Assembly (NCBI GenBank): GCA_013215285.1
Contig: JABSRD010000001.1
Span: forward strand, 579,208-643,207
Direction of reading: 5' to 3'
Length of the DNA: 64,000 bases
Source of the DNA: Candidatus Nitrosopumilus sp.
GTDB lineage: Archaea; Thermoproteota; Nitrososphaeria; Nitrososphaerales; Nitrosopumilaceae
Numbering within the stretch: position 1 is the first letter of the stretch; each line of letters begins with the position of its first letter. Below the pieces are notes generated by a model. It was not told the origin of the DNA, ran no database searches, and worked only from the letters and a program-made list of their open reading frames with translations. The position numbers were made by a program, and so were the translations under genes. Shown here one piece after another: positions 1 to 64,000 of the stretch.

Positions 1-171
1 TATGGTTTCACGTTCGTGCTTTAATGGTGTAGGACAAAAACACATCTCAGACCATTGAATCATTTCTGGCGATGTTATTTTTGCACGTTTCATAGAATTA
101 ACTATTTCATAACCGTCTGGTTTCTGATTCTGAATTGTGCCATCAGTTAGTTTTTGATAAAATTCATTCAT
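1..171 (-). CDS. Hypothetical protein, N-terminal part only (runs off left edge)
   Basis: Reverse-strand ORF MNEFYQKLTDGTIQNQKPDGYEIVNSMKRAKITSPEMIQWSEMCFCPTPLKHERETI..., open to window edge; not in ORF track. Confidence 0.6.
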   Translation of the reverse strand, partial: MNEFYQKLTDGTIQNQKPDGYEIVNSMKRAKITSPEMIQWSEMCFCPTPLKHERETI

Positions 172-354
172 TTTTCCTTCAATGTATTGTGCCTTTATAG
201 AATAAAATACCAATATTCACCAGATCATTGTACAATTAGATAAATTCTTGGTTAGATTCCTTAGAGGCCTTAACCTTTCTTTAGGAATAAAAAAAGATTC
301 AATTTAGAATCTACACTGTGAGGATTTAATATTACTATTCACATCACATTAACC

Positions 355-477
355 ATGGATGAAAAGTTGTACACATGTAAAAATTGTGGAGCAGAATTCC
401 CATCAAAAGAAATTAGATTGTATTGCAAAGTCTGTAAATCTAATTTAGATAAATCTGGTAATTTACCCAAATTGTAG
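355..477 (+). CDS. Small zinc-ribbon protein (40 aa)
   Basis: MDEKLYTCKNCGAEFPSKEIRLYCKVCKSNLDKSGNLPKL, two CxxC knuckles; not in ORF track. Confidence 0.7.
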   Translation: MDEKLYTCKNCGAEFPSKEIRLYCKVCKSNLDKSGNLPKL

Positions 478-608
478 ATTCCATTCTTTAGTCCTTAATC
501 CGTGGGTATTCGCCCTACCAAATTGGGGACAAATTGAGACGCAGATAGTTGTGAAAAGAGAATATGAGTTGAAAATTGTTTTACAAATCCTTTCTTCTTA
601 ATTTCAGC

Positions 609-839
609 TCAAACAGAATCTAATCTAGATTTCAATACAGGTTTCATCATTACTTCAATTCTATCAAATGAAGCTCTCCAGGATTTAATCTGTTCTAACA
701 TTATTTCAATATCTGCAGATTCTAAACCTATTTCAGAATTTATTTTGCCTTTCAATTTTGTGGATTCTCCAACTATGTACTCTCCAGTTTTAAGATAAAT
801 TTCGACTGCATCTTTGATGTCATTTACGTGTTCAACCAT
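609..839 (-). CDS. Hypothetical protein (76 aa)
   Basis: ORF track; no family recognised. Confidence 0.5.
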   Translation of the reverse strand: MVEHVNDIKDAVEIYLKTGEYIVGESTKLKGKINSEIGLESADIEIMLEQIKSWRASFDRIEVMMKPVLKSRLDSV

Positions 840-949
840 GAAACATCTCAGAAATTTCTGGTTAAAAGTTTGCTCATCATAAGAATAATTTCCTATTCAC
901 AAGGTTGTAAATAATTATCAAATAGATTCAATTTCTAAGTGGATTTTGA

Positions 950-1378
950 TTATTTCCAGTGTTTTGATCCATCAGAGAAAATTTGGCCATACTTTTTTGC
1001 AATTTTAGATTCTTGTTCAAAGGATACATCACCTTTTGAAAGTAATTCACTAACTTCCCAGAAATAAAATTCAAGATTTGGAGGACTAACTACTATTGCA
1101 TGTCCTCCTTTGTCTCCAGTAACAAACCTGTGAAGTGCTCCTGTAGGAACACAAACTGTATCTCCAGCTTTTGCCATAATTGATTTATTATTTAGAAAGA
1201 ATGCATAATCTCCTTCAACTATGTGAAATGTTTCAGGACCAGCAGGATGTTGATGTTCGGCAGGACCGATATTTGCTGCATGTAAAATATCTAAAACAGT
1301 GTACCTATCATTTGATTCAGAAGAAAGCACTTTGATTGTAAATTGTGAACCATGAAAATCAAAAGGTTGATTTTTCAT
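950..1378 (-). CDS. Cupin-domain protein
   Basis: Cupin motifs AEHQHPAGPETFHIVEGDYAFFLN...GDTVCVPTGALHRF. Confidence 0.8.
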   Translation of the reverse strand: MKNQPFDFHGSQFTIKVLSSESNDRYTVLDILHAANIGPAEHQHPAGPETFHIVEGDYAFFLNNKSIMAKAGDTVCVPTGALHRFVTGDKGGHAIVVSPPNLEFYFWEVSELLSKGDVSFEQESKIAKKYGQIFSDGSKHWK

Positions 1379-1425
1379 GTGTTAACAATAATTTTATCGA
1401 ATTTAAGGAATAGTATGTTTAGTCC

Positions 1426-1821
1426 TTAGATGCTTGAATCATTTGTGAGTGCAATAGCTTCAATTTCTATCATTGCTTCTGGCGTGTATAGTCCTTTAAC
1501 CTCTACAATACTGTCTGCAGGATAGGGTGTGAAAAAATAGCGCCGACGTAGTTCAACTACTTCGTTAAAATTACTCATATCAGTCACAAATATTGTTACT
1601 TTTACAACTTTTTTTAGAGAACTGCCAGATGCCTCAAGTGCACGTTTAAGATTTAAAAAAGCTTGATTACCTTGAGCTGCAAAACCCCCTTTTACAATTT
1701 GTCCATTATCATCGTAACCAGCTTGACCTGACACAAAGACAAACGGATCTGTTTTTATCGCCTGTGACAACAAATATGGAGTATAAGGATCAGGTTCGGT
1801 AGATATACCTTCAATTTTCAA
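1426..1821 (-). CDS. RidA/YjgF-family protein
   Basis: PFVFVSGQAGYDDNGQIV...QAFLNLKRALEASGSSLKKVVKVTIFVTDMSNF...YPADSIVEVKGL. Confidence 0.85.
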   Translation of the reverse strand: MKIEGISTEPDPYTPYLLSQAIKTDPFVFVSGQAGYDDNGQIVKGGFAAQGNQAFLNLKRALEASGSSLKKVVKVTIFVTDMSNFNEVVELRRRYFFTPYPADSIVEVKGLYTPEAMIEIEAIALTNDSSI

Positions 1822-2002
1822 TGTTATTTCTACTTTCTATTATCATAAATATTTTTTTGACAATTCAATCCAATTTGTTTATTCCAATCTGCATTATCCC
1901 AAAAAAGATATTCTTCTTCAATTTAACACTTGAAATGACAGAGACTTGAACCATTTTTGGGGATAAAAATGGACGCGGTTGGCATTAAATAAAAAAAGAA
2001 GT

Positions 2003-2323
2003 CTAATTGACATTGTTGTCAATGTAGGACTTGATTTTATCTTTTGATGCAACTCCTGCAGATTGTGCAATTACTTTACCATCTTTGAAGATAGCAAGTG
2101 TTGGAATACTAAAGATATTGTATTTTTGTGCAAGTTCGTTGTTTTGATCAACGTCTACCTTGACAAAATCTACTCGGTCTTTGTATTCACCAGATAGTTC
2201 TTCAACTGCTGGAGAAACTGCCTTACATGGACCACACCACTCAGCCCAAAAGTCAACAAAGACTGGATGAGTAGAGTTGAGAACCTCTTGTTCAAATTGT
2301 TGTGTTGATATTATTTCGATCAT
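2003..2323 (-). CDS. trxA: Thioredoxin
   Basis: WAEWCGPCKAVSP active site, thioredoxin fold sequence. Confidence 0.93.
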   Translation of the reverse strand: MIEIISTQQFEQEVLNSTHPVFVDFWAEWCGPCKAVSPAVEELSGEYKDRVDFVKVDVDQNNELAQKYNIFSIPTLAIFKDGKVIAQSAGVASKDKIKSYIDNNVN

Positions 2324-3273
2324 TGTATCACCTCCTTTGCAAATACTGATGGGATTACAGCATCACGAATTTGTTTTGCGTATCCTAATCTCTTCTTCAA
2401 GTCTTGAGAATGGGTTCCAAAGTCAAAGACAAGATTTACGTGATTGACTCCTAGTTTCTCAAATCCTTGAATATCTTCAGCGATTTGTTCAATGCTTCCG
2501 TTCATGGATAGTCTGTCTGCTCCCAAATCACTCTCTGAGACTTCAGGGAAGAGTAAGACTGGAAACTCTATGCTTTGAGGATCTCTTCCTTGTTCTTGTG
2601 CTGCTTTTCTGAGTTGTTCTTGTCCTGTTTTGAAAGCATCAAGATCCAACTGTGGGATTCCTATCCATCCATTTGCATTAGATGATATTATTCTATCAAG
2701 TGCCTTTGGTGCGGAACCTCCAAGATAGATTGGAATCTTTTCTTGGTATGGTTTTGGTCCAATGACTGATTTTGGAATGGAGTAAAATTTTCCTTTGTGT
2801 TCTACTACATCATCATACCAAACTTTGTTTAGTACTTGTAAGAACTCATCAGCTCTTTCTCCTTTGTTCTCAAATGGAACACCTGCTGCTTGGAACTCGT
2901 CTTTTGAATGACCAAGTCCTAAACCAAGTTGTAATCTTCCCTTTGAGAGATTGTCAAGTGCTGCAAGTCTGTTTGCAAGAATTACTGGGTTTTGATATAG
3001 CATATCAATAATTCCAGTTGCAAGTTTGATGTTCTGTGTTATTCCTGCAACATATGCCAAAGTCTCTATTGGATCAATTACGTTTTGATATACTTCAGGC
3101 CAACTTCCATCTGGAGATGGTGGATAAGGCGTCTGTGGTTCTGAAGGCCAAAGAATTCTGTCAATGACCCACAATGAATCAAATCCCTCTGTATCACCAA
3201 AACGTGCAGCATATGCGATATTTTCTACAGTTGCAATATTCCCCATGTGAGGAAGACTAAATCCTACCTTCAT
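2320..3273 (-). CDS. LLM-class (luciferase-like, probably F420-dependent) oxidoreductase
   Basis: MKVGFSLPHMG...GFDSLWVIDR...GLGLGHSKDEF...IYLGGSAPKAL typical of luciferase-like monooxygenase family. Confidence 0.88.
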   Translation of the reverse strand: MKVGFSLPHMGNIATVENIAYAARFGDTEGFDSLWVIDRILWPSEPQTPYPPSPDGSWPEVYQNVIDPIETLAYVAGITQNIKLATGIIDMLYQNPVILANRLAALDNLSKGRLQLGLGLGHSKDEFQAAGVPFENKGERADEFLQVLNKVWYDDVVEHKGKFYSIPKSVIGPKPYQEKIPIYLGGSAPKALDRIISSNANGWIGIPQLDLDAFKTGQEQLRKAAQEQGRDPQSIEFPVLLFPEVSESDLGADRLSMNGSIEQIAEDIQGFEKLGVNHVNLVFDFGTHSQDLKKRLGYAKQIRDAVIPSVFAKEVIQ

Positions 3274-3425
3274 TGTAATACATCCTGTACTACTTTATTT
3301 CGTAAAACATTTGCTTGAACAGGAGACATGTTATTTTTGGATGCATTTCTTCTGTACTGAACAAATTTACTCATTGTTCTGTAATAGGCAATACCTAATT
3401 CTTGACTCAAATTAGTTATTGTCAT
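3270..3425 (-). CDS. Small hypothetical protein (51 aa) co-operonic with LLM oxidoreductase
   Basis: MTITNLSQELGIAYYRTMSKFVQYRRNASKNNMSPVQANVLRNKVVQDVLQ; stop overlaps LLM start (ATGA). Confidence 0.6.
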   Translation of the reverse strand: MTITNLSQELGIAYYRTMSKFVQYRRNASKNNMSPVQANVLRNKVVQDVLQ

Positions 3426-3426
3426 T

Positions 3427-3585
3427 TTATGATCTCTCCTCAAATAATGTCCAAGTTAATCCTTGAAGATCATTCCAAGATAGCTTTTTGGGGTTTGTTA
3501 AAAGATTTGACACTTCTTTTACAGGCTCTTTTTGTGCCTGATTTGTTGACCGCGAATGCTGTGGTGTTATTAAGTAACTTTCCAT
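3427..3585 (-). CDS. Small hypothetical protein (52 aa), first gene of LLM/thioredoxin operon
   Basis: MESYLITPQHSRSTNQAQKEPVKEVSNLLTNPKKLSWNDLQGLTWTLFEERS; start about 22-31 nt downstream of TATA-like ATATAAATAA (leaderless spacing). Confidence 0.6.
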   Translation of the reverse strand: MESYLITPQHSRSTNQAQKEPVKEVSNLLTNPKKLSWNDLQGLTWTLFEERS

Positions 3586-3631
3586 AGTATAGCAACTATA
3601 CAAAGGTTATTTATATCGGGTAGTGAATTAG
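3574..3631 (-). promoter_or_regulatory. Promoter cassette, copy A (TATA box + TATAGTTGCTATA + start codon)
   Basis: 58 nt that match 5556..5613 (opposite orientation) at 51/58 positions. Confidence 0.75.
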
Positions 3632-3636
3632 TTGTT

Positions 3637-3657
3637 ACTTACTTCCATATGGTAAGT
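3637..3657. promoter_or_regulatory. Inverted repeat ACTTAC-N9-GTAAGT in divergent intergenic region
   Basis: ACTTACTTCCATATGGTAAGT between operon 3585(-) and HxlR gene 3719(+). Confidence 0.6.
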
Positions 3658-3718
3658 TACAATTTATTACTAACTATAGAAAAGTAAGTTATATATACAA
3701 AGTATAGTAAGATAAATC

Positions 3719-4120
3719 ATGACACAACAAACACCAATGGATATGATGAAATGCTGTCCAATTGACAATACATTTAAAATTATTGGAAAAAAATTTACAG
3801 TACACATAATTCGTAACATGGCAATGCATGGACAAACAAGATTCAATCAAATGCTTGATAGTATTGAGGATTCAAATCCAAAAACACTATCAGCTAGATT
3901 AAAAGAAATGGAAAAAGCAGGTCTCATTGCGCGTAATGTGTATGATGAAACTCCGATTAGAATTGAATACAAATTAACTAAGAAAGGAAAAGATTTACAA
4001 GGATTACTAGATCAGATGGCAACTTTTTCAATGAAACATTATTCCAAAGAAGTATTCAAGGATGGTAAACAACATAACTACAAACAAGTTTTCAAAAAAC
4101 CAGTTACTGTTTTAAATTAA
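3719..4120 (+). CDS. HxlR-family winged-helix transcriptional regulator
   Basis: CCPIDNTFKIIGKKFTVHIIRNMAMHGQTRFNQMLDSIEDSNPKTLSARLKEMEKAGLI; N-terminal Cys pair; TATA-like TTATATATAC about 25 nt upstream of ATG. Confidence 0.9.
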   Translation: MTQQTPMDMMKCCPIDNTFKIIGKKFTVHIIRNMAMHGQTRFNQMLDSIEDSNPKTLSARLKEMEKAGLIARNVYDETPIRIEYKLTKKGKDLQGLLDQMATFSMKHYSKEVFKDGKQHNYKQVFKKPVTVLN

Positions 4121-4290
4121 TTTCTAGATTTTGTTCTCAGTTTTGTATTACAACATGGATATCTAATGTCAATTGTTTTAACAAACAAAGAACAGTTTGT
4201 ACATCGTTTGTAACCTGAAGAATACTTTAATCCGTTTGAAATTTTTTCTCCTGTATATCTAACACAGATTCCTTTACAAACTTGTCCCAT
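4117..4290 (-). CDS. Small Cys-rich zinc-ribbon-like protein (57 aa)
   Basis: MGQVCKGICVRYTGEKISNGLKYSSGYKRCTNCSLFVKTIDIRYPCCNTKLRTKSRN; not in ORF track. Confidence 0.75.
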   Translation of the reverse strand: MGQVCKGICVRYTGEKISNGLKYSSGYKRCTNCSLFVKTIDIRYPCCNTKLRTKSRN

Positions 4291-4390
4291 GATACATGTA
4301 CAATAGTAAAGAAGTTAAGTTGCATAGTTACCAAAACGAAAGTTGATTACTACAAGTTCACTTTCTATTATAAATATAGTATTGTTATTT

Positions 4391-4407
4391 ACTTACTTTA
4401 GGTAAGT
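4391..4407. promoter_or_regulatory. Palindromic operator-like site ACTTAC-N5-GTAAGT
   Basis: ACTTACTTTAGGTAAGT between TATA-like TATAAATATAG and ATG 4411. Confidence 0.65.
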
Positions 4408-4410
4408 TAG

Positions 4411-4554
4411 ATGAGAACAAATAAAGAAAACAAAAACAAGACAACTAAGATTTTCAGAGTTGCTATTCAAAACATTGCCCCAACCCCCCCAAGCAATATT
4501 GTTCTCACTCTAACCTTACTCCCAAGACCAGGAGGTGAAATGTATGGAATGTAA
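4411..4554 (+). CDS. Possible leaderless 47-aa ORF overlapping the next gene start
   Basis: MRTNKENKNKTTKIFRVAIQNIAPTPPSNIVLTLTLLPRPGGEMYGM; ends inside start region of 4544 ORF. Confidence 0.4.
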   Translation: MRTNKENKNKTTKIFRVAIQNIAPTPPSNIVLTLTLLPRPGGEMYGM

Positions 4555-4882
4555 TGGACAACAATGCTCAACTTTACGCACAAATTCTGACTGTGAATCA
4601 GATTCTTGTAATGATGGCGGCTGTGAATGCCCCTCAGGTCAAGATCTACTCAAATTCGGTGAGATAATGTGGCACAAGGCTGCAATGGCAGCAATGTTTG
4701 AAGCTAAAAAAGATAGAATAAAGTCAAGACTAGAGAAATCATTTGGACCAACACTAGATAAAGGTGCAGATGCAGTAGTTGAGGCAATTCAGAAAAAGAT
4801 TCAATCAGCAGTTACAAGTGCTAAGACCGAACAAGAACTACACACAAAGCTAGTTTCAATATTAACTGAAACTACAAACTAA
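4544..4882 (+). CDS. Hypothetical protein with Cys-rich N-terminus
   Basis: MECNGQQCSTLRTNSDCESDSCNDGGCECPSGQDLLKF...; GGAGG (4531-4535) 8 nt upstream of ATG 4544. Confidence 0.7.
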   Translation: MECNGQQCSTLRTNSDCESDSCNDGGCECPSGQDLLKFGEIMWHKAAMAAMFEAKKDRIKSRLEKSFGPTLDKGADAVVEAIQKKIQSAVTSAKTEQELHTKLVSILTETTN

Positions 4883-4956
4883 ATTTTTTAATTTAGTTTT
4901 TATTTTTTTTTTAATTATAATAAAAAAGAAAAAGGATGTATAGTTTGAATTATTTC

Positions 4957-5283
4957 CTATAATCCGTGTATTTTCTTTGAACCCTCTGCAACTCCTTGGA
5001 ATGTTGTAAGAGGAACTATTCTCACTTCATTGAAGCTTGCCATTCCAGAATCAACTGCAAATTGTTCTATTAGATGAGGATCTTCTGCATCTAAAATCCA
5101 AAGAAAAGTATGTTCTAGTCCAGAATGATACTGACCTAGTATCTTGTCTATTTTGTATTTTGGTAACATCTGAGAAAAGTCACTGTTAGCTATTTGTATA
5201 ACACGTTTTGCATTCTCAACATTGTTCCAGGGACATGTGTTTATTTCATGTCGACCATAAATTCCGTATAACGCCATATTCAT
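4957..5283 (-). CDS. Hypothetical small alpha/beta-barrel-like protein
   Basis: MNMALYGIYGRHEINTCPWNNVENAKRVIQIANSDFSQMLPKYKIDKILGQYHSGLEHTFLWILDAEDPHLIEQF...; strong SD AAAGGAGGTGAT upstream. Confidence 0.7.
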   Translation of the reverse strand: MNMALYGIYGRHEINTCPWNNVENAKRVIQIANSDFSQMLPKYKIDKILGQYHSGLEHTFLWILDAEDPHLIEQFAVDSGMASFNEVRIVPLTTFQGVAEGSKKIHGL

Positions 5284-5293
5284 ATCACCTCCT

Positions 5294-5482
5294 TTAATTT
5301 GCATTAACTCCAATGTGTTGGAGAAATGATTGTGATGTAAGATATTCATGTTGATGAATTGGATCATCTACAAATGTATTACAATTACTACAGTCAAAGT
5401 GTACAGGTTGATTACAATCAACGCAAAGTTGTATTACTTACAATTTTTCTCCACAGTTTCTACATGAATCTATTTTCATCAT
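5294..5482 (-). pseudogene. Small Cys-rich zinc protein interrupted by in-frame TAA (5438-5440)
   Basis: MMKIDSCRNCGEKL*VIQLCVDCNQPVHFDCSNCNTFVDDPIHQHEYLTSQSFLQHIGVNAN in one frame. Confidence 0.6.
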
Positions 5483-5483
5483 A

Positions 5484-5500
5484 ACTTACCTAATGTAAGT
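5484..5500. promoter_or_regulatory. Palindromic operator-like site ACTTAC-N5-GTAAGT
   Basis: ACTTACCTAATGTAAGT immediately upstream of 5482(-), downstream of TATA-like TATAAATATAG on minus strand. Confidence 0.65.
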
Positions 5501-5555
5501 AACTATAATAACTATATTTATAACAGCTAGTTACCTAAACTATAGTGAATTACGC

Positions 5556-5613
5556 CTAATTCAGTGCCCAATATAAATAACCTTTGTATAGTTACTATAT
5601 TATGGTAAGTAAC
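5556..5613 (+). promoter_or_regulatory. Promoter cassette, copy B (TATA box + TATAGTTACTATA + start codon)
   Basis: CTAATTCAGTGCCCAATATAAATAACCTTTGTATAGTTACTATATTATGGTAAGTAAC; 51/58 match to revcomp of 3574..3631. Confidence 0.75.
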
Positions 5614-5847
5614 ATCAAAAATCAAAAATGGAAATACTTAGGATTGCTTGCAATCTTGCCTCTAGCATTGGTATCATTAGCACCAGACCTTGTTGATGAT
5701 GCATATGCACAAAAATCTGAGGGAAGCCCAGGTAATCAATCTCCAAAATCCTATGGATCAGCAACTGATGACATTGTCTGTGGAGCAAAACTCTGCAGTA
5801 CACCTCAAGGTAGCCCAGATCCAGTAAATGAAGGAAAAGCACAATAG
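5602..5847 (+). CDS. Small predicted secreted protein
   Basis: MVSNIKNQKWKYLGLLAILPLALVSLAPDLVDDAYAQKSEGSPG...; signal-peptide-like N-terminus; leaderless start. Confidence 0.7.
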   Translation: MVSNIKNQKWKYLGLLAILPLALVSLAPDLVDDAYAQKSEGSPGNQSPKSYGSATDDIVCGAKLCSTPQGSPDPVNEGKAQ

Positions 5848-5902
5848 AAGACTAGAATAATTAAAAAAATTCTTTTCTTTCTCTTTTTTTATTTTTTAAT
5901 AA

Positions 5903-7035
5903 TTATAATCTAGATTTCAAAAAGCTAGAAATTTTCTCAGCAATAAAATCAAGTTCTCCTTCTAAGGCAAAGTGACCAGTATCAAGAATATGTTTTTCAA
6001 CATCACTCAAATCATTCTCATATGGATGAGCACCTGATTCAGGGAAGATATAGTCATTAGCACCCCACACAATTAATGCAGGAGGATCATGTTCTCTGAA
6101 TTGTTCTTGCCATTGAGGGTATAGTGGAAGATTAGTTTGATAGTCATATGCCATTGCAAGTTGAACTGCTACATTACCTGGTCTTTGTAATCCTACATTG
6201 TCTGTAATCCAAGTGGATTGATCAACTGAGTTAGGACTGTTCATTCCATACGTGTACTGCCATTTTGTAGTATCTGCAGCTACAAGATAATGTAATTTTG
6301 CTTCATTTTCTGGAGTTTTGTCATTCCACCATGTTTTCCAATCATCCCAGAATGTTTCTAACCCTTCTTCGTATGCATTTCCGTTTTGTATGATAAATGC
6401 TTGAACTCTTTCAGGATGCTCTGCAAATATTCTAAATCCAACAGGTGCACCATAATCTATCACATACATACTGTACTCTGTAAGACCAAGTTCTTCAGTA
6501 AACTTGTTGATAATGTCTGCTTGATTATCAAATGTGTATTCAAATTCATCAACTGATGGCATTGAACTTTTTCCATAACCAATCATGTCAGGTGCAACAA
6601 GGTAAAATTCATCTGCAAGTGCTGGAATTAGATTTCTAAACATATGAGATGATGTAGGAAAACCATGTAGCAAAAGAATAACTGGTGAGTCCGGTGACCA
6701 CCTTCTTTGTATGAAACAGTTAGTCCATCAATTTCTATAGTTTTTTCTACCACGTTTAATTCTGCAAGTACTGGTGAGTCTTCTGCTAATGTTTCCCATC
6801 CCAAACCAGTGAGTTTTTCTGAAGACGTTGGTGTCACACATGCTACACTGCCTGAAGGACGAAGCACCAAGTCAAATCCTACTCTACATAACACATCTTC
6901 GTTTAGTACACCATCATCCATCTGTTTATTGGGAGTACCAAAAATATTTCCAAATGACATGGCTGGTGCCATTCCAATTGATAAGACTAGTGGAATTAAT
7001 GCAATAATGATAATTTTGTTAAATCTCCCAACCAT
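5903..7035 (-). pseudogene. Exported alpha/beta-hydrolase (haloalkane-dehalogenase-like), frameshifted near 6700
   Basis: 6628..7035 encodes signal peptide through VSYKEGG; 5903..6673 frame continues SPDSPVILLLHGFPTSSHMFRNLIPALADEF...; a -1 shift rejoins them. Confidence 0.8.
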
Positions 7036-7129
7036 CGCTTACAAAAATATATTATTTTAGAATTTAAGTGATCAACGACTGAATTTGTAGAGATTAATCT
7101 TTTTTGGAGATAAAATAAGACGCAGTTAA

Positions 7130-7273
7130 TTATGATTCTGATTTCATTTTATCAGAAGCATATGTTGGAAACAATGATGGTATCCAAGCATGAATAAATA
7201 ATGTTACACTCATAGACATGGCTCTCAACCAATGAGATTTGTAAGTTGTATTATTTTCTTCAAGGTGTTTCAT
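7130..7273 (-). CDS. Small membrane-like protein (47 aa), DUF6356-like
   Basis: MKHLEENNTTYKSHWLRAMSMSVTLFIHAWIPSLFPTYASDKMKSES; not in ORF track. Confidence 0.6.
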   Translation of the reverse strand: MKHLEENNTTYKSHWLRAMSMSVTLFIHAWIPSLFPTYASDKMKSES

Positions 7274-7354
7274 AATACCAATTTTTACAAAATAAAGTAA
7301 TAACAGTTACTATTTTTATTTTTATCATTAAAGGTAACCCTGTCTATTCTAAAC

Positions 7355-7444
7355 TTAGATTTGTTGACAACAGCCACAATTTTTGTGTCCTACATGAGCA
7401 CATTCATAGCATTCACAGTTTTTTGATTTTTCTTGATCAACCAT
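7355..7444 (-). CDS. Cys-rich microprotein (29 aa)
   Basis: MVDQEKSKNCECYECAHVGHKNCGCCQQI; six Cys and two His in 20 residues. Confidence 0.5.
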   Translation of the reverse strand: MVDQEKSKNCECYECAHVGHKNCGCCQQI

Positions 7445-7612
7445 CAGTAGAGATTACAAATCTATACGAATAAACTAATCGAACCTAAAAATTCTGTTTT
7501 AGAGATAGATTCTGAAATGAATCTGTTAAGGCCTGAACCTTACTTGGGGAAGAAATGAATCCGAAATTCAAATCACAATTATCTTTTTAGATAAGACTTT
7601 TGAATCTAGTTT

Positions 7613-7705
7613 ATGGAAGAAGGACAAATCATTGTTCCATTATTGATAGTTCTTGCTGTAGGAATTTTTGTAGGATCTAGAATATGGATTATGTTTAGAA
7701 GATAG
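7613..7705 (+). CDS. Single-TM microprotein (30 aa)
   Basis: MEEGQIIVPLLIVLAVGIFVGSRIWIMFRR. Confidence 0.45.
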   Translation: MEEGQIIVPLLIVLAVGIFVGSRIWIMFRR

Positions 7706-7708
7706 AGT

Positions 7709-8575
7709 TTATGCTGGAGTGTAATCTTTTGCTTGTCCTGCAACTGCTTTTGCTTGAGCATCTGCCTTTTGCAAGATTTGTTCTTTTGTCTCATCAGTCA
7801 TAAATCCTGATTCTACAGATACTGAACGTGCAGATTGTGCTGCTTTGCCAAGTATTTGTGAAATGTTATCTGCAGTGATGTATGCTGCCTCAATTGATAG
7901 TGATATTGCTTCTTGGTGTGCTTGTCCAAATTGTTCTCTGACTTTATCAACATCAATTACCAATTCTGCTTCAGAATATTTGGTGCCGTCTTCTAGTGTA
8001 GTGAATAGTGAAATTCCTGCCTCTACTGGTTTGATATCTAATTTACCTAAAATTGCTGCTAATTGTTCACTAATTGGCTCACCCTTTAGTACTGGGGTAC
8101 TGTCTTTTGCAATCCAAATTGTTCCTTGATCAATTTTAGTTGGAATTCCAGCATTTTTGAATTCGGTAAGCATTGGTCCTGGGGCAATTCCTGTGTTCTT
8201 TGCAGGTACGACAATATCGATACTTGCAATATCTCCACCTCTTGCATTCATCATAATTTTATTTTTAGATAGTAAAACATTGAGTTTGAATGGTGACATG
8301 TTTGTAAATATTAGCATGCATTGTCCTGAAATCTCTTTGATTATCTCTTTGATTCCTGGTACATCACTATCTGCAAATACTTTTTTTGCAATCTTGTCTT
8401 TGATACTTACAAACTCTACATCATTTTTGAGAATTTTTCTTAATGGTAAGATTTGTGTTGAACGAACTTTTCGCATTTGAATTATAGATAGAACCTTGTA
8501 TTTTTTTGGAAGTTCTTGTAATTGCTGAAACATTTGAGTTTTCTTTTTAGGATAACTTGTTCTATTTTCATGCAT
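7709..8575 (-). CDS. rpl10: Large ribosomal subunit protein L10 (uL10/P0)
   Basis: Archaeal L10 sequence ...LPLRKILKNDVEFVSIKDKIAKKV...FKLNVLLSKNKIMMNARGGDIASIDIVVPAKNTGIAPGPMLTEFKNAGIPTKIDQGTIWI. Confidence 0.95.
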   Translation of the reverse strand: MHENRTSYPKKKTQMFQQLQELPKKYKVLSIIQMRKVRSTQILPLRKILKNDVEFVSIKDKIAKKVFADSDVPGIKEIIKEISGQCMLIFTNMSPFKLNVLLSKNKIMMNARGGDIASIDIVVPAKNTGIAPGPMLTEFKNAGIPTKIDQGTIWIAKDSTPVLKGEPISEQLAAILGKLDIKPVEAGISLFTTLEDGTKYSEAELVIDVDKVREQFGQAHQEAISLSIEAAYITADNISQILGKAAQSARSVSVESGFMTDETKEQILQKADAQAKAVAGQAKDYTPA

Positions 8576-9230
8576 ATTTCTTCTTTATCTCCTGTACTTG
8601 TTTTACTGGTTTACCCATTGAAGTTTTTATCATAACTTTTTTAATATTTTTTTCACCGTTTGGTAATTTCTTCTCAATTGCATTAAGAACTGCGTGTGCA
8701 TTAATTGCTAAATCTGCATCATCCATTGACTCATCTCCAATTTTACATGATACGGATAATGATGCTCTTGTTCTAACTTTGATTGATGATCTAAATCTTG
8801 CCAAAAATGCATCCATATCTGCATCAAATGGAACTGGTGTTGGCATTTTTCCTCTAGGACCTAATAGTTGACCTAAAGACTTACCGACAGTTGGCATGAC
8901 TTTGGTGTCTGCCAAAAAGAAATCATATTTGTTAATGAATTTTCGAGATTCTCTTTTATTACTTGCAAATTTACTCAACTCTGCTTCGCCAATTACAATG
9001 TCTGCCTTTGCAGCTTTTGCTTTTTGACCAATTTCACCATCAGCTATAATGCATACAGTTGCAGGAGAACTTGTTTTTGGAAGTTGAACTACTTCATTAA
9101 TGGCAAATCCTTTCTTGACATCAATATCTTTGAAATTAATGATTAACTCTATGGATTGTGTGAATTTTCTTTTCTTTGTTTCAGTTTTTGCTTTTTTAAT
9201 CACTTCAGCAAATTGTGTCTCAGTAACCAT
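8568..9230 (-). CDS. rpl1: Large ribosomal subunit protein L1 (uL1)
   Basis: LGQLLGPRGKMPTPVPFDAD; adjacent to L10. Confidence 0.96.
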   Translation of the reverse strand: MVTETQFAEVIKKAKTETKKRKFTQSIELIINFKDIDVKKGFAINEVVQLPKTSSPATVCIIADGEIGQKAKAAKADIVIGEAELSKFASNKRESRKFINKYDFFLADTKVMPTVGKSLGQLLGPRGKMPTPVPFDADMDAFLARFRSSIKVRTRASLSVSCKIGDESMDDADLAINAHAVLNAIEKKLPNGEKNIKKVMIKTSMGKPVKQVQEIKKKYA

Positions 9231-9396
9231 TACGAAGGAATTCGAGATAGCCTACTTAAAATCGTTTAGAGGATAGGGTTTCATGAAATCGTTTATTTTA
9301 AAAAAATTACATCTTTTCTAAAAATAATTGTAATTCCAAAGCAAATTTAACTCAAAACCTACATATATTAAATCACAAGCAGAATTTTCTAATACA

Positions 9397-9852
9397 TTGC
9401 ACAGATTTGATGAACTTGATATGAAATTGCTTTATGAATTAACCAAAGATGGTTCAATCTCAGTCCCTATTTTGTCAAAAAAATTGGGAATTAATGCATC
9501 TGTATTGTATAGTAGAATTAAGCGATTATTGAAGAAAAAATTAATCAAAAAATTTACCATAGTTATTGATGATTCTCTTTTAGGAATAGGAGTAAAAGCA
9601 TCTGTTGGGATTAACCGAGATCCTAAATTCAAAGATAGTATTCATGAAAAATTCATGGAAATCCCAGAAGTTGTTTCAATTTCTGAGGTTACTGGTAGAT
9701 TTGATATCTTGATTCATGTCTTTGCCAAAAATCTTGAGGCTCTACATACTGTAGTTATTGAAAAAGTTGGAAAAATTGATGGTATTCAAAATACTGAAAC
9801 CTTTGTAGAATTACAAAAAACCGATAAAGATCCTGTTTATCTTACTGATTAA
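9397..9852 (+). CDS. Lrp/AsnC-family transcriptional regulator
   Basis: FDELDMKLLYELTKDGSISVPILSKKLGINASVLYSRIKRLLKKKLIKKFTIVIDDSLLGIGVKA; TTG start. Confidence 0.9.
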   Translation: MHRFDELDMKLLYELTKDGSISVPILSKKLGINASVLYSRIKRLLKKKLIKKFTIVIDDSLLGIGVKASVGINRDPKFKDSIHEKFMEIPEVVSISEVTGRFDILIHVFAKNLEALHTVVIEKVGKIDGIQNTETFVELQKTDKDPVYLTD

Positions 9853-9861
9853 TTTAAAAGA

Positions 9862-11709
9862 TCAAGGTTTTCCAGAAGCTGGAACTCCTTTACCGTTTCC
9901 AGAATTCTCTTCAGGCCATGGATGATTTTGTGAGTTACCAAGTGATGATTCTAACTGAGTCACCCTATTTTCCAATGAATTATTTTCATTCTCTAATTGG
10001 GTTACTTTATTCTCCAAGTCTGCAACTCTATTATCTAATCCTAAAATTTGTGCCAACATGTTTTGTATTTGCTCTAAAATCATTTCCAAGACATCAGAAT
10101 TATCCTCACATGCATCCCCTACACCGTTATGATCAGAGTCTGACTGATCAGGATTGTAAACAGTTGGACAGTTATCCTCAGCATCTATAATTCCATCTTC
10201 ATCAGTATCATCTGGAACTTGATTTGCAGGACAACCAAAAGTTAACGGTTCAGTTGGTATAGCAACAGGGGCAGGTCCTGCAGAAAGTGACATTGAGACT
10301 AGCTCCACACAAATATCATTTGAAACAAAAGTTAACGGGATTGGTGCGATATTGCCAATCCAAATAGGTGAATTAACATCAAATATTGTAACTTCTCCAC
10401 CAAGTTCTCTTTGGGCATTTTGATTCTCAACAAAGTCTGGAATACCATCTAATGTTAAACTAAATTCTCTATTGTCTATGGGTGCAGAAGTTGGAACTCC
10501 ATTAAATTCGCCGTTTAAGGAATCAAAGACAATAGGTGCAAAATCTATCTGACCAACATCTACAGGAATGTTTGAACCGTCAGTTCCAAGTGGAGTTATT
10601 CCCTCAATTCTAATATCCGATGTTGGAGTGTCTCGAGAAAACAATTGAATCAATCCCAGATTCCCTGCAACATCTTCTCCTTCAAATGAAACGGGTATTG
10701 ATATTCGTGGAGTTAATGGTACATCCGCATCAATTTGAATCTCTAAAAATATTGGAGATGTAAAGAAAATATCCTCTGGAAATGGAATTATCTCTCCTGG
10801 ATGTAATGTCATTAATCCCATTTCAATTAGGATAGATTGAGTTTCAGTGTATAGTGGAATAAAGCCATCTGGAGAATCATAAATGTTAACTGTGACATCA
10901 TGATTCCCTTCAATTATTTCTCCAGTAGTTCTATCAATTAACAATCCTTGAATAATTGCGGGGACAGGAATTATTGCATCTTCTCCATTACAATTCTCAT
11001 CAATGTCATTTCCTGGAACATCAAATGCACCCGGATAAACATCGGGGTTATCATCATCACAATCTCCATCTTCAATGGTAACTCCATCTCCATCATTATC
11101 TACAATGTTTACAACATTTGGGTCTGTTTCTCCAGCATCAACTTTACCATTTGCGTTTAAATCCTCATCGCCATCACTTAATCCATCACCATCTGTATCA
11201 AAATTCAGAGGATCTATACCCAATGCAATTTCGGCACCGTCACTTAATCCATCACCATCTGTATCAAAATTTAGAAAATCAGTTTCACCAGTATCGAATT
11301 GACCGTTATTATTTGTGTCCTCTTCTATAGTTGGAATGCCATCATTATCATCATCATCATCTATACGATTGTTAATTCCATCACCATCAGTATCTGCAAA
11401 TAATTCATCAGAGTCTAAAATCCCATCATTGTCTGAATCAATATCTAAATAATCAGGAACACTATCATTATCAGTATCAAAAGAATTGTCCCCTTCTAAT
11501 GCAGTTGGATATCCATCATTATCATCATCTGTATCTAAATAATTAGGAGTGCCATCTGCATCAGTATCATCATCGGTAAAAATTCCATTTCCATTCAAGT
11601 CCTCTACGTCATCATCTATTCCATCTGAATCTACTGCATATACACTAGGGATAGAAATTATCCCTAAAAGTAAAATTCCAAAAATTATGAATAATTCTAT
11701 TTGTCTCAT
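9862..11709 (-). CDS. Large exported Asp-rich thrombospondin type-3-repeat/MopE-like Ca-binding protein with C-terminal coiled coil
   Basis: Signal peptide; repeated [62 protein letters not shown]-terminal heptads [27 protein letters not shown]. Confidence 0.85.
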
Positions 11710-11788
11710 AACTTGATATGATTAACTTAAGAAATTACTTAAAGATGATCTATCGTTCTAAATAATTATTACAAGTTAGTTTTTTTAA

Positions 11789-12268
11789 TTATTGGAATTT
11801 TGCATCCCATTTACCTTCATTGATTTCTGCAGTCATTTCTTTTGGGGTCTTTCCTTCTACTTTGACTCCTAATGCTACACATGTGCCAATGATGGTTTTT
11901 GCAACTGACTTTAATGATGATGCATAAGATTTCTCTAATTTTGTATTTGCTACTTTGATAACTGAATCAATTGTAACATCTCCCACCCATTCAGTACCTG
12001 ATGCACCTGAACCTTTTGTAATTCCTGCTTCTTTCATAATTAGTGCAGCAGCTGATGGAATGCCGATTTCAATTTCATATTTTTTTGTATCAGTATCAAC
12101 AATCACTGTAACTGGAACTTTCATTCCCTCAAAGTCTTTGGTTTTATCATTAATTGATTTGATAACTTCCATGATGTTGACGCCAAGAGGGCCCAATGCT
12201 GGACCTAATGGTGGACCTGCTGATGCTCCTCCTCCTGTTACAAGTGCTGATACTTTTTGTTCTCCCAT
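11789..12268 (-). CDS. rpl11: Large ribosomal subunit protein L11 (uL11)
   Basis: VSALVTGGGASAGPPLGPALGPLGVNIMEVIKSINDKTKDFEGMKVPV. Confidence 0.97.
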   Translation of the reverse strand: MGEQKVSALVTGGGASAGPPLGPALGPLGVNIMEVIKSINDKTKDFEGMKVPVTVIVDTDTKKYEIEIGIPSAAALIMKEAGITKGSGASGTEWVGDVTIDSVIKVANTKLEKSYASSLKSVAKTIIGTCVALGVKVEGKTPKEMTAEINEGKWDAKFQ

Positions 12269-12304
12269 TTTTTTATCTCATTAACTCCGAAAATTTAATC
12301 CTTA

Positions 12305-12871
12305 CTAAGACTCACTCGATATTTTTAGATAGTTTGCATCTACTGTGACTGGTAGTTGGTATGATGCATCTAACAAGACTACTGTTGCTTCTTCTTTATC
12401 AACATCAATTCTTGTAATTGTTGCTTTCATTCCCTTGAATGGACCACCGGTAATTTCAACTATATTATCTACTTCTAATTGTGAAACTGTTGATTTCTTG
12501 ATAAGATATCCTTCGATATCTTTGAATTCTAATTCTCCTCTTAATTGACCACGAATGTGTCTAATTCCTTCAACTGCCATGTATGCATCACTTGGGTTGA
12601 CTGCTTCTACTACGACATATCCCTTCAAGTCACTTACCCAAAATACTGATTGAATGTTAATTTGATTGGCATTAGCTTTTGCTTCTAATAATCTCATTAC
12701 CACTTTTTCTTGTCCACCAGTGGTTCTAATTGCAAATAAGTGTGATTTCATTTCATCATATGATGGAACTTCTTCAGTTGATTGAACTTCTTCAGTTGAT
12801 TGAACTTCTTCAGTTGATTGAACTTCTTCAGTTGATTGAACTTTCTCTGATGATTTTATTTCTTCAGACAT
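12305..12871 (-). CDS. spt5: Transcription elongation factor Spt5 (NusG homologue) with hexapeptide-repeat N-terminus
   Basis: FAIRTTGGQEKVVMRLLEAKA...GYLIKKSTVSQLEVDNIVEITGGPFKGMKATITRIDVDKEEATVVLLD; N-terminal (STEEVQ)n. Confidence 0.93.
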   Translation of the reverse strand: MSEEIKSSEKVQSTEEVQSTEEVQSTEEVQSTEEVPSYDEMKSHLFAIRTTGGQEKVVMRLLEAKANANQINIQSVFWVSDLKGYVVVEAVNPSDAYMAVEGIRHIRGQLRGELEFKDIEGYLIKKSTVSQLEVDNIVEITGGPFKGMKATITRIDVDKEEATVVLLDASYQLPVTVDANYLKISSES

Positions 12872-12873
12872 TT

Positions 12874-13050
12874 TTATCTACCAAATGTGATTACCGAAAA
12901 GACAAACTGAATTGTAAATCCAATGGCACCAACTCCCATTATTCCTAACATTACTAATCTAAGGTGTTGTTGATACTCATTTCTGTCTGGTTTTTTAGTC
13001 ATTTTCATGACATTTACCATGTTTTTCAAAGTTTGCTTAGGGTTTATCAT
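12874..13050 (-). CDS. secE: Protein translocase SecE/Sec61 gamma
   Basis: MINPKQTLKNMVNVMKMTKKPDRNEYQQHLRLVMLGIMGVGAIGFTIQFVFSVITFGR; upstream of spt5-rpl11; not in ORF track. Confidence 0.88.
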   Translation of the reverse strand: MINPKQTLKNMVNVMKMTKKPDRNEYQQHLRLVMLGIMGVGAIGFTIQFVFSVITFGR

Positions 13051-13089
13051 TGGTGGAAATTATTAAGGTGTCCTTATATTCCTTATCTC

Positions 13090-13866
13090 ATGGATCTACT
13101 AGTTGCGTATCAAGATGACCCGGCAGGTCACAATATGGCAAAATTTCTTTCAAAAGAAATGACACAAGATGGAAATATTTTTCATGGAAAAAATTATGAT
13201 TTGGTAATAATCCCAACACCTGCAATTTCTGCTGATTGGTTAGAAGAAAAATATGATTATGATGGATTTGTATTTCTTTCAAAACATGCAGCTGAGTCTG
13301 GTGTATTGGCTTTGACTTGTCATTGCACTGGAAATTTCACTGAAGCAAAGTTTGGTGGAAATGATGGACAGATTGCAGTCCCACACCCACATCTTCAAAA
13401 AGCATATCTCCAAACTTTAAAGGAGAATCAGTCTACTTTTCCAGAATTTCAAATTACAATTGAGGCAACACATCACGGACCTACAGCATTAACTAAACCA
13501 TCTATTTTCATTGAAATAGGTACCACTGAAAAACAATGGAATGATGTTTCCCTGTGTAATTCTGTAGCAACCCTGGTTCACAAAGTAATGATACAACCAA
13601 TTAAAGAAAATCCCGTTGCAATTTGTTTTGGTGGAACTCATTACCCTTCAAAATTCACTGATGAATTACTAGATGGAAAACATGCCCTTGGAACAGTAAT
13701 TCCAAAACATGCATTAGATAATCTTGATGAAAAATTATTTTCTCATATTATTTCACAAAATAGTATGGCAAAAACTGCACTTTTGGATTGGAATGGATTG
13801 GGTCCAAACAAATCTAAAGTAATTGATTTACTAAAAACAACAGACCTTGAGGTAATCAAACTTTGA
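13090..13866 (+). CDS. dtdA: D-aminoacyl-tRNA deacylase (archaeal/plant type)
   Basis: MDLLVAYQDDPAGHNMAKFL...VIIPTPAISADWLEEKYDYDGFVFLSKHAAESGVLALTCHCTGN...ATHHGPTALTKPSIFIEIGTTEKQW...GGTHYPSKFT. Confidence 0.9.
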   Translation: MDLLVAYQDDPAGHNMAKFLSKEMTQDGNIFHGKNYDLVIIPTPAISADWLEEKYDYDGFVFLSKHAAESGVLALTCHCTGNFTEAKFGGNDGQIAVPHPHLQKAYLQTLKENQSTFPEFQITIEATHHGPTALTKPSIFIEIGTTEKQWNDVSLCNSVATLVHKVMIQPIKENPVAICFGGTHYPSKFTDELLDGKHALGTVIPKHALDNLDEKLFSHIISQNSMAKTALLDWNGLGPNKSKVIDLLKTTDLEVIKL

Positions 13867-14162
13867 ATCTTGAACAAAAAATATTTAAAAAATTATTACA
13901 AGTTCCAAAAGGCCAGATCACAACTTATGGTGAACTATCAAAAGCTGTTGGATTAAAAAATGGTCAAAGAGTTGTAGGAAGAATAATGAACAAAAATCCT
14001 TACCCTGTGATTATTCCATGTCATAGAGTTGTAATGTCTACTGGAAAAATTGGTGGATATGCGTATGGCGAACCAGTAAAGACAAAATTACTAAGCGATG
14101 AAGGTATTGAAATTAAAAATGGTAAAATTATTGATTTAGAAAATAAAATTTATCGATTCTAG
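13863..14162 (+). CDS. ogt: Methylated-DNA-protein-cysteine methyltransferase (MGMT) family
   Basis: VPKGQITTYGELSKAVGLKNGQRVVGRIMNKNPYPVIIPCHRVVMSTGKIGGYAYG; PCHRV active site. Confidence 0.9.
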   Translation: MNLEQKIFKKLLQVPKGQITTYGELSKAVGLKNGQRVVGRIMNKNPYPVIIPCHRVVMSTGKIGGYAYGEPVKTKLLSDEGIEIKNGKIIDLENKIYRF

Positions 14163-14614
14163 TTCTGTCTTTTTACTTTAATTTCTTCCATCAAAGTTCT
14201 AAGATGTGCTTTGTTTCTAACAGTATTTCCACCTACTTTTTTGTAGAGTGCCCAAAATTCTGGATTAGTCAAATCTTTTCTGTCCTTTGCAATTTTTAGT
14301 AATCGTCTTAATGCTCTAACTTTTGCAACGTATACTGTTTTCTTACCTACTCTAGCTCCTTTGGCTCCTTTTTTTGAGCCTTGTTTTGTACCTCTTTTGT
14401 TTTTCTGAGCTTTCTTTACATGTGCTCTACCTTTTGATGTACCTGTAAATGATTTAATTCTGATAGTGTTTGCTGTAATTAAACTTCGAATGTTTTCTCT
14501 TGTAATTGCATCTGCAATGTCATCTAGATGATCAGTATCAAATTTTATTCTATGAATTCCAACACCTGTGACTCTAGATGCCAGTCTCTTCTTAGCTTTA
14601 AGATTAACTACCAC
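14159..14614 (-). CDS. rpl19e: Large ribosomal subunit protein L19e
   Basis: LKAKKRLASRVTGVGIHRIKFD...GSKKGAKGARVGKKTVYVAKVRALRRLLK. Confidence 0.95.
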   Translation of the reverse strand: MVVNLKAKKRLASRVTGVGIHRIKFDTDHLDDIADAITRENIRSLITANTIRIKSFTGTSKGRAHVKKAQKNKRGTKQGSKKGAKGARVGKKTVYVAKVRALRRLLKIAKDRKDLTNPEFWALYKKVGGNTVRNKAHLRTLMEEIKVKRQN

Positions 14615-14999
14615 TTACACTCACTCTTGCATTGAATATTTTGAACTTTTGTTCAATTGCTTTAACAACAATTTCTTTTCTCTTTTTAGTACCAACACCA
14701 TGTGCAAATCTTACTCCGTCTATTTTTGGATCTAATTTTTCTAAATCATTCAAGTTGTGAACTAAATTATCTGTAAATCCTGATGGGTGTAATCCTTTTG
14801 CTTCTTTTGGTCCACCATATCCTATTTTAACAAGACCTGGTCTACCTCTACTTTTTTGTTTTCTCTGATGATGATCGATACCTTTTGGTTTTCTCCAATT
14901 AGTTTGAAGTCTAACATAACGCCAACTTTCTGGTCTTACAAAGTCTGGTTTGTGTTCTTTAACCTCTTGTCTCTTTGCAAGCTTTTCCTTGTTGATCAT
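14604..14999 (-). CDS. rpl32e: Large ribosomal subunit protein L32e
   Basis: FVRPESWRYVRLQTNWRKPKGIDHHQRKQKSRGRPGLVKIGYGGPKEAKGLHPSGF. Confidence 0.95.
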   Translation of the reverse strand: MINKEKLAKRQEVKEHKPDFVRPESWRYVRLQTNWRKPKGIDHHQRKQKSRGRPGLVKIGYGGPKEAKGLHPSGFTDNLVHNLNDLEKLDPKIDGVRFAHGVGTKKRKEIVVKAIEQKFKIFNARVSVSGS

Positions 15000-15147
15000 C
15001 AGGCTGGTTCTTGAATTTTGAAATAAATACGTTCCTAGCCATAAATTCTTTCATACTGGAAAGAGATAATAAGGAAATTCAAGTCGGTTTGAAATATCTC
15101 ATGAACAAGCCTGAGATTAATAATATTATTTTTGGAGGCATTATCCT

Positions 15148-16752
15148 CTGACTCAAGTAGTAGGTACAGCTGTAACTGACAAGTTTTCATCTCAATTAAC
15201 TTCGTTTGGGATCAAACCATCCAAAGTCCACCGAAATCTCAGCGTAGATGACATGGTAAAACTTGCAGTTGAAAGAAATGAAGGTGTTGTAAATTCAACT
15301 GGTTCACTTTCTGTTAACACTGGAAAGTATACTGGAAGATCCCCTGATGACAGATTCATTGTATTTGATGATGTCACCAAAGACACTATTGATTGGGGCA
15401 AAATCAATCACCAATTCTCGAGTGATAAGTTTGATAAGTTATTTGAAAAGATGAAAGCATTTGTTGATAACAAAGAACTTTTTATTTTTGATGGTTTTGT
15501 AGGTGCTGATCCTGAAAATCGTTTACCAATTAGAGTGATAAATGATCGTGTTTGGCAAAATCTATTTGGAAGAAATTTGTTTATTCGTCCAACAAATGAA
15601 GAGTTGGAGAACCATGAACCTGAATTTACTATTTTATGTATAAATGACTTTGTAGCAGTTCCTGATGTTGATGGAACTAGAACTGACGTATTCATTTTAA
15701 TTGATTTAACAAAAAAAATTGTTTTGATTGCAGGTACACAATATGCAGGGGAGATGAAAAAATCTATGTTCGGTGTAATGAATTTCCTCATGCCAGACCG
15801 TGGAATTTTCCCAATGCATTGTTCTGCAAATACTGGAGACCATGGAGATACTACATTGTTCTTTGGATTATCTGGTACTGGTAAAACCACACTTTCAGCA
15901 GACCCTAACAGAAAACTCATTGGTGATGATGAGCATGGATGGTCTGATAATGGCACATTTAATTTTGAAGGTGGATGTTATGCAAAATGTATCAATCTTA
16001 GTCAAGAAGCAGAACCTGAAATCTGGAATGCCATTAGACCAGGTGCAGTTTTAGAAAATGTAATTCTTAATGATACCGTACCTGATTATGATGATAACGC
16101 CTTAACTGAAAATACTCGTGTTGCATATCCTTTGGATTACATTCCTGGTGCAGTAATTCCAAGTATTGGTGGTCATCCAAAAGTAATTGTATTTTTAACT
16201 GCAGACGCATTAGGTGTTTTACCACCTGTATCTAGATTAACAAAAGAAGGTGCCATGTATCATTTCATGTCTGGATATACTAGTAAGTTGGCAGGAACCG
16301 AAAGGGGAATCAAAGAGCCAAAATCTGTGTTTTCAGAATGCTTTGGTGCTCCATTCATGCCTAGATCTGCATCTGTTTATGCAAAACTACTTGGTGAAAA
16401 AATTAATCAGCACAATACTGTAGTTTACCTTGTAAACACTGGCTGGTCTGGTGGTCCATATGGTATTGGAAAAAGAATAAAGATCAAGTATAGTCGTGCA
16501 ATGATTACAGCAGCTCTTTCTGGTAAACTTGACTCTGTAAAATATCGACATGATGATACATTCAATCTAGATATTCCTACTGCAATTGATGATGTTCCAT
16601 CTGAAGTTTTAGATCCAAAAAATACTTGGATTGACAAAGAAGCATATGATGATTCAGCAAAAAAACTATCTCAAATGTTTGTTGAGAATTTCAAGAAATT
16701 TGAAAATGTTTCATCTGAAATAATTAATGCAGGTCCTACACCTTCACAATAG
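15148..16752 (+). CDS. pckA: Phosphoenolpyruvate carboxykinase (ATP), probable CTG start
   Basis: GLSGTGKTTLSADPNRKLIGDDEHGW; TGKYTGRSPDDRFIV. Homologous N-terminus extends upstream of ATG 15253 with only CTG available after stop 15121; GGAGG at 15134-15138. Confidence 0.9.
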   Translation: MTQVVGTAVTDKFSSQLTSFGIKPSKVHRNLSVDDMVKLAVERNEGVVNSTGSLSVNTGKYTGRSPDDRFIVFDDVTKDTIDWGKINHQFSSDKFDKLFEKMKAFVDNKELFIFDGFVGADPENRLPIRVINDRVWQNLFGRNLFIRPTNEELENHEPEFTILCINDFVAVPDVDGTRTDVFILIDLTKKIVLIAGTQYAGEMKKSMFGVMNFLMPDRGIFPMHCSANTGDHGDTTLFFGLSGTGKTTLSADPNRKLIGDDEHGWSDNGTFNFEGGCYAKCINLSQEAEPEIWNAIRPGAVLENVILNDTVPDYDDNALTENTRVAYPLDYIPGAVIPSIGGHPKVIVFLTADALGVLPPVSRLTKEGAMYHFMSGYTSKLAGTERGIKEPKSVFSECFGAPFMPRSASVYAKLLGEKINQHNTVVYLVNTGWSGGPYGIGKRIKIKYSRAMITAALSGKLDSVKYRHDDTFNLDIPTAIDDVPSEVLDPKNTWIDKEAYDDSAKKLSQMFVENFKKFENVSSEIINAGPTPSQ

Positions 16753-18778
16753 ACTGTTTTCTTTTAATCAGTCCAAAGATTCCTATTACTAATATAAACA
16801 ATGCAATAATTCCAATTTGTTTTTCTGGAATGTCTATAATTTCTAATCTATTACCATTTTCTGACAATGAATTAATTTGAATTGTACCAAATGCATCTGT
16901 TGTATTTTCATTAACTCTAATTTTAGCATCAATCCAATATTCTGCATTTTCATATATTTCAATAAATGCTTCTTTGTTTGGAGTTATTGTTGTTGTATCT
17001 GTTTTTCCATCTTTACTATTAGTAACTGAAATTTTAGCAAAACTCCATTTCTCTGGGTGATTTATTTCAAAGAAAAGTTTCTGATTTTGTTGATTTATTG
17101 AAATTGAACCTTCTGTGTAATGTAATAGAAATGGAATAACATATTTCATATCTTCATGAGTAACAATGATTCTCCCTTCATGATCTCCAAAATTTTTACC
17201 AGAAATACTCATTTTGATTTCTAAAATATTATCATTAAGAATGTGGGAGAACTTTATGAATTCTGGGCCAATAAATTCTACATCAAGATTATCAAATGTA
17301 CCTTCAATCAATTTTAATTTGAATTGTTTTTCTGCAATTAGATCATCTAATGATACATTTACAACAAAATTTGGTGGCAAGATAACCAATTTTGCATTAA
17401 ATGCATTTCCAATATCCAGCCTACCTGCACCTGCATCATGTATTGAAAATCCCTGTCCATAGGCGTCTGAAACAGGCACAACTGTAGTCAGTATGAGTGA
17501 TTTTATCTCATGATGGTGGAGTTCTGGATTTTTTTGAAGCAATAGTGCTACTGCCCCAGTAACATGTGGTGCAGCATAGCTTGTCCCACTTGTAAAATTA
17601 TACCCTGCATTATTTTGCGTGGTATTGATGTATGCCCCTGGTGCAACGATTTCTGGTTTTATGTAAAATGGTGAAACTGGACCTCTGGAACTAAAATGTA
17701 CTACAAAGTCAGGATTGTAAAATAAATGCATAGATGCTTCATTTCCATTTTTTATTGATTCTATAATTTCAAGTCCTTCTTCTCTATCAATTGATACAAC
17801 TGGAATTTGTGGTTCATATTCTGGTTGGATAAATTCATGAATTAATTCCCCCAAAAAAATTCCTGGTTCATTGTTGTAAACAATCAAAGCTTTTGCACCT
17901 GCATCAGCTGCATTACCTTCCTTAATTGAAAAATACAATAACTCTCCTTCAAGATTACTTCCTCTCTCAACAATTAATATTGAATTTTTTACATCAATTT
18001 TTTCTAGGTCTTCTATTTTCCCATATCCTCCAAAAACTATTTTTTCTGAAATTGGTTCTAATTTTGAAGAGCCAACCATTGGAATTACAGTATATGGTTT
18101 TCCATCTACTTCTAATGTTGCAACTAAACTAGATGTAAGATTGTTGTATGTTGCACCTACCGTGATTGCACCAAAATTCCTACCTGGACTGCCAATTGTT
18201 TTTAATCCTGGACCATCATTACCTGCTGCAACAACTACAAAAATTTCTTTTTCTAATGCATTATCAACTGCACGATCAATCTTTGCATTTGTTTTGTTTA
18301 CACCCAAACTAATGTTGATAATATCTGCTCCATCTGCAATTGCTTTTTCAATTGCTTTTACAATTAATTCTGATGATACTCCTTCACCATCTTCTGAAAC
18401 TTTGTAAGCAAGAATTTTTGCTTTTGGTGCTACTCCTACTGCTTGACCATCTGCTGCAATTACACCTGCAACCTGTGTACCATGACCGTTGGTATCTAGT
18501 GGTGGTTGATCTTTTTGAATAAAATTATACCCTCCAATCACTTTTCCATCAGGACCCCATCCAAACAAATCTGGGTGATTGAAATCTATGCCAGTATCAA
18601 TTATGGCTATTTTTATTCCAGTTCCATCAATTCCATCCATTCTTGGAATTTCTGTTCCGATGAATGGCACACTTCTCTTTAGATATGTCTGAAATTCATT
18701 TTCAGATTCTAAAGGTTGAGACAAGATAAAACCCACTAAAAATACAAGAACAACAGAAAAAATTACCCAATACTTCAC
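16736..18778 (-). CDS. Subtilisin-like (S8) serine protease, exported/membrane-anchored, PA-like insert
   Basis: Catalytic AIIDTGIDFNHPDL, DTNGHGTQVAGVIAA, NFTSGTSYAAPHVTGAVALLL; N-terminal signal, C-terminal TM. Confidence 0.92.
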   Translation of the reverse strand: MKYWVIFSVVLVFLVGFILSQPLESENEFQTYLKRSVPFIGTEIPRMDGIDGTGIKIAIIDTGIDFNHPDLFGWGPDGKVIGGYNFIQKDQPPLDTNGHGTQVAGVIAADGQAVGVAPKAKILAYKVSEDGEGVSSELIVKAIEKAIADGADIINISLGVNKTNAKIDRAVDNALEKEIFVVVAAGNDGPGLKTIGSPGRNFGAITVGATYNNLTSSLVATLEVDGKPYTVIPMVGSSKLEPISEKIVFGGYGKIEDLEKIDVKNSILIVERGSNLEGELLYFSIKEGNAADAGAKALIVYNNEPGIFLGELIHEFIQPEYEPQIPVVSIDREEGLEIIESIKNGNEASMHLFYNPDFVVHFSSRGPVSPFYIKPEIVAPGAYINTTQNNAGYNFTSGTSYAAPHVTGAVALLLQKNPELHHHEIKSLILTTVVPVSDAYGQGFSIHDAGAGRLDIGNAFNAKLVILPPNFVVNVSLDDLIAEKQFKLKLIEGTFDNLDVEFIGPEFIKFSHILNDNILEIKMSISGKNFGDHEGRIIVTHEDMKYVIPFLLHYTEGSISINQQNQKLFFEINHPEKWSFAKISVTNSKDGKTDTTTITPNKEAFIEIYENAEYWIDAKIRVNENTTDAFGTIQINSLSENGNRLEIIDIPEKQIGIIALFILVIGIFGLIKRKQSIVKV

Positions 18779-18855
18779 AAATTTTCTAAATATTTTAACA
18801 AGTAAAAATGAATTGTTGCTAAACCAATAAATGGAATAAATCTTCTACATGCCTC

Positions 18856-19476
18856 ATGGGAAAATATACACTTCCTGAAATGCCATATGCATATGATGCA
18901 TTAGAACCTCACATTGACGCAAAAACAATGGAGATTCATCATACAAAGCATCATCAAGCATACACTGACAAATTAAATGCAGCTCTTGAAGGCTGTCCAG
19001 CTGAAATTCAAGAAAAAGATATTCTTGACATTTTAGCTGACATCAATTCAGTCCCAGAAGACAAAAGAGGCGCAGTTAATTTCAATGGTGGTGGTTATGA
19101 TAACCACAGGTTATTTTGGAATAATATGAAAGCAAACGGAGGCGGAGAACCTGGTGGATCAATTGCTGATGCAATTAAGGATTCATTTGGAAGCTTTTCT
19201 GACTTCAAAGAGAAATTCACATCCACTACAGCAGTAATTCAAGGCAGTGGTTGGGGATGGTTAGTATACAATCCTTCAACATCTAAAGTTGAATACAAAT
19301 CAATGCCAAATCAAACTAGTCCAAGAACTGAAGGATTAGTTCCATTGTTAGGCTGTGATGTTTGGGAACATGCATACTATCTAAACTACCAAAACAAAAG
19401 ACCAGTCTACATTGCAGCATGGTGGAATGTAGTTAATTGGGATGAAGTAGAAAGTAGATTCTCAAAAGCAAAATAA
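18856..19476 (+). CDS. sodA: Superoxide dismutase (Fe/Mn)
   Basis: [38 protein letters not shown]...WGWLVYNP...[19 protein letters not shown]. Confidence 0.96.
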
Positions 19477-19570
19477 AGTTAAATCTTTATTTTTTATTTA
19501 TTCATTTTTTTGATTTTTTCTAATTTATCCATGAATGAATTTATAACCATCTGGGAATGGTTTGTTGTAA

Positions 19571-19996
19571 ATGAGTGAAGAACAAGCACAGCAAATGATG
19601 CAGCAAATGCAAATGCTTGAAACCTATTTTGCAGATTTATCTCAAAGAGAAGGCACTTTTATGAATATTTTCAGAGAGGCATCAGCTGCAATTGAATCCA
19701 TAAAAGCTCTTAATTTGAAATCTGAATCAGACACACTTATTCCAATTGGTATGGGAACATACATCCCAACAAAAATTTCAACTAATAACAAAATTGTTTT
19801 GAATATTGGTGCTGGTGTTGCTGTGGAAAAAGATTTTGCTTCAGCTATTAATTATCTTGAAGCACGACTAAAAGAAGTTGAAGTTGCTTTACAGGATACT
19901 AGTGTAAAAAAACAAGATGCTGCAGCAAGATTAGAACAAGGAAGAGAGCAAATTAATCAATTAATGCAAAGTACAATGCCACCAAAATCTGGATAA
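19571..19996 (+). CDS. pfdA: Prefoldin alpha subunit
   Basis: Coiled-coil ends with LIPIGMGTYIPTKISTNNKIVLNIGAGVAVEKDF. Confidence 0.9.
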   Translation: MSEEQAQQMMQQMQMLETYFADLSQREGTFMNIFREASAAIESIKALNLKSESDTLIPIGMGTYIPTKISTNNKIVLNIGAGVAVEKDFASAINYLEARLKEVEVALQDTSVKKQDAAARLEQGREQINQLMQSTMPPKSG

Positions 19997-20000
19997 CAAC

Positions 20001-21302
20001 ATGTTTGAAAAACTTCGTAGTGCATTTTCTGATGCAGCGAAAAGCCTTGGTGAAAAAGAACTAAATGAAAAAGATATTGAATCTATTCTTTTTGAATTAG
20101 AAATTTCTCTTTTAGAATCTGATGTGGCAGGTGAAGTAATTGATGAAATCAAATCTGATTTAAAAGAAAAACTGATTGGTTCTAAAGTTAACAAACATGA
20201 AGTTGAAAAATTTGTTAAAGTTAGTTTAATTTCAAGTATTTCTGCCTTGTTTGATGCTGTAGAAAAAGTTGATTTGATTGAAAAAATAAATGAAAAAAAG
20301 AAACAAGGTCAACCTTTCTTGGTCTTATTTGTTGGAATTAATGGAACTGGAAAAACTACATCACTTGTAAAAATTGCACATTTACTACAACAAGCAAAAT
20401 TTTCTATTGTAATTGCAGCCGCTGATACTTTTAGAGCTGGTGCAATTGAACAATTACGTGAACACACTAATAGACTAAATCTAAAACTTGTTGCACAAAA
20501 CTATAATTCAGATCCTGCAGCTGTTGCTAGGGATGCAGTATTGTATGCAAAATCTCACAAAACTGATTGTGTGTTAATTGATACTGCTGGAAGAATGCAA
20601 ACGAATGAAAATTTGATGCAACAAATTGCAAAAATTACCAAAGTTGTAAATCCTGATATGAAAATTTTTGTAGGTGACTCTTTAGCTGGAAATGATACCG
20701 TAAACCAAGCACGTGAATTCCATAAACATGTACAATTCAATGCTTCTATTTTGACTAAAAGTGATGCAGATGCAAAAGGCGGCGCAGCTCTGTCAATTGT
20801 CAAGGTCACCTCTACCCCAATAATTTACCTTGGAACTGGACAAGAATACCCTGATCTAAAACCATTCAGCAAAGAGACTTTTCTAAAAGATGTGTTTGGT
20901 TCATTAGATGATGTGGACATTAAGGAATCACCAAAACCTGAACCACAACTAGAATCACCAAAACCTGAACCACAACTAGAATCACCAAAACCTGAACCAC
21001 AACTAGAATCACCAAAACCAACTGTTGTTGAAGAACTCACAACTAACTCCTCTGATGATCCATTTGAAGGAATTAATGATGATGACATTGCAACGTATTC
21101 AGATCTTTATGATATTCCTCCACCTGAAAATGACAATGATGCTATAAAATTAGGAAATAAGATTCGTAAATGGATTAAGGATGGACGATTAGAACCTGGA
21201 GAGTCAAAAACTAATGAAGAAATTAAAGACGATGTTCATAAACAAGATAAAGAAGAAGAGCCAAAAAAGAAACGAGGCAGATTCGGATTCCTAAAGAAAT
21301 GA
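20001..21302 (+). CDS. ftsY: Signal recognition particle receptor FtsY with C-terminal low-complexity extension
   Basis: FVGINGTGKTTSLVKIAHLLQ, AADTFRAGAIEQLREH, LIDTAGRMQTNENLMQQ; ESPKPEPQL repeats after G domain. Confidence 0.94.
   Translation: MFEKLRSAFSDAAKSLGEKELNEKDIESILFELEISLLESDVAGEVIDEIKSDLKEKLIGSKVNKHEVEKFVKVSLISSISALFDAVEKVDLIEKINEKKKQGQPFLVLFVGINGTGKTTSLVKIAHLLQQAKFSIVIAAADTFRAGAIEQLREHTNRLNLKLVAQNYNSDPAAVARDAVLYAKSHKTDCVLIDTAGRMQTNENLMQQIAKITKVVNPDMKIFVGDSLAGNDTVNQAREFHKHVQFNASILTKSDADAKGGAALSIVKVTSTPIIYLGTGQEYPDLKPFSKETFLKDVFGSLDDVDIKESPKPEPQLESPKPEPQLESPKPEPQLESPKPTVVEELTTNSSDDPFEGINDDDIATYSDLYDIPPPENDNDAIKLGNKIRKWIKDGRLEPGESKTNEEIKDDVHKQDKEEEPKKKRGRFGFLKK
20925..21019 (+). 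repeat. 27-bp in-frame tandem repeat (3.5 copies) in ftsY
   Basis: Unit gaatcaccaaaacctgaaccacaacta, encodes ESPKPEPQL. Confidence 0.95.
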
Positions 21303-22213
21303 AACTAAAAACAAAAGATTTACTCACTTTAGCTGAACTAACCCCAAAGGAATTTTTAGGATTAATTGATGATTCAATCAAACTAAAAAAAGAACTCAAA
21401 AAAGGTGGAAACAAACCTGTTTTAAAAAATAAAACACTGACGATGATTTTCCAAAAACCGTCTACTCGAACTCGTGTAAGTTTTGAAATAGGAATGTTTC
21501 AACTAGGTGGACATACAATTAATTTATCATCAAATGATACACAATTATCTAGAGGCGAATCAATTGAAGATACTGCAAAAACTCTTTCTCGTTATACAGA
21601 TTGTATTATGGCACGCGTTTATGACCATGAATTATTACAGAAATTATCTGCACATTCAAGTGTACCTGTAATTAATGGACTATCTGACTCATTTCACCCA
21701 TGTCAAATTTTAGCAGACTTTATGACAATCCAAGAAAAAAAGAAAAAACTCAAGGGATTAAAGATTGCATGGATTGGTGATGGAAATAATGTATGTAATT
21801 CCATGATTTACGGAGCTGCATTATCTGGAATTGATATGTCAATTGCCACACCAAAAGGATATGAGCCAGACAAATCTGTTGTTAAAGAAGCAAAAAAATC
21901 TGCTAACATTGAATTGACTGTAGATCCTTTTACAGCTACCAAAAATGCTGATGTAGTTGTAACTGATACTTATTCATCTATTCATAATAAAGATCCAAAA
22001 AGAATTAAGAAATTCCTTCCAAAGTATCAAGTCAATCCTAAACTAATGAAGTCTGCAAAGAAAGATGCGATCTTTTTACATTGTCTTCCTGCAAAGCGAG
22101 AACAAGAAGTTACATCATCAGTACTTGATGGTAATCAATCTGTAATTTGGGATGAGGCAGAAAATCGTCTTCATTCTCAGAAGGCTTTGTTAATTTCGCT
22201 AATTCACGCTTAA
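21299..22213 (+). CDS. argF: Ornithine carbamoyltransferase
   Basis: FQKPSTRTRVSFEIGMFQLGG; HPCQILADFMTI; FLHCLPAKREQEV. Confidence 0.95.
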   Translation: MKLKTKDLLTLAELTPKEFLGLIDDSIKLKKELKKGGNKPVLKNKTLTMIFQKPSTRTRVSFEIGMFQLGGHTINLSSNDTQLSRGESIEDTAKTLSRYTDCIMARVYDHELLQKLSAHSSVPVINGLSDSFHPCQILADFMTIQEKKKKLKGLKIAWIGDGNNVCNSMIYGAALSGIDMSIATPKGYEPDKSVVKEAKKSANIELTVDPFTATKNADVVVTDTYSSIHNKDPKRIKKFLPKYQVNPKLMKSAKKDAIFLHCLPAKREQEVTSSVLDGNQSVIWDEAENRLHSQKALLISLIHA

Positions 22214-22249
22214 CGTATATAAGAGCAGATTTGAACTCGATTTCTATAG

Positions 22250-22732
22250 ATGGCCTATTCCAAAATATTAAGAAGATTAAGGGAGGAAAAGACCAATTAT
22301 AAAAAACGCGGTACCATGTTAATGGGTAAGCGTGATTTTATCGCTGTAAATATTTCTAATGAAAATACCCAAGTCCAAATTCTAACACCTGGAATGACTG
22401 GTGACAAAGTTATCGCATCTGCACATTCTAGATATCTAATTGAAAAAGGATGGAAGGGTTCTAGAAAAAGCATACCTGCAGCATATCTTACAGGATATTT
22501 GGCAGGAAAAAAAGCACTTGGCAAAGGTGCAAAGGGTGCAATTCTTTATACTGGAAATAAAAGATATACTCAAAGAATGGCAGCAGCTCTCAAAGGTGTA
22601 ATTGACGCTGGTGTTGAAGTTCCAGCTGATGCTGAAACATTTCCGTCTGATGAAAGAATTAATGGCGAACATCTAACTGTAAAAAATGATATTTCTAAAG
22701 TAAAATCAGCTATTGATAGCGAGGTCAAATAG
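22250..22732 (+). CDS. rpl18: Large ribosomal subunit protein L18 (uL18)
   Basis: KILRRLREEKTNYKKRGTMLMGKRDFIAVNISNENTQVQI...TGYLAGKKALGKG. Confidence 0.95.
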   Translation: MAYSKILRRLREEKTNYKKRGTMLMGKRDFIAVNISNENTQVQILTPGMTGDKVIASAHSRYLIEKGWKGSRKSIPAAYLTGYLAGKKALGKGAKGAILYTGNKRYTQRMAAALKGVIDAGVEVPADAETFPSDERINGEHLTVKNDISKVKSAIDSEVK

Positions 22733-23443
22733 ATGAGTCAATCAAGTCCGCAACGACAATCAGGAGGTCCACGAGGACCACGTCCAGTAGTTTATGGACG
22801 AGGTGTACCCGGAACTAATGATAAACCTCGAAGACCACGAAGAGAACCAGTAGTAGAAGTTTGGGTTCCAAAAACTGTCTTAGGACGTAAAGTTGACTCG
22901 GGAGAAATTACATCTATTGAAGAAATTTTAGAATCAGGATTAAGAATTCAAGAAGCAGGAATTATTAAAAAACTACTTCCAGATTTGAAAAGTGAAGTTG
23001 TAGATGTAGGTATCATTCAAAAAATGACTTCCAATGGCCAATCAACTAGATTCAAAGCAATTGTTGCAGCAGGAAATGAAAATGGTTACTTGGGAATTGG
23101 TAGAGGAAAATCAAAACAAATGAGAATTGCAATTGAGAAAGCAACCACTCAAGCTTTCCTTAATGTAGCCCCAATCAAACTAGGATGTGGCAGTTGGGAA
23201 TGTAGATGTGATCAACATCATTCAGTTCCATTCAAAGTAAGAGGAAAAGGTGGTAGTGTTACAATTGAAATTATTCCAGCACCTCGTGGATTAGGTCTAG
23301 TTGCTGGTGGTAAAATTAAACGATTATTGGAATTAGCAGGTCTTAAAGACGCATGGACTACTGCAAAAGGTTCTACTCCTACAATGAGTTCTACTTCAAA
23401 AGCCGTATTGGACTGTCTCAGACAGACATTTAGTCAAGGTTAA
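22733..23443 (+). CDS. rps5: Small ribosomal subunit protein S5 (uS5)
   Basis: WVPKTVLGRKVDSGEITSIEEILESGLRIQEAGIIKKLLPDLKSEV...NGYLGIGRGKSKQMRIAIEKATTQA. Confidence 0.96.
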   Translation: MSQSSPQRQSGGPRGPRPVVYGRGVPGTNDKPRRPRREPVVEVWVPKTVLGRKVDSGEITSIEEILESGLRIQEAGIIKKLLPDLKSEVVDVGIIQKMTSNGQSTRFKAIVAAGNENGYLGIGRGKSKQMRIAIEKATTQAFLNVAPIKLGCGSWECRCDQHHSVPFKVRGKGGSVTIEIIPAPRGLGLVAGGKIKRLLELAGLKDAWTTAKGSTPTMSSTSKAVLDCLRQTFSQG

Positions 23444-23916
23444 TGAAAATGGCCAACGCATATCTTGTTGTTAGAATTAAAGGTAAAGCCGATTGTCCAT
23501 ACTGGGCAACAACTACTATGACTTTGTTGAAATTAGATAAAAAATACCGTGCAACAATTTTACCTATCAAAGATAATACTTTGGGAATGTTAAGAAAAGT
23601 TCAGCACTATGTAGCCTGGGTTGAACTTGATGCAGATTTGGCAAAAGAATTGATTGAAAAGAAAGCAAGAAAGTCTGGTTACAAAAAAGTTACTGTAGAA
23701 GATCTTAAAGAACTTGGTTTTGCAAGTAGTGAAGAATTAGGAAAAGCTTTGAGTGAAGGTAAAGCTACTTTATCTAAATTAAAACCACTAAAACCTTGGT
23801 TTGCATTAGCTCCACCAAGACATGGATTCAAAAGAAGCACCAAGAAATTATACGGACAAAAAGGTATTCTAGGTGCAAACAAAGACCTTGGTAACGTTGT
23901 AAGGAATATGATTTAA
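23443..23916 (+). CDS. rpl30: Large ribosomal subunit protein L30 (uL30)
   Basis: AYLVVRIKGKADCPYWATTTMTLLKLDKKYRATILPIKDNTLGMLRKVQHYVAW. Confidence 0.95.
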   Translation: MKMANAYLVVRIKGKADCPYWATTTMTLLKLDKKYRATILPIKDNTLGMLRKVQHYVAWVELDADLAKELIEKKARKSGYKKVTVEDLKELGFASSEELGKALSEGKATLSKLKPLKPWFALAPPRHGFKRSTKKLYGQKGILGANKDLGNVVRNMI

Positions 23917-23917
23917 C

Positions 23918-24343
23918 ATGGCAACAAGATTACGAAAAACTCGAAAACTTAGGGGTGGACGACATATGGGATGGGGGCAAGTAGGTCAACATCGTGCAAG
24001 TGGTCATAAAGGTGGTCTTGGAATTTCCGGTATGATGAAACACCATTACAGTTCAATGTTAAAATTTGACCCAGATCATTACGGTCATGATTCAACTAAA
24101 CCACCTCACCCAAATATTACAAGAAAATGGGCTAGTGTTCGAGATCTAGATGACTTGTTCACACAGTTCGGAAAAGAAGAAGGAGGAAAGAAAATTATTG
24201 ATCTTGAAGACGCAGGATTTGATAAACTCCTTGGTGGCGGAAAAATAACTAATGCTTATTCCGTCAAAATAAAACAATTCACAGCATCTGCAGAAGAAAA
24301 ATTAAAAGCTGTTGGGGGAGAGGTGTTAGTAAAGAATGGCTGA
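23918..24343 (+). CDS. rpl15: Large ribosomal subunit protein L15 (uL15)
   Basis: RKTRKLRGGRHMGWGQVGQHRASGHKGGLG; operon position. Confidence 0.95.
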   Translation: MATRLRKTRKLRGGRHMGWGQVGQHRASGHKGGLGISGMMKHHYSSMLKFDPDHYGHDSTKPPHPNITRKWASVRDLDDLFTQFGKEEGGKKIIDLEDAGFDKLLGGGKITNAYSVKIKQFTASAEEKLKAVGGEVLVKNG

Positions 24344-25769
24344 GGGAACTATCACTGCCACTATTCGTAAAATTGTTTTCAAAGTAGAACCATACTTACC
24401 ACAAGTTCCAAAACCAAAAAAGAAAATTTCACTTCAAACCAGATTACTATGGTGTGGAGTAGCATTACTCATCTATATGGTAATGGGTCAGACACCATTA
24501 TTTGGAGCCACAGCTCCTCAATTTGATTTCCTAGCATTTGCTAGAGTTATTTTTGCATCTCAACAAGGTACACTAGTTGAATTGGGTATTGGACCGATTG
24601 TAACTGCTGGACTTTTGATGCAATTATTGAGAGGTTCAGATATTCTCAAATTTGATTTCAAAAAACCTGAAGAACGAGGAATATTTCAAACAGCTACTAA
24701 ACTTGTAACTTACATTGTAATTGTAGCTGAATCAATTGTTTATGCTACTGCAGTTTATGGACCTGGAGTCTCTGAACCATGGTTCTTGTATGTAATGATT
24801 GGTCAGCTGATGGCGGCGTCTATAATTATCATGTTCATGGACGAGCTAATTCAGAAGGGTTGGGGTCTTGGCAGTGGAATCAGCTTGTTCATTATGGCAG
24901 GTGTTGCTCAACAAATTCTTTGGAGTCTGTTTAGTCCGTTACCTGCAGGTGATGGGGGAATGATTGGTATTGTTCCATATGCTATTCAATCACTCCTTGG
25001 TAGTGGTGATATTGGAAATGTACTGTTCCGTTCAAATCAACTCCCGAGTATCTTTGGATTATGTCTAACTGTAGGAATATTGTTGATACTTGTATTTACA
25101 CAAGGAATGAAAATTGAAATTCCTATTGTCTCTACAAAGTATAGAGGCTTTTCTGCTGTTTATCCAATCAAATTAATGTACGTCTCAAACATTCCAGTAA
25201 TTTTAGCATCTGCTTTAACTGCAAATGCTGTCTTTATGTTCCAAATGTTATGGGCAAACATGAACCCGCGGAATAATAATTTCTTTATGAATTTTATAGC
25301 GCAGTTTGATCCAACTAGTCCCTCAACCCCAATTGGTGGTTTGATTTACTACATTACTCCTCCTAGAGGTTTAGATGTAGCAGCTTTGGATCCTATGCGA
25401 GCAGTTGGATATATTCTGTTTATGATTGGAATTGTAGTTGTATTTGGTAGACTATGGGTAGAGCTTGGAGGTTTATCACCAAAGAGTGCTGCTCAGAACT
25501 TACTTGATGCAGATGTACAAATTCCTGGATTTAGAAGATCAAACAAACCTGTTGAAGCATTACTAAACAAGTACATTCCATCAGTTACAATTATTGGATC
25601 TATGATTTTAGGTCTATTGGCTGGTGTATCTGACGTCCTTGGTGTCTTTGGTTCTGGAATCGGAATTTTACTTATGGTAGACATTCTCATTAACTATTAC
25701 ACACAATTAGTTCGAGAGCAAGTCGAAGTTGTTATGCCACGATTGGGTGCTTTGCTTGGCAGAAAATAA
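24336..25769 (+). CDS. secY: Preprotein translocase SecY
   Basis: Multi-TM; GLLMQLLRGSDILKFDFKKPEERGIFQ; operon position. Confidence 0.96.
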   Translation: MAEGTITATIRKIVFKVEPYLPQVPKPKKKISLQTRLLWCGVALLIYMVMGQTPLFGATAPQFDFLAFARVIFASQQGTLVELGIGPIVTAGLLMQLLRGSDILKFDFKKPEERGIFQTATKLVTYIVIVAESIVYATAVYGPGVSEPWFLYVMIGQLMAASIIIMFMDELIQKGWGLGSGISLFIMAGVAQQILWSLFSPLPAGDGGMIGIVPYAIQSLLGSGDIGNVLFRSNQLPSIFGLCLTVGILLILVFTQGMKIEIPIVSTKYRGFSAVYPIKLMYVSNIPVILASALTANAVFMFQMLWANMNPRNNNFFMNFIAQFDPTSPSTPIGGLIYYITPPRGLDVAALDPMRAVGYILFMIGIVVVFGRLWVELGGLSPKSAAQNLLDADVQIPGFRRSNKPVEALLNKYIPSVTIIGSMILGLLAGVSDVLGVFGSGIGILLMVDILINYYTQLVREQVEVVMPRLGALLGRK

Positions 25770-26334
25770 AAAAATTATAATGATTGGTATTCCCGGTGTG
25801 GGAAAAACCAGTTTACTATCAACAATGGTTGAAATGATACAAAAAAATGGCAAAACCGTTCATGTGGTTAGTTATGGAACATTGATGTTTAATGTTGCAA
25901 AAGAAAATGGCCTAACAGATAGAGATGAGTTAAGAAAATTACCCGTACTTGAACAGCAAAAATTTCAAAAAATAGCTGCAGAACAAATTGCCACATTTAC
26001 TGAACAAATCATAATTATTGATACTCATGCATTCATCAATTCGCCAGAAGGGTACTATCCTGGATTACCTGAATATGTTTTGAAAATTATTAAACCAACT
26101 AACTTTGTTGCAGTATCTGCAAAACCTGAAGAAATCTACAATAGACGTATGAAAGATGATACTCGAAGTAGAGATAAAATCACTCTTGTTAACATTAAAA
26201 AAGAATTAGATGTGCAGTCAGGTATGATTTCTGCTTGCGCTGTAATTACAGGCTCACCTGTTAGACTCGTCCTCAATCGTGAAGGTAAAATTGATGAGGC
26301 AGCAGAGAAAATAATCAAATCAATAGGACTGTAA
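25747..26334 (+). CDS. adkA: Archaeal-type adenylate kinase (start codon uncertain)
   Basis: IIMIGIPGVGKTSLLSTMVEMIQKNGKTVHVVSYGTLMFNVAKENGLTDRDELRKLP; overlaps secY 3' end; no downstream-ATG before conserved P-loop. Confidence 0.9.
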   Translation: MLCLAENKKIIMIGIPGVGKTSLLSTMVEMIQKNGKTVHVVSYGTLMFNVAKENGLTDRDELRKLPVLEQQKFQKIAAEQIATFTEQIIIIDTHAFINSPEGYYPGLPEYVLKIIKPTNFVAVSAKPEEIYNRRMKDDTRSRDKITLVNIKKELDVQSGMISACAVITGSPVRLVLNREGKIDEAAEKIIKSIGL

Positions 26335-26337
26335 AAA

Positions 26338-26982
26338 ATGGATTTTAATTTTATCTTCCTCTTTATTGATTCAATACCATCCCTCCTTAACTCAGTGTCA
26401 CTTTTTATTCACAGTGGTGAGGGTAGACAAGCCCTTGGTAGTGGTGATCCAATGGTCAAAGGTGTGATTCTAACATTGTTTGGTGTTACTTCATTTGGTA
26501 TTATGTTGAATCTCTTCAACTCTGCAGTTAGAAAGAAGATGGTTGACTCAACAAAACTAAAACGAATTATGAAAGAAACCAAAACATGGCAAAAAGCAAG
26601 AATGTCTGCAATGCGTTCAAAAGACCAAGCAAAAACCGCTGAGCTAAACAAAAAATCATCTTACATGAACAAAATGTCCATGGAGATGATGCAGATGAAC
26701 ATGAGACCTATGATGATTACATTTGTACCTTTAATCTTGATATTTTATCTTGTATTGCCAGTATTGTTCTCTTACACTGTAGCTGTCTCTCCAATCCCAC
26801 TAAATGTAATTCCTGGAGATATGTTCCAACTAACTTGTTCTGCAGAACAAGCATTAGATGTAGAACATGTTTGTTTTGGTAAAGAAAATTCATTGTATCT
26901 TTGGGCATGGTATTTCCTTTCATCTATTGCATTTAGTGGTATGATAATGAGAATAACTAAAACATCCATGGATCTCAGTTGA
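26338..26982 (+). CDS. EMC3/TMCO1-family membrane insertase (DUF106, YidC/Oxa1 superfamily)
   Basis: Three-TM protein with cytosolic coiled coil between secY-adk and cmk. Confidence 0.85.
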   Translation: MDFNFIFLFIDSIPSLLNSVSLFIHSGEGRQALGSGDPMVKGVILTLFGVTSFGIMLNLFNSAVRKKMVDSTKLKRIMKETKTWQKARMSAMRSKDQAKTAELNKKSSYMNKMSMEMMQMNMRPMMITFVPLILIFYLVLPVLFSYTVAVSPIPLNVIPGDMFQLTCSAEQALDVEHVCFGKENSLYLWAWYFLSSIAFSGMIMRITKTSMDLS

Positions 26983-27539
26983 CAAAATCAATTGTTATTT
27001 CTGGACCTCCTGCAGTTGGAAAAACAACTGTTGCTAAAGGTTTAGCTGAAGAATTTCAATTAAAATATCTCAGTGGGGGTGATGTTCTAAAAGAAATAGC
27101 AAAAGAACACGGCTTTAATTCTGATGGTGATGATTGGTGGGATACAGAAGACGGAATGAAATTTTTGAGTCAACGTGAAGAAAATTCAGAATTTGATAAA
27201 AAATTAGATAAAAAATTAATTTCTATGTTTGATAATGGCGGAATGGTAATCACAAGTTACACTTTACCCTGGCTAATTTCGGATGGTATCAAAATTTGGC
27301 TAGAGGGTTCACATGAGAGTAGTACTAAAAGAATGAAGACTAGGGATAATATGAGCACAGAAGATGCTTATGAAATCACAAAAAAACGATTTGATAAGAA
27401 CAAAGCATTATACAAAAAATTATACAATTTTGATTTTGGTGATGATAAATCTGTGTTTGATCTAATCATTAATACAGATAATCTTACAGCACAACAAGTA
27501 ATTGATGTTACAAAAGAAACTGTGAGGAAATTGTTATGA
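26979..27539 (+). CDS. cmk: Cytidylate kinase
   Basis: TKSIVISGPPAVGKTTVAKGLAEEFQLKYLSGGDVLKEIAKEHGF. Confidence 0.92.
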   Translation: MTKSIVISGPPAVGKTTVAKGLAEEFQLKYLSGGDVLKEIAKEHGFNSDGDDWWDTEDGMKFLSQREENSEFDKKLDKKLISMFDNGGMVITSYTLPWLISDGIKIWLEGSHESSTKRMKTRDNMSTEDAYEITKKRFDKNKALYKKLYNFDFGDDKSVFDLIINTDNLTAQQVIDVTKETVRKLL

Positions 27540-28537
27540 CCCTAAAACAACTAGAGAATTTACTTGAAATTGATCAAGACATAACAGATGAAGCATATGG
27601 AACGTATCCTGAAAAAAGAACAATTGAACAATTACTAAATTATGGAATTATTATTTTAGATAAACCTCCAGGCCCTACAAGTCATGAAACTGTAGCTTGG
27701 ACCAAACGTATTTTGAAACTCTCAAAGATTGGTCATAGTGGAACACTAGACCCTCAAGTTTCAGGAGTTTTACCATTGGGATTAGGTGAGGCAACAAAAG
27801 CATTGGGAGTTTTACTTTATGGTCCAAAAGAATATCATGCATTAGGACGAATTCATTCACTTCCATCTAAAGAAAAACTAAATGAAGTAGTTGATTTGTT
27901 TAGAGGCGAAATTTTCCAAAAACCCCCTCAACGCTCAGCTGTAGTTAGGCAAACAAGAACTAGAACTATCTATGAATTAGAAGTGATAGAACAAAAAGAA
28001 AGATTACTGTTAACTAGAATTTTATGTGAAGCTGGAACATACATTAGAAAATTATACTATGACATTGGAGAAATTTTAGGTCCTGGTGCAACAATGATTG
28101 AACTTAGACGAACTAGAGTTGATCAATTTTACGAATCTGATGGTTTAGTTACATTACATGAATTAGCAAATGCATTTGCATTATGGGAAGAAACTAAAGA
28201 TCCTAGTAAATTAATGACTATGATCAAGCCTGTCGAAGCTGCACTCAGTGAGTTAAGGTCTGTTATAATTCGTGATTCTGCAGTAGATGCATTGTGTCAT
28301 GGCGCCCAACTAGCAATTCCTGGTATTTTGAAAATTTCCCCAAATCTAAAGAAAGGAGATATTGTTGCAGTTTATACACAAAAAGGAGAAGCTGTTGCAC
28401 TAGCCGAATCAACAATGTCTGAAGAAGAGATTCGTGATGCAACAAAGGGGTATGCATTTGAAACAAGAAGAATAATTATGGCTCCAAACACATATCCAAA
28501 AAAATGGAGAACAAAACCAACTCCTCCAAAAGATTAA
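27536..28537 (+). CDS. cbf5: tRNA pseudouridine synthase Cbf5/TruB
   Basis: LDKPPGPTSHETVAWTKRILKLSKIGHSGTLDPQVSGVLPLGLGEATK; PUA C-terminus. Confidence 0.95.
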   Translation: MTLKQLENLLEIDQDITDEAYGTYPEKRTIEQLLNYGIIILDKPPGPTSHETVAWTKRILKLSKIGHSGTLDPQVSGVLPLGLGEATKALGVLLYGPKEYHALGRIHSLPSKEKLNEVVDLFRGEIFQKPPQRSAVVRQTRTRTIYELEVIEQKERLLLTRILCEAGTYIRKLYYDIGEILGPGATMIELRRTRVDQFYESDGLVTLHELANAFALWEETKDPSKLMTMIKPVEAALSELRSVIIRDSAVDALCHGAQLAIPGILKISPNLKKGDIVAVYTQKGEAVALAESTMSEEEIRDATKGYAFETRRIIMAPNTYPKKWRTKPTPPKD

Positions 28538-28562
28538 AAATCAAGAAATTATTTTAAAATAA

Positions 28563-29009
28563 ATGTTAGCAAAAAGCCTTACAATTTTTATGGGTTTTGG
28601 TGTAATTACAGGCCTCTTACTTGGCGTTTATCTAATCGATATAAAAAATACCAGTCAACTAGAATTTGTTGAAGGTCCTTCAATTTCTGTAGTAACTGAA
28701 AAATTTGATTTTAAACTACATGAGGAAATTAAAATTCGAGTAATTAATTCTGGCTCTGTTCCATTAACTTACTCTGATTCTTCTTTTGCTCTTAAGATTA
28801 CTGGATTATTTGGAGAATTGATGTATTCACCAGTTGTTGTACAAGTAATTTCTACATTAGAACCTGGAGATGAAGTTGAGTTTACATGGGATCACATAAA
28901 AATTGATGGTGAAATTATTTTGGATGGGATTTACCGAATTTCTGTAATGGGAGTAGACGAACAAGGAAACAATGTGGAAAAATCAACTACTGTAACAATT
29001 TGGAAGTAG
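28563..29009 (+). CDS. Hypothetical membrane-anchored protein with beta-sandwich-like domain
   Basis: N-terminal TM then beta-rich extracellular region. Confidence 0.65.
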   Translation: MLAKSLTIFMGFGVITGLLLGVYLIDIKNTSQLEFVEGPSISVVTEKFDFKLHEEIKIRVINSGSVPLTYSDSSFALKITGLFGELMYSPVVVQVISTLEPGDEVEFTWDHIKIDGEIILDGIYRISVMGVDEQGNNVEKSTTVTIWK

Positions 29010-29075
29010 TTTTTAATTTTCAAATAACACAATATATAATCAGATTTTATCAAATACTTTTATCGAAAGATATGT

Positions 29076-29177
29076 GCCGGGGTCGCCTAGCCTGGTAGGG
29101 CGCGTGCCTGGAAATTGTTTAACCATAAAGCACGTTCTCGCAAGGGAACGGGAGTTCAAATCTCCCTCCCGGCGCCA
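29076..29177 (+). tRNA. tRNA-Ser(GGA) with 15-nt intron (29114-29128), encoded CCA
   Basis: Acceptor GCCGGGG/TCCCGGC; anticodon stem CGTGC/GCACG; loop CTGGAA+intron+A; long variable arm TTCTC-GCAA-GGGAA; T-arm GGGAGTTCAAATCTCCC. Confidence 0.93.
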
Positions 29178-29217
29178 TTTCAAAATCAATTAATGTATTG
29201 ATACTAAATGTTCAATA

Positions 29218-30516
29218 TTGTCAAAATATGATGTTGCAATAATTGGTGGAGGTATTTTAGGTACTAGTATTTCTTACTGGATTTCATCTCTTTATGATGT
29301 TAACCTTTGTGTAATTGAAAAAGAATCAAATGTTGCAATGCATGCTAGTAGCAGAAATACTGCGGTAGTTCATTCTCCTTTCTATCTTAACCCAAAAACA
29401 AAAAAGGTTCTGGCAAAATCTGCTCTAATCTCATATGAGATGTGGGAGAAACTGGCAAAAAAAACAAACGTTCCATGGAATAAAACTGGAGTACTAGAAA
29501 TTGCAATTAATGAGGGACAACACGATACTCTTGAAGAGTATATGGATTGGGGTATTAAAAATGGAATCCCATCCCAGGACTTGGAGCTATTAGATGCAAA
29601 ACAAGTGGCACAAATAGAACCTAATGTAAAGTGCCATTCAGCAATTTATTCTAAAAGAGAAGTCTCTACTGATTATGGAGCATTTACAAATGAAATTAAA
29701 AAAGAATCAAATGCACTGGGAACTAATTTTATTTTCCAAAAAAATGTCAAACAAATTAAAAAAAATCAAAATAATTCAATAATAATTTTTGATGATGATT
29801 CAAACATTACAGCTGATTTTGTGATAAATTGTGCAGGCGGTAATTCTTTAGATATTGCACAAATGTTAGGTCTTGCAACAGAGTACTCAGATCTACATTT
29901 TAGAGGTGAGTATTGGGTTGCAGATCCTCAATACAGTGATCTTGTAAAAACAACAATTTACACCGTAGCAGAATTCAAAGGATATCCATTCTTGGATCCC
30001 CATTGGATAAAAAAAGCAAATGGACAAGCATAAGTTGGTCCAAATTCAGTTCCAGTCCCAAGCCCTGAAACTTATGAAGGATACATTGGAGATTTAGGAA
30101 CCTCACTTTCAAAACTAAAAGATGTGGTTACTGGTAATGCAAAAAAATTATTTACTAATTCTGAATTCTTATCTCTAATTTCAAAAGAATGGCTTAGATC
30201 CATATCTAAAACTGCAATGATTCGTCGTGTACAAAAGTTTATTCCAAAAGTAAAGCCTGAATTTTTCTCAAAAAAAGGAACTGCGGGCATTCGCTCTCCA
30301 ATTATTACTCCTCAAGGAAAATTTTTGTCAGATGTAATGGAACTTGAAAATGAACATTCCTTTCATATAATTAATTATAATTCTCCTGGCGCAACTGGTG
30401 CTCCTGCATATTCTGCTTTTATTGTTCAAAAACTTCGAGACAGGGGATTTTTAGATTACAAGGAAGATTCTAAAGAATCCATTTGGAGTTTTGATGATGT
30501 AATCAATCAAGCTTAA
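29218..30516 (+). pseudogene. FAD-dependent L-2-hydroxyglutarate oxidase (LhgO)-like, interrupted by in-frame TAA at 30031-30033
   Basis: DVAIIGGGILGTSISYWIS...ASSRNTAVVHSPFY; ...KKANGQA*VGPNSVPVPSPETYEGY... continues in same frame. Confidence 0.85.
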
Positions 30517-30542
30517 TATCTGATAAAATTTCAATCCAAACT

Positions 30543-30812
30543 ATGTTACCTGATAGATGTTCAGTTAAAGAAAGTGGAAAACAATGTGTAAATCCTCCAG
30601 TATTTGTTGTCTCAATTGTTGATGATAAAGATGAATACATGGTTGGAGTAACTTGTGGGCGACATAAACAAATTGTATTAGGTAAAATTGGAATTCTTCA
30701 AAAAGAAGGAAAAATTCATTCAGGCAAAATCAATTTTTCCATTCTTAAAGCAGTTGGAACTGCTTGTGCTCATGGGGATATGGACGATTTTGTTCAAATT
30801 GATATGAAATAA
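30543..30812 (+). CDS. Hypothetical protein
   Basis: ORF track; MLPDRCSVKESGKQCVNPPVFVVSIVDDKDEYMVGVTCGRHKQIV. Confidence 0.7.
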   Translation: MLPDRCSVKESGKQCVNPPVFVVSIVDDKDEYMVGVTCGRHKQIVLGKIGILQKEGKIHSGKINFSILKAVGTACAHGDMDDFVQIDMK

Positions 30813-30841
30813 TTGCAAAAATTGAAATAATTTTAATTTTA

Positions 30842-31225
30842 TTGTGTTGTATGCTGTTTGAATTATTATCTGATCTACTCAAAATTGATGATCTTTTGTT
30901 TATTGTAAGAAATACTGGTGCTGTAAGTGAGGTTAGAAATAACTCTCTTAGTATAAAGCAAAAAGAAAAGTGGATTACTATTGGCGATAATGATGGTCCT
31001 GCACACATGCACATTGATTCAGAATTAATAAAATCTGCAGAATTTGTACAAGAGGTAAAGCCTGAGCGTACTAGTTTTAGTGTAAGGTTTTTCAATAAAA
31101 ATGATGAGCGTGTTTTAGCAGTATTTTTTACAAAAATGTATGATGATACTAAAACACTAATTCCTGAAAGAAAAAAAGTCTATGATCAATTAAACCAAAA
31201 ATATTCTTCTAAAATTCAATTTTAA
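30842..31225 (+). CDS. Hypothetical protein (heme-utilisation/ChuX-like motif)
   Basis: WITIGDNDGPAHMHIDSELIKSAEFVQEVKPERTSFSVRFFNKNDERVLAVFF. Confidence 0.6.
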   Translation: MCCMLFELLSDLLKIDDLLFIVRNTGAVSEVRNNSLSIKQKEKWITIGDNDGPAHMHIDSELIKSAEFVQEVKPERTSFSVRFFNKNDERVLAVFFTKMYDDTKTLIPERKKVYDQLNQKYSSKIQF

Positions 31226-31232
31226 AAAAAAT

Positions 31233-31251
31233 CTTGTCTGAAAAAGACAAG
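31233..31251. terminator. Hairpin between convergent genes
   Basis: CTTGTC-tgaaaaa-GACAAG flanked by A-run/T-run on both sides. Confidence 0.5.
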
Positions 31252-31261
31252 AAAAAAATTA

Positions 31262-31351
31262 TTATTCTTGTGATTCTTTTTCTTTCTTTTCTTTTTCAGT
31301 TTGTAGTTTAGCTAATTCTAATTCTTCATTTGTGTGCTTGAATTTCTTCAT
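31262..31351 (-). CDS. Possible 29-aa charged microprotein
   Basis: MKKFKHTNEELELAKLQTEKEKKEKESQE. Confidence 0.35.
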   Translation of the reverse strand: MKKFKHTNEELELAKLQTEKEKKEKESQE

Positions 31352-31420
31352 TGTAATACTAGTTTGTAATCTGGATATAAAAACTGCACAATCTTTTTGA
31401 TCATAACTCACGCATGAAAC

Positions 31421-32389
31421 TCAATACCCTACAGAGTAAATGGGCTTTTTTCCATTCATTCCTAGATTTAAATTTCTTACAGTAATTTCAGCCATTTTGA
31501 CTCTAGTCTCTTTAGTTGAGCTTCCAATGTGTGGTGTTAGTATCACATTTTGTAATTTCACTAGTGGATGTTTTTTACTAATTGGTTCTGTTTCAAATAC
31601 ATCTAATCCTGCACCTGCAATGATTTTTTTCTTTAGTGCTGTGACTAGATCTTTTTCATTAATGATTTTTCCTCTTGATGTGTTAATTAAAAACGAAGTT
31701 TTTTTCATCTTTCTAAAAATTTTCATGTTAAACATTTGATCTGTTTCTTTAGTGTGTGGTACATGAATTGAAATAATATCACTTTGAGTGATTAATTTTT
31801 CAAATGAGACATATTTTACTCCCAATGCTTTTTCTTCAGTTTTAGAAATTTGTTTTCTGTTGTGGTATACTATTTTCATATCAAATGCCTTTGCCCTTTT
31901 AGCAAGAGTTTTCCCAATTCTCCCTAATCCTAAAATTCCCAAAGTTTTTCCTTGAAGGTCTAATCCTACATAATCGTATGCACCGTAAATTGTACTCATT
32001 TTCCATCTCGAATTATTTTATCGCCTTCTGATATCCTTCTAAGAATATCCATTAATAATGAAAATGTAAGATCTGCAGTTGCATCAGTTAGAACTTCTGG
32101 AGTGTATCCAACACGAATTTTCTTTTTTTTTGGCATATTTGGTATCAATATGATCAAAACCAACACTATAGGTGCTAATTACTTTAAGATTAATAGCTAA
32201 ATCTATTGTTTCTTTATTGATTATATCGTACGGAAAACAGATCAAACCATCTATTTCTTTAATTTTTGTTCGTAGTTTAGTTTGTGGGACTGGAATTTTT
32301 CCAGAATGAACTTCAATTTGATATTTTTTTCTTAATTCTTTTAGTGCAAAATCATGTAGTGTTCTTGTAAGAAACACTTTCTTTTTCAT
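31421..32389 (-). pseudogene. D-2-hydroxyacid dehydrogenase (glyoxylate reductase-like), frameshift in A9 run (32123-32131)
   Basis: N-terminal part ...YSVGFDHIDTKYAKKK then other frame KIRVGYTPEVLTDATADLTFSLLMDILRR...GLDLQGKTLGILGLGRIGKTLAKRAKAFD. Confidence 0.85.
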
Positions 32390-32440
32390 TAATTTGAGAT
32401 TTATCTCAAACCATTTATACGATTTCTTTGTAAATTCTTT

Positions 32441-32587
32441 ATGACTTCTAAAGTTGAAGAGGAAGAAGAATTTGCCATTTGTGTGGAATGTGGAAATTCT
32501 ATAGAAAAATGTGGTTGTGTCTGTCCTTATTGTGGAGAGCGCGATAAATGTGAATGTGCATTGTTTGATGCAGCAACTGGCGGATGA
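32441..32587 (+). CDS. Small zinc-finger-like protein (48 aa)
   Basis: MTSKVEEEEEFAICVECGNSIEKCGCVCPYCGERDKCECALFDAATGG. Confidence 0.75.
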   Translation: MTSKVEEEEEFAICVECGNSIEKCGCVCPYCGERDKCECALFDAATGG

Positions 32588-32636
32588 TCAAATTGGTAAA
32601 ACAGATTATTACTATTCAAAGTGTAGGTGACTTGAC

Positions 32637-34547
32637 GTGAGTGCAGTTGATTTTACATGGCTAATTGGAGGTCCTCAAGGAAGTGGGGTAGAGTCTGGTG
32701 CAAACATATTTTCTCGTGTGTGCGCTGAGATGGGGTATCAAGTATTTGGAAAAAGAGAATTTTATTCAAATATCAAGGGTGACCATAGTTATTTCACATT
32801 AAGAATTGCTGATCACAAAATTCATTCAAATGTTAATGATGTAACATTAATGGTATCATTTGATGCTGAAACAATTTTTCGCCATTTTGAAGAAGTGATT
32901 TCTGGTGGTGGGATAATTTATGATTCTGATTTAGAAAAAACAAAAACTGATGATGTTCATACACTTGATTCTCCATTCAAAGAGAGACTACACAAAGAAT
33001 TAGAATCAAAAAATAAACCATTTACCATTGCAGGTGTTTTAGAAATTGCAAAAGAAAAAGGAGTGACATTATTTCCAGTATCATTCAAATCTATTCTTGC
33101 AACTCTTGCTGAAGAAACTGAAAATCCTCGCCTAAGGGGATTAGTTAGGATGTTTAATGTAATTGGTGTGTCTCTATCTTTGGGATTAGTTAAGATGCCT
33201 CCTGATTCATTACAAAAAACAATAGGTGCAATTTTTGCAAAAAAACAAACAATTGCAGAACTAAATCAACAAACTGCAACTTATTCATACAATTACGCTA
33301 CTGCAAAGTTTGAAAATTTTGGTCATTTACTAATTGGTACAAAAAAAGAAACTGGAACTCTTTTAGTTCAAGGTCATCAAGGAACTGCACTGGGAAAAAT
33401 GGCATGTGGTTGTAGATTCCAACCCTACTATCCAATTACCCCAGCTTCCGATGAATCAGTATTCCTTGAATCAAATGAAATTTTAGAAATTATTGATGAT
33501 AGACCTGGATCAACTGCTGTAATTCAAACTGAAGATGAAATTTGTGCAATGGGTATGGCTATTGGTGGTTCATTAACTGGAACACGTTCTGCAACATGTA
33601 CTTCGGGTCCAGGATTTGCACTAATGACTGAAATGATTGGTTGGGCTGGAATTAACGAAGTACCTATTGTGATTACTAATTATCAAAGAAGTGGACCATC
33701 TACTGGCCTTCCAACAAGACATGGTCAAGACGATTTATTATTTTCAGTATATGCTGGACATGGAGATTTTCCAAAAATTGTTTATGCTTCAGGGGACATT
33801 GAAGAGAGTTTCTATGATACTGGAAACTGCTTTAATTATGCGGATATTTTTCAAGTTCCCGTAATTCATTTGATGGATAAATTTCTTGCAAGTTCTGTAA
33901 TTACATGTAAGAGATTTGATACACAAAGAATCCCAATTAATCGAGGAAAATTATTAGAAACAGTTGATGATGGGTATAGACGATTTGAGTTTACTGATGA
34001 TGGCGTATCGCCTCGTTCTAGATTAGGAATTGATAATGGAATATTTTGGAGTACAGGTGATGAGTCTGATGAAACTGGTCATATTACAGAAGATCCAGTT
34101 TTACGTGTAAAAATGATGGATAAGCGAATGTCTCGTCTAGATTTAATCCTCAAAAATATTCCTGAGGAAGAACAAGTGCTATCATTTGGTACTGCAGATC
34201 ACACTATAATTTCATGGGGTTCTGCAAAGGGTCCTATTCTTGATGCAATTGATATGCTCAAAAAAGAAGGAATTTCAATTGGATTTATTCAAGTAAAACT
34301 ATTACATCCATTCCCAACTGATTACGTGAAATCTTTACTCAAAGACACTAAAACCATTATTGACATTGAGGCAAATCATTCTGCTCAGTTCGGGAAATTA
34401 TTTAATCAAAATATTCAACGTGATATTGATTACTTTATCTTAAAATACAGTGGCCGAGCAATGACTAGTACGGAAATTTATGATTCACTTAAAAAAATTA
34501 TTGAAAACAAAGCAGACAAACGGGAGGTTTTAATGCATGGCGCTTAA
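32637..34547 (+). CDS. korA: 2-oxoacid:ferredoxin oxidoreductase alpha (fused gamma-alpha) subunit
   Basis: Gamma domain N-term; [61 protein letters not shown]. Confidence 0.93.
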
Positions 34548-35499
34548 GCTTGCTGATTACAAAACAGATGTACACAATGATTGGTGTCCTGGATGTGGAG
34601 ACTTTGGAATTGTTAATGCAATTCAAATGGCTTTAGCTGATATGGGTATTCAAAGAGATAAAGCTGTAATGTTTTCTGGAATTGGTTGTTCTGGAAAAAC
34701 ATCTCATTTTATCAATACTTATGGAATTCATACACTACATGGACGAGTTTTGACATTTGCACAGGGTGCAAAGATTACTAATCCAGAATTAACTGTTGTT
34801 GCAATTGGTGGTGATGGTGATGGTTTAGGAATTGGTGCTGGTCATTTTGTAGCAGCTGGTAGACGGAATGTGGATATGACATACATTATTTTTGATAATG
34901 GAGTTTATGGATTAACAAAGGGACAAGCATCACCCACTTTGAAACTTGGAGAGCAAACAAAATCATTACCCTCACCAAATACAAATTACAATGTTAATCC
35001 AATTGGGTTGGCAGTTGCAAGTGGTTTTACATTTGTAGCGCGCGGATATTCTTATGATATTAAACACCTTAAAGACTTGATAGTTCAAGCAGTTAATCAC
35101 AAGGGGTTATCATTTTTGGATGTTTTACAGCCATGTCCAACGTACAATGACATCAATACTCGAGATTGGTATGCTGGAGTCGATTTGATGGATGAGGCAC
35201 AAAAAAGACATTCTAGAATATACAAACTGGAAGAAACTGGATTTGATCCTGTAGTTCATTACGCAGATGAAGTAGAAATTAATGAAAAATTATCACAATC
35301 CCTCATTAAATCACTTGAATGGGGAAACAAAATTCCAATAGGAGTATTTTACAAAAATGATACCATATCTCCATACATTACACGATTACAAGATAAAATT
35401 CCAAATTATATGGAAAATCCACCATCTAAACAAAACATCTCTAAAAATGGTCACTCTAATACTGATATTTCAAAAATATTGGATTCTTTAGAAGTATAA
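34537..35499 (+). CDS. korB: 2-oxoacid:ferredoxin oxidoreductase beta subunit
   Basis: [65 protein letters not shown]. Confidence 0.94.
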
Positions 35500-35546
35500 T
35501 TTACATTTTAACCTAAGAAGTTATAGGCAAGTTTTAGAATAATATT

Positions 35547-35987
35547 TTGCATTTGAATATAATCGAGGCAAATAAAATATTTAGAAAATCAATTATCAAA
35601 GGTTTCTTTGAACCCAAATTACTTAACCTTGATTTCAAAAAATCACCAGTAAGACATCCTTTGATTAATGATGATGGTTTAATGCAGTCTGACTTACTTC
35701 ATGTCTTTTTTGATTTAGATACTGGTGTTGATTACCCTGATGGTGATGAGTGGTTTATTGTTGAATTTTTATTCCCATATGATGTAAAATTGCCTGACAA
35801 CCTTAAGGGGACTGATTATTTTACAACTCTTTCAGTTGATGAAGGAAAAACATTTTGGCATCATCGTGAGTTGATTCGTTACAAATATGGAAAATCAAAG
35901 AAACTGGATTTAGCTTTACAATTTTTAGAATCAAAATACAAAGAACTCCATAAATTACTGGAACCTTTACAAAAAGATCTTATTTGA
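35547..35987 (+). CDS. Hypothetical protein
   Basis: ORF track; no family recognised. Confidence 0.7.
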   Translation: MHLNIIEANKIFRKSIIKGFFEPKLLNLDFKKSPVRHPLINDDGLMQSDLLHVFFDLDTGVDYPDGDEWFIVEFLFPYDVKLPDNLKGTDYFTTLSVDEGKTFWHHRELIRYKYGKSKKLDLALQFLESKYKELHKLLEPLQKDLI

Positions 35988-36516
35988 TCTCTTTCCAGAT
36001 CTCTTCTTTGAATATGTATTTCTTTTTTTCAGATGATGCAGTATTTAGACGCCACCTGTTTAATTTTGAATCAAATTTGTAAATAATTTCTGAAATCTCT
36101 GATGGTAATGTTTTTGGATCTAAATGATATGGTAATAATTCTAAAACTGTATCTATTTTTTCTACAGCATTATCAAACCATTGTCTATCTTCACTATCAA
36201 TTGTAAAAATTATTCGTGGATTTCCAACAAAATTAATATTAATTTTTAATGCATTTCCATTTCCACGTCTTCTCTTCATCTCTTTGAAAACAGCTTTTAC
36301 TTTCTCCCAACGTCTAAACTCAAACCATTCAAAAAATGCCTCATTAAATGTAAGGGGAATTTCAACATCTAAGTAACTGACAAAATTCTCATCATCTGAT
36401 TCTATTTCATCTTGAATAACTGTGAAATGAGAATTTAGGAATCCGTATAGGACTTCAATTTCCCATGGGGAAACTCCATAATGCCGTAATGTTGTCTTTA
36501 GACTTTCACTCAACAC
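35980..36516 (-). CDS. Hypothetical protein
   Basis: ORF track; convergent overlap with previous gene. Confidence 0.7.
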   Translation of the reverse strand: MLSESLKTTLRHYGVSPWEIEVLYGFLNSHFTVIQDEIESDDENFVSYLDVEIPLTFNEAFFEWFEFRRWEKVKAVFKEMKRRRGNGNALKININFVGNPRIIFTIDSEDRQWFDNAVEKIDTVLELLPYHLDPKTLPSEISEIIYKFDSKLNRWRLNTASSEKKKYIFKEEIWKEIK

Positions 36517-36619
36517 TCTAAAATCCTAAAAATTCTAATTAAAGCTTCAATCCTTGACAAAATTAGGTCAAATTTACCTTAAAATTAAAATTATATGGAT
36601 CGAGTTAGTAATTTCAGAT

Positions 36620-36949
36620 ATGAAGAAAGAATTTGTAGTAAAAAGTATTGATGCAGCACCTGATGGGGCACCATATGTGATAGTCTCATTATCCTCAATC
36701 AAAGACCTCAAAGCTGGAACTCAGACTCAACCATCTCCATTTGGCAGTCCAAAAGTTATGGGATTCTCAAATATGGGTGATATGATGAAGGATCTAAACA
36801 AGATGATGTCAGGAATGGGTGGTGGAATGGGAATGCAAAGTGGCGTTACTCAATTAAAACTAGAAATGCACGAATACAAAGACATGGGTCTCTCAGTTGG
36901 AGATAAGGTATTTTTAGAATTAAGTAAAGCAGAAACTTTGGGTGTTTAG
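36620..36949 (+). CDS. Hypothetical protein with Gly/Met-rich centre
   Basis: MKKEFVVKSIDAAPDGAPYVIVSLSSIKDLKAG...MSGMGGGMGMQSG... Confidence 0.7.
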   Translation: MKKEFVVKSIDAAPDGAPYVIVSLSSIKDLKAGTQTQPSPFGSPKVMGFSNMGDMMKDLNKMMSGMGGGMGMQSGVTQLKLEMHEYKDMGLSVGDKVFLELSKAETLGV

Positions 36950-36950
36950 A

Positions 36951-37505
36951 TTACCAAACAGTATCAAAATACTTCCAACCATACATGGAAATTACAGTTA
37001 CAATAACAAATAACATTGGTTTCCACGGAAACGCTGGAATGCCTGGCGATGCTAGTTTTATTTTGTAATTATCCATTACAACACTAACTTTTTTCTTAAC
37101 TTTATCATGCCAAAAGCTATAGTCTACTTGATATTTTTTTAGAATCTCTTCTACTTCATAAACTACTGGAGTTCTTTGAGAGAAAAGATGTTGAAGATAA
37201 TCTCTTGACACTTCAACTTCTGCATGAATTCCAATTAATCCTTTTTTCAAGTCAACCATTCGAATGTGTATCTCCCATGGTTTTTTTAATTTTAGATTTA
37301 ATCCACTTCCAATTTGTCCTGGTTGTTTATGTTCTAGTTTTACTTTGGTAAATCCTTCTGCCGCAAAAATTTTTGTTAATTCCTCAAAACTTTTCTTTAC
37401 TACAATGTGAAGCTGTTCTACTCCATTCTTACTGTCGACATCAATTTTGTGTTTTATTCCATCAAAAAATGAAATTGTCTTAGGATATGTGGTAAGATAC
37501 TCCAT
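36951..37505 (-). CDS. Hypothetical protein with C-terminal TM anchor
   Basis: ORF track; C-terminal MLFVIVTVISMYGW. Confidence 0.7.
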   Translation of the reverse strand: MEYLTTYPKTISFFDGIKHKIDVDSKNGVEQLHIVVKKSFEELTKIFAAEGFTKVKLEHKQPGQIGSGLNLKLKKPWEIHIRMVDLKKGLIGIHAEVEVSRDYLQHLFSQRTPVVYEVEEILKKYQVDYSFWHDKVKKKVSVVMDNYKIKLASPGIPAFPWKPMLFVIVTVISMYGWKYFDTVW

Positions 37506-37553
37506 ATTTTGTTCTCAAAAAAACTTCTATTTAAAGCCGAACCAGCTTTTGTT

Positions 37554-38330
37554 CTAATTATTTGGAGGATTTGATAATCCTCTAACGTAAACACATTGAT
37601 CGGGGGAAATCGCCATTTCAGATGGATTTATTTTTCTGTCAGTAAGTTTTGCACCAGAATCTCTAACTATTGCAAATGGTTTTGATTCTGCACCCTCACC
37701 CATTTTGTGATTTGCAATGGTTGTTAGATTGTCAACTACTGCTTGAAATGTAACTTTGAGTGGGTTTCCATCAAGATCTTTTTTTGACCTCATATCTAAA
37801 ACAGGCTCAATTCCTGCACATGCAATTGCAACGCCTGATGTTCCAATCCTTGCTGGCATCAATCTACTATCTGCAAGAATAACTCCTACATGGATTAGCA
37901 TTTTTAAGAAAATTTTTCTACGAATTTGTTCTGCGACAAGGTATGGGTTTGTTGGGTATAAAATCACTAGACCTTTTTTTGCATTAGATTTATCGATTCC
38001 AGCATTTGGTGCCATAATATTATCCGCTGATGTGATTACGAATCCACCAATACCGCCAAAAATTTTATCGGATTCTCGAATAATGACTTCAGCAATTTCA
38101 GGTTTTAGTTGATATTTTTTTGAAATTTTTACACCTTCATTTGATGCTCTAATTTTTTCTAATTCAATAATTCGTCCCTGTGAATTTGAGACATATTTTG
38201 TAGAAATGACTAGTACATCACCATTTTGTAATTTTGTATTGTTTTTTTCTAAAGTGATTAACAATTCCTCAAAAACATCAAATTCCCCCTCCATTCTTTT
38301 TGCTAAGAGTGGTAAAACCGTTAATTGCAT
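37554..38330 (-). CDS. cofE: Coenzyme F420-0:L-glutamate ligase
   Basis: VLVISTKYVSNSQGR...IMAPNAGIDKSNAKKGLVILYPTNPYLVAEQIRR...GVILADSRLMPARIGTSGVAIACAGIEPV. Confidence 0.9.
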   Translation of the reverse strand: MQLTVLPLLAKRMEGEFDVFEELLITLEKNNTKLQNGDVLVISTKYVSNSQGRIIELEKIRASNEGVKISKKYQLKPEIAEVIIRESDKIFGGIGGFVITSADNIMAPNAGIDKSNAKKGLVILYPTNPYLVAEQIRRKIFLKMLIHVGVILADSRLMPARIGTSGVAIACAGIEPVLDMRSKKDLDGNPLKVTFQAVVDNLTTIANHKMGEGAESKPFAIVRDSGAKLTDRKINPSEMAISPDQCVYVRGLSNPPNN

Positions 38331-38403
38331 AACATTCTGGGTACTCTTTTTCTTTTTTATTGTTTTGAAAAGCTTTTAATCTGTAGAACGAGCTTTTCTG
38401 ATT

Positions 38404-39675
38404 ATGAATATTGTTGAGAAGATACTTGCACGTGGATCTGGAAAATCCAAAGTATCTCCTGATGATGTTATTTTTGCTAATGTCGATAAGGTGATGATGC
38501 ATGATGTGTCAGGACCTGGTGTAATCAAAGTATTTGATAAACTAAAGAAACAAGGAATTTCAGTTGATAAATTGTGGGATCCAACAAAAGTTTGGGTAGC
38601 TGAGGATCACTTTGTTCCTTCAGCAGACAAAGTATCTGCAGAAAATATTGTAAAACTATCAAAATTTACAAAACATTATGGAATTGAAAAACATTTCAAA
38701 TATGGCATGGGCCAATACGGAATTTGCCATACCATTTCTCATGAAGAAGCAATGGTAATGCCTGGTGATGTTTATGTTGGCGGGGATTCACATACTAATA
38801 CAACTGGAGCATTAGGTGCATTTGCTTGTGGATTAGGCCATACTGATATTACCTATGTGTTGTTACATGGAAAAATTTGGTTTAAGGTTCCTGAGACTTA
38901 TTACTTTAAGATAAATGGAAAATTACCTGACCATGTAATGGCCAAAGATCTAATTTTGAAAATCATTGGAGATATTGGAACTGATGGCGGTAATTATAGA
39001 ACCATGCAGTTTGGTGGAACTGGAATTGATGAAATGTCTGTTGAAAGTAGATTAACAATGTGTAATATGACTACAGAAGCTGGTGCTAAAAATGGAATTG
39101 TAGAACCTGACCAAAAAGTGGTTGATTATCTTTCGAGTAGAGGTGCAACAAATTTCAATTTGATTAAAGGGGATGATGATGCAGAGTATGCAAAAATCTT
39201 TGAATATGAAAGCTCAGAACTTGAACCAGTTGTTGCAAAACCATTTTCTCCTGAAAATATTGCTATAGTGAGAGAAGCCCCATCTGTCGAATTAGACAAA
39301 TCATACATTGGTTCATGCACTGGTGCAAAGTATGAGGATTTGGTAGCAGTAGCTAAAATTCTAAAGGGAAGAAAAGTAAAGATTAGAACTGAAATTTTAC
39401 CTGCTGCAATTTCAATTTATCAGCGTGCAATGGAGAATGGTTTATTGAAAATATTTCTTGATGCTGGAGCTACTGTTGGACCACCTACTTGTGGTGCGTG
39501 CTGCGGTGCTCATATGGGGGTATTAGCTAAAGATGAAATTTGTATCAGTACTACAAATAGAAACTTCCCAGGAAGAATGGGTCATATTGAATCTCAAACA
39601 TACCTTTCATCTCCTATGGTGGCAGCAGCTTCTGCAGTTACTGGAAAGATTACTGATCCGAGGGATTTGAAATGA
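38404..39675 (+). CDS. leuC: 3-isopropylmalate dehydratase/homoaconitase-type large subunit (archaeal type)
   Basis: VYVGGDSHTNTTGALGAFACGLGHTD; GSCTGAKYEDL; GPPTCGACCGAHMGVL; NRNFPGRMGH. Confidence 0.9.
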   Translation: MNIVEKILARGSGKSKVSPDDVIFANVDKVMMHDVSGPGVIKVFDKLKKQGISVDKLWDPTKVWVAEDHFVPSADKVSAENIVKLSKFTKHYGIEKHFKYGMGQYGICHTISHEEAMVMPGDVYVGGDSHTNTTGALGAFACGLGHTDITYVLLHGKIWFKVPETYYFKINGKLPDHVMAKDLILKIIGDIGTDGGNYRTMQFGGTGIDEMSVESRLTMCNMTTEAGAKNGIVEPDQKVVDYLSSRGATNFNLIKGDDDAEYAKIFEYESSELEPVVAKPFSPENIAIVREAPSVELDKSYIGSCTGAKYEDLVAVAKILKGRKVKIRTEILPAAISIYQRAMENGLLKIFLDAGATVGPPTCGACCGAHMGVLAKDEICISTTNRNFPGRMGHIESQTYLSSPMVAAASAVTGKITDPRDLK

Positions 39676-40163
39676 AAGGTAACATCATAAAATATGCACA
39701 AGATAACATTGACACTGATGTAATAATTCCGGGAGAATATCTCAAAATTCATGATTATGCAGAATTAGCTACTCACGCAATGGAGGGATTGGATCCTGAT
39801 TTTCACTCTAAGGTAAAAGAAGGTGATTTCATTTTGTCTGGTAAAAATTTTGGATGTGGTTCATCTCGTGAACATGCCCCAATTGCATTATCTCATTCTG
39901 GAATAAATGCAGTTCTTGCATTGTCCTTTGCAAGAATTTTTTACCGAAATTCAGTTGATGGTGCATTCTTGTTGCCAATTGAAATTGATGAGGATACATA
40001 TGATGGAATTTCAGAAGGTGATGAAATTGATATTGATATTTCAACTAACGAAATTAAAAATATTACAAAAAACCAAACCTACAAAATGAAACCATTTTCA
40101 GATATTATTGAAAAAATAATTTCAGCTGGTGGTATCTTCAAATATAATCCAGATCAGAATTAA
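39672..40163 (+). CDS. leuD: 3-isopropylmalate dehydratase/homoaconitase-type small subunit
   Basis: [34 protein letters not shown]. Confidence 0.9.
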
Positions 40164-40164
40164 A

Positions 40165-41580
40165 ATGGGAAAAACTCTTTTTGAAAAACTATGGGCATCT
40201 CACATTGTAGTTGAAAAACAAGATGCTCCTTCATTAATTTACGTTGATAGACATCTAGTTCATGAGGTAACATCTCCTCAAGCCTTTGATGGATTACGAA
40301 TCAATAACAGAAAGGTTAGACGACCAGATCTTACTATTGCCACAATGGATCATAATGTTCCAACAAATGATCGTTCATTACCAATACTTGATCAAACATC
40401 AGCAATCCAAATCCAAACTTTGGAAAAAAATTGTAAAGATTTTGGAATAAAATTATTTGATATTAACAGTCCTAATCAGGGAATTGTACATGTAATTGGT
40501 CCTCAACTAGGAATCACTTTACCTGGTTCTACAATTGTGTGTGGTGATAGTCATACCTCTACTCATGGTGCATTTGGCGCATTAGCATTTGGAATTGGGA
40601 CTAGTGATGTTGAACATGTTTTAGCATCTCAAACTTTGTGGCTAGAAAAGCCAAAATCCTTTGAAATTAGAGTGGAGGGAAAAAGAAAGAACCCTCATGC
40701 GGTAACTGCTAAGGATATCGTATTATCAATTATCAAAAATATTGGAACTGGTGGTGGTACAGGCACAGTAATAGAGTATTGTGGCGAGGGAATCACTGAT
40801 CTTTCCATGGAACAAAGAATGACTATTTGTAATATGTCAATTGAGGCAGGAGCTCGAGCAGGATTAGTTGCCCCTGATGAGAAAACATTTGATTATCTTA
40901 GGGGTAGAGAATATACTCCAAAAAATTATGAATCACTTGTTGATTCTTGGAGAGATGAATTAAAGACTGATGGTGATGCAAAATTTGAAAAACAATTCAT
41001 TTTACACATTGATGATATTGTACCTCAAGTAAGTTGGGGAACTAATCCTGGAATGACATGTGATGTAACTGAATTAGTTCCATCCCCTGATGAATTCTCT
41101 AAAGGTGATTTGAATCAAAAGAAAGGTGCACAAAAAGCACTTGACTATATGGATTTGAAACCTGGAACTCCAATTGTTGATATCCAAATAGATAGAGTGT
41201 TTATTGGTTCATGTACCAATGCAAGACTAGAAGATCTTATTGAAGCATCCAAAGTAATCAGAGGACAGAAAGTTTCATCAACTGTTAAAGCTATGGTGGT
41301 CCCTGGTTCTCAGATGGTAAAAAAACAAGCAGAAGATATTGGTCTTGATAAAATTTTCATTGATGCTAATTTTGAATGGCGTGAAGCTGGATGTAGTATG
41401 TGTCTTGGCATGAATCCTGACATTTTATCTCCTGGTGAGAGATGTGCTAGTACATCAAATAGAAATTTTGAAGGTAGACAAGGGACTGGTGGACGAACTC
41501 ATTTAGTTAGTCCTGTGATGGCAGCAGCTGCTGCAATTAAAGGACACTTTGTAGATGTTAGGGAATGGGATTTGAATTAG
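40165..41580 (+). CDS. leuC: 3-isopropylmalate dehydratase large subunit (bacterial type)
   Basis: [12 protein letters not shown]...[72 protein letters not shown]. Confidence 0.93.
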
Positions 41581-41581
41581 T

Positions 41582-42166
41582 ATGGAATCTTTCAAAACTG
41601 TAAAAAGTATAATCACACCACTTGATGAGGTAAATGTTGATACTGATCAAATTGTTCCAAAACAATTCTTGAAATTAGTTCAAAAGTCAGGTTTTGGTAA
41701 ATTCTTGTTTTTTAATTGGAGATTTGATGAAAAAGAAAATCCAAAATCTGATTTTGTCTTAAATGATTCAAAATATGATGGCTCTAATATTTTGGTGACT
41801 GGGGATAACTTTGGGTGTGGTTCTAGTCGTGAACACGCAGTTTGGGCACTACAAGATTATGGTTTTGCAGTAATTATTGCACCCTCATTTGCTGATATTT
41901 TCTTTAGCAACTGCTTCAAAAATGGAATTTTACCCATCTCATTAGATCAAAAAATAGTTGAGAATCTACAACAAACAACTGATGCAATTGAGGTAAATCT
42001 TGAAACTCAAACCATCAAAACTTCTTCAGATGAAATTCATTTTGAAATCGATTCTCACATGAAAAAAATTCTCTTAGAGGGATTAGATGATATTTCACAA
42101 ACTTTACAGTTTGAAGATAAAATTACTGATTTTGAAAAACGCTCTAAAATCCCATCTGTTTTATAA
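41582..42166 (+). CDS. leuD: 3-isopropylmalate dehydratase small subunit (bacterial type)
   Basis: [54 protein letters not shown]. Confidence 0.93.
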   Translation: MESFKTVKSIITPLDEVNVDTDQIVPKQFLKLVQKSGFGKFLFFNWRFDEKENPKSDFVLNDSKYDGSNILVTGDNFGCGSSREHAVWALQDYGFAVIIAPSFADIFFSNCFKNGILPISLDQKIVENLQQTTDAIEVNLETQTIKTSSDEIHFEIDSHMKKILLEGLDDISQTLQFEDKITDFEKRSKIPSVL

Positions 42167-42863
42167 TCTTCTTTACCATTTTTTCATTTCTTTCTAAAAC
42201 CATTGGGGATTCTACATCCATCCATTCATTATCTTCAATATCAAAAGCACTAATTTTCCCCTCTTTAGATAATTGTTGTAAAATATCATATGATAGATTG
42301 ATTTGTTTTTGTTTTTGTTTTACCTTGATTTTTTTAAGAACTTCTTTTCCTAGTATGTATACTCCTAAACATTCTGATAATTGTAATTTCATTACAGGTT
42401 TTTCTTTGAATTCTTTTATGACTCCATTTTCTACTACTGCAAATCCTGTTTCTTCTTTCCGTTTTGTTCTAGTTGCAATACATGCAGAACTATTCTTCTT
42501 TTTGAAAAATTCTCTCATCTTTTTTACATCTACTGCACACAAGTTATCTACAAACCATAGTAAAAATTCTGATTCGTCTTTGAGTTTTTTCTCAATGTGT
42601 AGTAAATCCCCTCCAGTACCACTCTGTGAATCTTGAACAAAAGTAATGTTTTTTTGATCTCCAAAATAATTTTTGATTTGTCCACCTGACCCCTCAAAAT
42701 CAGAAATAATGATAACCTCTTTTATGAAACTAAATGATTTTACGTATTTTACAATGTAATCAATTAACGGTTTCCCATTAATTGGAGTCATGGCTTTTGG
42801 AAAATATTCAGTGTATGGTTTGCCTCTAGTTCCTTTACCGCCAGCTAAAATTATAGCTTTCAC
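42144..42863 (-). CDS. Sugar-phosphate nucleotidyltransferase
   Basis: MKAIILAGGKGTRGKPYTEYFPKAMTPINGKPLIDYIV. Confidence 0.9.
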   Translation of the reverse strand: MKAIILAGGKGTRGKPYTEYFPKAMTPINGKPLIDYIVKYVKSFSFIKEVIIISDFEGSGGQIKNYFGDQKNITFVQDSQSGTGGDLLHIEKKLKDESEFLLWFVDNLCAVDVKKMREFFKKKNSSACIATRTKRKEETGFAVVENGVIKEFKEKPVMKLQLSECLGVYILGKEVLKKIKVKQKQKQINLSYDILQQLSKEGKISAFDIEDNEWMDVESPMVLERNEKMVKKIIKQMGF

Positions 42864-42866
42864 AGT

Positions 42867-43316
42867 CTAACGGTATGATTTCTGCTTTCTTCTTCTTGCA
42901 CCAGGTCCGCCAAATTTCTTTGGTTCTTTTTGTCTGGCATCACCACTGATTAGATATTTATCAAATTCTGCTATTCTAGTTCTAAGGTCTTCTCTGGTAG
43001 ATTTTGGGAATGGGTGATCTTTTGGTTCTTTTTTTGATTTTGTCCATCCTATGAGTGCTCTTGAAATTCCAGTTGCAATTGCACTGGCTTGTCCCATAAA
43101 ACCTCCGCCTCTAACTCTAACAGAAATATCAATTTTATCTCTCAAATCACCAGTAATTTCTAATGGTGCTAAAATAACTTCACGAGCAGTTTCTTGTGGA
43201 ATCATTTCTACTGGAACATTGTTAATTCTAACTTTACCTTTACCTTTTGTAATGTAGACATGTGCACTAGCTCTTTTTCTAGTTGCAAAATAGATTTCAG
43301 TTTTTGGAGTTGTCAT
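42867..43316 (-). CDS. rps9: Small ribosomal subunit protein S9 (uS9)
   Basis: YFATRKRASAHVYITKGKGKVRINNVPVE...RVRGGGFMGQASAIATGISRALIGW...GPGARRRKQKSYR. Confidence 0.96.
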   Translation of the reverse strand: MTTPKTEIYFATRKRASAHVYITKGKGKVRINNVPVEMIPQETAREVILAPLEITGDLRDKIDISVRVRGGGFMGQASAIATGISRALIGWTKSKKEPKDHPFPKSTREDLRTRIAEFDKYLISGDARQKEPKKFGGPGARRRKQKSYR

Positions 43317-43810
43317 TCAGTCCACCCAATTACTCTGCCTAATTCGCCCATTGTAGTATAGTTTGATGATGATTTTTTAATTTTTGCTTTTTCAAATTGA
43401 ACTTTCTCTAGTGATTTTAATTCTTTTGGAGAACCAATGTATGCTCTTAGTCTCTTGTGTGCTTCTTTACCTGATGGTTTTCTATCAAATGGTAACATTC
43501 CACGAATCATCTTTGTAATCATTGTATCTGGTCTTCTATAATGGACTGGTCCGTGTTTTGGATGAATGATACTGTTAATTTCTAAAAATGCCTTATATTC
43601 TCTAATTGTATTATCTCGTGTTCCACTAATCATAATTTTCTCACAATTAACCAGTGAAACTCTATTTCCTTTTAGCAATAATTTTGCAACATGTGATGAT
43701 AGTCTTCCAGCAATATGGTCTGTTGTATCTACCACAATAGGTCTGTCTGTTCTGACTACTGTTTCTTGTTTAGCCATTCTAACGGGTTTGTTAATTCTTC
43801 CATTAGCCAA
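43313..43810 (-). CDS. rpl13: Large ribosomal subunit protein L13 (uL13)
   Basis: VVDTTDHIAGRLSSHVAKLLLKGNRVSLVNCEKIMISG...HYRRPDTMITKMIRGMLPF. Confidence 0.96.
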   Translation of the reverse strand: MANGRINKPVRMAKQETVVRTDRPIVVDTTDHIAGRLSSHVAKLLLKGNRVSLVNCEKIMISGTRDNTIREYKAFLEINSIIHPKHGPVHYRRPDTMITKMIRGMLPFDRKPSGKEAHKRLRAYIGSPKELKSLEKVQFEKAKIKKSSSNYTTMGELGRVIGWTE

Positions 43811-44150
43811 GTAGTATCACTCCTTTTCCTGTAGGATTCTGTTTAATCAAATCTGCATGACTGATTAGTTTTCCACCGCTTTCTAAAATTTTGTTAGCAG
43901 CCGAATTTGAAATTGAAAATGTACATAGTGTAATCTTGTGAGACATGTTACCTGTTCCAAGGACTTTACCTGGAAATACCACTGTATCGTTTTCTTTAGT
44001 TAGTTGACTAATTCGATTCAAGTTAATATCGCGTCTTGCAATAGATGGTTTTAGTGCATATTCTGCTAATTTACCCCAAATTGGAGCTTTATTTGCAGTT
44101 GATGCCTTTCTAAGATCTTTGGCCAAGTGTATAACTACTTGATTAGTCAT
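43803..44150 (-). CDS. rpl18e: Large ribosomal subunit protein L18e
   Basis: NLNRISQLTKENDTVVFPGKVLGTGNMSHKITLCTFSISNSAANKILESGGKLISHADLIKQNPTGKGVILLG. Confidence 0.94.
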   Translation of the reverse strand: MTNQVVIHLAKDLRKASTANKAPIWGKLAEYALKPSIARRDINLNRISQLTKENDTVVFPGKVLGTGNMSHKITLCTFSISNSAANKILESGGKLISHADLIKQNPTGKGVILLG

Positions 44151-44211
44151 GTGAATAATCCGGTTTAAAACCCAAATATAATGTGTATGCTCAGTTTGTT
44201 ACTAGATTTGA

Positions 44212-44847
44212 TTATTCGATCTCATTAACCATTTCTTTGAATTCAGTTAATCTATTTCCAACTTCTTCGACTCCTGCAAGAAGAATTTGTTCTGGAGTGA
44301 GTGCACCAGTTGTTTCTACTGTGAGAACTTTTTCATCATCTTTGTTTGTATCTGTAAGTGTTGAAATATTTGCAGAATTCCATTTAGCATGAGTTGTTCC
44401 ACGTCCTAATCTTGCATAGCATTCTATTTTGATTCTTTGACCAGGAGATAGTTGAATAATTGGAATTTTATCTGAAATTGGCTTTATTGAATCATCTTCA
44501 GAGGATAACTCGTTTGAAAGAACTGATCTGGTAACATCAGTGTCACCCGAGTCTAAAACTAACATAACTTTACAGTTAGAACAACCCGTCTCGCTTTGAC
44601 AATCACATTTGGATGGTTCATTGAATCTACTCAAGTCTGTTTTAATTGGAATTAGTCCTAATCTGTGTGCTAATCCTTCATCTGGTAATACTGAAGTGTT
44701 TTCAATAATGTCTACGGTATCAATTGCAAATATTGGAATTCCATTTAGGCATACACGTCTAAGTGCATTTGAATATTGTAATGGTATACCTTTTAGCTTT
44801 ACAGCTATTTTTTGACTATCTTTACTAATAATTTCTAATGATGACAA
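44212..44847 (-). CDS. rpoD: DNA-directed RNA polymerase subunit D
   Basis: YSNALRRVCLNGIPIFAIDTVDIIENTSVLPDEGLAHRLGLIPI; archaeal rpoD-L18e-L13-S9 order. Confidence 0.96.
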   Translation of the reverse strand: MSSLEIISKDSQKIAVKLKGIPLQYSNALRRVCLNGIPIFAIDTVDIIENTSVLPDEGLAHRLGLIPIKTDLSRFNEPSKCDCQSETGCSNCKVMLVLDSGDTDVTRSVLSNELSSEDDSIKPISDKIPIIQLSPGQRIKIECYARLGRGTTHAKWNSANISTLTDTNKDDEKVLTVETTGALTPEQILLAGVEEVGNRLTEFKEMVNEIE

Positions 44848-44934
44848 ATCTTGAAGAAAATCTTCAAAGTCCCCATAAAAGTCTAGCTAGTTTTATGTAT
44901 AGATAAATACCAAATTACTGTACCAATTTTAGAA

Positions 44935-45621
44935 ATGACTGATGTTACAGTAGTACGATTTTCCTATGAAGGTGAAAAATTTGAGATTATGGTAAAGCCT
45001 GATCCTGCATTAGAATACAAGATGGGTAAGAAAAAGGACCTTTCAGCAGTTTTAGTTTCAGATGAAATTTACACTGATTCAGGAAAAGGCACAAAGCCTT
45101 CAACTGAAAAATTACTAAAAGCCTTCAAAACTGAAGACTTGGCTGAAATTGCAGAAATTATTATGCAAAAAGGCAATCTAAACCTCACAACTGACCAAAG
45201 ACGAAAAATGATTGAAAACAAGAGAAAACAAATTGTTGAATTTATTGCTAAAACATACGTTGATCCAAGAACTCACTTACCTCATCCACCATTAAGAATT
45301 GAGCAAGCTATGAAAGATGCTAGAGTTTCAATTGATCCTCAAAAAAATGTAGATGAGCAAGTAAAAGATATTGTTGAAAACCTTCGTTCAATCATTGCTT
45401 TAAAATCTGAAAGTTTACAATTGGAAATTATAATTCCTGCACAATATGCATCTCAATCATATGCTGTTCTAAAATCTGTAGGTTCTCTAAAAACAGAAGA
45501 ATGGCAAAATAATGGTTCACTAAAAGCAATACTTGAAATACCCGCTGCAGCAAGGCCAAACGTGATTGATAGATTGGGTTCTATAACTAAAGGCTCTGCT
45601 TCAGTTGAGGTAGTTAATTAA
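44935..45621 (+). CDS. sdo1: Ribosome maturation protein SBDS/Sdo1
   Basis: VVRFSYEGEKFEIMVKPDPALEYKMGKKKDLSAVLVSDEIYTDSGKGTKPS. Confidence 0.95.
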   Translation: MTDVTVVRFSYEGEKFEIMVKPDPALEYKMGKKKDLSAVLVSDEIYTDSGKGTKPSTEKLLKAFKTEDLAEIAEIIMQKGNLNLTTDQRRKMIENKRKQIVEFIAKTYVDPRTHLPHPPLRIEQAMKDARVSIDPQKNVDEQVKDIVENLRSIIALKSESLQLEIIIPAQYASQSYAVLKSVGSLKTEEWQNNGSLKAILEIPAAARPNVIDRLGSITKGSASVEVVN

Positions 45622-46301
45622 TGGCTGATAAGAGAAAATACGTTATTCCTGGTGATGTAGTTACCACTGGACCTTTTAGACCTGAACAAAATGTTGTACT
45701 AGTTGGTGATAAGATAATTTCTACAACTATTGGTATTTCTGAAATTTATGATGATTCAGTTAAGGTATTATCGTTAACTGCAAAATACCTTCCAAAAATT
45801 GATGACCTTGTAATTGGTAGAGTTATTTCTCATACATCACTATCTTGGGAATTAGATATCAATTCATGTTATGTTGGTTTTTTGCCCGCACAAGATGTCT
45901 TTGGTCGAGATTTCTCTGCTCATGCTGATGAACTTTCTTCAAAATTAAAAACAGGAGACTTGGTTGCTGCTAGAATTGCCAATTTTGATAGAACTCGTGA
46001 TCCCCTTGTAACAATTTCTGATAGAGATTTAGGTAAAATTGATTCTGGTGATTTAGTTAAGATTTCCCCAAGTAAAGTTCCACGATTAATTGGAAAAAAA
46101 GGTAGTATGATTCAGATGATTGAAATGTCAACTGATGCTGCAATAACAATTGGTCAAAATGGATGGGTTGTAGTTTCCTGTGAATCCCCAGAGGGATTAT
46201 TAAAGGCTAAAAAAGCCATTGAAATGGTTAATGATAAAGCACATATTGCTAATTTGACTGATCAAGTGAAAGAAATGTTAGATAAAAAAGGTGAATCATA
46301 A
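45621..46301 (+). CDS. rrp4: Exosome complex RNA-binding protein Rrp4
   Basis: S1/[30 protein letters not shown]; operon position. Confidence 0.95.
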
Positions 46302-47035
46302 TGGGCGGGAGAGACGCAACAATGGTCCTATTGGACGAGAATGGTATTCGTTGTGATGGACGAAAAATAGATGAATTACGAAAAGTTACGATTAAAGCTG
46401 GCGGATTAAAAAATGCTGATGGTTCTGCTTACATTGAATTTGGTGATAATAAAATACTAGTTGGCGTGTTTGGTCCAAGAGATGTTCACCCAAAACACAT
46501 GTCAAATACTGATACTGGAATTTTACGAGTTAGATATCATATGGAACCATTCTCTGTCACTGAGAGAAAAAATCCTGCACCTTCAAGAAGAGAAATTGAA
46601 ATTTCCAAAGTAATCAAAGAAGCATTAGAACCTGCAGTCATGTTGGAAAAATTCCCAAGAACTGCAATTGATGTATTTATTGAAGTTTTACAAGCAGATG
46701 GCGGAACTCGTTGTGCTGCTCTATCAGCTGCTTCTGTTGCATTAGCCGATGCTGGAATTCCTATGAGGGATATGGTTTCGGCATGTGCTTCAGGTAAAGT
46801 TGCAGATACTATTGTTCTTGATGTGAATAATGAAGAGGATCAAGCAGGTCAAGCAGACATGCCAATTGGTTACATGCCAAATCTTGAAAAAATTACCCTA
46901 TTACAATTAGATGGTGTTCTAACTCCTGAGGAGTACAAAAAATGTGTAGATGTGGGAGTACAGGGTTGTAAGGATATTTATGAAATTCAAAAGAAAGCAC
47001 TCGCTGACAAATATTTTGGAAATAAAGGAGATTAG
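46301..47035 (+). CDS. rrp41: Exosome complex exonuclease Rrp41
   Basis: [52 protein letters not shown]. Confidence 0.96.
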
Positions 47036-47037
47036 AA

Positions 47038-47856
47038 ATGGCATCAAAAACAGTTATTGACGAATTGAAGAAATCCAAAATTCTCGAATTACTAGAACAA
47101 GGAAAAAGAATAGATGGACGAGCACTAGATGAACCAAGAGAAATATCTATTGAAGTTAATGCAATTCCTAAAGCAAATGGTTCTGCAAGAGTTAGACTAG
47201 GTGATACTGAAGTTATTTGTGGTGTTAAAATTCAACCAGATAGACCGTTCCCAGATACTGGTGATAAAGGACTTTTCATTTGTACTGCTGAACTTTTACC
47301 ACTTTCACATCCAACTGTTGAAACTGGACCTCCACAACCACATGTTATTGAATTGGCAAGAGTTGTTGATAGAGGAATTAGAGAAAGTCACATGATTGAT
47401 GTTTCTCAATTAGTTATTCAAAAAGACAAATCAGTCATTGGTGTATTTGCAGATAATGTAGTTGTTGATTATGATGGTAATCTCTTTGATGCTTGTTCTT
47501 ATGCAGCTACTGCAGCATTACTTACATCAAAAACCCCAAAATGGAATTGGGTTGATGAAAAAGCAGTACTTGATGAAAGCGAACCAACACAATTACCAAC
47601 TAGCACAATTCCTGTTTCAGTAACAATGGCAAAAATTGGAAATCACATTATAGTTGATCCAAACGGTGATGAATGGAATAGTATGGATGCTCGAATTACA
47701 ATTACTAGTGACTCTGATGGAAATATCTGTGCTTTACAAAAAGGTGGAAGTAATGGATTCTCTCAAGATGAAATTAATCAATGTGGTGAAATTTCTGTTA
47801 GAGTAGGGGCAAAAATCAGAGAAATATTAAAAGCAGCACAACAGAGTGGTCAATAA
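47038..47856 (+). CDS. rrp42: Exosome complex component Rrp42
   Basis: GKRIDGRALDEPREISIEVNAIPKANGSARVRLGDTEVICGVKIQPDRPFPD. Confidence 0.96.
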   Translation: MASKTVIDELKKSKILELLEQGKRIDGRALDEPREISIEVNAIPKANGSARVRLGDTEVICGVKIQPDRPFPDTGDKGLFICTAELLPLSHPTVETGPPQPHVIELARVVDRGIRESHMIDVSQLVIQKDKSVIGVFADNVVVDYDGNLFDACSYAATAALLTSKTPKWNWVDEKAVLDESEPTQLPTSTIPVSVTMAKIGNHIIVDPNGDEWNSMDARITITSDSDGNICALQKGGSNGFSQDEINQCGEISVRVGAKIREILKAAQQSGQ

Positions 47857-47857
47857 A

Positions 47858-48079
47858 ATGGTCAAACACACAAAAGCAAAAAAATCACTCAAAGGTTTAG
47901 GTGCTTGGCATGGAATTAAACTTAGAAAACAATATACAAAAATTCATTTTCAATTAAAAGAAAAGAGATCCTGTCCTGAATGTGGTTCAACATCATTTGG
48001 TAGAGACGCTGTAGGTATTTGGTCTTGTAAAAAATGCAGTTACAAGGTAGCTGGAACAGCATATGACATTAAACTATAG
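47858..48079 (+). CDS. rpl37ae: Large ribosomal subunit protein L37Ae (eL43)
   Basis: MVKHTKAKKSLKGLGAWHGIKLRKQYTKIHFQLKEKRSCPECGSTSFGRDAVGIWSCKKCSYKVAGTAYD. Confidence 0.93.
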   Translation: MVKHTKAKKSLKGLGAWHGIKLRKQYTKIHFQLKEKRSCPECGSTSFGRDAVGIWSCKKCSYKVAGTAYDIKL

Positions 48080-48308
48080 TGCAAAAATCACTGTTGATGC
48101 AAAAGACAAAACAAATGCAATTTATGATTCTGTAAATATTGATAATGAATTTTATCCCGAAAATCCTGTAAAAACTGAGATAAAGTTTGATGAGAAACTT
48201 ACCATTTTAGTTGAATCAAACCATTTACCTCATTTGAGAGCTAATCTTAACTCAACTCTTAGATTGATTCAAGCAAGTTATGATTCAATTGAATCGGTAA
48301 AGATATAA
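48063..48308 (+). CDS. pcc1: KEOPS subunit Pcc1-like
   Basis: Small protein between L37Ae and prefoldin beta; FDEKLTILVESNHLPHLRANLNSTLRLIQASYDSIESV. Confidence 0.75.
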   Translation: MTLNYSAKITVDAKDKTNAIYDSVNIDNEFYPENPVKTEIKFDEKLTILVESNHLPHLRANLNSTLRLIQASYDSIESVKI

Positions 48309-48331
48309 TGAAATAAATTTTTTAATCATTC

Positions 48332-48730
48332 ATGTCTACTGGACAAATGCCTCCGTGGCTTCAAGAACAAATAATGAAGTTACAACAATCTCAACAAAAT
48401 CTTCAATCAATTGTAACTCAAAAACAACACCTAGAGATTGAAAAAGCAGAAACAGAAAAAGCACTCGATGAATTAAAAAAAGTTGCAGATGGTGATGCTG
48501 TCTACAAACAAGCAGGTACTGTATTGATAAAATCTACTAAACAAGAACTAATTGATGAATTAGAAGAAAAACAAGAGATGGCAAAAACACGTTTGGTGGT
48601 TCTTGAAAAACAAGAAATTCGTGTTAAAGATTCACTAAAAGAACAAGAGGCAAAAATTACTGAAATGATGAAAAGTGGTGGCGGAGCAAAACCACCAGCA
48701 CCACCTGTAGAAGATAATCCTAGAAAATAA
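48332..48730 (+). CDS. pfdB: Prefoldin beta subunit
   Basis: LQSIVTQKQHLEIEKAETEKALDELKKVADGDAVYKQAGTVLIKSTKQELIDELEEKQEMAKTRLVVLEKQE. Confidence 0.93.
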   Translation: MSTGQMPPWLQEQIMKLQQSQQNLQSIVTQKQHLEIEKAETEKALDELKKVADGDAVYKQAGTVLIKSTKQELIDELEEKQEMAKTRLVVLEKQEIRVKDSLKEQEAKITEMMKSGGGAKPPAPPVEDNPRK

Positions 48731-48782
48731 TTTTTTCACTAATTTCAAATAAGATATTAACAAATCCTTACAGGTATGATTA

Positions 48783-49469
48783 GTGAACTTAGAAAACTTG
48801 AGAATCGTTGTAGATGAAAGAGAACGAAAAAGTGGAATTCCTGATCTTTTAAAATCAGTTGGGATGAATATTGAAATGAAAACACTTCCAGTAGGTGACT
48901 ATATTGTTGCACCAGAAACTGTTATTGAAAGAAAAAGTATTCGTGATTTACTATCTTCTGTTTTTGATGGGAGACTTTTTGATCAATGTTCACGACTTAA
49001 GGAACATTTTCAAAACCCTATTGTTTTAGTTGAAGGAAATGTTGATGAAATTGAAGAGATTACTGATAACCCTTTGATATTTTATGGTGCAATCTCTACA
49101 GTTGTAATTGATTTTAAAATTCCAATAATTCCAACTCCTAGTGCTGCTCACACAGCTAAATTATTGGTCTCATTATGTTCTAGAAAAGATATTCCTAAAG
49201 GACCATATCTGAAAAAGATCAAAAAATCTTCTGATTTACAAAAACAACAATTATCCGTTCTTTGTAGTTTGCCTGGAATTGGAGATAAATTTGCAGTTAG
49301 AATGCTTGAAAAGTTTGGAACCCCATTGAGAGCTTTTAATGCAACAACTGCAGAACTAGCAAAAGTTGAAGGATTAGGTGATGCACGAGCAAAGAAAATT
49401 AAAACAATGCTTGACTCTAAAAGCAAACATCTTAAAAAATCAAACCAAAAAACCTTACATGATTCCTAA
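48783..49469 (+). CDS. ERCC4/XPF-family structure-specific nuclease
   Basis: VVDERERKSGIPDLL...VGDYIVAPETVIERKSIRDLLSSVFDGRLFDQ; C-terminal HhH. Confidence 0.92.
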   Translation: MNLENLRIVVDERERKSGIPDLLKSVGMNIEMKTLPVGDYIVAPETVIERKSIRDLLSSVFDGRLFDQCSRLKEHFQNPIVLVEGNVDEIEEITDNPLIFYGAISTVVIDFKIPIIPTPSAAHTAKLLVSLCSRKDIPKGPYLKKIKKSSDLQKQQLSVLCSLPGIGDKFAVRMLEKFGTPLRAFNATTAELAKVEGLGDARAKKIKTMLDSKSKHLKKSNQKTLHDS

Positions 49470-49543
49470 TATTATTAAATAAATCAAAAATTGTTGGATT
49501 TTATAAAATTAAACTCTGATGTCTCTTGTGTAGTGGAAAACAA

Positions 49544-50023
49544 TTAATTTTTAATTAATTTTCTTTTTAATGGAGTTCCACATGCTGGGCATTCTTTTTC
49601 ATTTGGATGATTAGTTCTGCATCCTGGACAATAATGAATCCATTTTCCTACATCTTTAATTCCTCTAGTCATTATTGGTGATACTTTTAATTCTAAATTT
49701 TTTATTACATTTGAAATTGCAAAATCATCAGTAATTACCTCACCATTCATTTCTATACATAGTGCAATTATTGAAATATCTTGTTTTGATAATTGTGGAA
49801 AGTCACCTGTATTTTTTGATGCATTTATCGCATCTTGAATTGACTCTTTACTTGGTTCTCTAATTTTCAATCTATTAGTTTCAAGTAGAGTTCCAATTAC
49901 ATCATGATGTTTTTTTATGTGTTTGATTTCATCATATATGAGAGTTGTAGTGTAACAATCACTAGATGATCTAAATGGAACTCCTGCATAAAATGCACTA
50001 GCATCTAAAATTTTAAAATCCAA
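49544..50023 (-). CDS. nob1: Endoribonuclease Nob1 (PIN + zinc ribbon)
   Basis: FKILDASAFYAGVPF...VITDDFAISNVIKNLELKV...WIHYCPGCRTNHPNEKECPACGTPLKRKL. Confidence 0.92.
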   Translation of the reverse strand: MDFKILDASAFYAGVPFRSSSDCYTTTLIYDEIKHIKKHHDVIGTLLETNRLKIREPSKESIQDAINASKNTGDFPQLSKQDISIIALCIEMNGEVITDDFAISNVIKNLELKVSPIMTRGIKDVGKWIHYCPGCRTNHPNEKECPACGTPLKRKLIKN

Positions 50024-50828
50024 GCTTACTCATTTGTCGCAGCCCTCGTTTTTTTAATCTCACAAAGACTGCGGGTTTTTTGTATTTTTTAATAATAATT
50101 GATTCCCCATACCCTGCAGATTTCACTACTTGTGCATCCATTACAATGTTGCAATCATGTGAACAAACAATCTCTATTTTTTCATCAGGAACTACAATTG
50201 ATGCTAATCTGTATACTGGTGCAACTGGAGTAATTATTAGAACTTCTAAACTTTCATGCAAAATTGGACCGCCTAATGAAAATGAATGACCAGTTGATCC
50301 ACTGGGAGTTGCAATAATTACACCATCCATTTTTTGTTTTACTAAATCATTTTGAAATTTAATATCTATTTCAGCAGTTTTTGTTAAATTTGTTCTATTG
50401 ACATAAATCTCATTTAATGCAGGTGGGAATTCTTTTCCTCCACATGATGCTACCACTCTAATTCTTTTATCTAAGAAGAATTTGTCTTTTACAATCTGTT
50501 CTAATGCATAATCAACTTCATCAATTGTAATTTCTGCTAAAATTCCTCTGTTTCCACCCACATTGATTGTCAAAATTGGTGTATCATTATCTAAATTTCT
50601 AAAAACTCTGAGCGTTGTCCCATCTCCACCAAGTGTAATGACTAGATCTAGTTTTTCCTTCTTTAATTCCTCTATTGTTTCAACTTTTTTTGCACCTTTC
50701 ACATCAATTGGAGAAATTGTGTACACTGTAGATTTTTTAGCTAAAAGTTTTTTTGTAATTTCTTTTGCAGCTTGCTCTGAATCTTTAGAGCCAACCTTAC
50801 TTATCACTGCAACTTTTTGAAGTTTCAA
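50013..50828 (-). CDS. nadK: NAD kinase
   Basis: LVITLGGDGTTLRVFRNLDNDTPILTINVGGNRGILAEI; TPSGSTGHSFSLGGPI. Confidence 0.95.
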   Translation of the reverse strand: MKLQKVAVISKVGSKDSEQAAKEITKKLLAKKSTVYTISPIDVKGAKKVETIEELKKEKLDLVITLGGDGTTLRVFRNLDNDTPILTINVGGNRGILAEITIDEVDYALEQIVKDKFFLDKRIRVVASCGGKEFPPALNEIYVNRTNLTKTAEIDIKFQNDLVKQKMDGVIIATPSGSTGHSFSLGGPILHESLEVLIITPVAPVYRLASIVVPDEKIEIVCSHDCNIVMDAQVVKSAGYGESIIIKKYKKPAVFVRLKKRGLRQMSKLGF

Positions 50829-51075
50829 GCAGTTCTCCTGAATTCTTTTTACATAAAAATGATATTTTTGACATATGTTGAAAATCTAACCATCTCAAAG
50901 AAAAACGATTTATTTTGAATATGAGTGCTTAAAAATTAGGTTCAACTTTGATAGTTTTTCAAAAATACTGTGATCTATTGCGATATATGAAATGTGTAAA
51001 TAACATGGAAATTTTTTTGAATTAATACAATTATGACTGATAACCTTTTTAAATAAAAAAATTTATAAAAATTAG

Positions 51076-52023
51076 ATGTCACTGCTTCTAAAAGATCGAG
51101 TTTGGACGATGGAAGCCCCAACTGCAAAACGTGGCGTTTATCCATTACATGGATTCAAACTTGGACTTTATCGATTACCCATTAAACTTGAAGATCCTTT
51201 AGAAATAAAATCAGTTCATGATGGTCTCAAAAAGACATTTGAAATGGACATGTATGCTGATAGAATCTATGCAACATATCGTTGGACAGAAAGAAACAAA
51301 GATGATCCAGATGCTAAAGGATACGAAGAAGTCGAATTATCAGTTACAGTAGAAATTGTTACAGGTGAAGTTGTAGATATTATCTATCAAGTATTTCCAA
51401 TTGAAAAATTCGGTGATCCTAATTGGGTTATAGATTATAGAAAGAAAGCAGACCATTTTGCAAAAATGGTAATTGATACTATGTTACGTAATACTATTCT
51501 CGCTGATAAAATGATTTCATATTTAGCAAAGACTGAAAAAATTTCTGAGGTTGCAGCAATTGAAAAACTTGAAGAACTAACTCCTTTGGCAAAAATTGTT
51601 CTCGGCGCAAAACCAAAAGCAATTGAAGCAACAGATGAAGATGCCGAAGATGATGATGCAGAATATGAAATCCCCGATGGTGCAAAACCTGGCCCAATTG
51701 ATGTTGAGTTTAAAACAAAATTAAAATTATCTCCTGCATATGATGCACCAGAACACACAATCAAAACTTGGGGTAGAAAAGGTACCAGTAATGGAATAAT
51801 GGGTATTTGGGGAGAATTTGTTTCTGTAGATTATGATATTTGTATTGCAGACGGTGGATGTCTTGAAGCATGTCCAGTTGGTGTTTACGAGTGGTTTGAC
51901 ACTCCTGGAAATCCTGCATCTGGTAAGAAACCATTAATGTCAAAAGAACCTGATTGCATTTTCTGTCTTGCGTGTGAAGGTGTTTGTCCGCCACAAGCAA
52001 TCAAAATTTTTGAAATGAAATAA
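51076..52023 (+). CDS. 4Fe-4S ferredoxin-domain protein with long N-terminal domain
   Basis: CIADGGCLEACPVGVYEW...CIFCLACEGVCPPQAIKIFE; about 230-aa N-terminal region of unknown family. Confidence 0.88.
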   Translation: MSLLLKDRVWTMEAPTAKRGVYPLHGFKLGLYRLPIKLEDPLEIKSVHDGLKKTFEMDMYADRIYATYRWTERNKDDPDAKGYEEVELSVTVEIVTGEVVDIIYQVFPIEKFGDPNWVIDYRKKADHFAKMVIDTMLRNTILADKMISYLAKTEKISEVAAIEKLEELTPLAKIVLGAKPKAIEATDEDAEDDDAEYEIPDGAKPGPIDVEFKTKLKLSPAYDAPEHTIKTWGRKGTSNGIMGIWGEFVSVDYDICIADGGCLEACPVGVYEWFDTPGNPASGKKPLMSKEPDCIFCLACEGVCPPQAIKIFEMK

Positions 52024-52075
52024 TTCAAATCTCTTACATGTATAAGTAGCAATTGGTGATTTTGAAACACAGGTC

Positions 52076-54160
52076 ATGTCAGCAAATCCATTTACTCAGT
52101 TAATTTTTGATCTGTTTATTTTATCAGCTATAATTATTTCTGCATACACTGTAAATTTTTACTATTTGGCATTTCTTTCTAGACGAAGAAAAGGTGTTAT
52201 ACCTACTGTTGATTTGGGAACTCCGTCTGTAACAATACAACTTCCAATTTATAATGAAAAATATGTCGCAAAAAGACTAGTTGATGCAGTTTGTAATTTG
52301 GATTATCCAAAAGACCAACTAAACATTATGGTATTAGATGACTCTGATGATGACACCGTACAATTACTTGAAAGTGTAGTTAATGATTATAAAAAACAAG
52401 GATTTCAAATTGAACATATTCGTAGGGGAACAAGAAAAGGGTACAAGGCAGGTGCTCTCAAATATGCAATGGAAATCACCACTTCTGAATATGTTGCAAT
52501 CTTTGATGCTGATTTTATTCCACCTACATCGTTTCTCAAACAAGCAATTCCACATTTTTCAAAACCAAACATAGGTCTCATTCAATGTCGTTGGGGACAT
52601 GTAAATGAAAACTATTCAACAATCACTCAAGTACAGGCACTAAGTCTTGATTTCCATTTCCTTATTGAGCAAAAAGCCAAAAGTAATTCACATCTCTTTA
52701 TGAATTTCAATGGTACTGCTGGAATTTGGAGACGAGATTGTATTGAAGATGCTGGAGGCTGGCATACTGCAACACTAGTTGAAGATCTTGATTTGAGTTA
52801 TAGGGCACAAATGAAAGGATGGAAATGTGTTTTCTTACCTGATATTGTAGTTGATGCAGAACTACCTGCTCAGATGAATGGTGCTAAAAGACAACAATAT
52901 CGTTGGGCAAAAGGTTCTATTCAATGTGCAACAAAATTGCTTTTTGATATTGTTGTAAAACGTAAAGTTGCAATTGAAGCAAAAATTCAGGCATTTATTC
53001 AATTAACTCGTCACATTGTTTTTCCTTTGATATTGATTCAATTTTTGACATTACCAATTTTGTTAGCAGGACAAGTTAATCTCTACGTAGTAAGTTTCCT
53101 TCCTGTAATTACTCTTGCAACATATCTTGCAATGGGACCTGGTGCATACATACTGATTATGCAAAGTATGTATGGAAAATCTTGGAAATCAAAAATGAAG
53201 ATAATGCCTGCATTGTTAATTTACAATGCGGGAATGTCTGTAAATAATACTGTTGCAGTCTTTGATGCAGTTCTTGGAAAGAAAAATGAATTTCTTCGGA
53301 CTCCAAAATATGGTTTAATTTCAAAAGATGATGATTGGAAAGACAAGGCCTACAACTTACCATTTACACAAACTACACTTCTTGAGATCTTTTTTGGTGT
53401 ATATGGTATTATGGGGATCTTTATTGCCATATTTTCAAATAATCCAATTTTTGTACCAATTATTGCATTACAAACTATTGGCTTTTTCTTTATTGCATAC
53501 CTGAGTATATCTCATACACGATTTAGAAGAAATAAATCCAAAAATGCCATACCTCTCACAAAAAAAGAAAAAACTGCAAATAATATTTACAAACTTGCAA
53601 TGCTTGGAATTGTTGCGATAATTGTCTTTGGTGGTTACATGGCAATTTCTGGTTACAATACTGAGATTTACCCTCTTGATAGAATTCGAGGAAATCTTGA
53701 TGGAATTGTAGGTTCTTCAGATCCTAATGTAATTCGTGATCATTTGGTGGCAATTCAAACTGATTTGGATGTTGTAATGGTGAATCTTCCAGAAACAATT
53801 GATGCAGATGGTAAATTGATTGCTAAAAACCCCGTTTGGATATTTAGTACAGAATCTACAAACTTCCTCAGAATTCAAAATAATATTGATACCATGATTA
53901 CAAGTGTTAATGACATCTCATCCATTTCAAAAGACAACCCTGCATATCATACAGCAATGTTGGATATCAACGATAGAGCAGAAATATTAAAAATCAATAT
54001 TATGGATGCAACACAATACATGTACATCAGTCCCGCAAATATGGTGATGAGTGTAGTTTGGGTTGCAGCAATAATTGGAATCTTTGCTGTATTGAAAAGA
54101 AAGAGAACACAACTCAAAAAATCTGATTTATCGCCAAATATTGCTTTAGAAACAGTCTAG
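52076..54160 (+). CDS. Family-2 glycosyltransferase (cellulose-synthase/CslA-like) fused to two-TM sensor-like C-terminal domain
   Basis: LPIYNEKYVAKRLVDAVCNLDYPKDQLNIMVLDDSDDDT; FDADF; LVEDLDLSYRAQ; QQYRW; C-terminal region duplicated in next ORF. Confidence 0.9.
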   Translation: MSANPFTQLIFDLFILSAIIISAYTVNFYYLAFLSRRRKGVIPTVDLGTPSVTIQLPIYNEKYVAKRLVDAVCNLDYPKDQLNIMVLDDSDDDTVQLLESVVNDYKKQGFQIEHIRRGTRKGYKAGALKYAMEITTSEYVAIFDADFIPPTSFLKQAIPHFSKPNIGLIQCRWGHVNENYSTITQVQALSLDFHFLIEQKAKSNSHLFMNFNGTAGIWRRDCIEDAGGWHTATLVEDLDLSYRAQMKGWKCVFLPDIVVDAELPAQMNGAKRQQYRWAKGSIQCATKLLFDIVVKRKVAIEAKIQAFIQLTRHIVFPLILIQFLTLPILLAGQVNLYVVSFLPVITLATYLAMGPGAYILIMQSMYGKSWKSKMKIMPALLIYNAGMSVNNTVAVFDAVLGKKNEFLRTPKYGLISKDDDWKDKAYNLPFTQTTLLEIFFGVYGIMGIFIAIFSNNPIFVPIIALQTIGFFFIAYLSISHTRFRRNKSKNAIPLTKKEKTANNIYKLAMLGIVAIIVFGGYMAISGYNTEIYPLDRIRGNLDGIVGSSDPNVIRDHLVAIQTDLDVVMVNLPETIDADGKLIAKNPVWIFSTESTNFLRIQNNIDTMITSVNDISSISKDNPAYHTAMLDINDRAEILKINIMDATQYMYISPANMVMSVVWVAAIIGIFAVLKRKRTQLKKSDLSPNIALETV
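53579..54012 (+). repeat. Direct repeat copy 1 (434 bp; 3 mismatches to copy 2)
   Basis: Line-by-line comparison with 54349..54782, constant offset 770. Confidence 0.97.
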
Positions 54161-54216
54161 TTCTTTCTCTGGAAATTTCAGTGAATTTTTATGTGTCTTA
54201 ACAATTAATTTGTCTG

Positions 54217-54912
54217 ATGCCTGAATTTGATTCACTTGCAATGGTTGTATTGGCTATTGCAATAGTCGGTATCATAATAGTCACTGCAAAATCAAGATTA
54301 ACTTCAAATAATGTAACCTTGAACAATAGTGGTAAAACAACAATGTCTAATAATATTTACAAACTTGCAATGCTTGGAATTGTTGCGATAATTGTCTTTG
54401 GTGGTTACATGGCAATTTCTGGTTACAATACTGAGATTTACCCTCTTGATAGAATTCGAGGAAATCTTGATGGAATTGTAGGTTCTTCAGATCCTAATGT
54501 AATTCGTGATCATTTGGTGGCAATTCAAACTGATTTGGATGTTGTAATGGTGAATCTTCCAGAAACAATTGATGCAGATGGTAAATTGATTGCTAAAAAC
54601 CCCGTTTGGATATTTAGTACAGAATCTACAAACTTCCTCAGAATTCAAAATAATATTGATACCATGATTACAAGTGTTAATGACATCTCATCCATTTCAA
54701 AAGATAATTCTGCATATCATACAGCAATGTTGGATATCAACGATAGAGCAGAAATATTAAAAATCAATATTATGGATGCAACTCCATACATGTATGTCAG
54801 TCCTGAAAACATGATGATGAGTGTTGTTTGGATTGCAGTAGTAATTGGAATCATTATTTTATTGAAAAGAAAGAAAGAACAACTTCAGAAAATAGATGAA
54901 ATTGGTATCTAG
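54217..54912 (+). CDS. Membrane protein, two TM helices flanking extracytoplasmic domain, paralogue of GT2 C-terminus
   Basis: YKLAMLGIVAIIVFGGYMAISGYNTEIYPLDRIRGNLDGIVG... identical to GT2 C-terminal region. Confidence 0.85.
   Translation: MPEFDSLAMVVLAIAIVGIIIVTAKSRLTSNNVTLNNSGKTTMSNNIYKLAMLGIVAIIVFGGYMAISGYNTEIYPLDRIRGNLDGIVGSSDPNVIRDHLVAIQTDLDVVMVNLPETIDADGKLIAKNPVWIFSTESTNFLRIQNNIDTMITSVNDISSISKDNSAYHTAMLDINDRAEILKINIMDATPYMYVSPENMMMSVVWIAVVIGIIILLKRKKEQLQKIDEIGI
54349..54782 (+). repeat. Direct repeat copy 2 (434 bp)
   Basis: See copy 1. Confidence 0.97.
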
Positions 54913-56420
54913 GAAATATTTAGATCCTTTCTAATTTCGTCTACTGCTCTAATTCCATAAATGTCTCTTATTTGCTGAATTCTTACAGATTCTTTTAACA
55001 TGTCTCGTCCTATTGCATTTGATAAAATTGAATAAACATCACTAAATCTAATTTCCCATTTATCTGCACAATCTAAAATTTTACTTACTGCCCATTGTCT
55101 TACTTCGTGAGGTAATGGAATCTTTTCACCTGCTTCAATTGAAATTTTATCAAATAGATTAACAATGTCAGCAGTTTGTAATGCCATTTTTTCAAGATTT
55201 TTTGAATTCCCATACTTTGTTTCTGAATTCATTCTAATACTTGATTGATATTCTGAAAGTTTCAACAATGCCATCATCTCTACGGAAGAGTCACTCGATG
55301 CCTTGTTTGTAACATTTCTGATTGCCTGCACCTCTTCAAATAATTTTTCAGATTTTTTATGGAATTCTATCGTTGATTCATCTTGTCTTTTTAGAATATC
55401 TGAAACAGAGGATATTTTTTGTTCAATACTGTTTGTTTTATCAAACACATCTTGTTTGAAATCTGAAAAATCTCCCTGAACTGATTTGAGTCCCTCTCCT
55501 ACAAATGCTGTGGAATCAGCTCTTTGTGATAATGCTCCAATTTCCGTCTCAATTTTATCAATTTTACCTCCTAATTCCTTCATAGATTCGAGGCTTAGAT
55601 TGTCTATTGTGCTTGTCTGTGATGATATGGTTTCAAACTGTTGTTTGAGTCCCTCAATTACTCCTCCTAGAGAATCAATTTTTGATGCCTTTGATGATAT
55701 GGCATCAATTGTAATTTTAATTGCATTTAATTCAGCATTGAGATTTGAAGTAGACGACATCCCCTCAGCAATTTTCTCAAATTCTTGTCTAAGACTTTCA
55801 ATAACTTGTGTTCCTGTTTCGTTATCTCCAGTTTTTCCTGAAATGTTTTCAATGCTGTTTTTTAAATTATTAATTTCAGAACTAATTTCCAAAAATGAAT
55901 CTGTTTTTCCAGAAACTTTTCTAAGATCATCTCTTACTTCATCAATTCTTTGAGCCATTTTGATAATCATTTCAGAATTATTTTTAATTGAATTTATACT
56001 GTCTTCTACTCTTTGAGATAGTTCAGGTGATGCTTTTTGTGATGAAGCAATTTTATTTATCTCATCTTGTAATTTGGTAGTTTGATCATTAATCTTATTG
56101 ACTAAATTGGATTGTGTTCTTACTTGATTTAATCCTGCATATAATTTCTGAGTATCTCCTTCTATAATGTTGATTTGTTTTGATTGTTTTTGGATATATT
56201 CAAAAGTTGATGCTAGTGAATCTATCATACCTTTCATTGATACTAGGACCTTTTGGTTTTCACCAAAAATTTTTGACATTACTTTGATCTCTTTTTGTAA
56301 TGCTTTATTTGAATCTGAAACTGATGCGACTTTCTTTAGTAGTATGGATGGATTTGGCTCCCTTTTTACAACTTTTTTTGTTTGCTTTACTATTTTTTTC
56401 TTTGTAGTTTTAGTAGCCAT
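54909..56420 (-). CDS. Long coiled-coil protein
   Basis: 503 aa, extended heptad-rich middle, Lys-rich N-terminus MATKTTKKKIVKQTKKVVKREPN. Confidence 0.75.
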   Translation of the reverse strand: MATKTTKKKIVKQTKKVVKREPNPSILLKKVASVSDSNKALQKEIKVMSKIFGENQKVLVSMKGMIDSLASTFEYIQKQSKQINIIEGDTQKLYAGLNQVRTQSNLVNKINDQTTKLQDEINKIASSQKASPELSQRVEDSINSIKNNSEMIIKMAQRIDEVRDDLRKVSGKTDSFLEISSEINNLKNSIENISGKTGDNETGTQVIESLRQEFEKIAEGMSSTSNLNAELNAIKITIDAISSKASKIDSLGGVIEGLKQQFETISSQTSTIDNLSLESMKELGGKIDKIETEIGALSQRADSTAFVGEGLKSVQGDFSDFKQDVFDKTNSIEQKISSVSDILKRQDESTIEFHKKSEKLFEEVQAIRNVTNKASSDSSVEMMALLKLSEYQSSIRMNSETKYGNSKNLEKMALQTADIVNLFDKISIEAGEKIPLPHEVRQWAVSKILDCADKWEIRFSDVYSILSNAIGRDMLKESVRIQQIRDIYGIRAVDEIRKDLNIS

Positions 56421-56481
56421 ACGAATTAAATTAAAAATTTGATGATAAAAAAGTTAGCTATAAAATAAAAAATGTAAAGAG

Positions 56482-56589
56482 CTACCTGTTTACCATTTCT
56501 GGTTCATGAAGTAATTCATGAAATGTCTTTTCAGCCAATCCATTATGTGTCTCAATAAACCCTTTTGGACAATATTCGCATTGAATCAT
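56482..56589 (-). CDS. C2H2-type zinc-finger microprotein (35 aa)
   Basis: MIQCEYCPKGFIETHNGLAEKTFHELLHEPEMVNR; CxxC...H...H. Confidence 0.65.
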   Translation of the reverse strand: MIQCEYCPKGFIETHNGLAEKTFHELLHEPEMVNR

Positions 56590-56614
56590 ATAGTACGGTA
56601 TGGTACCGTACTAT
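56590..56614. promoter_or_regulatory. Perfect 11-bp inverted repeat, 3-nt spacer
   Basis: ATAGTACGGTA-TGG-TACCGTACTAT, abuts ATG of 56589(-). Confidence 0.9.
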
Positions 56615-56645
56615 TAATGCTCAGGTGATTATCAAATAACCAAAT

Positions 56646-56708
56646 ATGCAGTCAGATACCCCAGGTCATATCTCATCATAATCAGTTGACCTACTCATCA
56701 CTCTGCAT
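56646..56708 (-). ncRNA. Box C/D sRNA (63 nt)
   Basis: Minus strand: ATGCAG-A-GTGATGA(C)-GTAGGTCAA-CTGA(D')-TT-ATGATGA(C')-GATATGACCTGGGGTAT-CTGA(D)-CTGCAT; terminal stem ATGCAG/CTGCAT. Confidence 0.88.
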
Positions 56709-56832
56709 TTAGATGACAATTGCTAAGAATAAAGAGGTTAATCACTATCTGTTTTATGAGCCTACTTTTGATGAATCATTATTGTTTGATTTAATTTTAA
56801 AATTTTCAATGAGTAATCGTTTTTAAAGAAAT

Positions 56833-58167
56833 TTGTTAAACGATAACATGCAAAACCTTTCACTACAATTAGACTCGAGTGGAATTCAAAACTCTCTGAA
56901 CAATACTGTCACTAGTATAATTGAGCAAATTACTCCTGAGCTTCCTCACACAAGTTTTGTAACTGATTTAGCTTTTATCATGATAATTGGTGCAGTTGTA
57001 ACACTTGCCTTTTTTAAAATTAAACAACCTTTGATCATTGGTTATCTTTTTGCAGGAATGTTGATTGGTCCATTTTCCACATTGTGGTCCTGGATTTTAC
57101 CTAAAGGTGGCCCTAATTCTGAAGTTGCAGGAGCTGTAGGAATTTTATCTGATATCTCAGCATTGAATCTTTTTGCAGAAATTGGTGTTATTTTACTCCT
57201 TTTTGTTATTGGTATTGAATTTCCATATTCAAAAATTAAAAGTATTGGTAGAGTTGCAGTTGGAGTTGGTTCAATTGGATTGTTTTCAACATTAGGTGTT
57301 ATTTTTTATACTGCTATTGCCCTTGGATTGAATTTCATGGATGCATTATTCATTTCTGCAGCATTATCGATATCCAGTACTGCAATTATTGTCAAACTTT
57401 TAGAGGAAACAGGGAGAATCAAAAAAGAATCATCTATCCTAATTTTGGGTATCTTAATTGTCGAAGACGTAATAGCAGTTATTTTAATTTCTTCATTACA
57501 ATCTATTGCTCTAGTTGGAACTGTATCAATAGAATCTATTATAGCAGTAGTGGCAGTTGCAGTTGCTCTAATTGTTGGAACATTTACTATTGGAACTCGT
57601 GTAATTCCTCCACTCATTGATAGAGTGGCCGCAGCTGAGAATCGTGAAATTTTATTACTCAGCGTTCTTGGTTTGTGTTTTGGATGTGCTTTATTTGCAA
57701 ATGTTGTAGGACTATCTGTAGCAATTGGAGCATTTTTAGCAGGAGTACTTGTGGCTGAATCAAAATCTGCTGAGGTTGCAAAATTACTTTCTAGTCCAAT
57801 TAAGGATATGTTTGTAGCAATATTCTTTATCTCAGTTGGTGCATTGATGGATGTTTCACAACTTCAAAATTATATCTATGTAGCAATTGTTTTGATTGCA
57901 GTTTCTATTGGAATGAAGTTTGGAAGTAATTTAATTGGAAATTTTATATTTCGACAAAAACGTGGAAAAGCAATACGTTCTGCAACCACTTTAGCTGCCC
58001 CTAGAGGTGAATTCTCAATTGTAATTATTAAAGTTGGAGTGGATATGGGGGCAGTAAGTTCTTTCTTATTCCCATTGATAGGTATGATTACTATAATTAC
58101 TGCAATAATTACTCCCTTTCTGATGAAAGCTGGTGACAAAGTAATTCCTGTAGTAGATAAAAAATAA
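56833..58167 (+). CDS. Cation:proton antiporter, CPA2 family (KefB/NapA-like)
   Basis: About 12 TM; IIGYLFAGMLIGPF; LFAEIGVILLLFVIGIEF; AALSISSTAIIVKLLEE; ATTLAAPRGEFSIVI. Confidence 0.9.
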   Translation: MLNDNMQNLSLQLDSSGIQNSLNNTVTSIIEQITPELPHTSFVTDLAFIMIIGAVVTLAFFKIKQPLIIGYLFAGMLIGPFSTLWSWILPKGGPNSEVAGAVGILSDISALNLFAEIGVILLLFVIGIEFPYSKIKSIGRVAVGVGSIGLFSTLGVIFYTAIALGLNFMDALFISAALSISSTAIIVKLLEETGRIKKESSILILGILIVEDVIAVILISSLQSIALVGTVSIESIIAVVAVAVALIVGTFTIGTRVIPPLIDRVAAAENREILLLSVLGLCFGCALFANVVGLSVAIGAFLAGVLVAESKSAEVAKLLSSPIKDMFVAIFFISVGALMDVSQLQNYIYVAIVLIAVSIGMKFGSNLIGNFIFRQKRGKAIRSATTLAAPRGEFSIVIIKVGVDMGAVSSFLFPLIGMITIITAIITPFLMKAGDKVIPVVDKK

Positions 58168-58168
58168 A

Positions 58169-58594
58169 ATGTCTGATGAATTAAATAAATTCTTAGAGCG
58201 AGTACATGATGGCATAACCACTTTTGATTTTGATGGAAAAGAAACTCCTTGTATTGTAATTGATGAAAAAAAATATGACGAAATGCTATCAAAAGTAGCT
58301 GGACAATCTTTGTCAATTAACACTGATCTGAATATTCTTCAAGATGGTTTGGGAAATGTTTTTGTCGAAATAGTTTTAGAATTTTCAAAAGGAAATATTG
58401 CTGAAAATTTTTTAGTTAATGCAAAAACTCATTTTCCTTTTTTTGAACATCTTGCAAATACATCGATGCTTGCTCTTTCTTCTCCAAGATCTCAGTATGG
58501 CAAAGAAAATATTTTCATGATTCAGTTACCTCGTCCAGAAAAAGCTCAAAATGCACTTGAAATTATTAAAAATGCACTAGCACCAAAAGAATAA
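58169..58594 (+). CDS. Hypothetical protein
   Basis: ORF track; directly follows antiporter. Confidence 0.7.
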   Translation: MSDELNKFLERVHDGITTFDFDGKETPCIVIDEKKYDEMLSKVAGQSLSINTDLNILQDGLGNVFVEIVLEFSKGNIAENFLVNAKTHFPFFEHLANTSMLALSSPRSQYGKENIFMIQLPRPEKAQNALEIIKNALAPKE

Positions 58595-58600
58595 TGATTA

Positions 58601-58676
58601 TGGTGCAGTTACCGGGATTTGAACCCGGGTCACGTACTTGGCAAGCACGAGTACTACCAGACTGTACTATAACTGC
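58601..58676 (-). tRNA. tRNA-Gly(GCC), encoded CCA
   Basis: GCAGTTA...CGTGC TTGCCAA GTACG...CCGGGTTCAAATCCCGG TAACTGC ACCA. Confidence 0.96.
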
Positions 58677-58739
58677 AACAATCCTTGAGGTTGAATTTGG
58701 ATATTAAACTGTTTTTAACTATTTCAACTAAGAGATATT

Positions 58740-59003
58740 GTGAATGAAGTTATTTTAAAAAAACTAGAACAAAAAATACGAGATACTATTTCAAACAAAG
58801 ATGATCTTGGAGAATTAATTAAATCACTTTCAAACATTGATGATTCAAAATCATTTGCTTTAGGTATTATAGTGGGAAGAATTTACAACGCCTTTTTTTA
58901 CCAATCAAAAAGAGTACTTGATCGAGAACCAACAAAGAATGAATTTGAAGAATTTTTAGAATTTATTAAAAACAAAAAATCTGATTTAGAAAATTTATGG
59001 TGA
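58740..59003 (+). CDS. Hypothetical protein (87 aa)
   Basis: ORF track. Confidence 0.65.
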   Translation: MNEVILKKLEQKIRDTISNKDDLGELIKSLSNIDDSKSFALGIIVGRIYNAFFYQSKRVLDREPTKNEFEEFLEFIKNKKSDLENLW

Positions 59004-59504
59004 TGACTTGTTCCATTCAACTACTTTGATTAGTGGTGTGCCTGGTAATTTTACACATGCTCCATGAAGTGCTTTCTTTGCTGCTTGTAAATGAGCATCA
59101 CCATTAACGTATAATTCCATGATGCATTGACCTTGTTTCACTCTTGCACCTAAACTAACTGCTTTCCCCCATGATCTTCTCATTCCTTCTGAAACTCTGT
59201 CTGCACCTGCAGTTGCAATTTGTTTATTTTCTCTAAGAAGATTATGTGGATAAATTCTGAGTCTAGTGTAATATCCTTGTTCACCAGTTGTTTTTTCTAA
59301 TGTTTTATTTGCTGCCAATCTTGTTGATTCAATTGCCATATGTCTAATCTGAATTTTTTCATTGAGACATAATTGTACACAATACTGGTATGTTCCTCTT
59401 TTTCCACCTTGAAATTTTGCAATTTTAATTTGTGGTTTACCTTTGATGTACTCTTTTCTGGTGAAAACTTGACCATTTCCAGCACTATAATTGGCTCCAT
59501 GCAT
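58995..59504 (-). CDS. rpl10e: Large ribosomal subunit protein L10e/uL16
   Basis: YIKGKPQIKIAKFQGGKRGTYQYCVQLCLNEKIQIRHMAIESTRLAANKTLEK...YPHNLLRENKQIATAGADRVSEGMRRSWGKAVSLGARVKQGQCIM. Confidence 0.95.
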   Translation of the reverse strand: MHGANYSAGNGQVFTRKEYIKGKPQIKIAKFQGGKRGTYQYCVQLCLNEKIQIRHMAIESTRLAANKTLEKTTGEQGYYTRLRIYPHNLLRENKQIATAGADRVSEGMRRSWGKAVSLGARVKQGQCIMELYVNGDAHLQAAKKALHGACVKLPGTPLIKVVEWNKSSP

Positions 59505-59603
59505 GATGTTCTCAAACCCGAATACCCATATTTTAACGATTAGCCAGTTATCATTCGTGTTCTTCCAATGCTTATATGGAAATTCTATGATTTTCTTTTC
59601 ATC

Positions 59604-60167
59604 ATGGAAGAAACCCCTTTAGTAAATGGCGTTCTGGTTTCAGATCAAACTTGTATCACTGATAAAAAAATGATTCATGAACTTGATCAAAAAGGATACG
59701 GTGAAATTGAAAAAGAAAAATTATTTCTAAAACAATTTGAAACACTTTACTTACTATATTCTAAAAAACTAATTCTAAAAAAAGGCAAAAATCTGATTGA
59801 TTTTAGTTCTTTTATGAGTATTTGTCAAAAAACAAATACTGAAATTTTAACTAAATTTTTGATATATCGTGATCTTCGAAATCGTGGTTATGTTGTAAAG
59901 GATGGATTTGGATTTGGTTCTGATTTTAGAGTTTATGAGAGGGGCCATTATGGAGAAAAAGGTGCTAAATTTCTAATCTTTGGGCTCAATGAAGGACAAC
60001 AAGAAAAAATGGGTAATTTGCAAAAAAAGATTGAAGATATTACTCAGATGGGAAAAGAACCCATAATTGCAGTAATTGAGCGTCGTGGTGAAATCATTTA
60101 TTATAAAATCAACAAAATGAATTTTTATGAAAATAAATCTAGATTGGAAGAATCATTTCAAATTTAA
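59604..60167 (+). CDS. endA: tRNA-splicing endonuclease
   Basis: FLIYRDLRNRGYVVKDGFGFGSDFRVYERGHYGEKGAKFLIF catalytic Tyr/His region. Confidence 0.93.
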   Translation: MEETPLVNGVLVSDQTCITDKKMIHELDQKGYGEIEKEKLFLKQFETLYLLYSKKLILKKGKNLIDFSSFMSICQKTNTEILTKFLIYRDLRNRGYVVKDGFGFGSDFRVYERGHYGEKGAKFLIFGLNEGQQEKMGNLQKKIEDITQMGKEPIIAVIERRGEIIYYKINKMNFYENKSRLEESFQI

Positions 60168-60835
60168 TATTGCATTACCCATTCTGATGAATATTTCAAA
60201 AGATTATTCTTTTCTGCATACATAAAATCATAGACTTCAACATATTTTGTTTTATTTGCCCATAATTCTTCAAAATCCTTTGTTTTTCTTTCAACTCTTG
60301 ATTTATCATTCCACGATGTAAAGACGTCTACTGATTCGAAATCTCTTGTTTGAGTTGAAAATGATTCTTTAGATGTCCCAGTAAATGCAACTGTTTGATC
60401 ATCCTCATCTCTAAATATTCCAATTCTTTCTGAGAATGAATCTGCAACTTGTTCTGAATTTGGGATTGCAACCTTTAATTCAATTTGGCCATTATTTACA
60501 ATATCTTGAAGTTTTTGAATTTTGGTGTCTTTGATTAGTTTTCCTTTAAATGATTTTGTAAATTTTTCAGAAAAGAGTTTTGTAAGTAAATTCAAATCTG
60601 AAGTTTTGAATCTATGACCTGTAATCATTCTTAATTTTGCTTTGCCTTTTGTAAAATTCTCAAATGACATTGAAATTGTGGATAGTGTCTGAATTGATAA
60701 AAAATCAACACATCTATCATATTCTATGCAATTACTTAGGCATGGATAGAAAAATTCTGCTACAATATCATTTCTGTCTGAACGATATTCTTCTTTAAGC
60801 TCAATTTCTCTTAGTCCCAATAAATCATCATTCAT
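60164..60835 (-). CDS. Stand-alone PLD-like domain resembling N-terminus of defence/restriction helicases
   Basis: EYRSDRNDIVAEFFYPCLSNCIEYDRCVDFLSIQTL...KAKLRMITGHRFKTSD...VAFTGTSKESFSTQTRDFESVDVFTSWND. Confidence 0.7.
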   Translation of the reverse strand: MNDDLLGLREIELKEEYRSDRNDIVAEFFYPCLSNCIEYDRCVDFLSIQTLSTISMSFENFTKGKAKLRMITGHRFKTSDLNLLTKLFSEKFTKSFKGKLIKDTKIQKLQDIVNNGQIELKVAIPNSEQVADSFSERIGIFRDEDDQTVAFTGTSKESFSTQTRDFESVDVFTSWNDKSRVERKTKDFEELWANKTKYVEVYDFMYAEKNNLLKYSSEWVMQY

Positions 60836-60934
60836 AATTTTGTTATTTAAAGAATCAATCTTATTTTTAATCTAAAATCCATGCATCCAAGTTTAATTCA
60901 AAATAGAAACGTGCTGGGGTATAGACAAGCCCTT

Positions 60935-60981
60935 CCCATTTGACCTTTCTGAAAATTATGGCGAAAATTATGATGGAATCT
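60935..60981 (+). repeat. Direct repeat R1 flanking RHH-like gene
   Basis: CCCATTTGACCTTTCTGAAAATTATGGCGAAAATTATGATGGAATCT. Confidence 0.8.
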
Positions 60982-61003
60982 ATGAAATTTGATATATCTT
61001 ATA

Positions 61004-61171
61004 ATGCCCAAATTATCTTTTTCAAATATCGTGGTAAAAAGAGTCACAATTGTACTTGCTGATGATCTTTCAAAGAAACTAAGAATATTGCAGGCAAAAC
61101 AAATTAAAGATTCTGAAAAATCTGTTAGTTTTTCCAAAGTGATTAATGAAATACTGAGAAAAGCACTCTAA
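61004..61171 (+). CDS. Small ribbon-helix-helix (CopG-like) protein
   Basis: MPKLSFSNIVVKRVTIVLADDLSKKLRILQAKQIKDSEKSVSFSKVINEILRKAL. Confidence 0.65.
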   Translation: MPKLSFSNIVVKRVTIVLADDLSKKLRILQAKQIKDSEKSVSFSKVINEILRKAL

Positions 61172-61208
61172 AATTAATTCTAGTTTTACTCTCAAATAAT
61201 AAAAGATT

Positions 61209-61257
61209 CCCAATTTGACCTTTTTTGAAAACTATAGCTAAAATTGTGATGAAATCT
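61209..61257 (+). repeat. Direct repeat R2 flanking RHH-like gene
   Basis: CCCAATTTGACCTTTTTTGAAAACTATAGCTAAAATTGTGATGAAATCT, about 84% of R1. Confidence 0.8.
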
Positions 61258-61277
61258 GATTATTCATTAGTTCAAAA

Positions 61278-61733
61278 TTAAATTGAATCTAGTATTTTTG
61301 GTAAATCTATAATTTGATGAGGCTTTACTAAAAATTGAACAGCTTTTCCCAGTGTTTTTTGTTCATATTTTTCATCTGTAGATATCATGATTATTTTTGC
61401 ATCAGGATCTACTTTCAATATCTCATCTAATCCATAAAACCCATCATAATCAGGCATCTCAATATCCATTATTACAAAATCTGGTCGTATTATTTTGTAT
61501 AGTTGCACTGCATCTGAGCCATTACCGCCAATCCCAAATACTTTGAATGAATGACTAGTTAATAATTCAGAAATGACTTCAATTATTTTTTCATTGTCAT
61601 CTATAATTATTACAGTTTTTTCCACGGTGCTGAATTTCTTTTCCACATATGCATACTTTATCTTGTGTTTGAAACAATTCTTACAGTCACCTAAGTGATT
61701 CAGCAAATATTGGAATGATGATAATTGGTACAA
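61278..61733 (-). CDS. CheY-like response regulator
   Basis: TVIIIDDNEKIIEVISELLTSHSFKVFGIGGNGSDAVQLYKIIRPDFVIMDIEMPDYDGFYGLDEIL...KIIMISTDE...FLVKP; start uncertain. Confidence 0.9.
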   Translation of the reverse strand: MYQLSSFQYLLNHLGDCKNCFKHKIKYAYVEKKFSTVEKTVIIIDDNEKIIEVISELLTSHSFKVFGIGGNGSDAVQLYKIIRPDFVIMDIEMPDYDGFYGLDEILKVDPDAKIIMISTDEKYEQKTLGKAVQFLVKPHQIIDLPKILDSI

Positions 61734-61960
61734 ATAATATGTTAGTTAGAAATACCTACAAAAAATTATTTTTATTCTTTATTGATATGTTTTCAGTAAA
61801 TTCCGATTTCTTTTTTTAATACTAATCTAATTTTGTGAGACAAATTGTAAAACATGATTTTACCTCTTACTCTTTATCTCAAGAATAAAAGATTCAAAGT
61901 ACTTTTGAACATTATATCTACAGATTGAATAATTTAAAATTATAATCCAAAATTATTTTA

Positions 61961-62329
61961 ATGGGAATTTTAGATGTGGATATTATGAAAAAAATTGAAG
62001 CGATGGTACCTAGCTTAAGGCGAAAAGAGGTAGTTGATAGTATTCTTAATGCAGGCGCACAAGGAATTACATTAGTTGAAAGTAGAGGCAAAGGTAGCGG
62101 TGAACGATCAATGGTGAGTGGTGCTCGTGGTACTGCAAAATACATTGCTGATTATAATCGAATTGATACCATAACTACTGTTGTTGATGATTCACAAGTT
62201 GATTCTATAGTCTCTACAATTATGGACGTAGCTTACAGAGGTGATAATGGAGATGGGATGATCTTTGTATCTACAATTGATGAAGCATATAAAATAAGTG
62301 CCAAGTCAAAAATATCTTCATTGGATTAG
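61961..62329 (+). CDS. PII-family nitrogen regulatory protein with divergent T-loop
   Basis: MKKIEAMVPSLRRKEVVDSILNAGAQGITLVESRGKGSGER...DGMIFVSTIDEAYKI. Confidence 0.88.
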   Translation: MGILDVDIMKKIEAMVPSLRRKEVVDSILNAGAQGITLVESRGKGSGERSMVSGARGTAKYIADYNRIDTITTVVDDSQVDSIVSTIMDVAYRGDNGDGMIFVSTIDEAYKISAKSKISSLD

Positions 62330-62465
62330 TATTCTAATTTCTATTTGATGCAGACCCGTAATTGCGTAATCCTTAGGTAGATTATAAAATAGTGCGATCG
62401 TGAACCTATTCATAAAATTATCCAATATGAATAATTAATATACTATAATTTTTGTAAACCATTTT

Positions 62466-63035
62466 GTGATAAATAATACAATCGTCATAAGTGCAGCAAT
62501 AATCATTGCTGCAATACTAGTTTCAGGAACTGTGGTTTATTCCACAAGTTCTGATACAGAAATGGAGAAATTGTACAATGAAACACTAAATCCAAGTCAG
62601 ATAGAATATGAAAACCATGTTGGATTTAATGACTTACACATAGAGGCCACAAACCACATCATTCCTAATGGTGATGATTCAAACCTTAATGTGATTGTAC
62701 ACCATCAATGCAAAGTTTACGATGATATGAGTGCAGCTTGTTTGTTATTTCCAACAGGAATGGATGATCAAGCAAGGCCTTATGGAATGGAATATGTTAT
62801 TGGAGTAGATGCCTATGAAGGATTTTCAGAAGAAGAGAAAATATTTTGGCACTATCACAAGACAGAACTTCCAAAAGTAAATGCAGCATTGCCTGATCTG
62901 ACTCCCGAAGAGGCAGAGCCATTGATGCCAGTACTTAATGAAACATATGGTAAAGTGGTATACTTTTGGCAATTAGGTGATGAGTATCCAATTGGTTCTC
63001 CATTTGTGGTAACCATTGAGGATCTTTACAAATAA
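62466..63035 (+). CDS. DUF1264/OBAP-like protein with N-terminal TM
   Basis: VHHQCKVYDDMSAACLLFPTGMDDQARPYGMEYVIG...FWHYHKTELPKVNAALPDLTPEEAEPLMPVL..; N-terminal hydrophobic helix. Confidence 0.75.
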   Translation: MINNTIVISAAIIIAAILVSGTVVYSTSSDTEMEKLYNETLNPSQIEYENHVGFNDLHIEATNHIIPNGDDSNLNVIVHHQCKVYDDMSAACLLFPTGMDDQARPYGMEYVIGVDAYEGFSEEEKIFWHYHKTELPKVNAALPDLTPEEAEPLMPVLNETYGKVVYFWQLGDEYPIGSPFVVTIEDLYK

Positions 63036-63101
63036 CCTTTTTTTCTTTTTTTATCTAGTTTTACCCGTGAAGAATAACAGGTCAAGAATAGATACCTTGT
63101 A

Positions 63102-63149
63102 CAGGAATATTTTGACAAATCAATGAATTTTCTAATATTTCCTGGGTAA
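63102..63149. repeat. 48-nt element 1 (CAGGAATATT...TTTCCTGGGTAA)
   Basis: Same arms and same 48-nt length as element at 63181..63228. Confidence 0.8.
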
Positions 63150-63180
63150 TTAGCCTCATCTTTTAGTCTATACACTTCCC

Positions 63181-63228
63181 CAGGAATATTTCATAATATT
63201 AGTAATTTTTATATAATTTCCTGGGTAA
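63181..63228. repeat. 48-nt element 2 (CAGGAATATT...TTTCCTGGGTAA); CCCAGGAA/TTCCTGGG inverted arms
   Basis: Immediately upstream of Fic start codon (63237). Confidence 0.8.
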
Positions 63229-63236
63229 GATAATTT

Positions 63237-64000
63237 ATGGTGAGTGTGGTAAATAGACCAAAAGGAAATCAGGATTACTATTATCTATATCATGATTCAA
63301 AGAAAGGAACGAGAAAACAACGAGAAGAATATTTGGGAAAGGCAGTCCCTGAAGATATTGAGGACAGAAAAAAGAATTTTGCCTTAGGTATAGAACGAGA
63401 AGAATGGATTCCAGATCTAGAAAAAATTCATAAAAATTACAAAAAGGAACAAAAAAATACTCCTCTTTCAATACAAGAAAAAAATCTAAAGAATTTTTCT
63501 GTTAAATTTACATACAATACACAAAGGATAGAAGGCTCTACTCTGACATTAAAAGATACTACACTTCTTTTAGAAGATGGCTTAACTCCAGCAAATAGAC
63601 CTAGTAGAGATATTAAAGAAACTGAAATACACCAAAAAATATTTTTGGAAATAATGACACAAAAAGTTGATCTATCTTTAGATGTAGTTAAAAAATGGCA
63701 CAAAAAACTATTTGAACAAACAAAGCCTGACATTGCAGGATTACTGAGAGACTATGATGTGGGAATAGGTCAAAGTAAGTTTAAGCCACCACCACATAAT
63801 GCTGTAAATCTTTTGGTAAATGGATTTTTCAAATGGTATGCTACAAGTAAAAAGAAATTAAATCCAGTTGAACTTGCAGCATTAGTACATCTAAAATTTG
63901 TAACTATACATCCATTTGGTGATGGAAATGGGAGAACCACTAGATTGATGATGAACTATGTTCTAAACAAATTTGATTATCCATTACTTGATATTGATTA
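63237..64000 (+). CDS. Fic-domain protein (AMPylase-like), runs off right edge
   Basis: HPFGDGNGRTTRLMM (HPFx[D/E]GNGR); upstream TQRIEG resembles class II inhibitory motif; not in ORF track because open at window end. Confidence 0.92.
   Translation, partial: MVSVVNRPKGNQDYYYLYHDSKKGTRKQREEYLGKAVPEDIEDRKKNFALGIEREEWIPDLEKIHKNYKKEQKNTPLSIQEKNLKNFSVKFTYNTQRIEGSTLTLKDTTLLLEDGLTPANRPSRDIKETEIHQKIFLEIMTQKVDLSLDVVKKWHKKLFEQTKPDIAGLLRDYDVGIGQSKFKPPPHNAVNLLVNGFFKWYATSKKKLNPVELAALVHLKFVTIHPFGDGNGRTTRLMMNYVLNKFDYPLLDID

Follow-up and report, generated by a model that had tools for sequence, protein, structure and literature searches.

A box C/D sRNA gene of Nitrosopumilaceae with a predicted single guide for 23S rRNA and a covarying helix most likely in place of its D' guide

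We describe a box C/D sRNA gene on the minus strand of a 64-kb stretch of DNA (64,000 nucleotides; hereafter the window) from a Candidatus Nitrosopumilus sp. It is most likely a single-guide sRNA, whose D' guide appears to have been replaced by an internal helix. We consider it likely that a single 23S rRNA cytidine is 2'-O-methylated by this sRNA in complex with L7Ae, Nop5 and fibrillarin, the D side serving as the only guide and the other strand being engaged in the internal helix. The evidence comes from sequence: the boxes and the terminal stem, covariation of the helix, complementarity of the guide, conservation across the family, and a matching change of guide and target in a second family. 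The features are as follows.

56646..56708, minus strand: box C/D sRNA gene; predicted RNA of about 63 nt, with predicted ends
56703..56708, minus strand: 5' arm of the terminal stem, ATGCAG; pairs with 56646-56651, the pairs covarying as GC/GU/CG/AU/UA
56646..56651, minus strand: 3' arm of the terminal stem, CTGCAT; identified from covariation of the stem pairs
56695..56701, minus strand: box C, GTGATGA; near-invariant in 36 aligned orthologs
56682..56685, minus strand: box D', CTGA; some of the aligned orthologs have CAGA or CGGA
56673..56679, minus strand: box C', ATGATGA; ATGAAGA or ATGTAGA in most orthologs
56652..56655, minus strand: box D, CTGA; from the aligned orthologs
56657..56665, minus strand: putative rRNA guide CCTGGGGTA (N10-N2), complementary to 23S UACCCCAGG; N5 is 56660
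56687..56693, minus strand: 5' strand of the internal helix, TAGGTCA (s2-s8), previously read as the D' guide; covaries with 56662-56668
56662..56668, minus strand: 3' strand of the internal helix, TGACCTG (N13-N7); covaries with the 5' strand
56727..56740, minus strand: probable BRE/TATA element, TAACCTCTTTATTC; located some 20-30 nt upstream of the sRNA

Read on the minus strand from 56708 to 56646, the gene is ATGCAG-A-GTGATGA-GTAGGTCAA-CTGA-TT-ATGATGA-GATATGACCTGGGGTAT-CTGA-CTGCAT. An earlier note, made from the letters of the window, had proposed an unannotated box C/D sRNA with this box array and a 6-bp terminal stem. The array and the stem were confirmed exactly, and the assignment is well supported by the boxes, the compensatory changes in the stem, a promoter-like block and the family-wide conservation. 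The RUGAUGA box C and the CUGA box D close the terminal stem, and internal C' and D' boxes are present, C' being degenerate in most orthologs. The full canonical C/D'/C'/D array was found once in the window and never in 30 shuffles, and the C..D'..D pattern gave seven matches in the whole genome versus none in the reversed control. Among the six genome matches with inspected flanks (the seventh, L273, was left out), only 56646-56708 combined a canonical C' with a terminal stem, and the pattern search revealed no further convincing, fully canonical C/D sRNA in the genome. Within the genus, a fully canonical C' is peculiar to the source species and its closest relative; most same-genus orthologs have AUGAAGA or AUGUAGA, and AUGAUGA reappears in some other genera. 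One sub-lineage (L025, L028, L081 and L096) carries a 6-nt insertion around D' (GCAGATTAGGATTAAGATGAAGA), and its D' box is non-canonical, CAGA or AGGA.

Of 61 relatives searched with a 76-base query, 34 had a match, each of them a member of the same genus, and the sRNA was present in nearly every locus fetched via the neighbouring coiled-coil protein, Nitrosarchaeum included. These loci also place the window in Nitrosopumilus or a closely related genus. Covariance model R1, for which 36 orthologs were used, had matches in 196 of the 401 genomes examined from the class. With two exceptions these genomes belong to a single family, which by its named loci is Nitrosopumilaceae; the two, with weak scores, belong to a family that we have taken as Nitrososphaeraceae (f8). 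Across 77 loci, an upstream block, AAc.tcTTTATgC, is conserved (∼1.1 bits versus ∼0.3 in the flank), and the sequence farther upstream of it is not. Since this block, which lies at the expected distance from the RNA, resembles an archaeal BRE/TATA promoter, the sRNA is probably a separate transcription unit. Rfam had been named in the earlier note as a check, and the sRNA scored below the gathering threshold of every Rfam 15 family. In the scan of the window only two tRNAs reached their gathering scores, with no family for the sRNA, for which the best C/D family was sR9 (19.8 bits; cut-off, 36). As judged from the boxes, the stem and their conservation, the array at 56646-56708 is a real gene.

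The home assembly is devoid of a 23S gene, and so the 23S genes of relatives were used, the 16S and 23S sequences scanned being those of a complete relative. The D guide CCUGGGGUA (N2-N10) forms nine consecutive Watson-Crick pairs with 23S UACCCCAGG (stretch TACCCCAGG), directly before GGAUAACAGG, and the target site was identical in all 15 of the Nitrosopumilaceae 23S genes fetched. The N+5 position counted from the D box is the second C of UACCCC in 23S. We take this C to be the equivalent of E. coli 2441, as counted from the universally conserved GGAUAAC (D2449), and presumably part of helix 74, leading into the peptidyl-transferase centre. The D side thus has the at least nine pairs covering N+5 that serve as the criterion for an rRNA target in Dennis et al. 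2015 (PMC4644070). The earlier note, which had held that a target of 8-9 bp was needed and had derived UACCCCAGG with a C at N+5 from the D guide, was right in kind, and this sequence can now be assigned to 23S rRNA with 9 bp.

Shuffled D spacers reached a 9-bp rRNA match covering N+5 in 4.6% of the cases, and so conservation and the second family are needed to support the assignment alongside the pairing. The pairing by itself would be modest evidence for the D target. N1, which lies outside the duplex, varies freely (U/A/C/G), whereas N2-N8 are almost fixed, and this contrast together with the second family makes the evidence strong. Three other candidate targets were rejected. The 16S sequence UUAGAUACCC (10 nt including one G-U) would place four pairs within box D and needs U at N1, which varies; 23S GAUACCCC (8 bp) is shorter and requires U at N1 too; and the match to the initiator-tRNA D-loop, UCAGGUCAU (N6-N14), leaves N5 uncovered and disappears wherever the strand differs. 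When the full complement UACCCCAGGUCAU was searched for across the genome, with up to two mismatches allowed, the only exact match was the gene itself, and there was no excess over the reversed control.

The second family provides a guide and a target that have changed together. The weak R1 matches outside Nitrosopumilaceae have the guide CUAGGGUA in place of CCUGGGGUA. If this guide addressed the same site, the rRNA was expected to read UACCCUAG, an expectation that preceded the fetching of the 23S sequence. The 23S gene of the f8 genome G043 reads GTTACCCTAGGG / GTTACCCTAGGGATAACAGG, which matches it. G043 carries a C/D sRNA (L306, about 8650-8720, plus strand) with the guide CUAGGGUA (CTAGGGTA) that forms 8 bp at the homologous 23S site, and the guide of a second f8 sRNA, L269, pairs there over 9 bp. 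Neither f8 guide pairs with Nitrosopumilus rRNA at the site, nor does the Nitrosopumilus guide pair with G043 rRNA at the homologous site. N10 is mismatched in the Nitrososphaeraceae-type sRNAs, and no internal helix was seen in them; the D' spacer of L306 is 9 nt long, with no partner strand seen. The Nitrososphaeraceae sRNAs may be convergent rather than orthologous, and even if so they would support the 23S site.

The D' side behaves differently. Its spacer, GUAGGUCAA, is complementary to the bases adjoining the D guide on its 5' side, giving UAGGUCA/UGACCUG (s2-s8/N13-N7). Two unpaired spacers of 10-12 nt are typical of box C/D sRNAs in the archaea studied, though they do not define the family; here the spacers are of 9 nt (C-D') and 17 nt (C'-D; 16-17 nt across the orthologs), and they are complementary and covary. 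In the first 36 orthologs 98% of the helix cells pair, with little variation. Paired changes of both strands occur in the divergent genera: AGGUG/CACCU (g36 and g26), CAGAG/CUCUG (g29 and g30), CAGGC/GCCUG (g39), UGGGUAUA/UAUACCUG (g28) and GAGUAUAA/UUAUACUU (g41). The pair s7-N12 appears as C-G, A-U and G-C, s6-N11 as U-A, G-C and C-G, and both s5-N10 and s4-N9 as G-C and A-U.

Covariation was scored, with background correction, for each of the 368 variable-column pairs in an anchored alignment that comprised 71 distinct orthologs. Only pairs with a canonical share of 75% or more and at least three pair types entered the ranking. Of these covarying canonical pairs, s7-N12, three terminal-stem pairs and s6-N11 took the first five places; next came s5-N10 and s4-N9, with one chance pair between them. 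Overall, 92.6% of the helix cells were paired, versus at most 45% when the strands were slid, and none of 2000 permutations in which entire 3' strands were exchanged, a procedure that ignores sequence relatedness, reached this value. In the genera g29 and g30, N10 is U, which makes a G-U pair with the rRNA and weakens the guide duplex, and s5 is A, which keeps a Watson-Crick helix pair with this U. These genera keep the helix at a cost to the rRNA duplex, which indicates that the helix is under selection of its own.

The covariation fits equally well with pairing within one RNA or between two sRNAs. Archaeal sRNPs can be dimeric (PMC7994747), and the helix could form in trans between the two copies of a di-sRNP; alternatively, the D' module might methylate its own N10, which is the N+5 position counted from D'. 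We regard these variants as unlikely, since the same pairs give a simple rod within a single molecule, the naked RNA having a predicted fold of -18.7 kcal/mol (z -2.8), and this is the simpler arrangement. Still less probable is an ordinary double-guide sRNA whose D' spacer directs a second methylation in rRNA or tRNA. A D' box and spacer are present, the spacer is conserved within the genus, and a weak 16S match exists, UUGAUCUAU, with two G-U pairs. However, the longest Watson-Crick run covering N+5 in 16S and 23S is 5-6 nt (at most 7 in any variant), no match was found among 45 tRNA sequences, the 16S, 23S and tRNA sequences being the stable RNAs scanned for a D' target, and the changes of the spacer between genera track the other strand of its own RNA and not the rRNA. 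A D' guide with an rRNA or tRNA target is usual, though not universal, among such sRNAs; the one put forward earlier, with UUGACCUAC as its target, falls short of 8-9 bp in both rRNA and tRNA, and its strand covaries within the same RNA instead. A chaperone that acts on one variable RNA helix, opening its two strands and covarying with it, along the lines of the paired-guide use proposed in PMC4644070, is highly improbable, as CAGGUCA joined to UACCCC is absent from the rRNA with 1.5 kb of flanks and from the 45 tRNA sequences, the genome search described above gave no excess over its control, and the 23S target is invariant in Nitrosopumilaceae.

For the single-guide reading we propose the following course of events. 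L7Ae would bind the C/D and C'/D' motifs, with Nop5 and fibrillarin following, and the D side would direct methylation of the 23S cytidine at N+5, the presumed equivalent of E. coli 2441. The C-D' strand would pair upstream of the D guide and form a helix of 5-8 bp that separates the C/D k-turn from the C'/D' k-loop, the extra length of the D-side spacer supplying the strand for it. With such a helix the architecture of two motifs would persist in the absence of a second substrate, the helix perhaps keeping the second motif in position. N7-N10 are common to the internal helix and the rRNA duplex, and s3-s5 (AGG) have the same letters as the AGG of the rRNA. Therefore, the rRNA probably pairs first with the exposed N2-N6 (UACCC), which would act as a landing site, and then opens the helix by strand displacement. 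The energies predicted at 37 C (-18.4 kcal/mol for the guide-rRNA duplex, -9.0 for the internal helix and -7.1 for the seed alone) would allow this displacement. A stronger version, in which the guide is gated, the helix masking N7-N10 with a copy of AGG and being opened only by rRNA already paired to N2-N6, is put forward tentatively, and we think it somewhat doubtful. If true, the helix would check specificity from within the guide RNA, or would take the place of the second substrate that archaeal two-domain sRNPs presumably require.

By its boxes, stem and guide this RNA would be classed as a box C/D guide sRNA. It is like the archaeal double-guide sRNAs (snoRNAdb, Rfam sR) in its C, D', C' and D boxes, its terminal stem and its length of ∼60 nt, as well as in a D guide with at least nine pairs to 23S and a target near the peptidyl-transferase centre. 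It differs in its paired, odd-length spacers and in the replaced D' guide: the spacers of archaeal sRNAs are described as unpaired and 10-12 nt long, and this length was reported to be essential for methylation (PMC3608112, PMC7994747), whereas here spacers of 9 and 16-17 nt are mutually paired, with a single one of the two as the guide. In sRNAs with an 'empty' D' guide, such as sR152 of Thermoproteus tenax, which has no D' rRNA target (PMC4644070), likewise only the D guide targets rRNA; here, in contrast, conservation extends to the non-guide strand, which has a covarying partner inside the RNA. Eukaryotic single-domain guides, of which MeU2-C28 is a minimal example, also have one functional guide, and the authors of that work suggest that pairing extends beyond stem II, into a region supposed to be single-stranded (PMC6770171). 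Guides of that type are without C' and D', whereas in this sRNA both boxes persist, with the helix placed between its two motifs.

In the open-licence literature we found neither a C/D sRNA described from ammonia-oxidising archaea nor a conserved helix formed between two guides; either may have been mentioned earlier elsewhere. Here a gene kept throughout a very abundant family of marine archaea departs, with clear covariation, from the rules of unpaired spacers and of 10-12 nt spacer length. The symmetrical two-domain particle of archaea was reported to be essential (PMC6770171), and the sRNA described here would offer a natural single-guide RNA for probing why archaeal particles need two motifs. 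The predicted site is a specific, testable modification site beside the catalytic centre of the ribosome in ammonia-oxidising archaea.

The sRNA gene is located between two divergent genes, 54909-56420 (minus) and 56833-58167 (plus). The former encodes a 503-aa coiled-coil protein conserved in Nitrosopumilaceae, for which Pfam gave only weak, generic coiled-coil matches. An unlisted 35-aa ORF, MIQCEYCPKGFIETHNGLAEKTFHELLHEPEMVNR, lies at 56482-56589 (minus) and has a zinc-finger-like CxxC-x16-HxxxH pattern, with no convincing match in a Pfam search. It has 37 protein variants in the fetched relatives, with 420 substitutions at the third codon position versus 133 and 130 at the others. A near-perfect palindrome, AGTACGGTACCATACCGTACT (56592-56612, minus), separates a TATA-like TATTAATA from this ORF's start codon and is present letter for letter in 84 of the 345 loci fetched; it looks like the operator of a leaderless gene, which is perhaps autoregulated. 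Just 3' of the sRNA, at 56624-56641 (minus), there is an imperfect inverted repeat of the GGTTAT-N6-ATCACC type, conserved as GGTtAC...taAT.ACC in 77 loci, which may be an operator or a processing/termination element.
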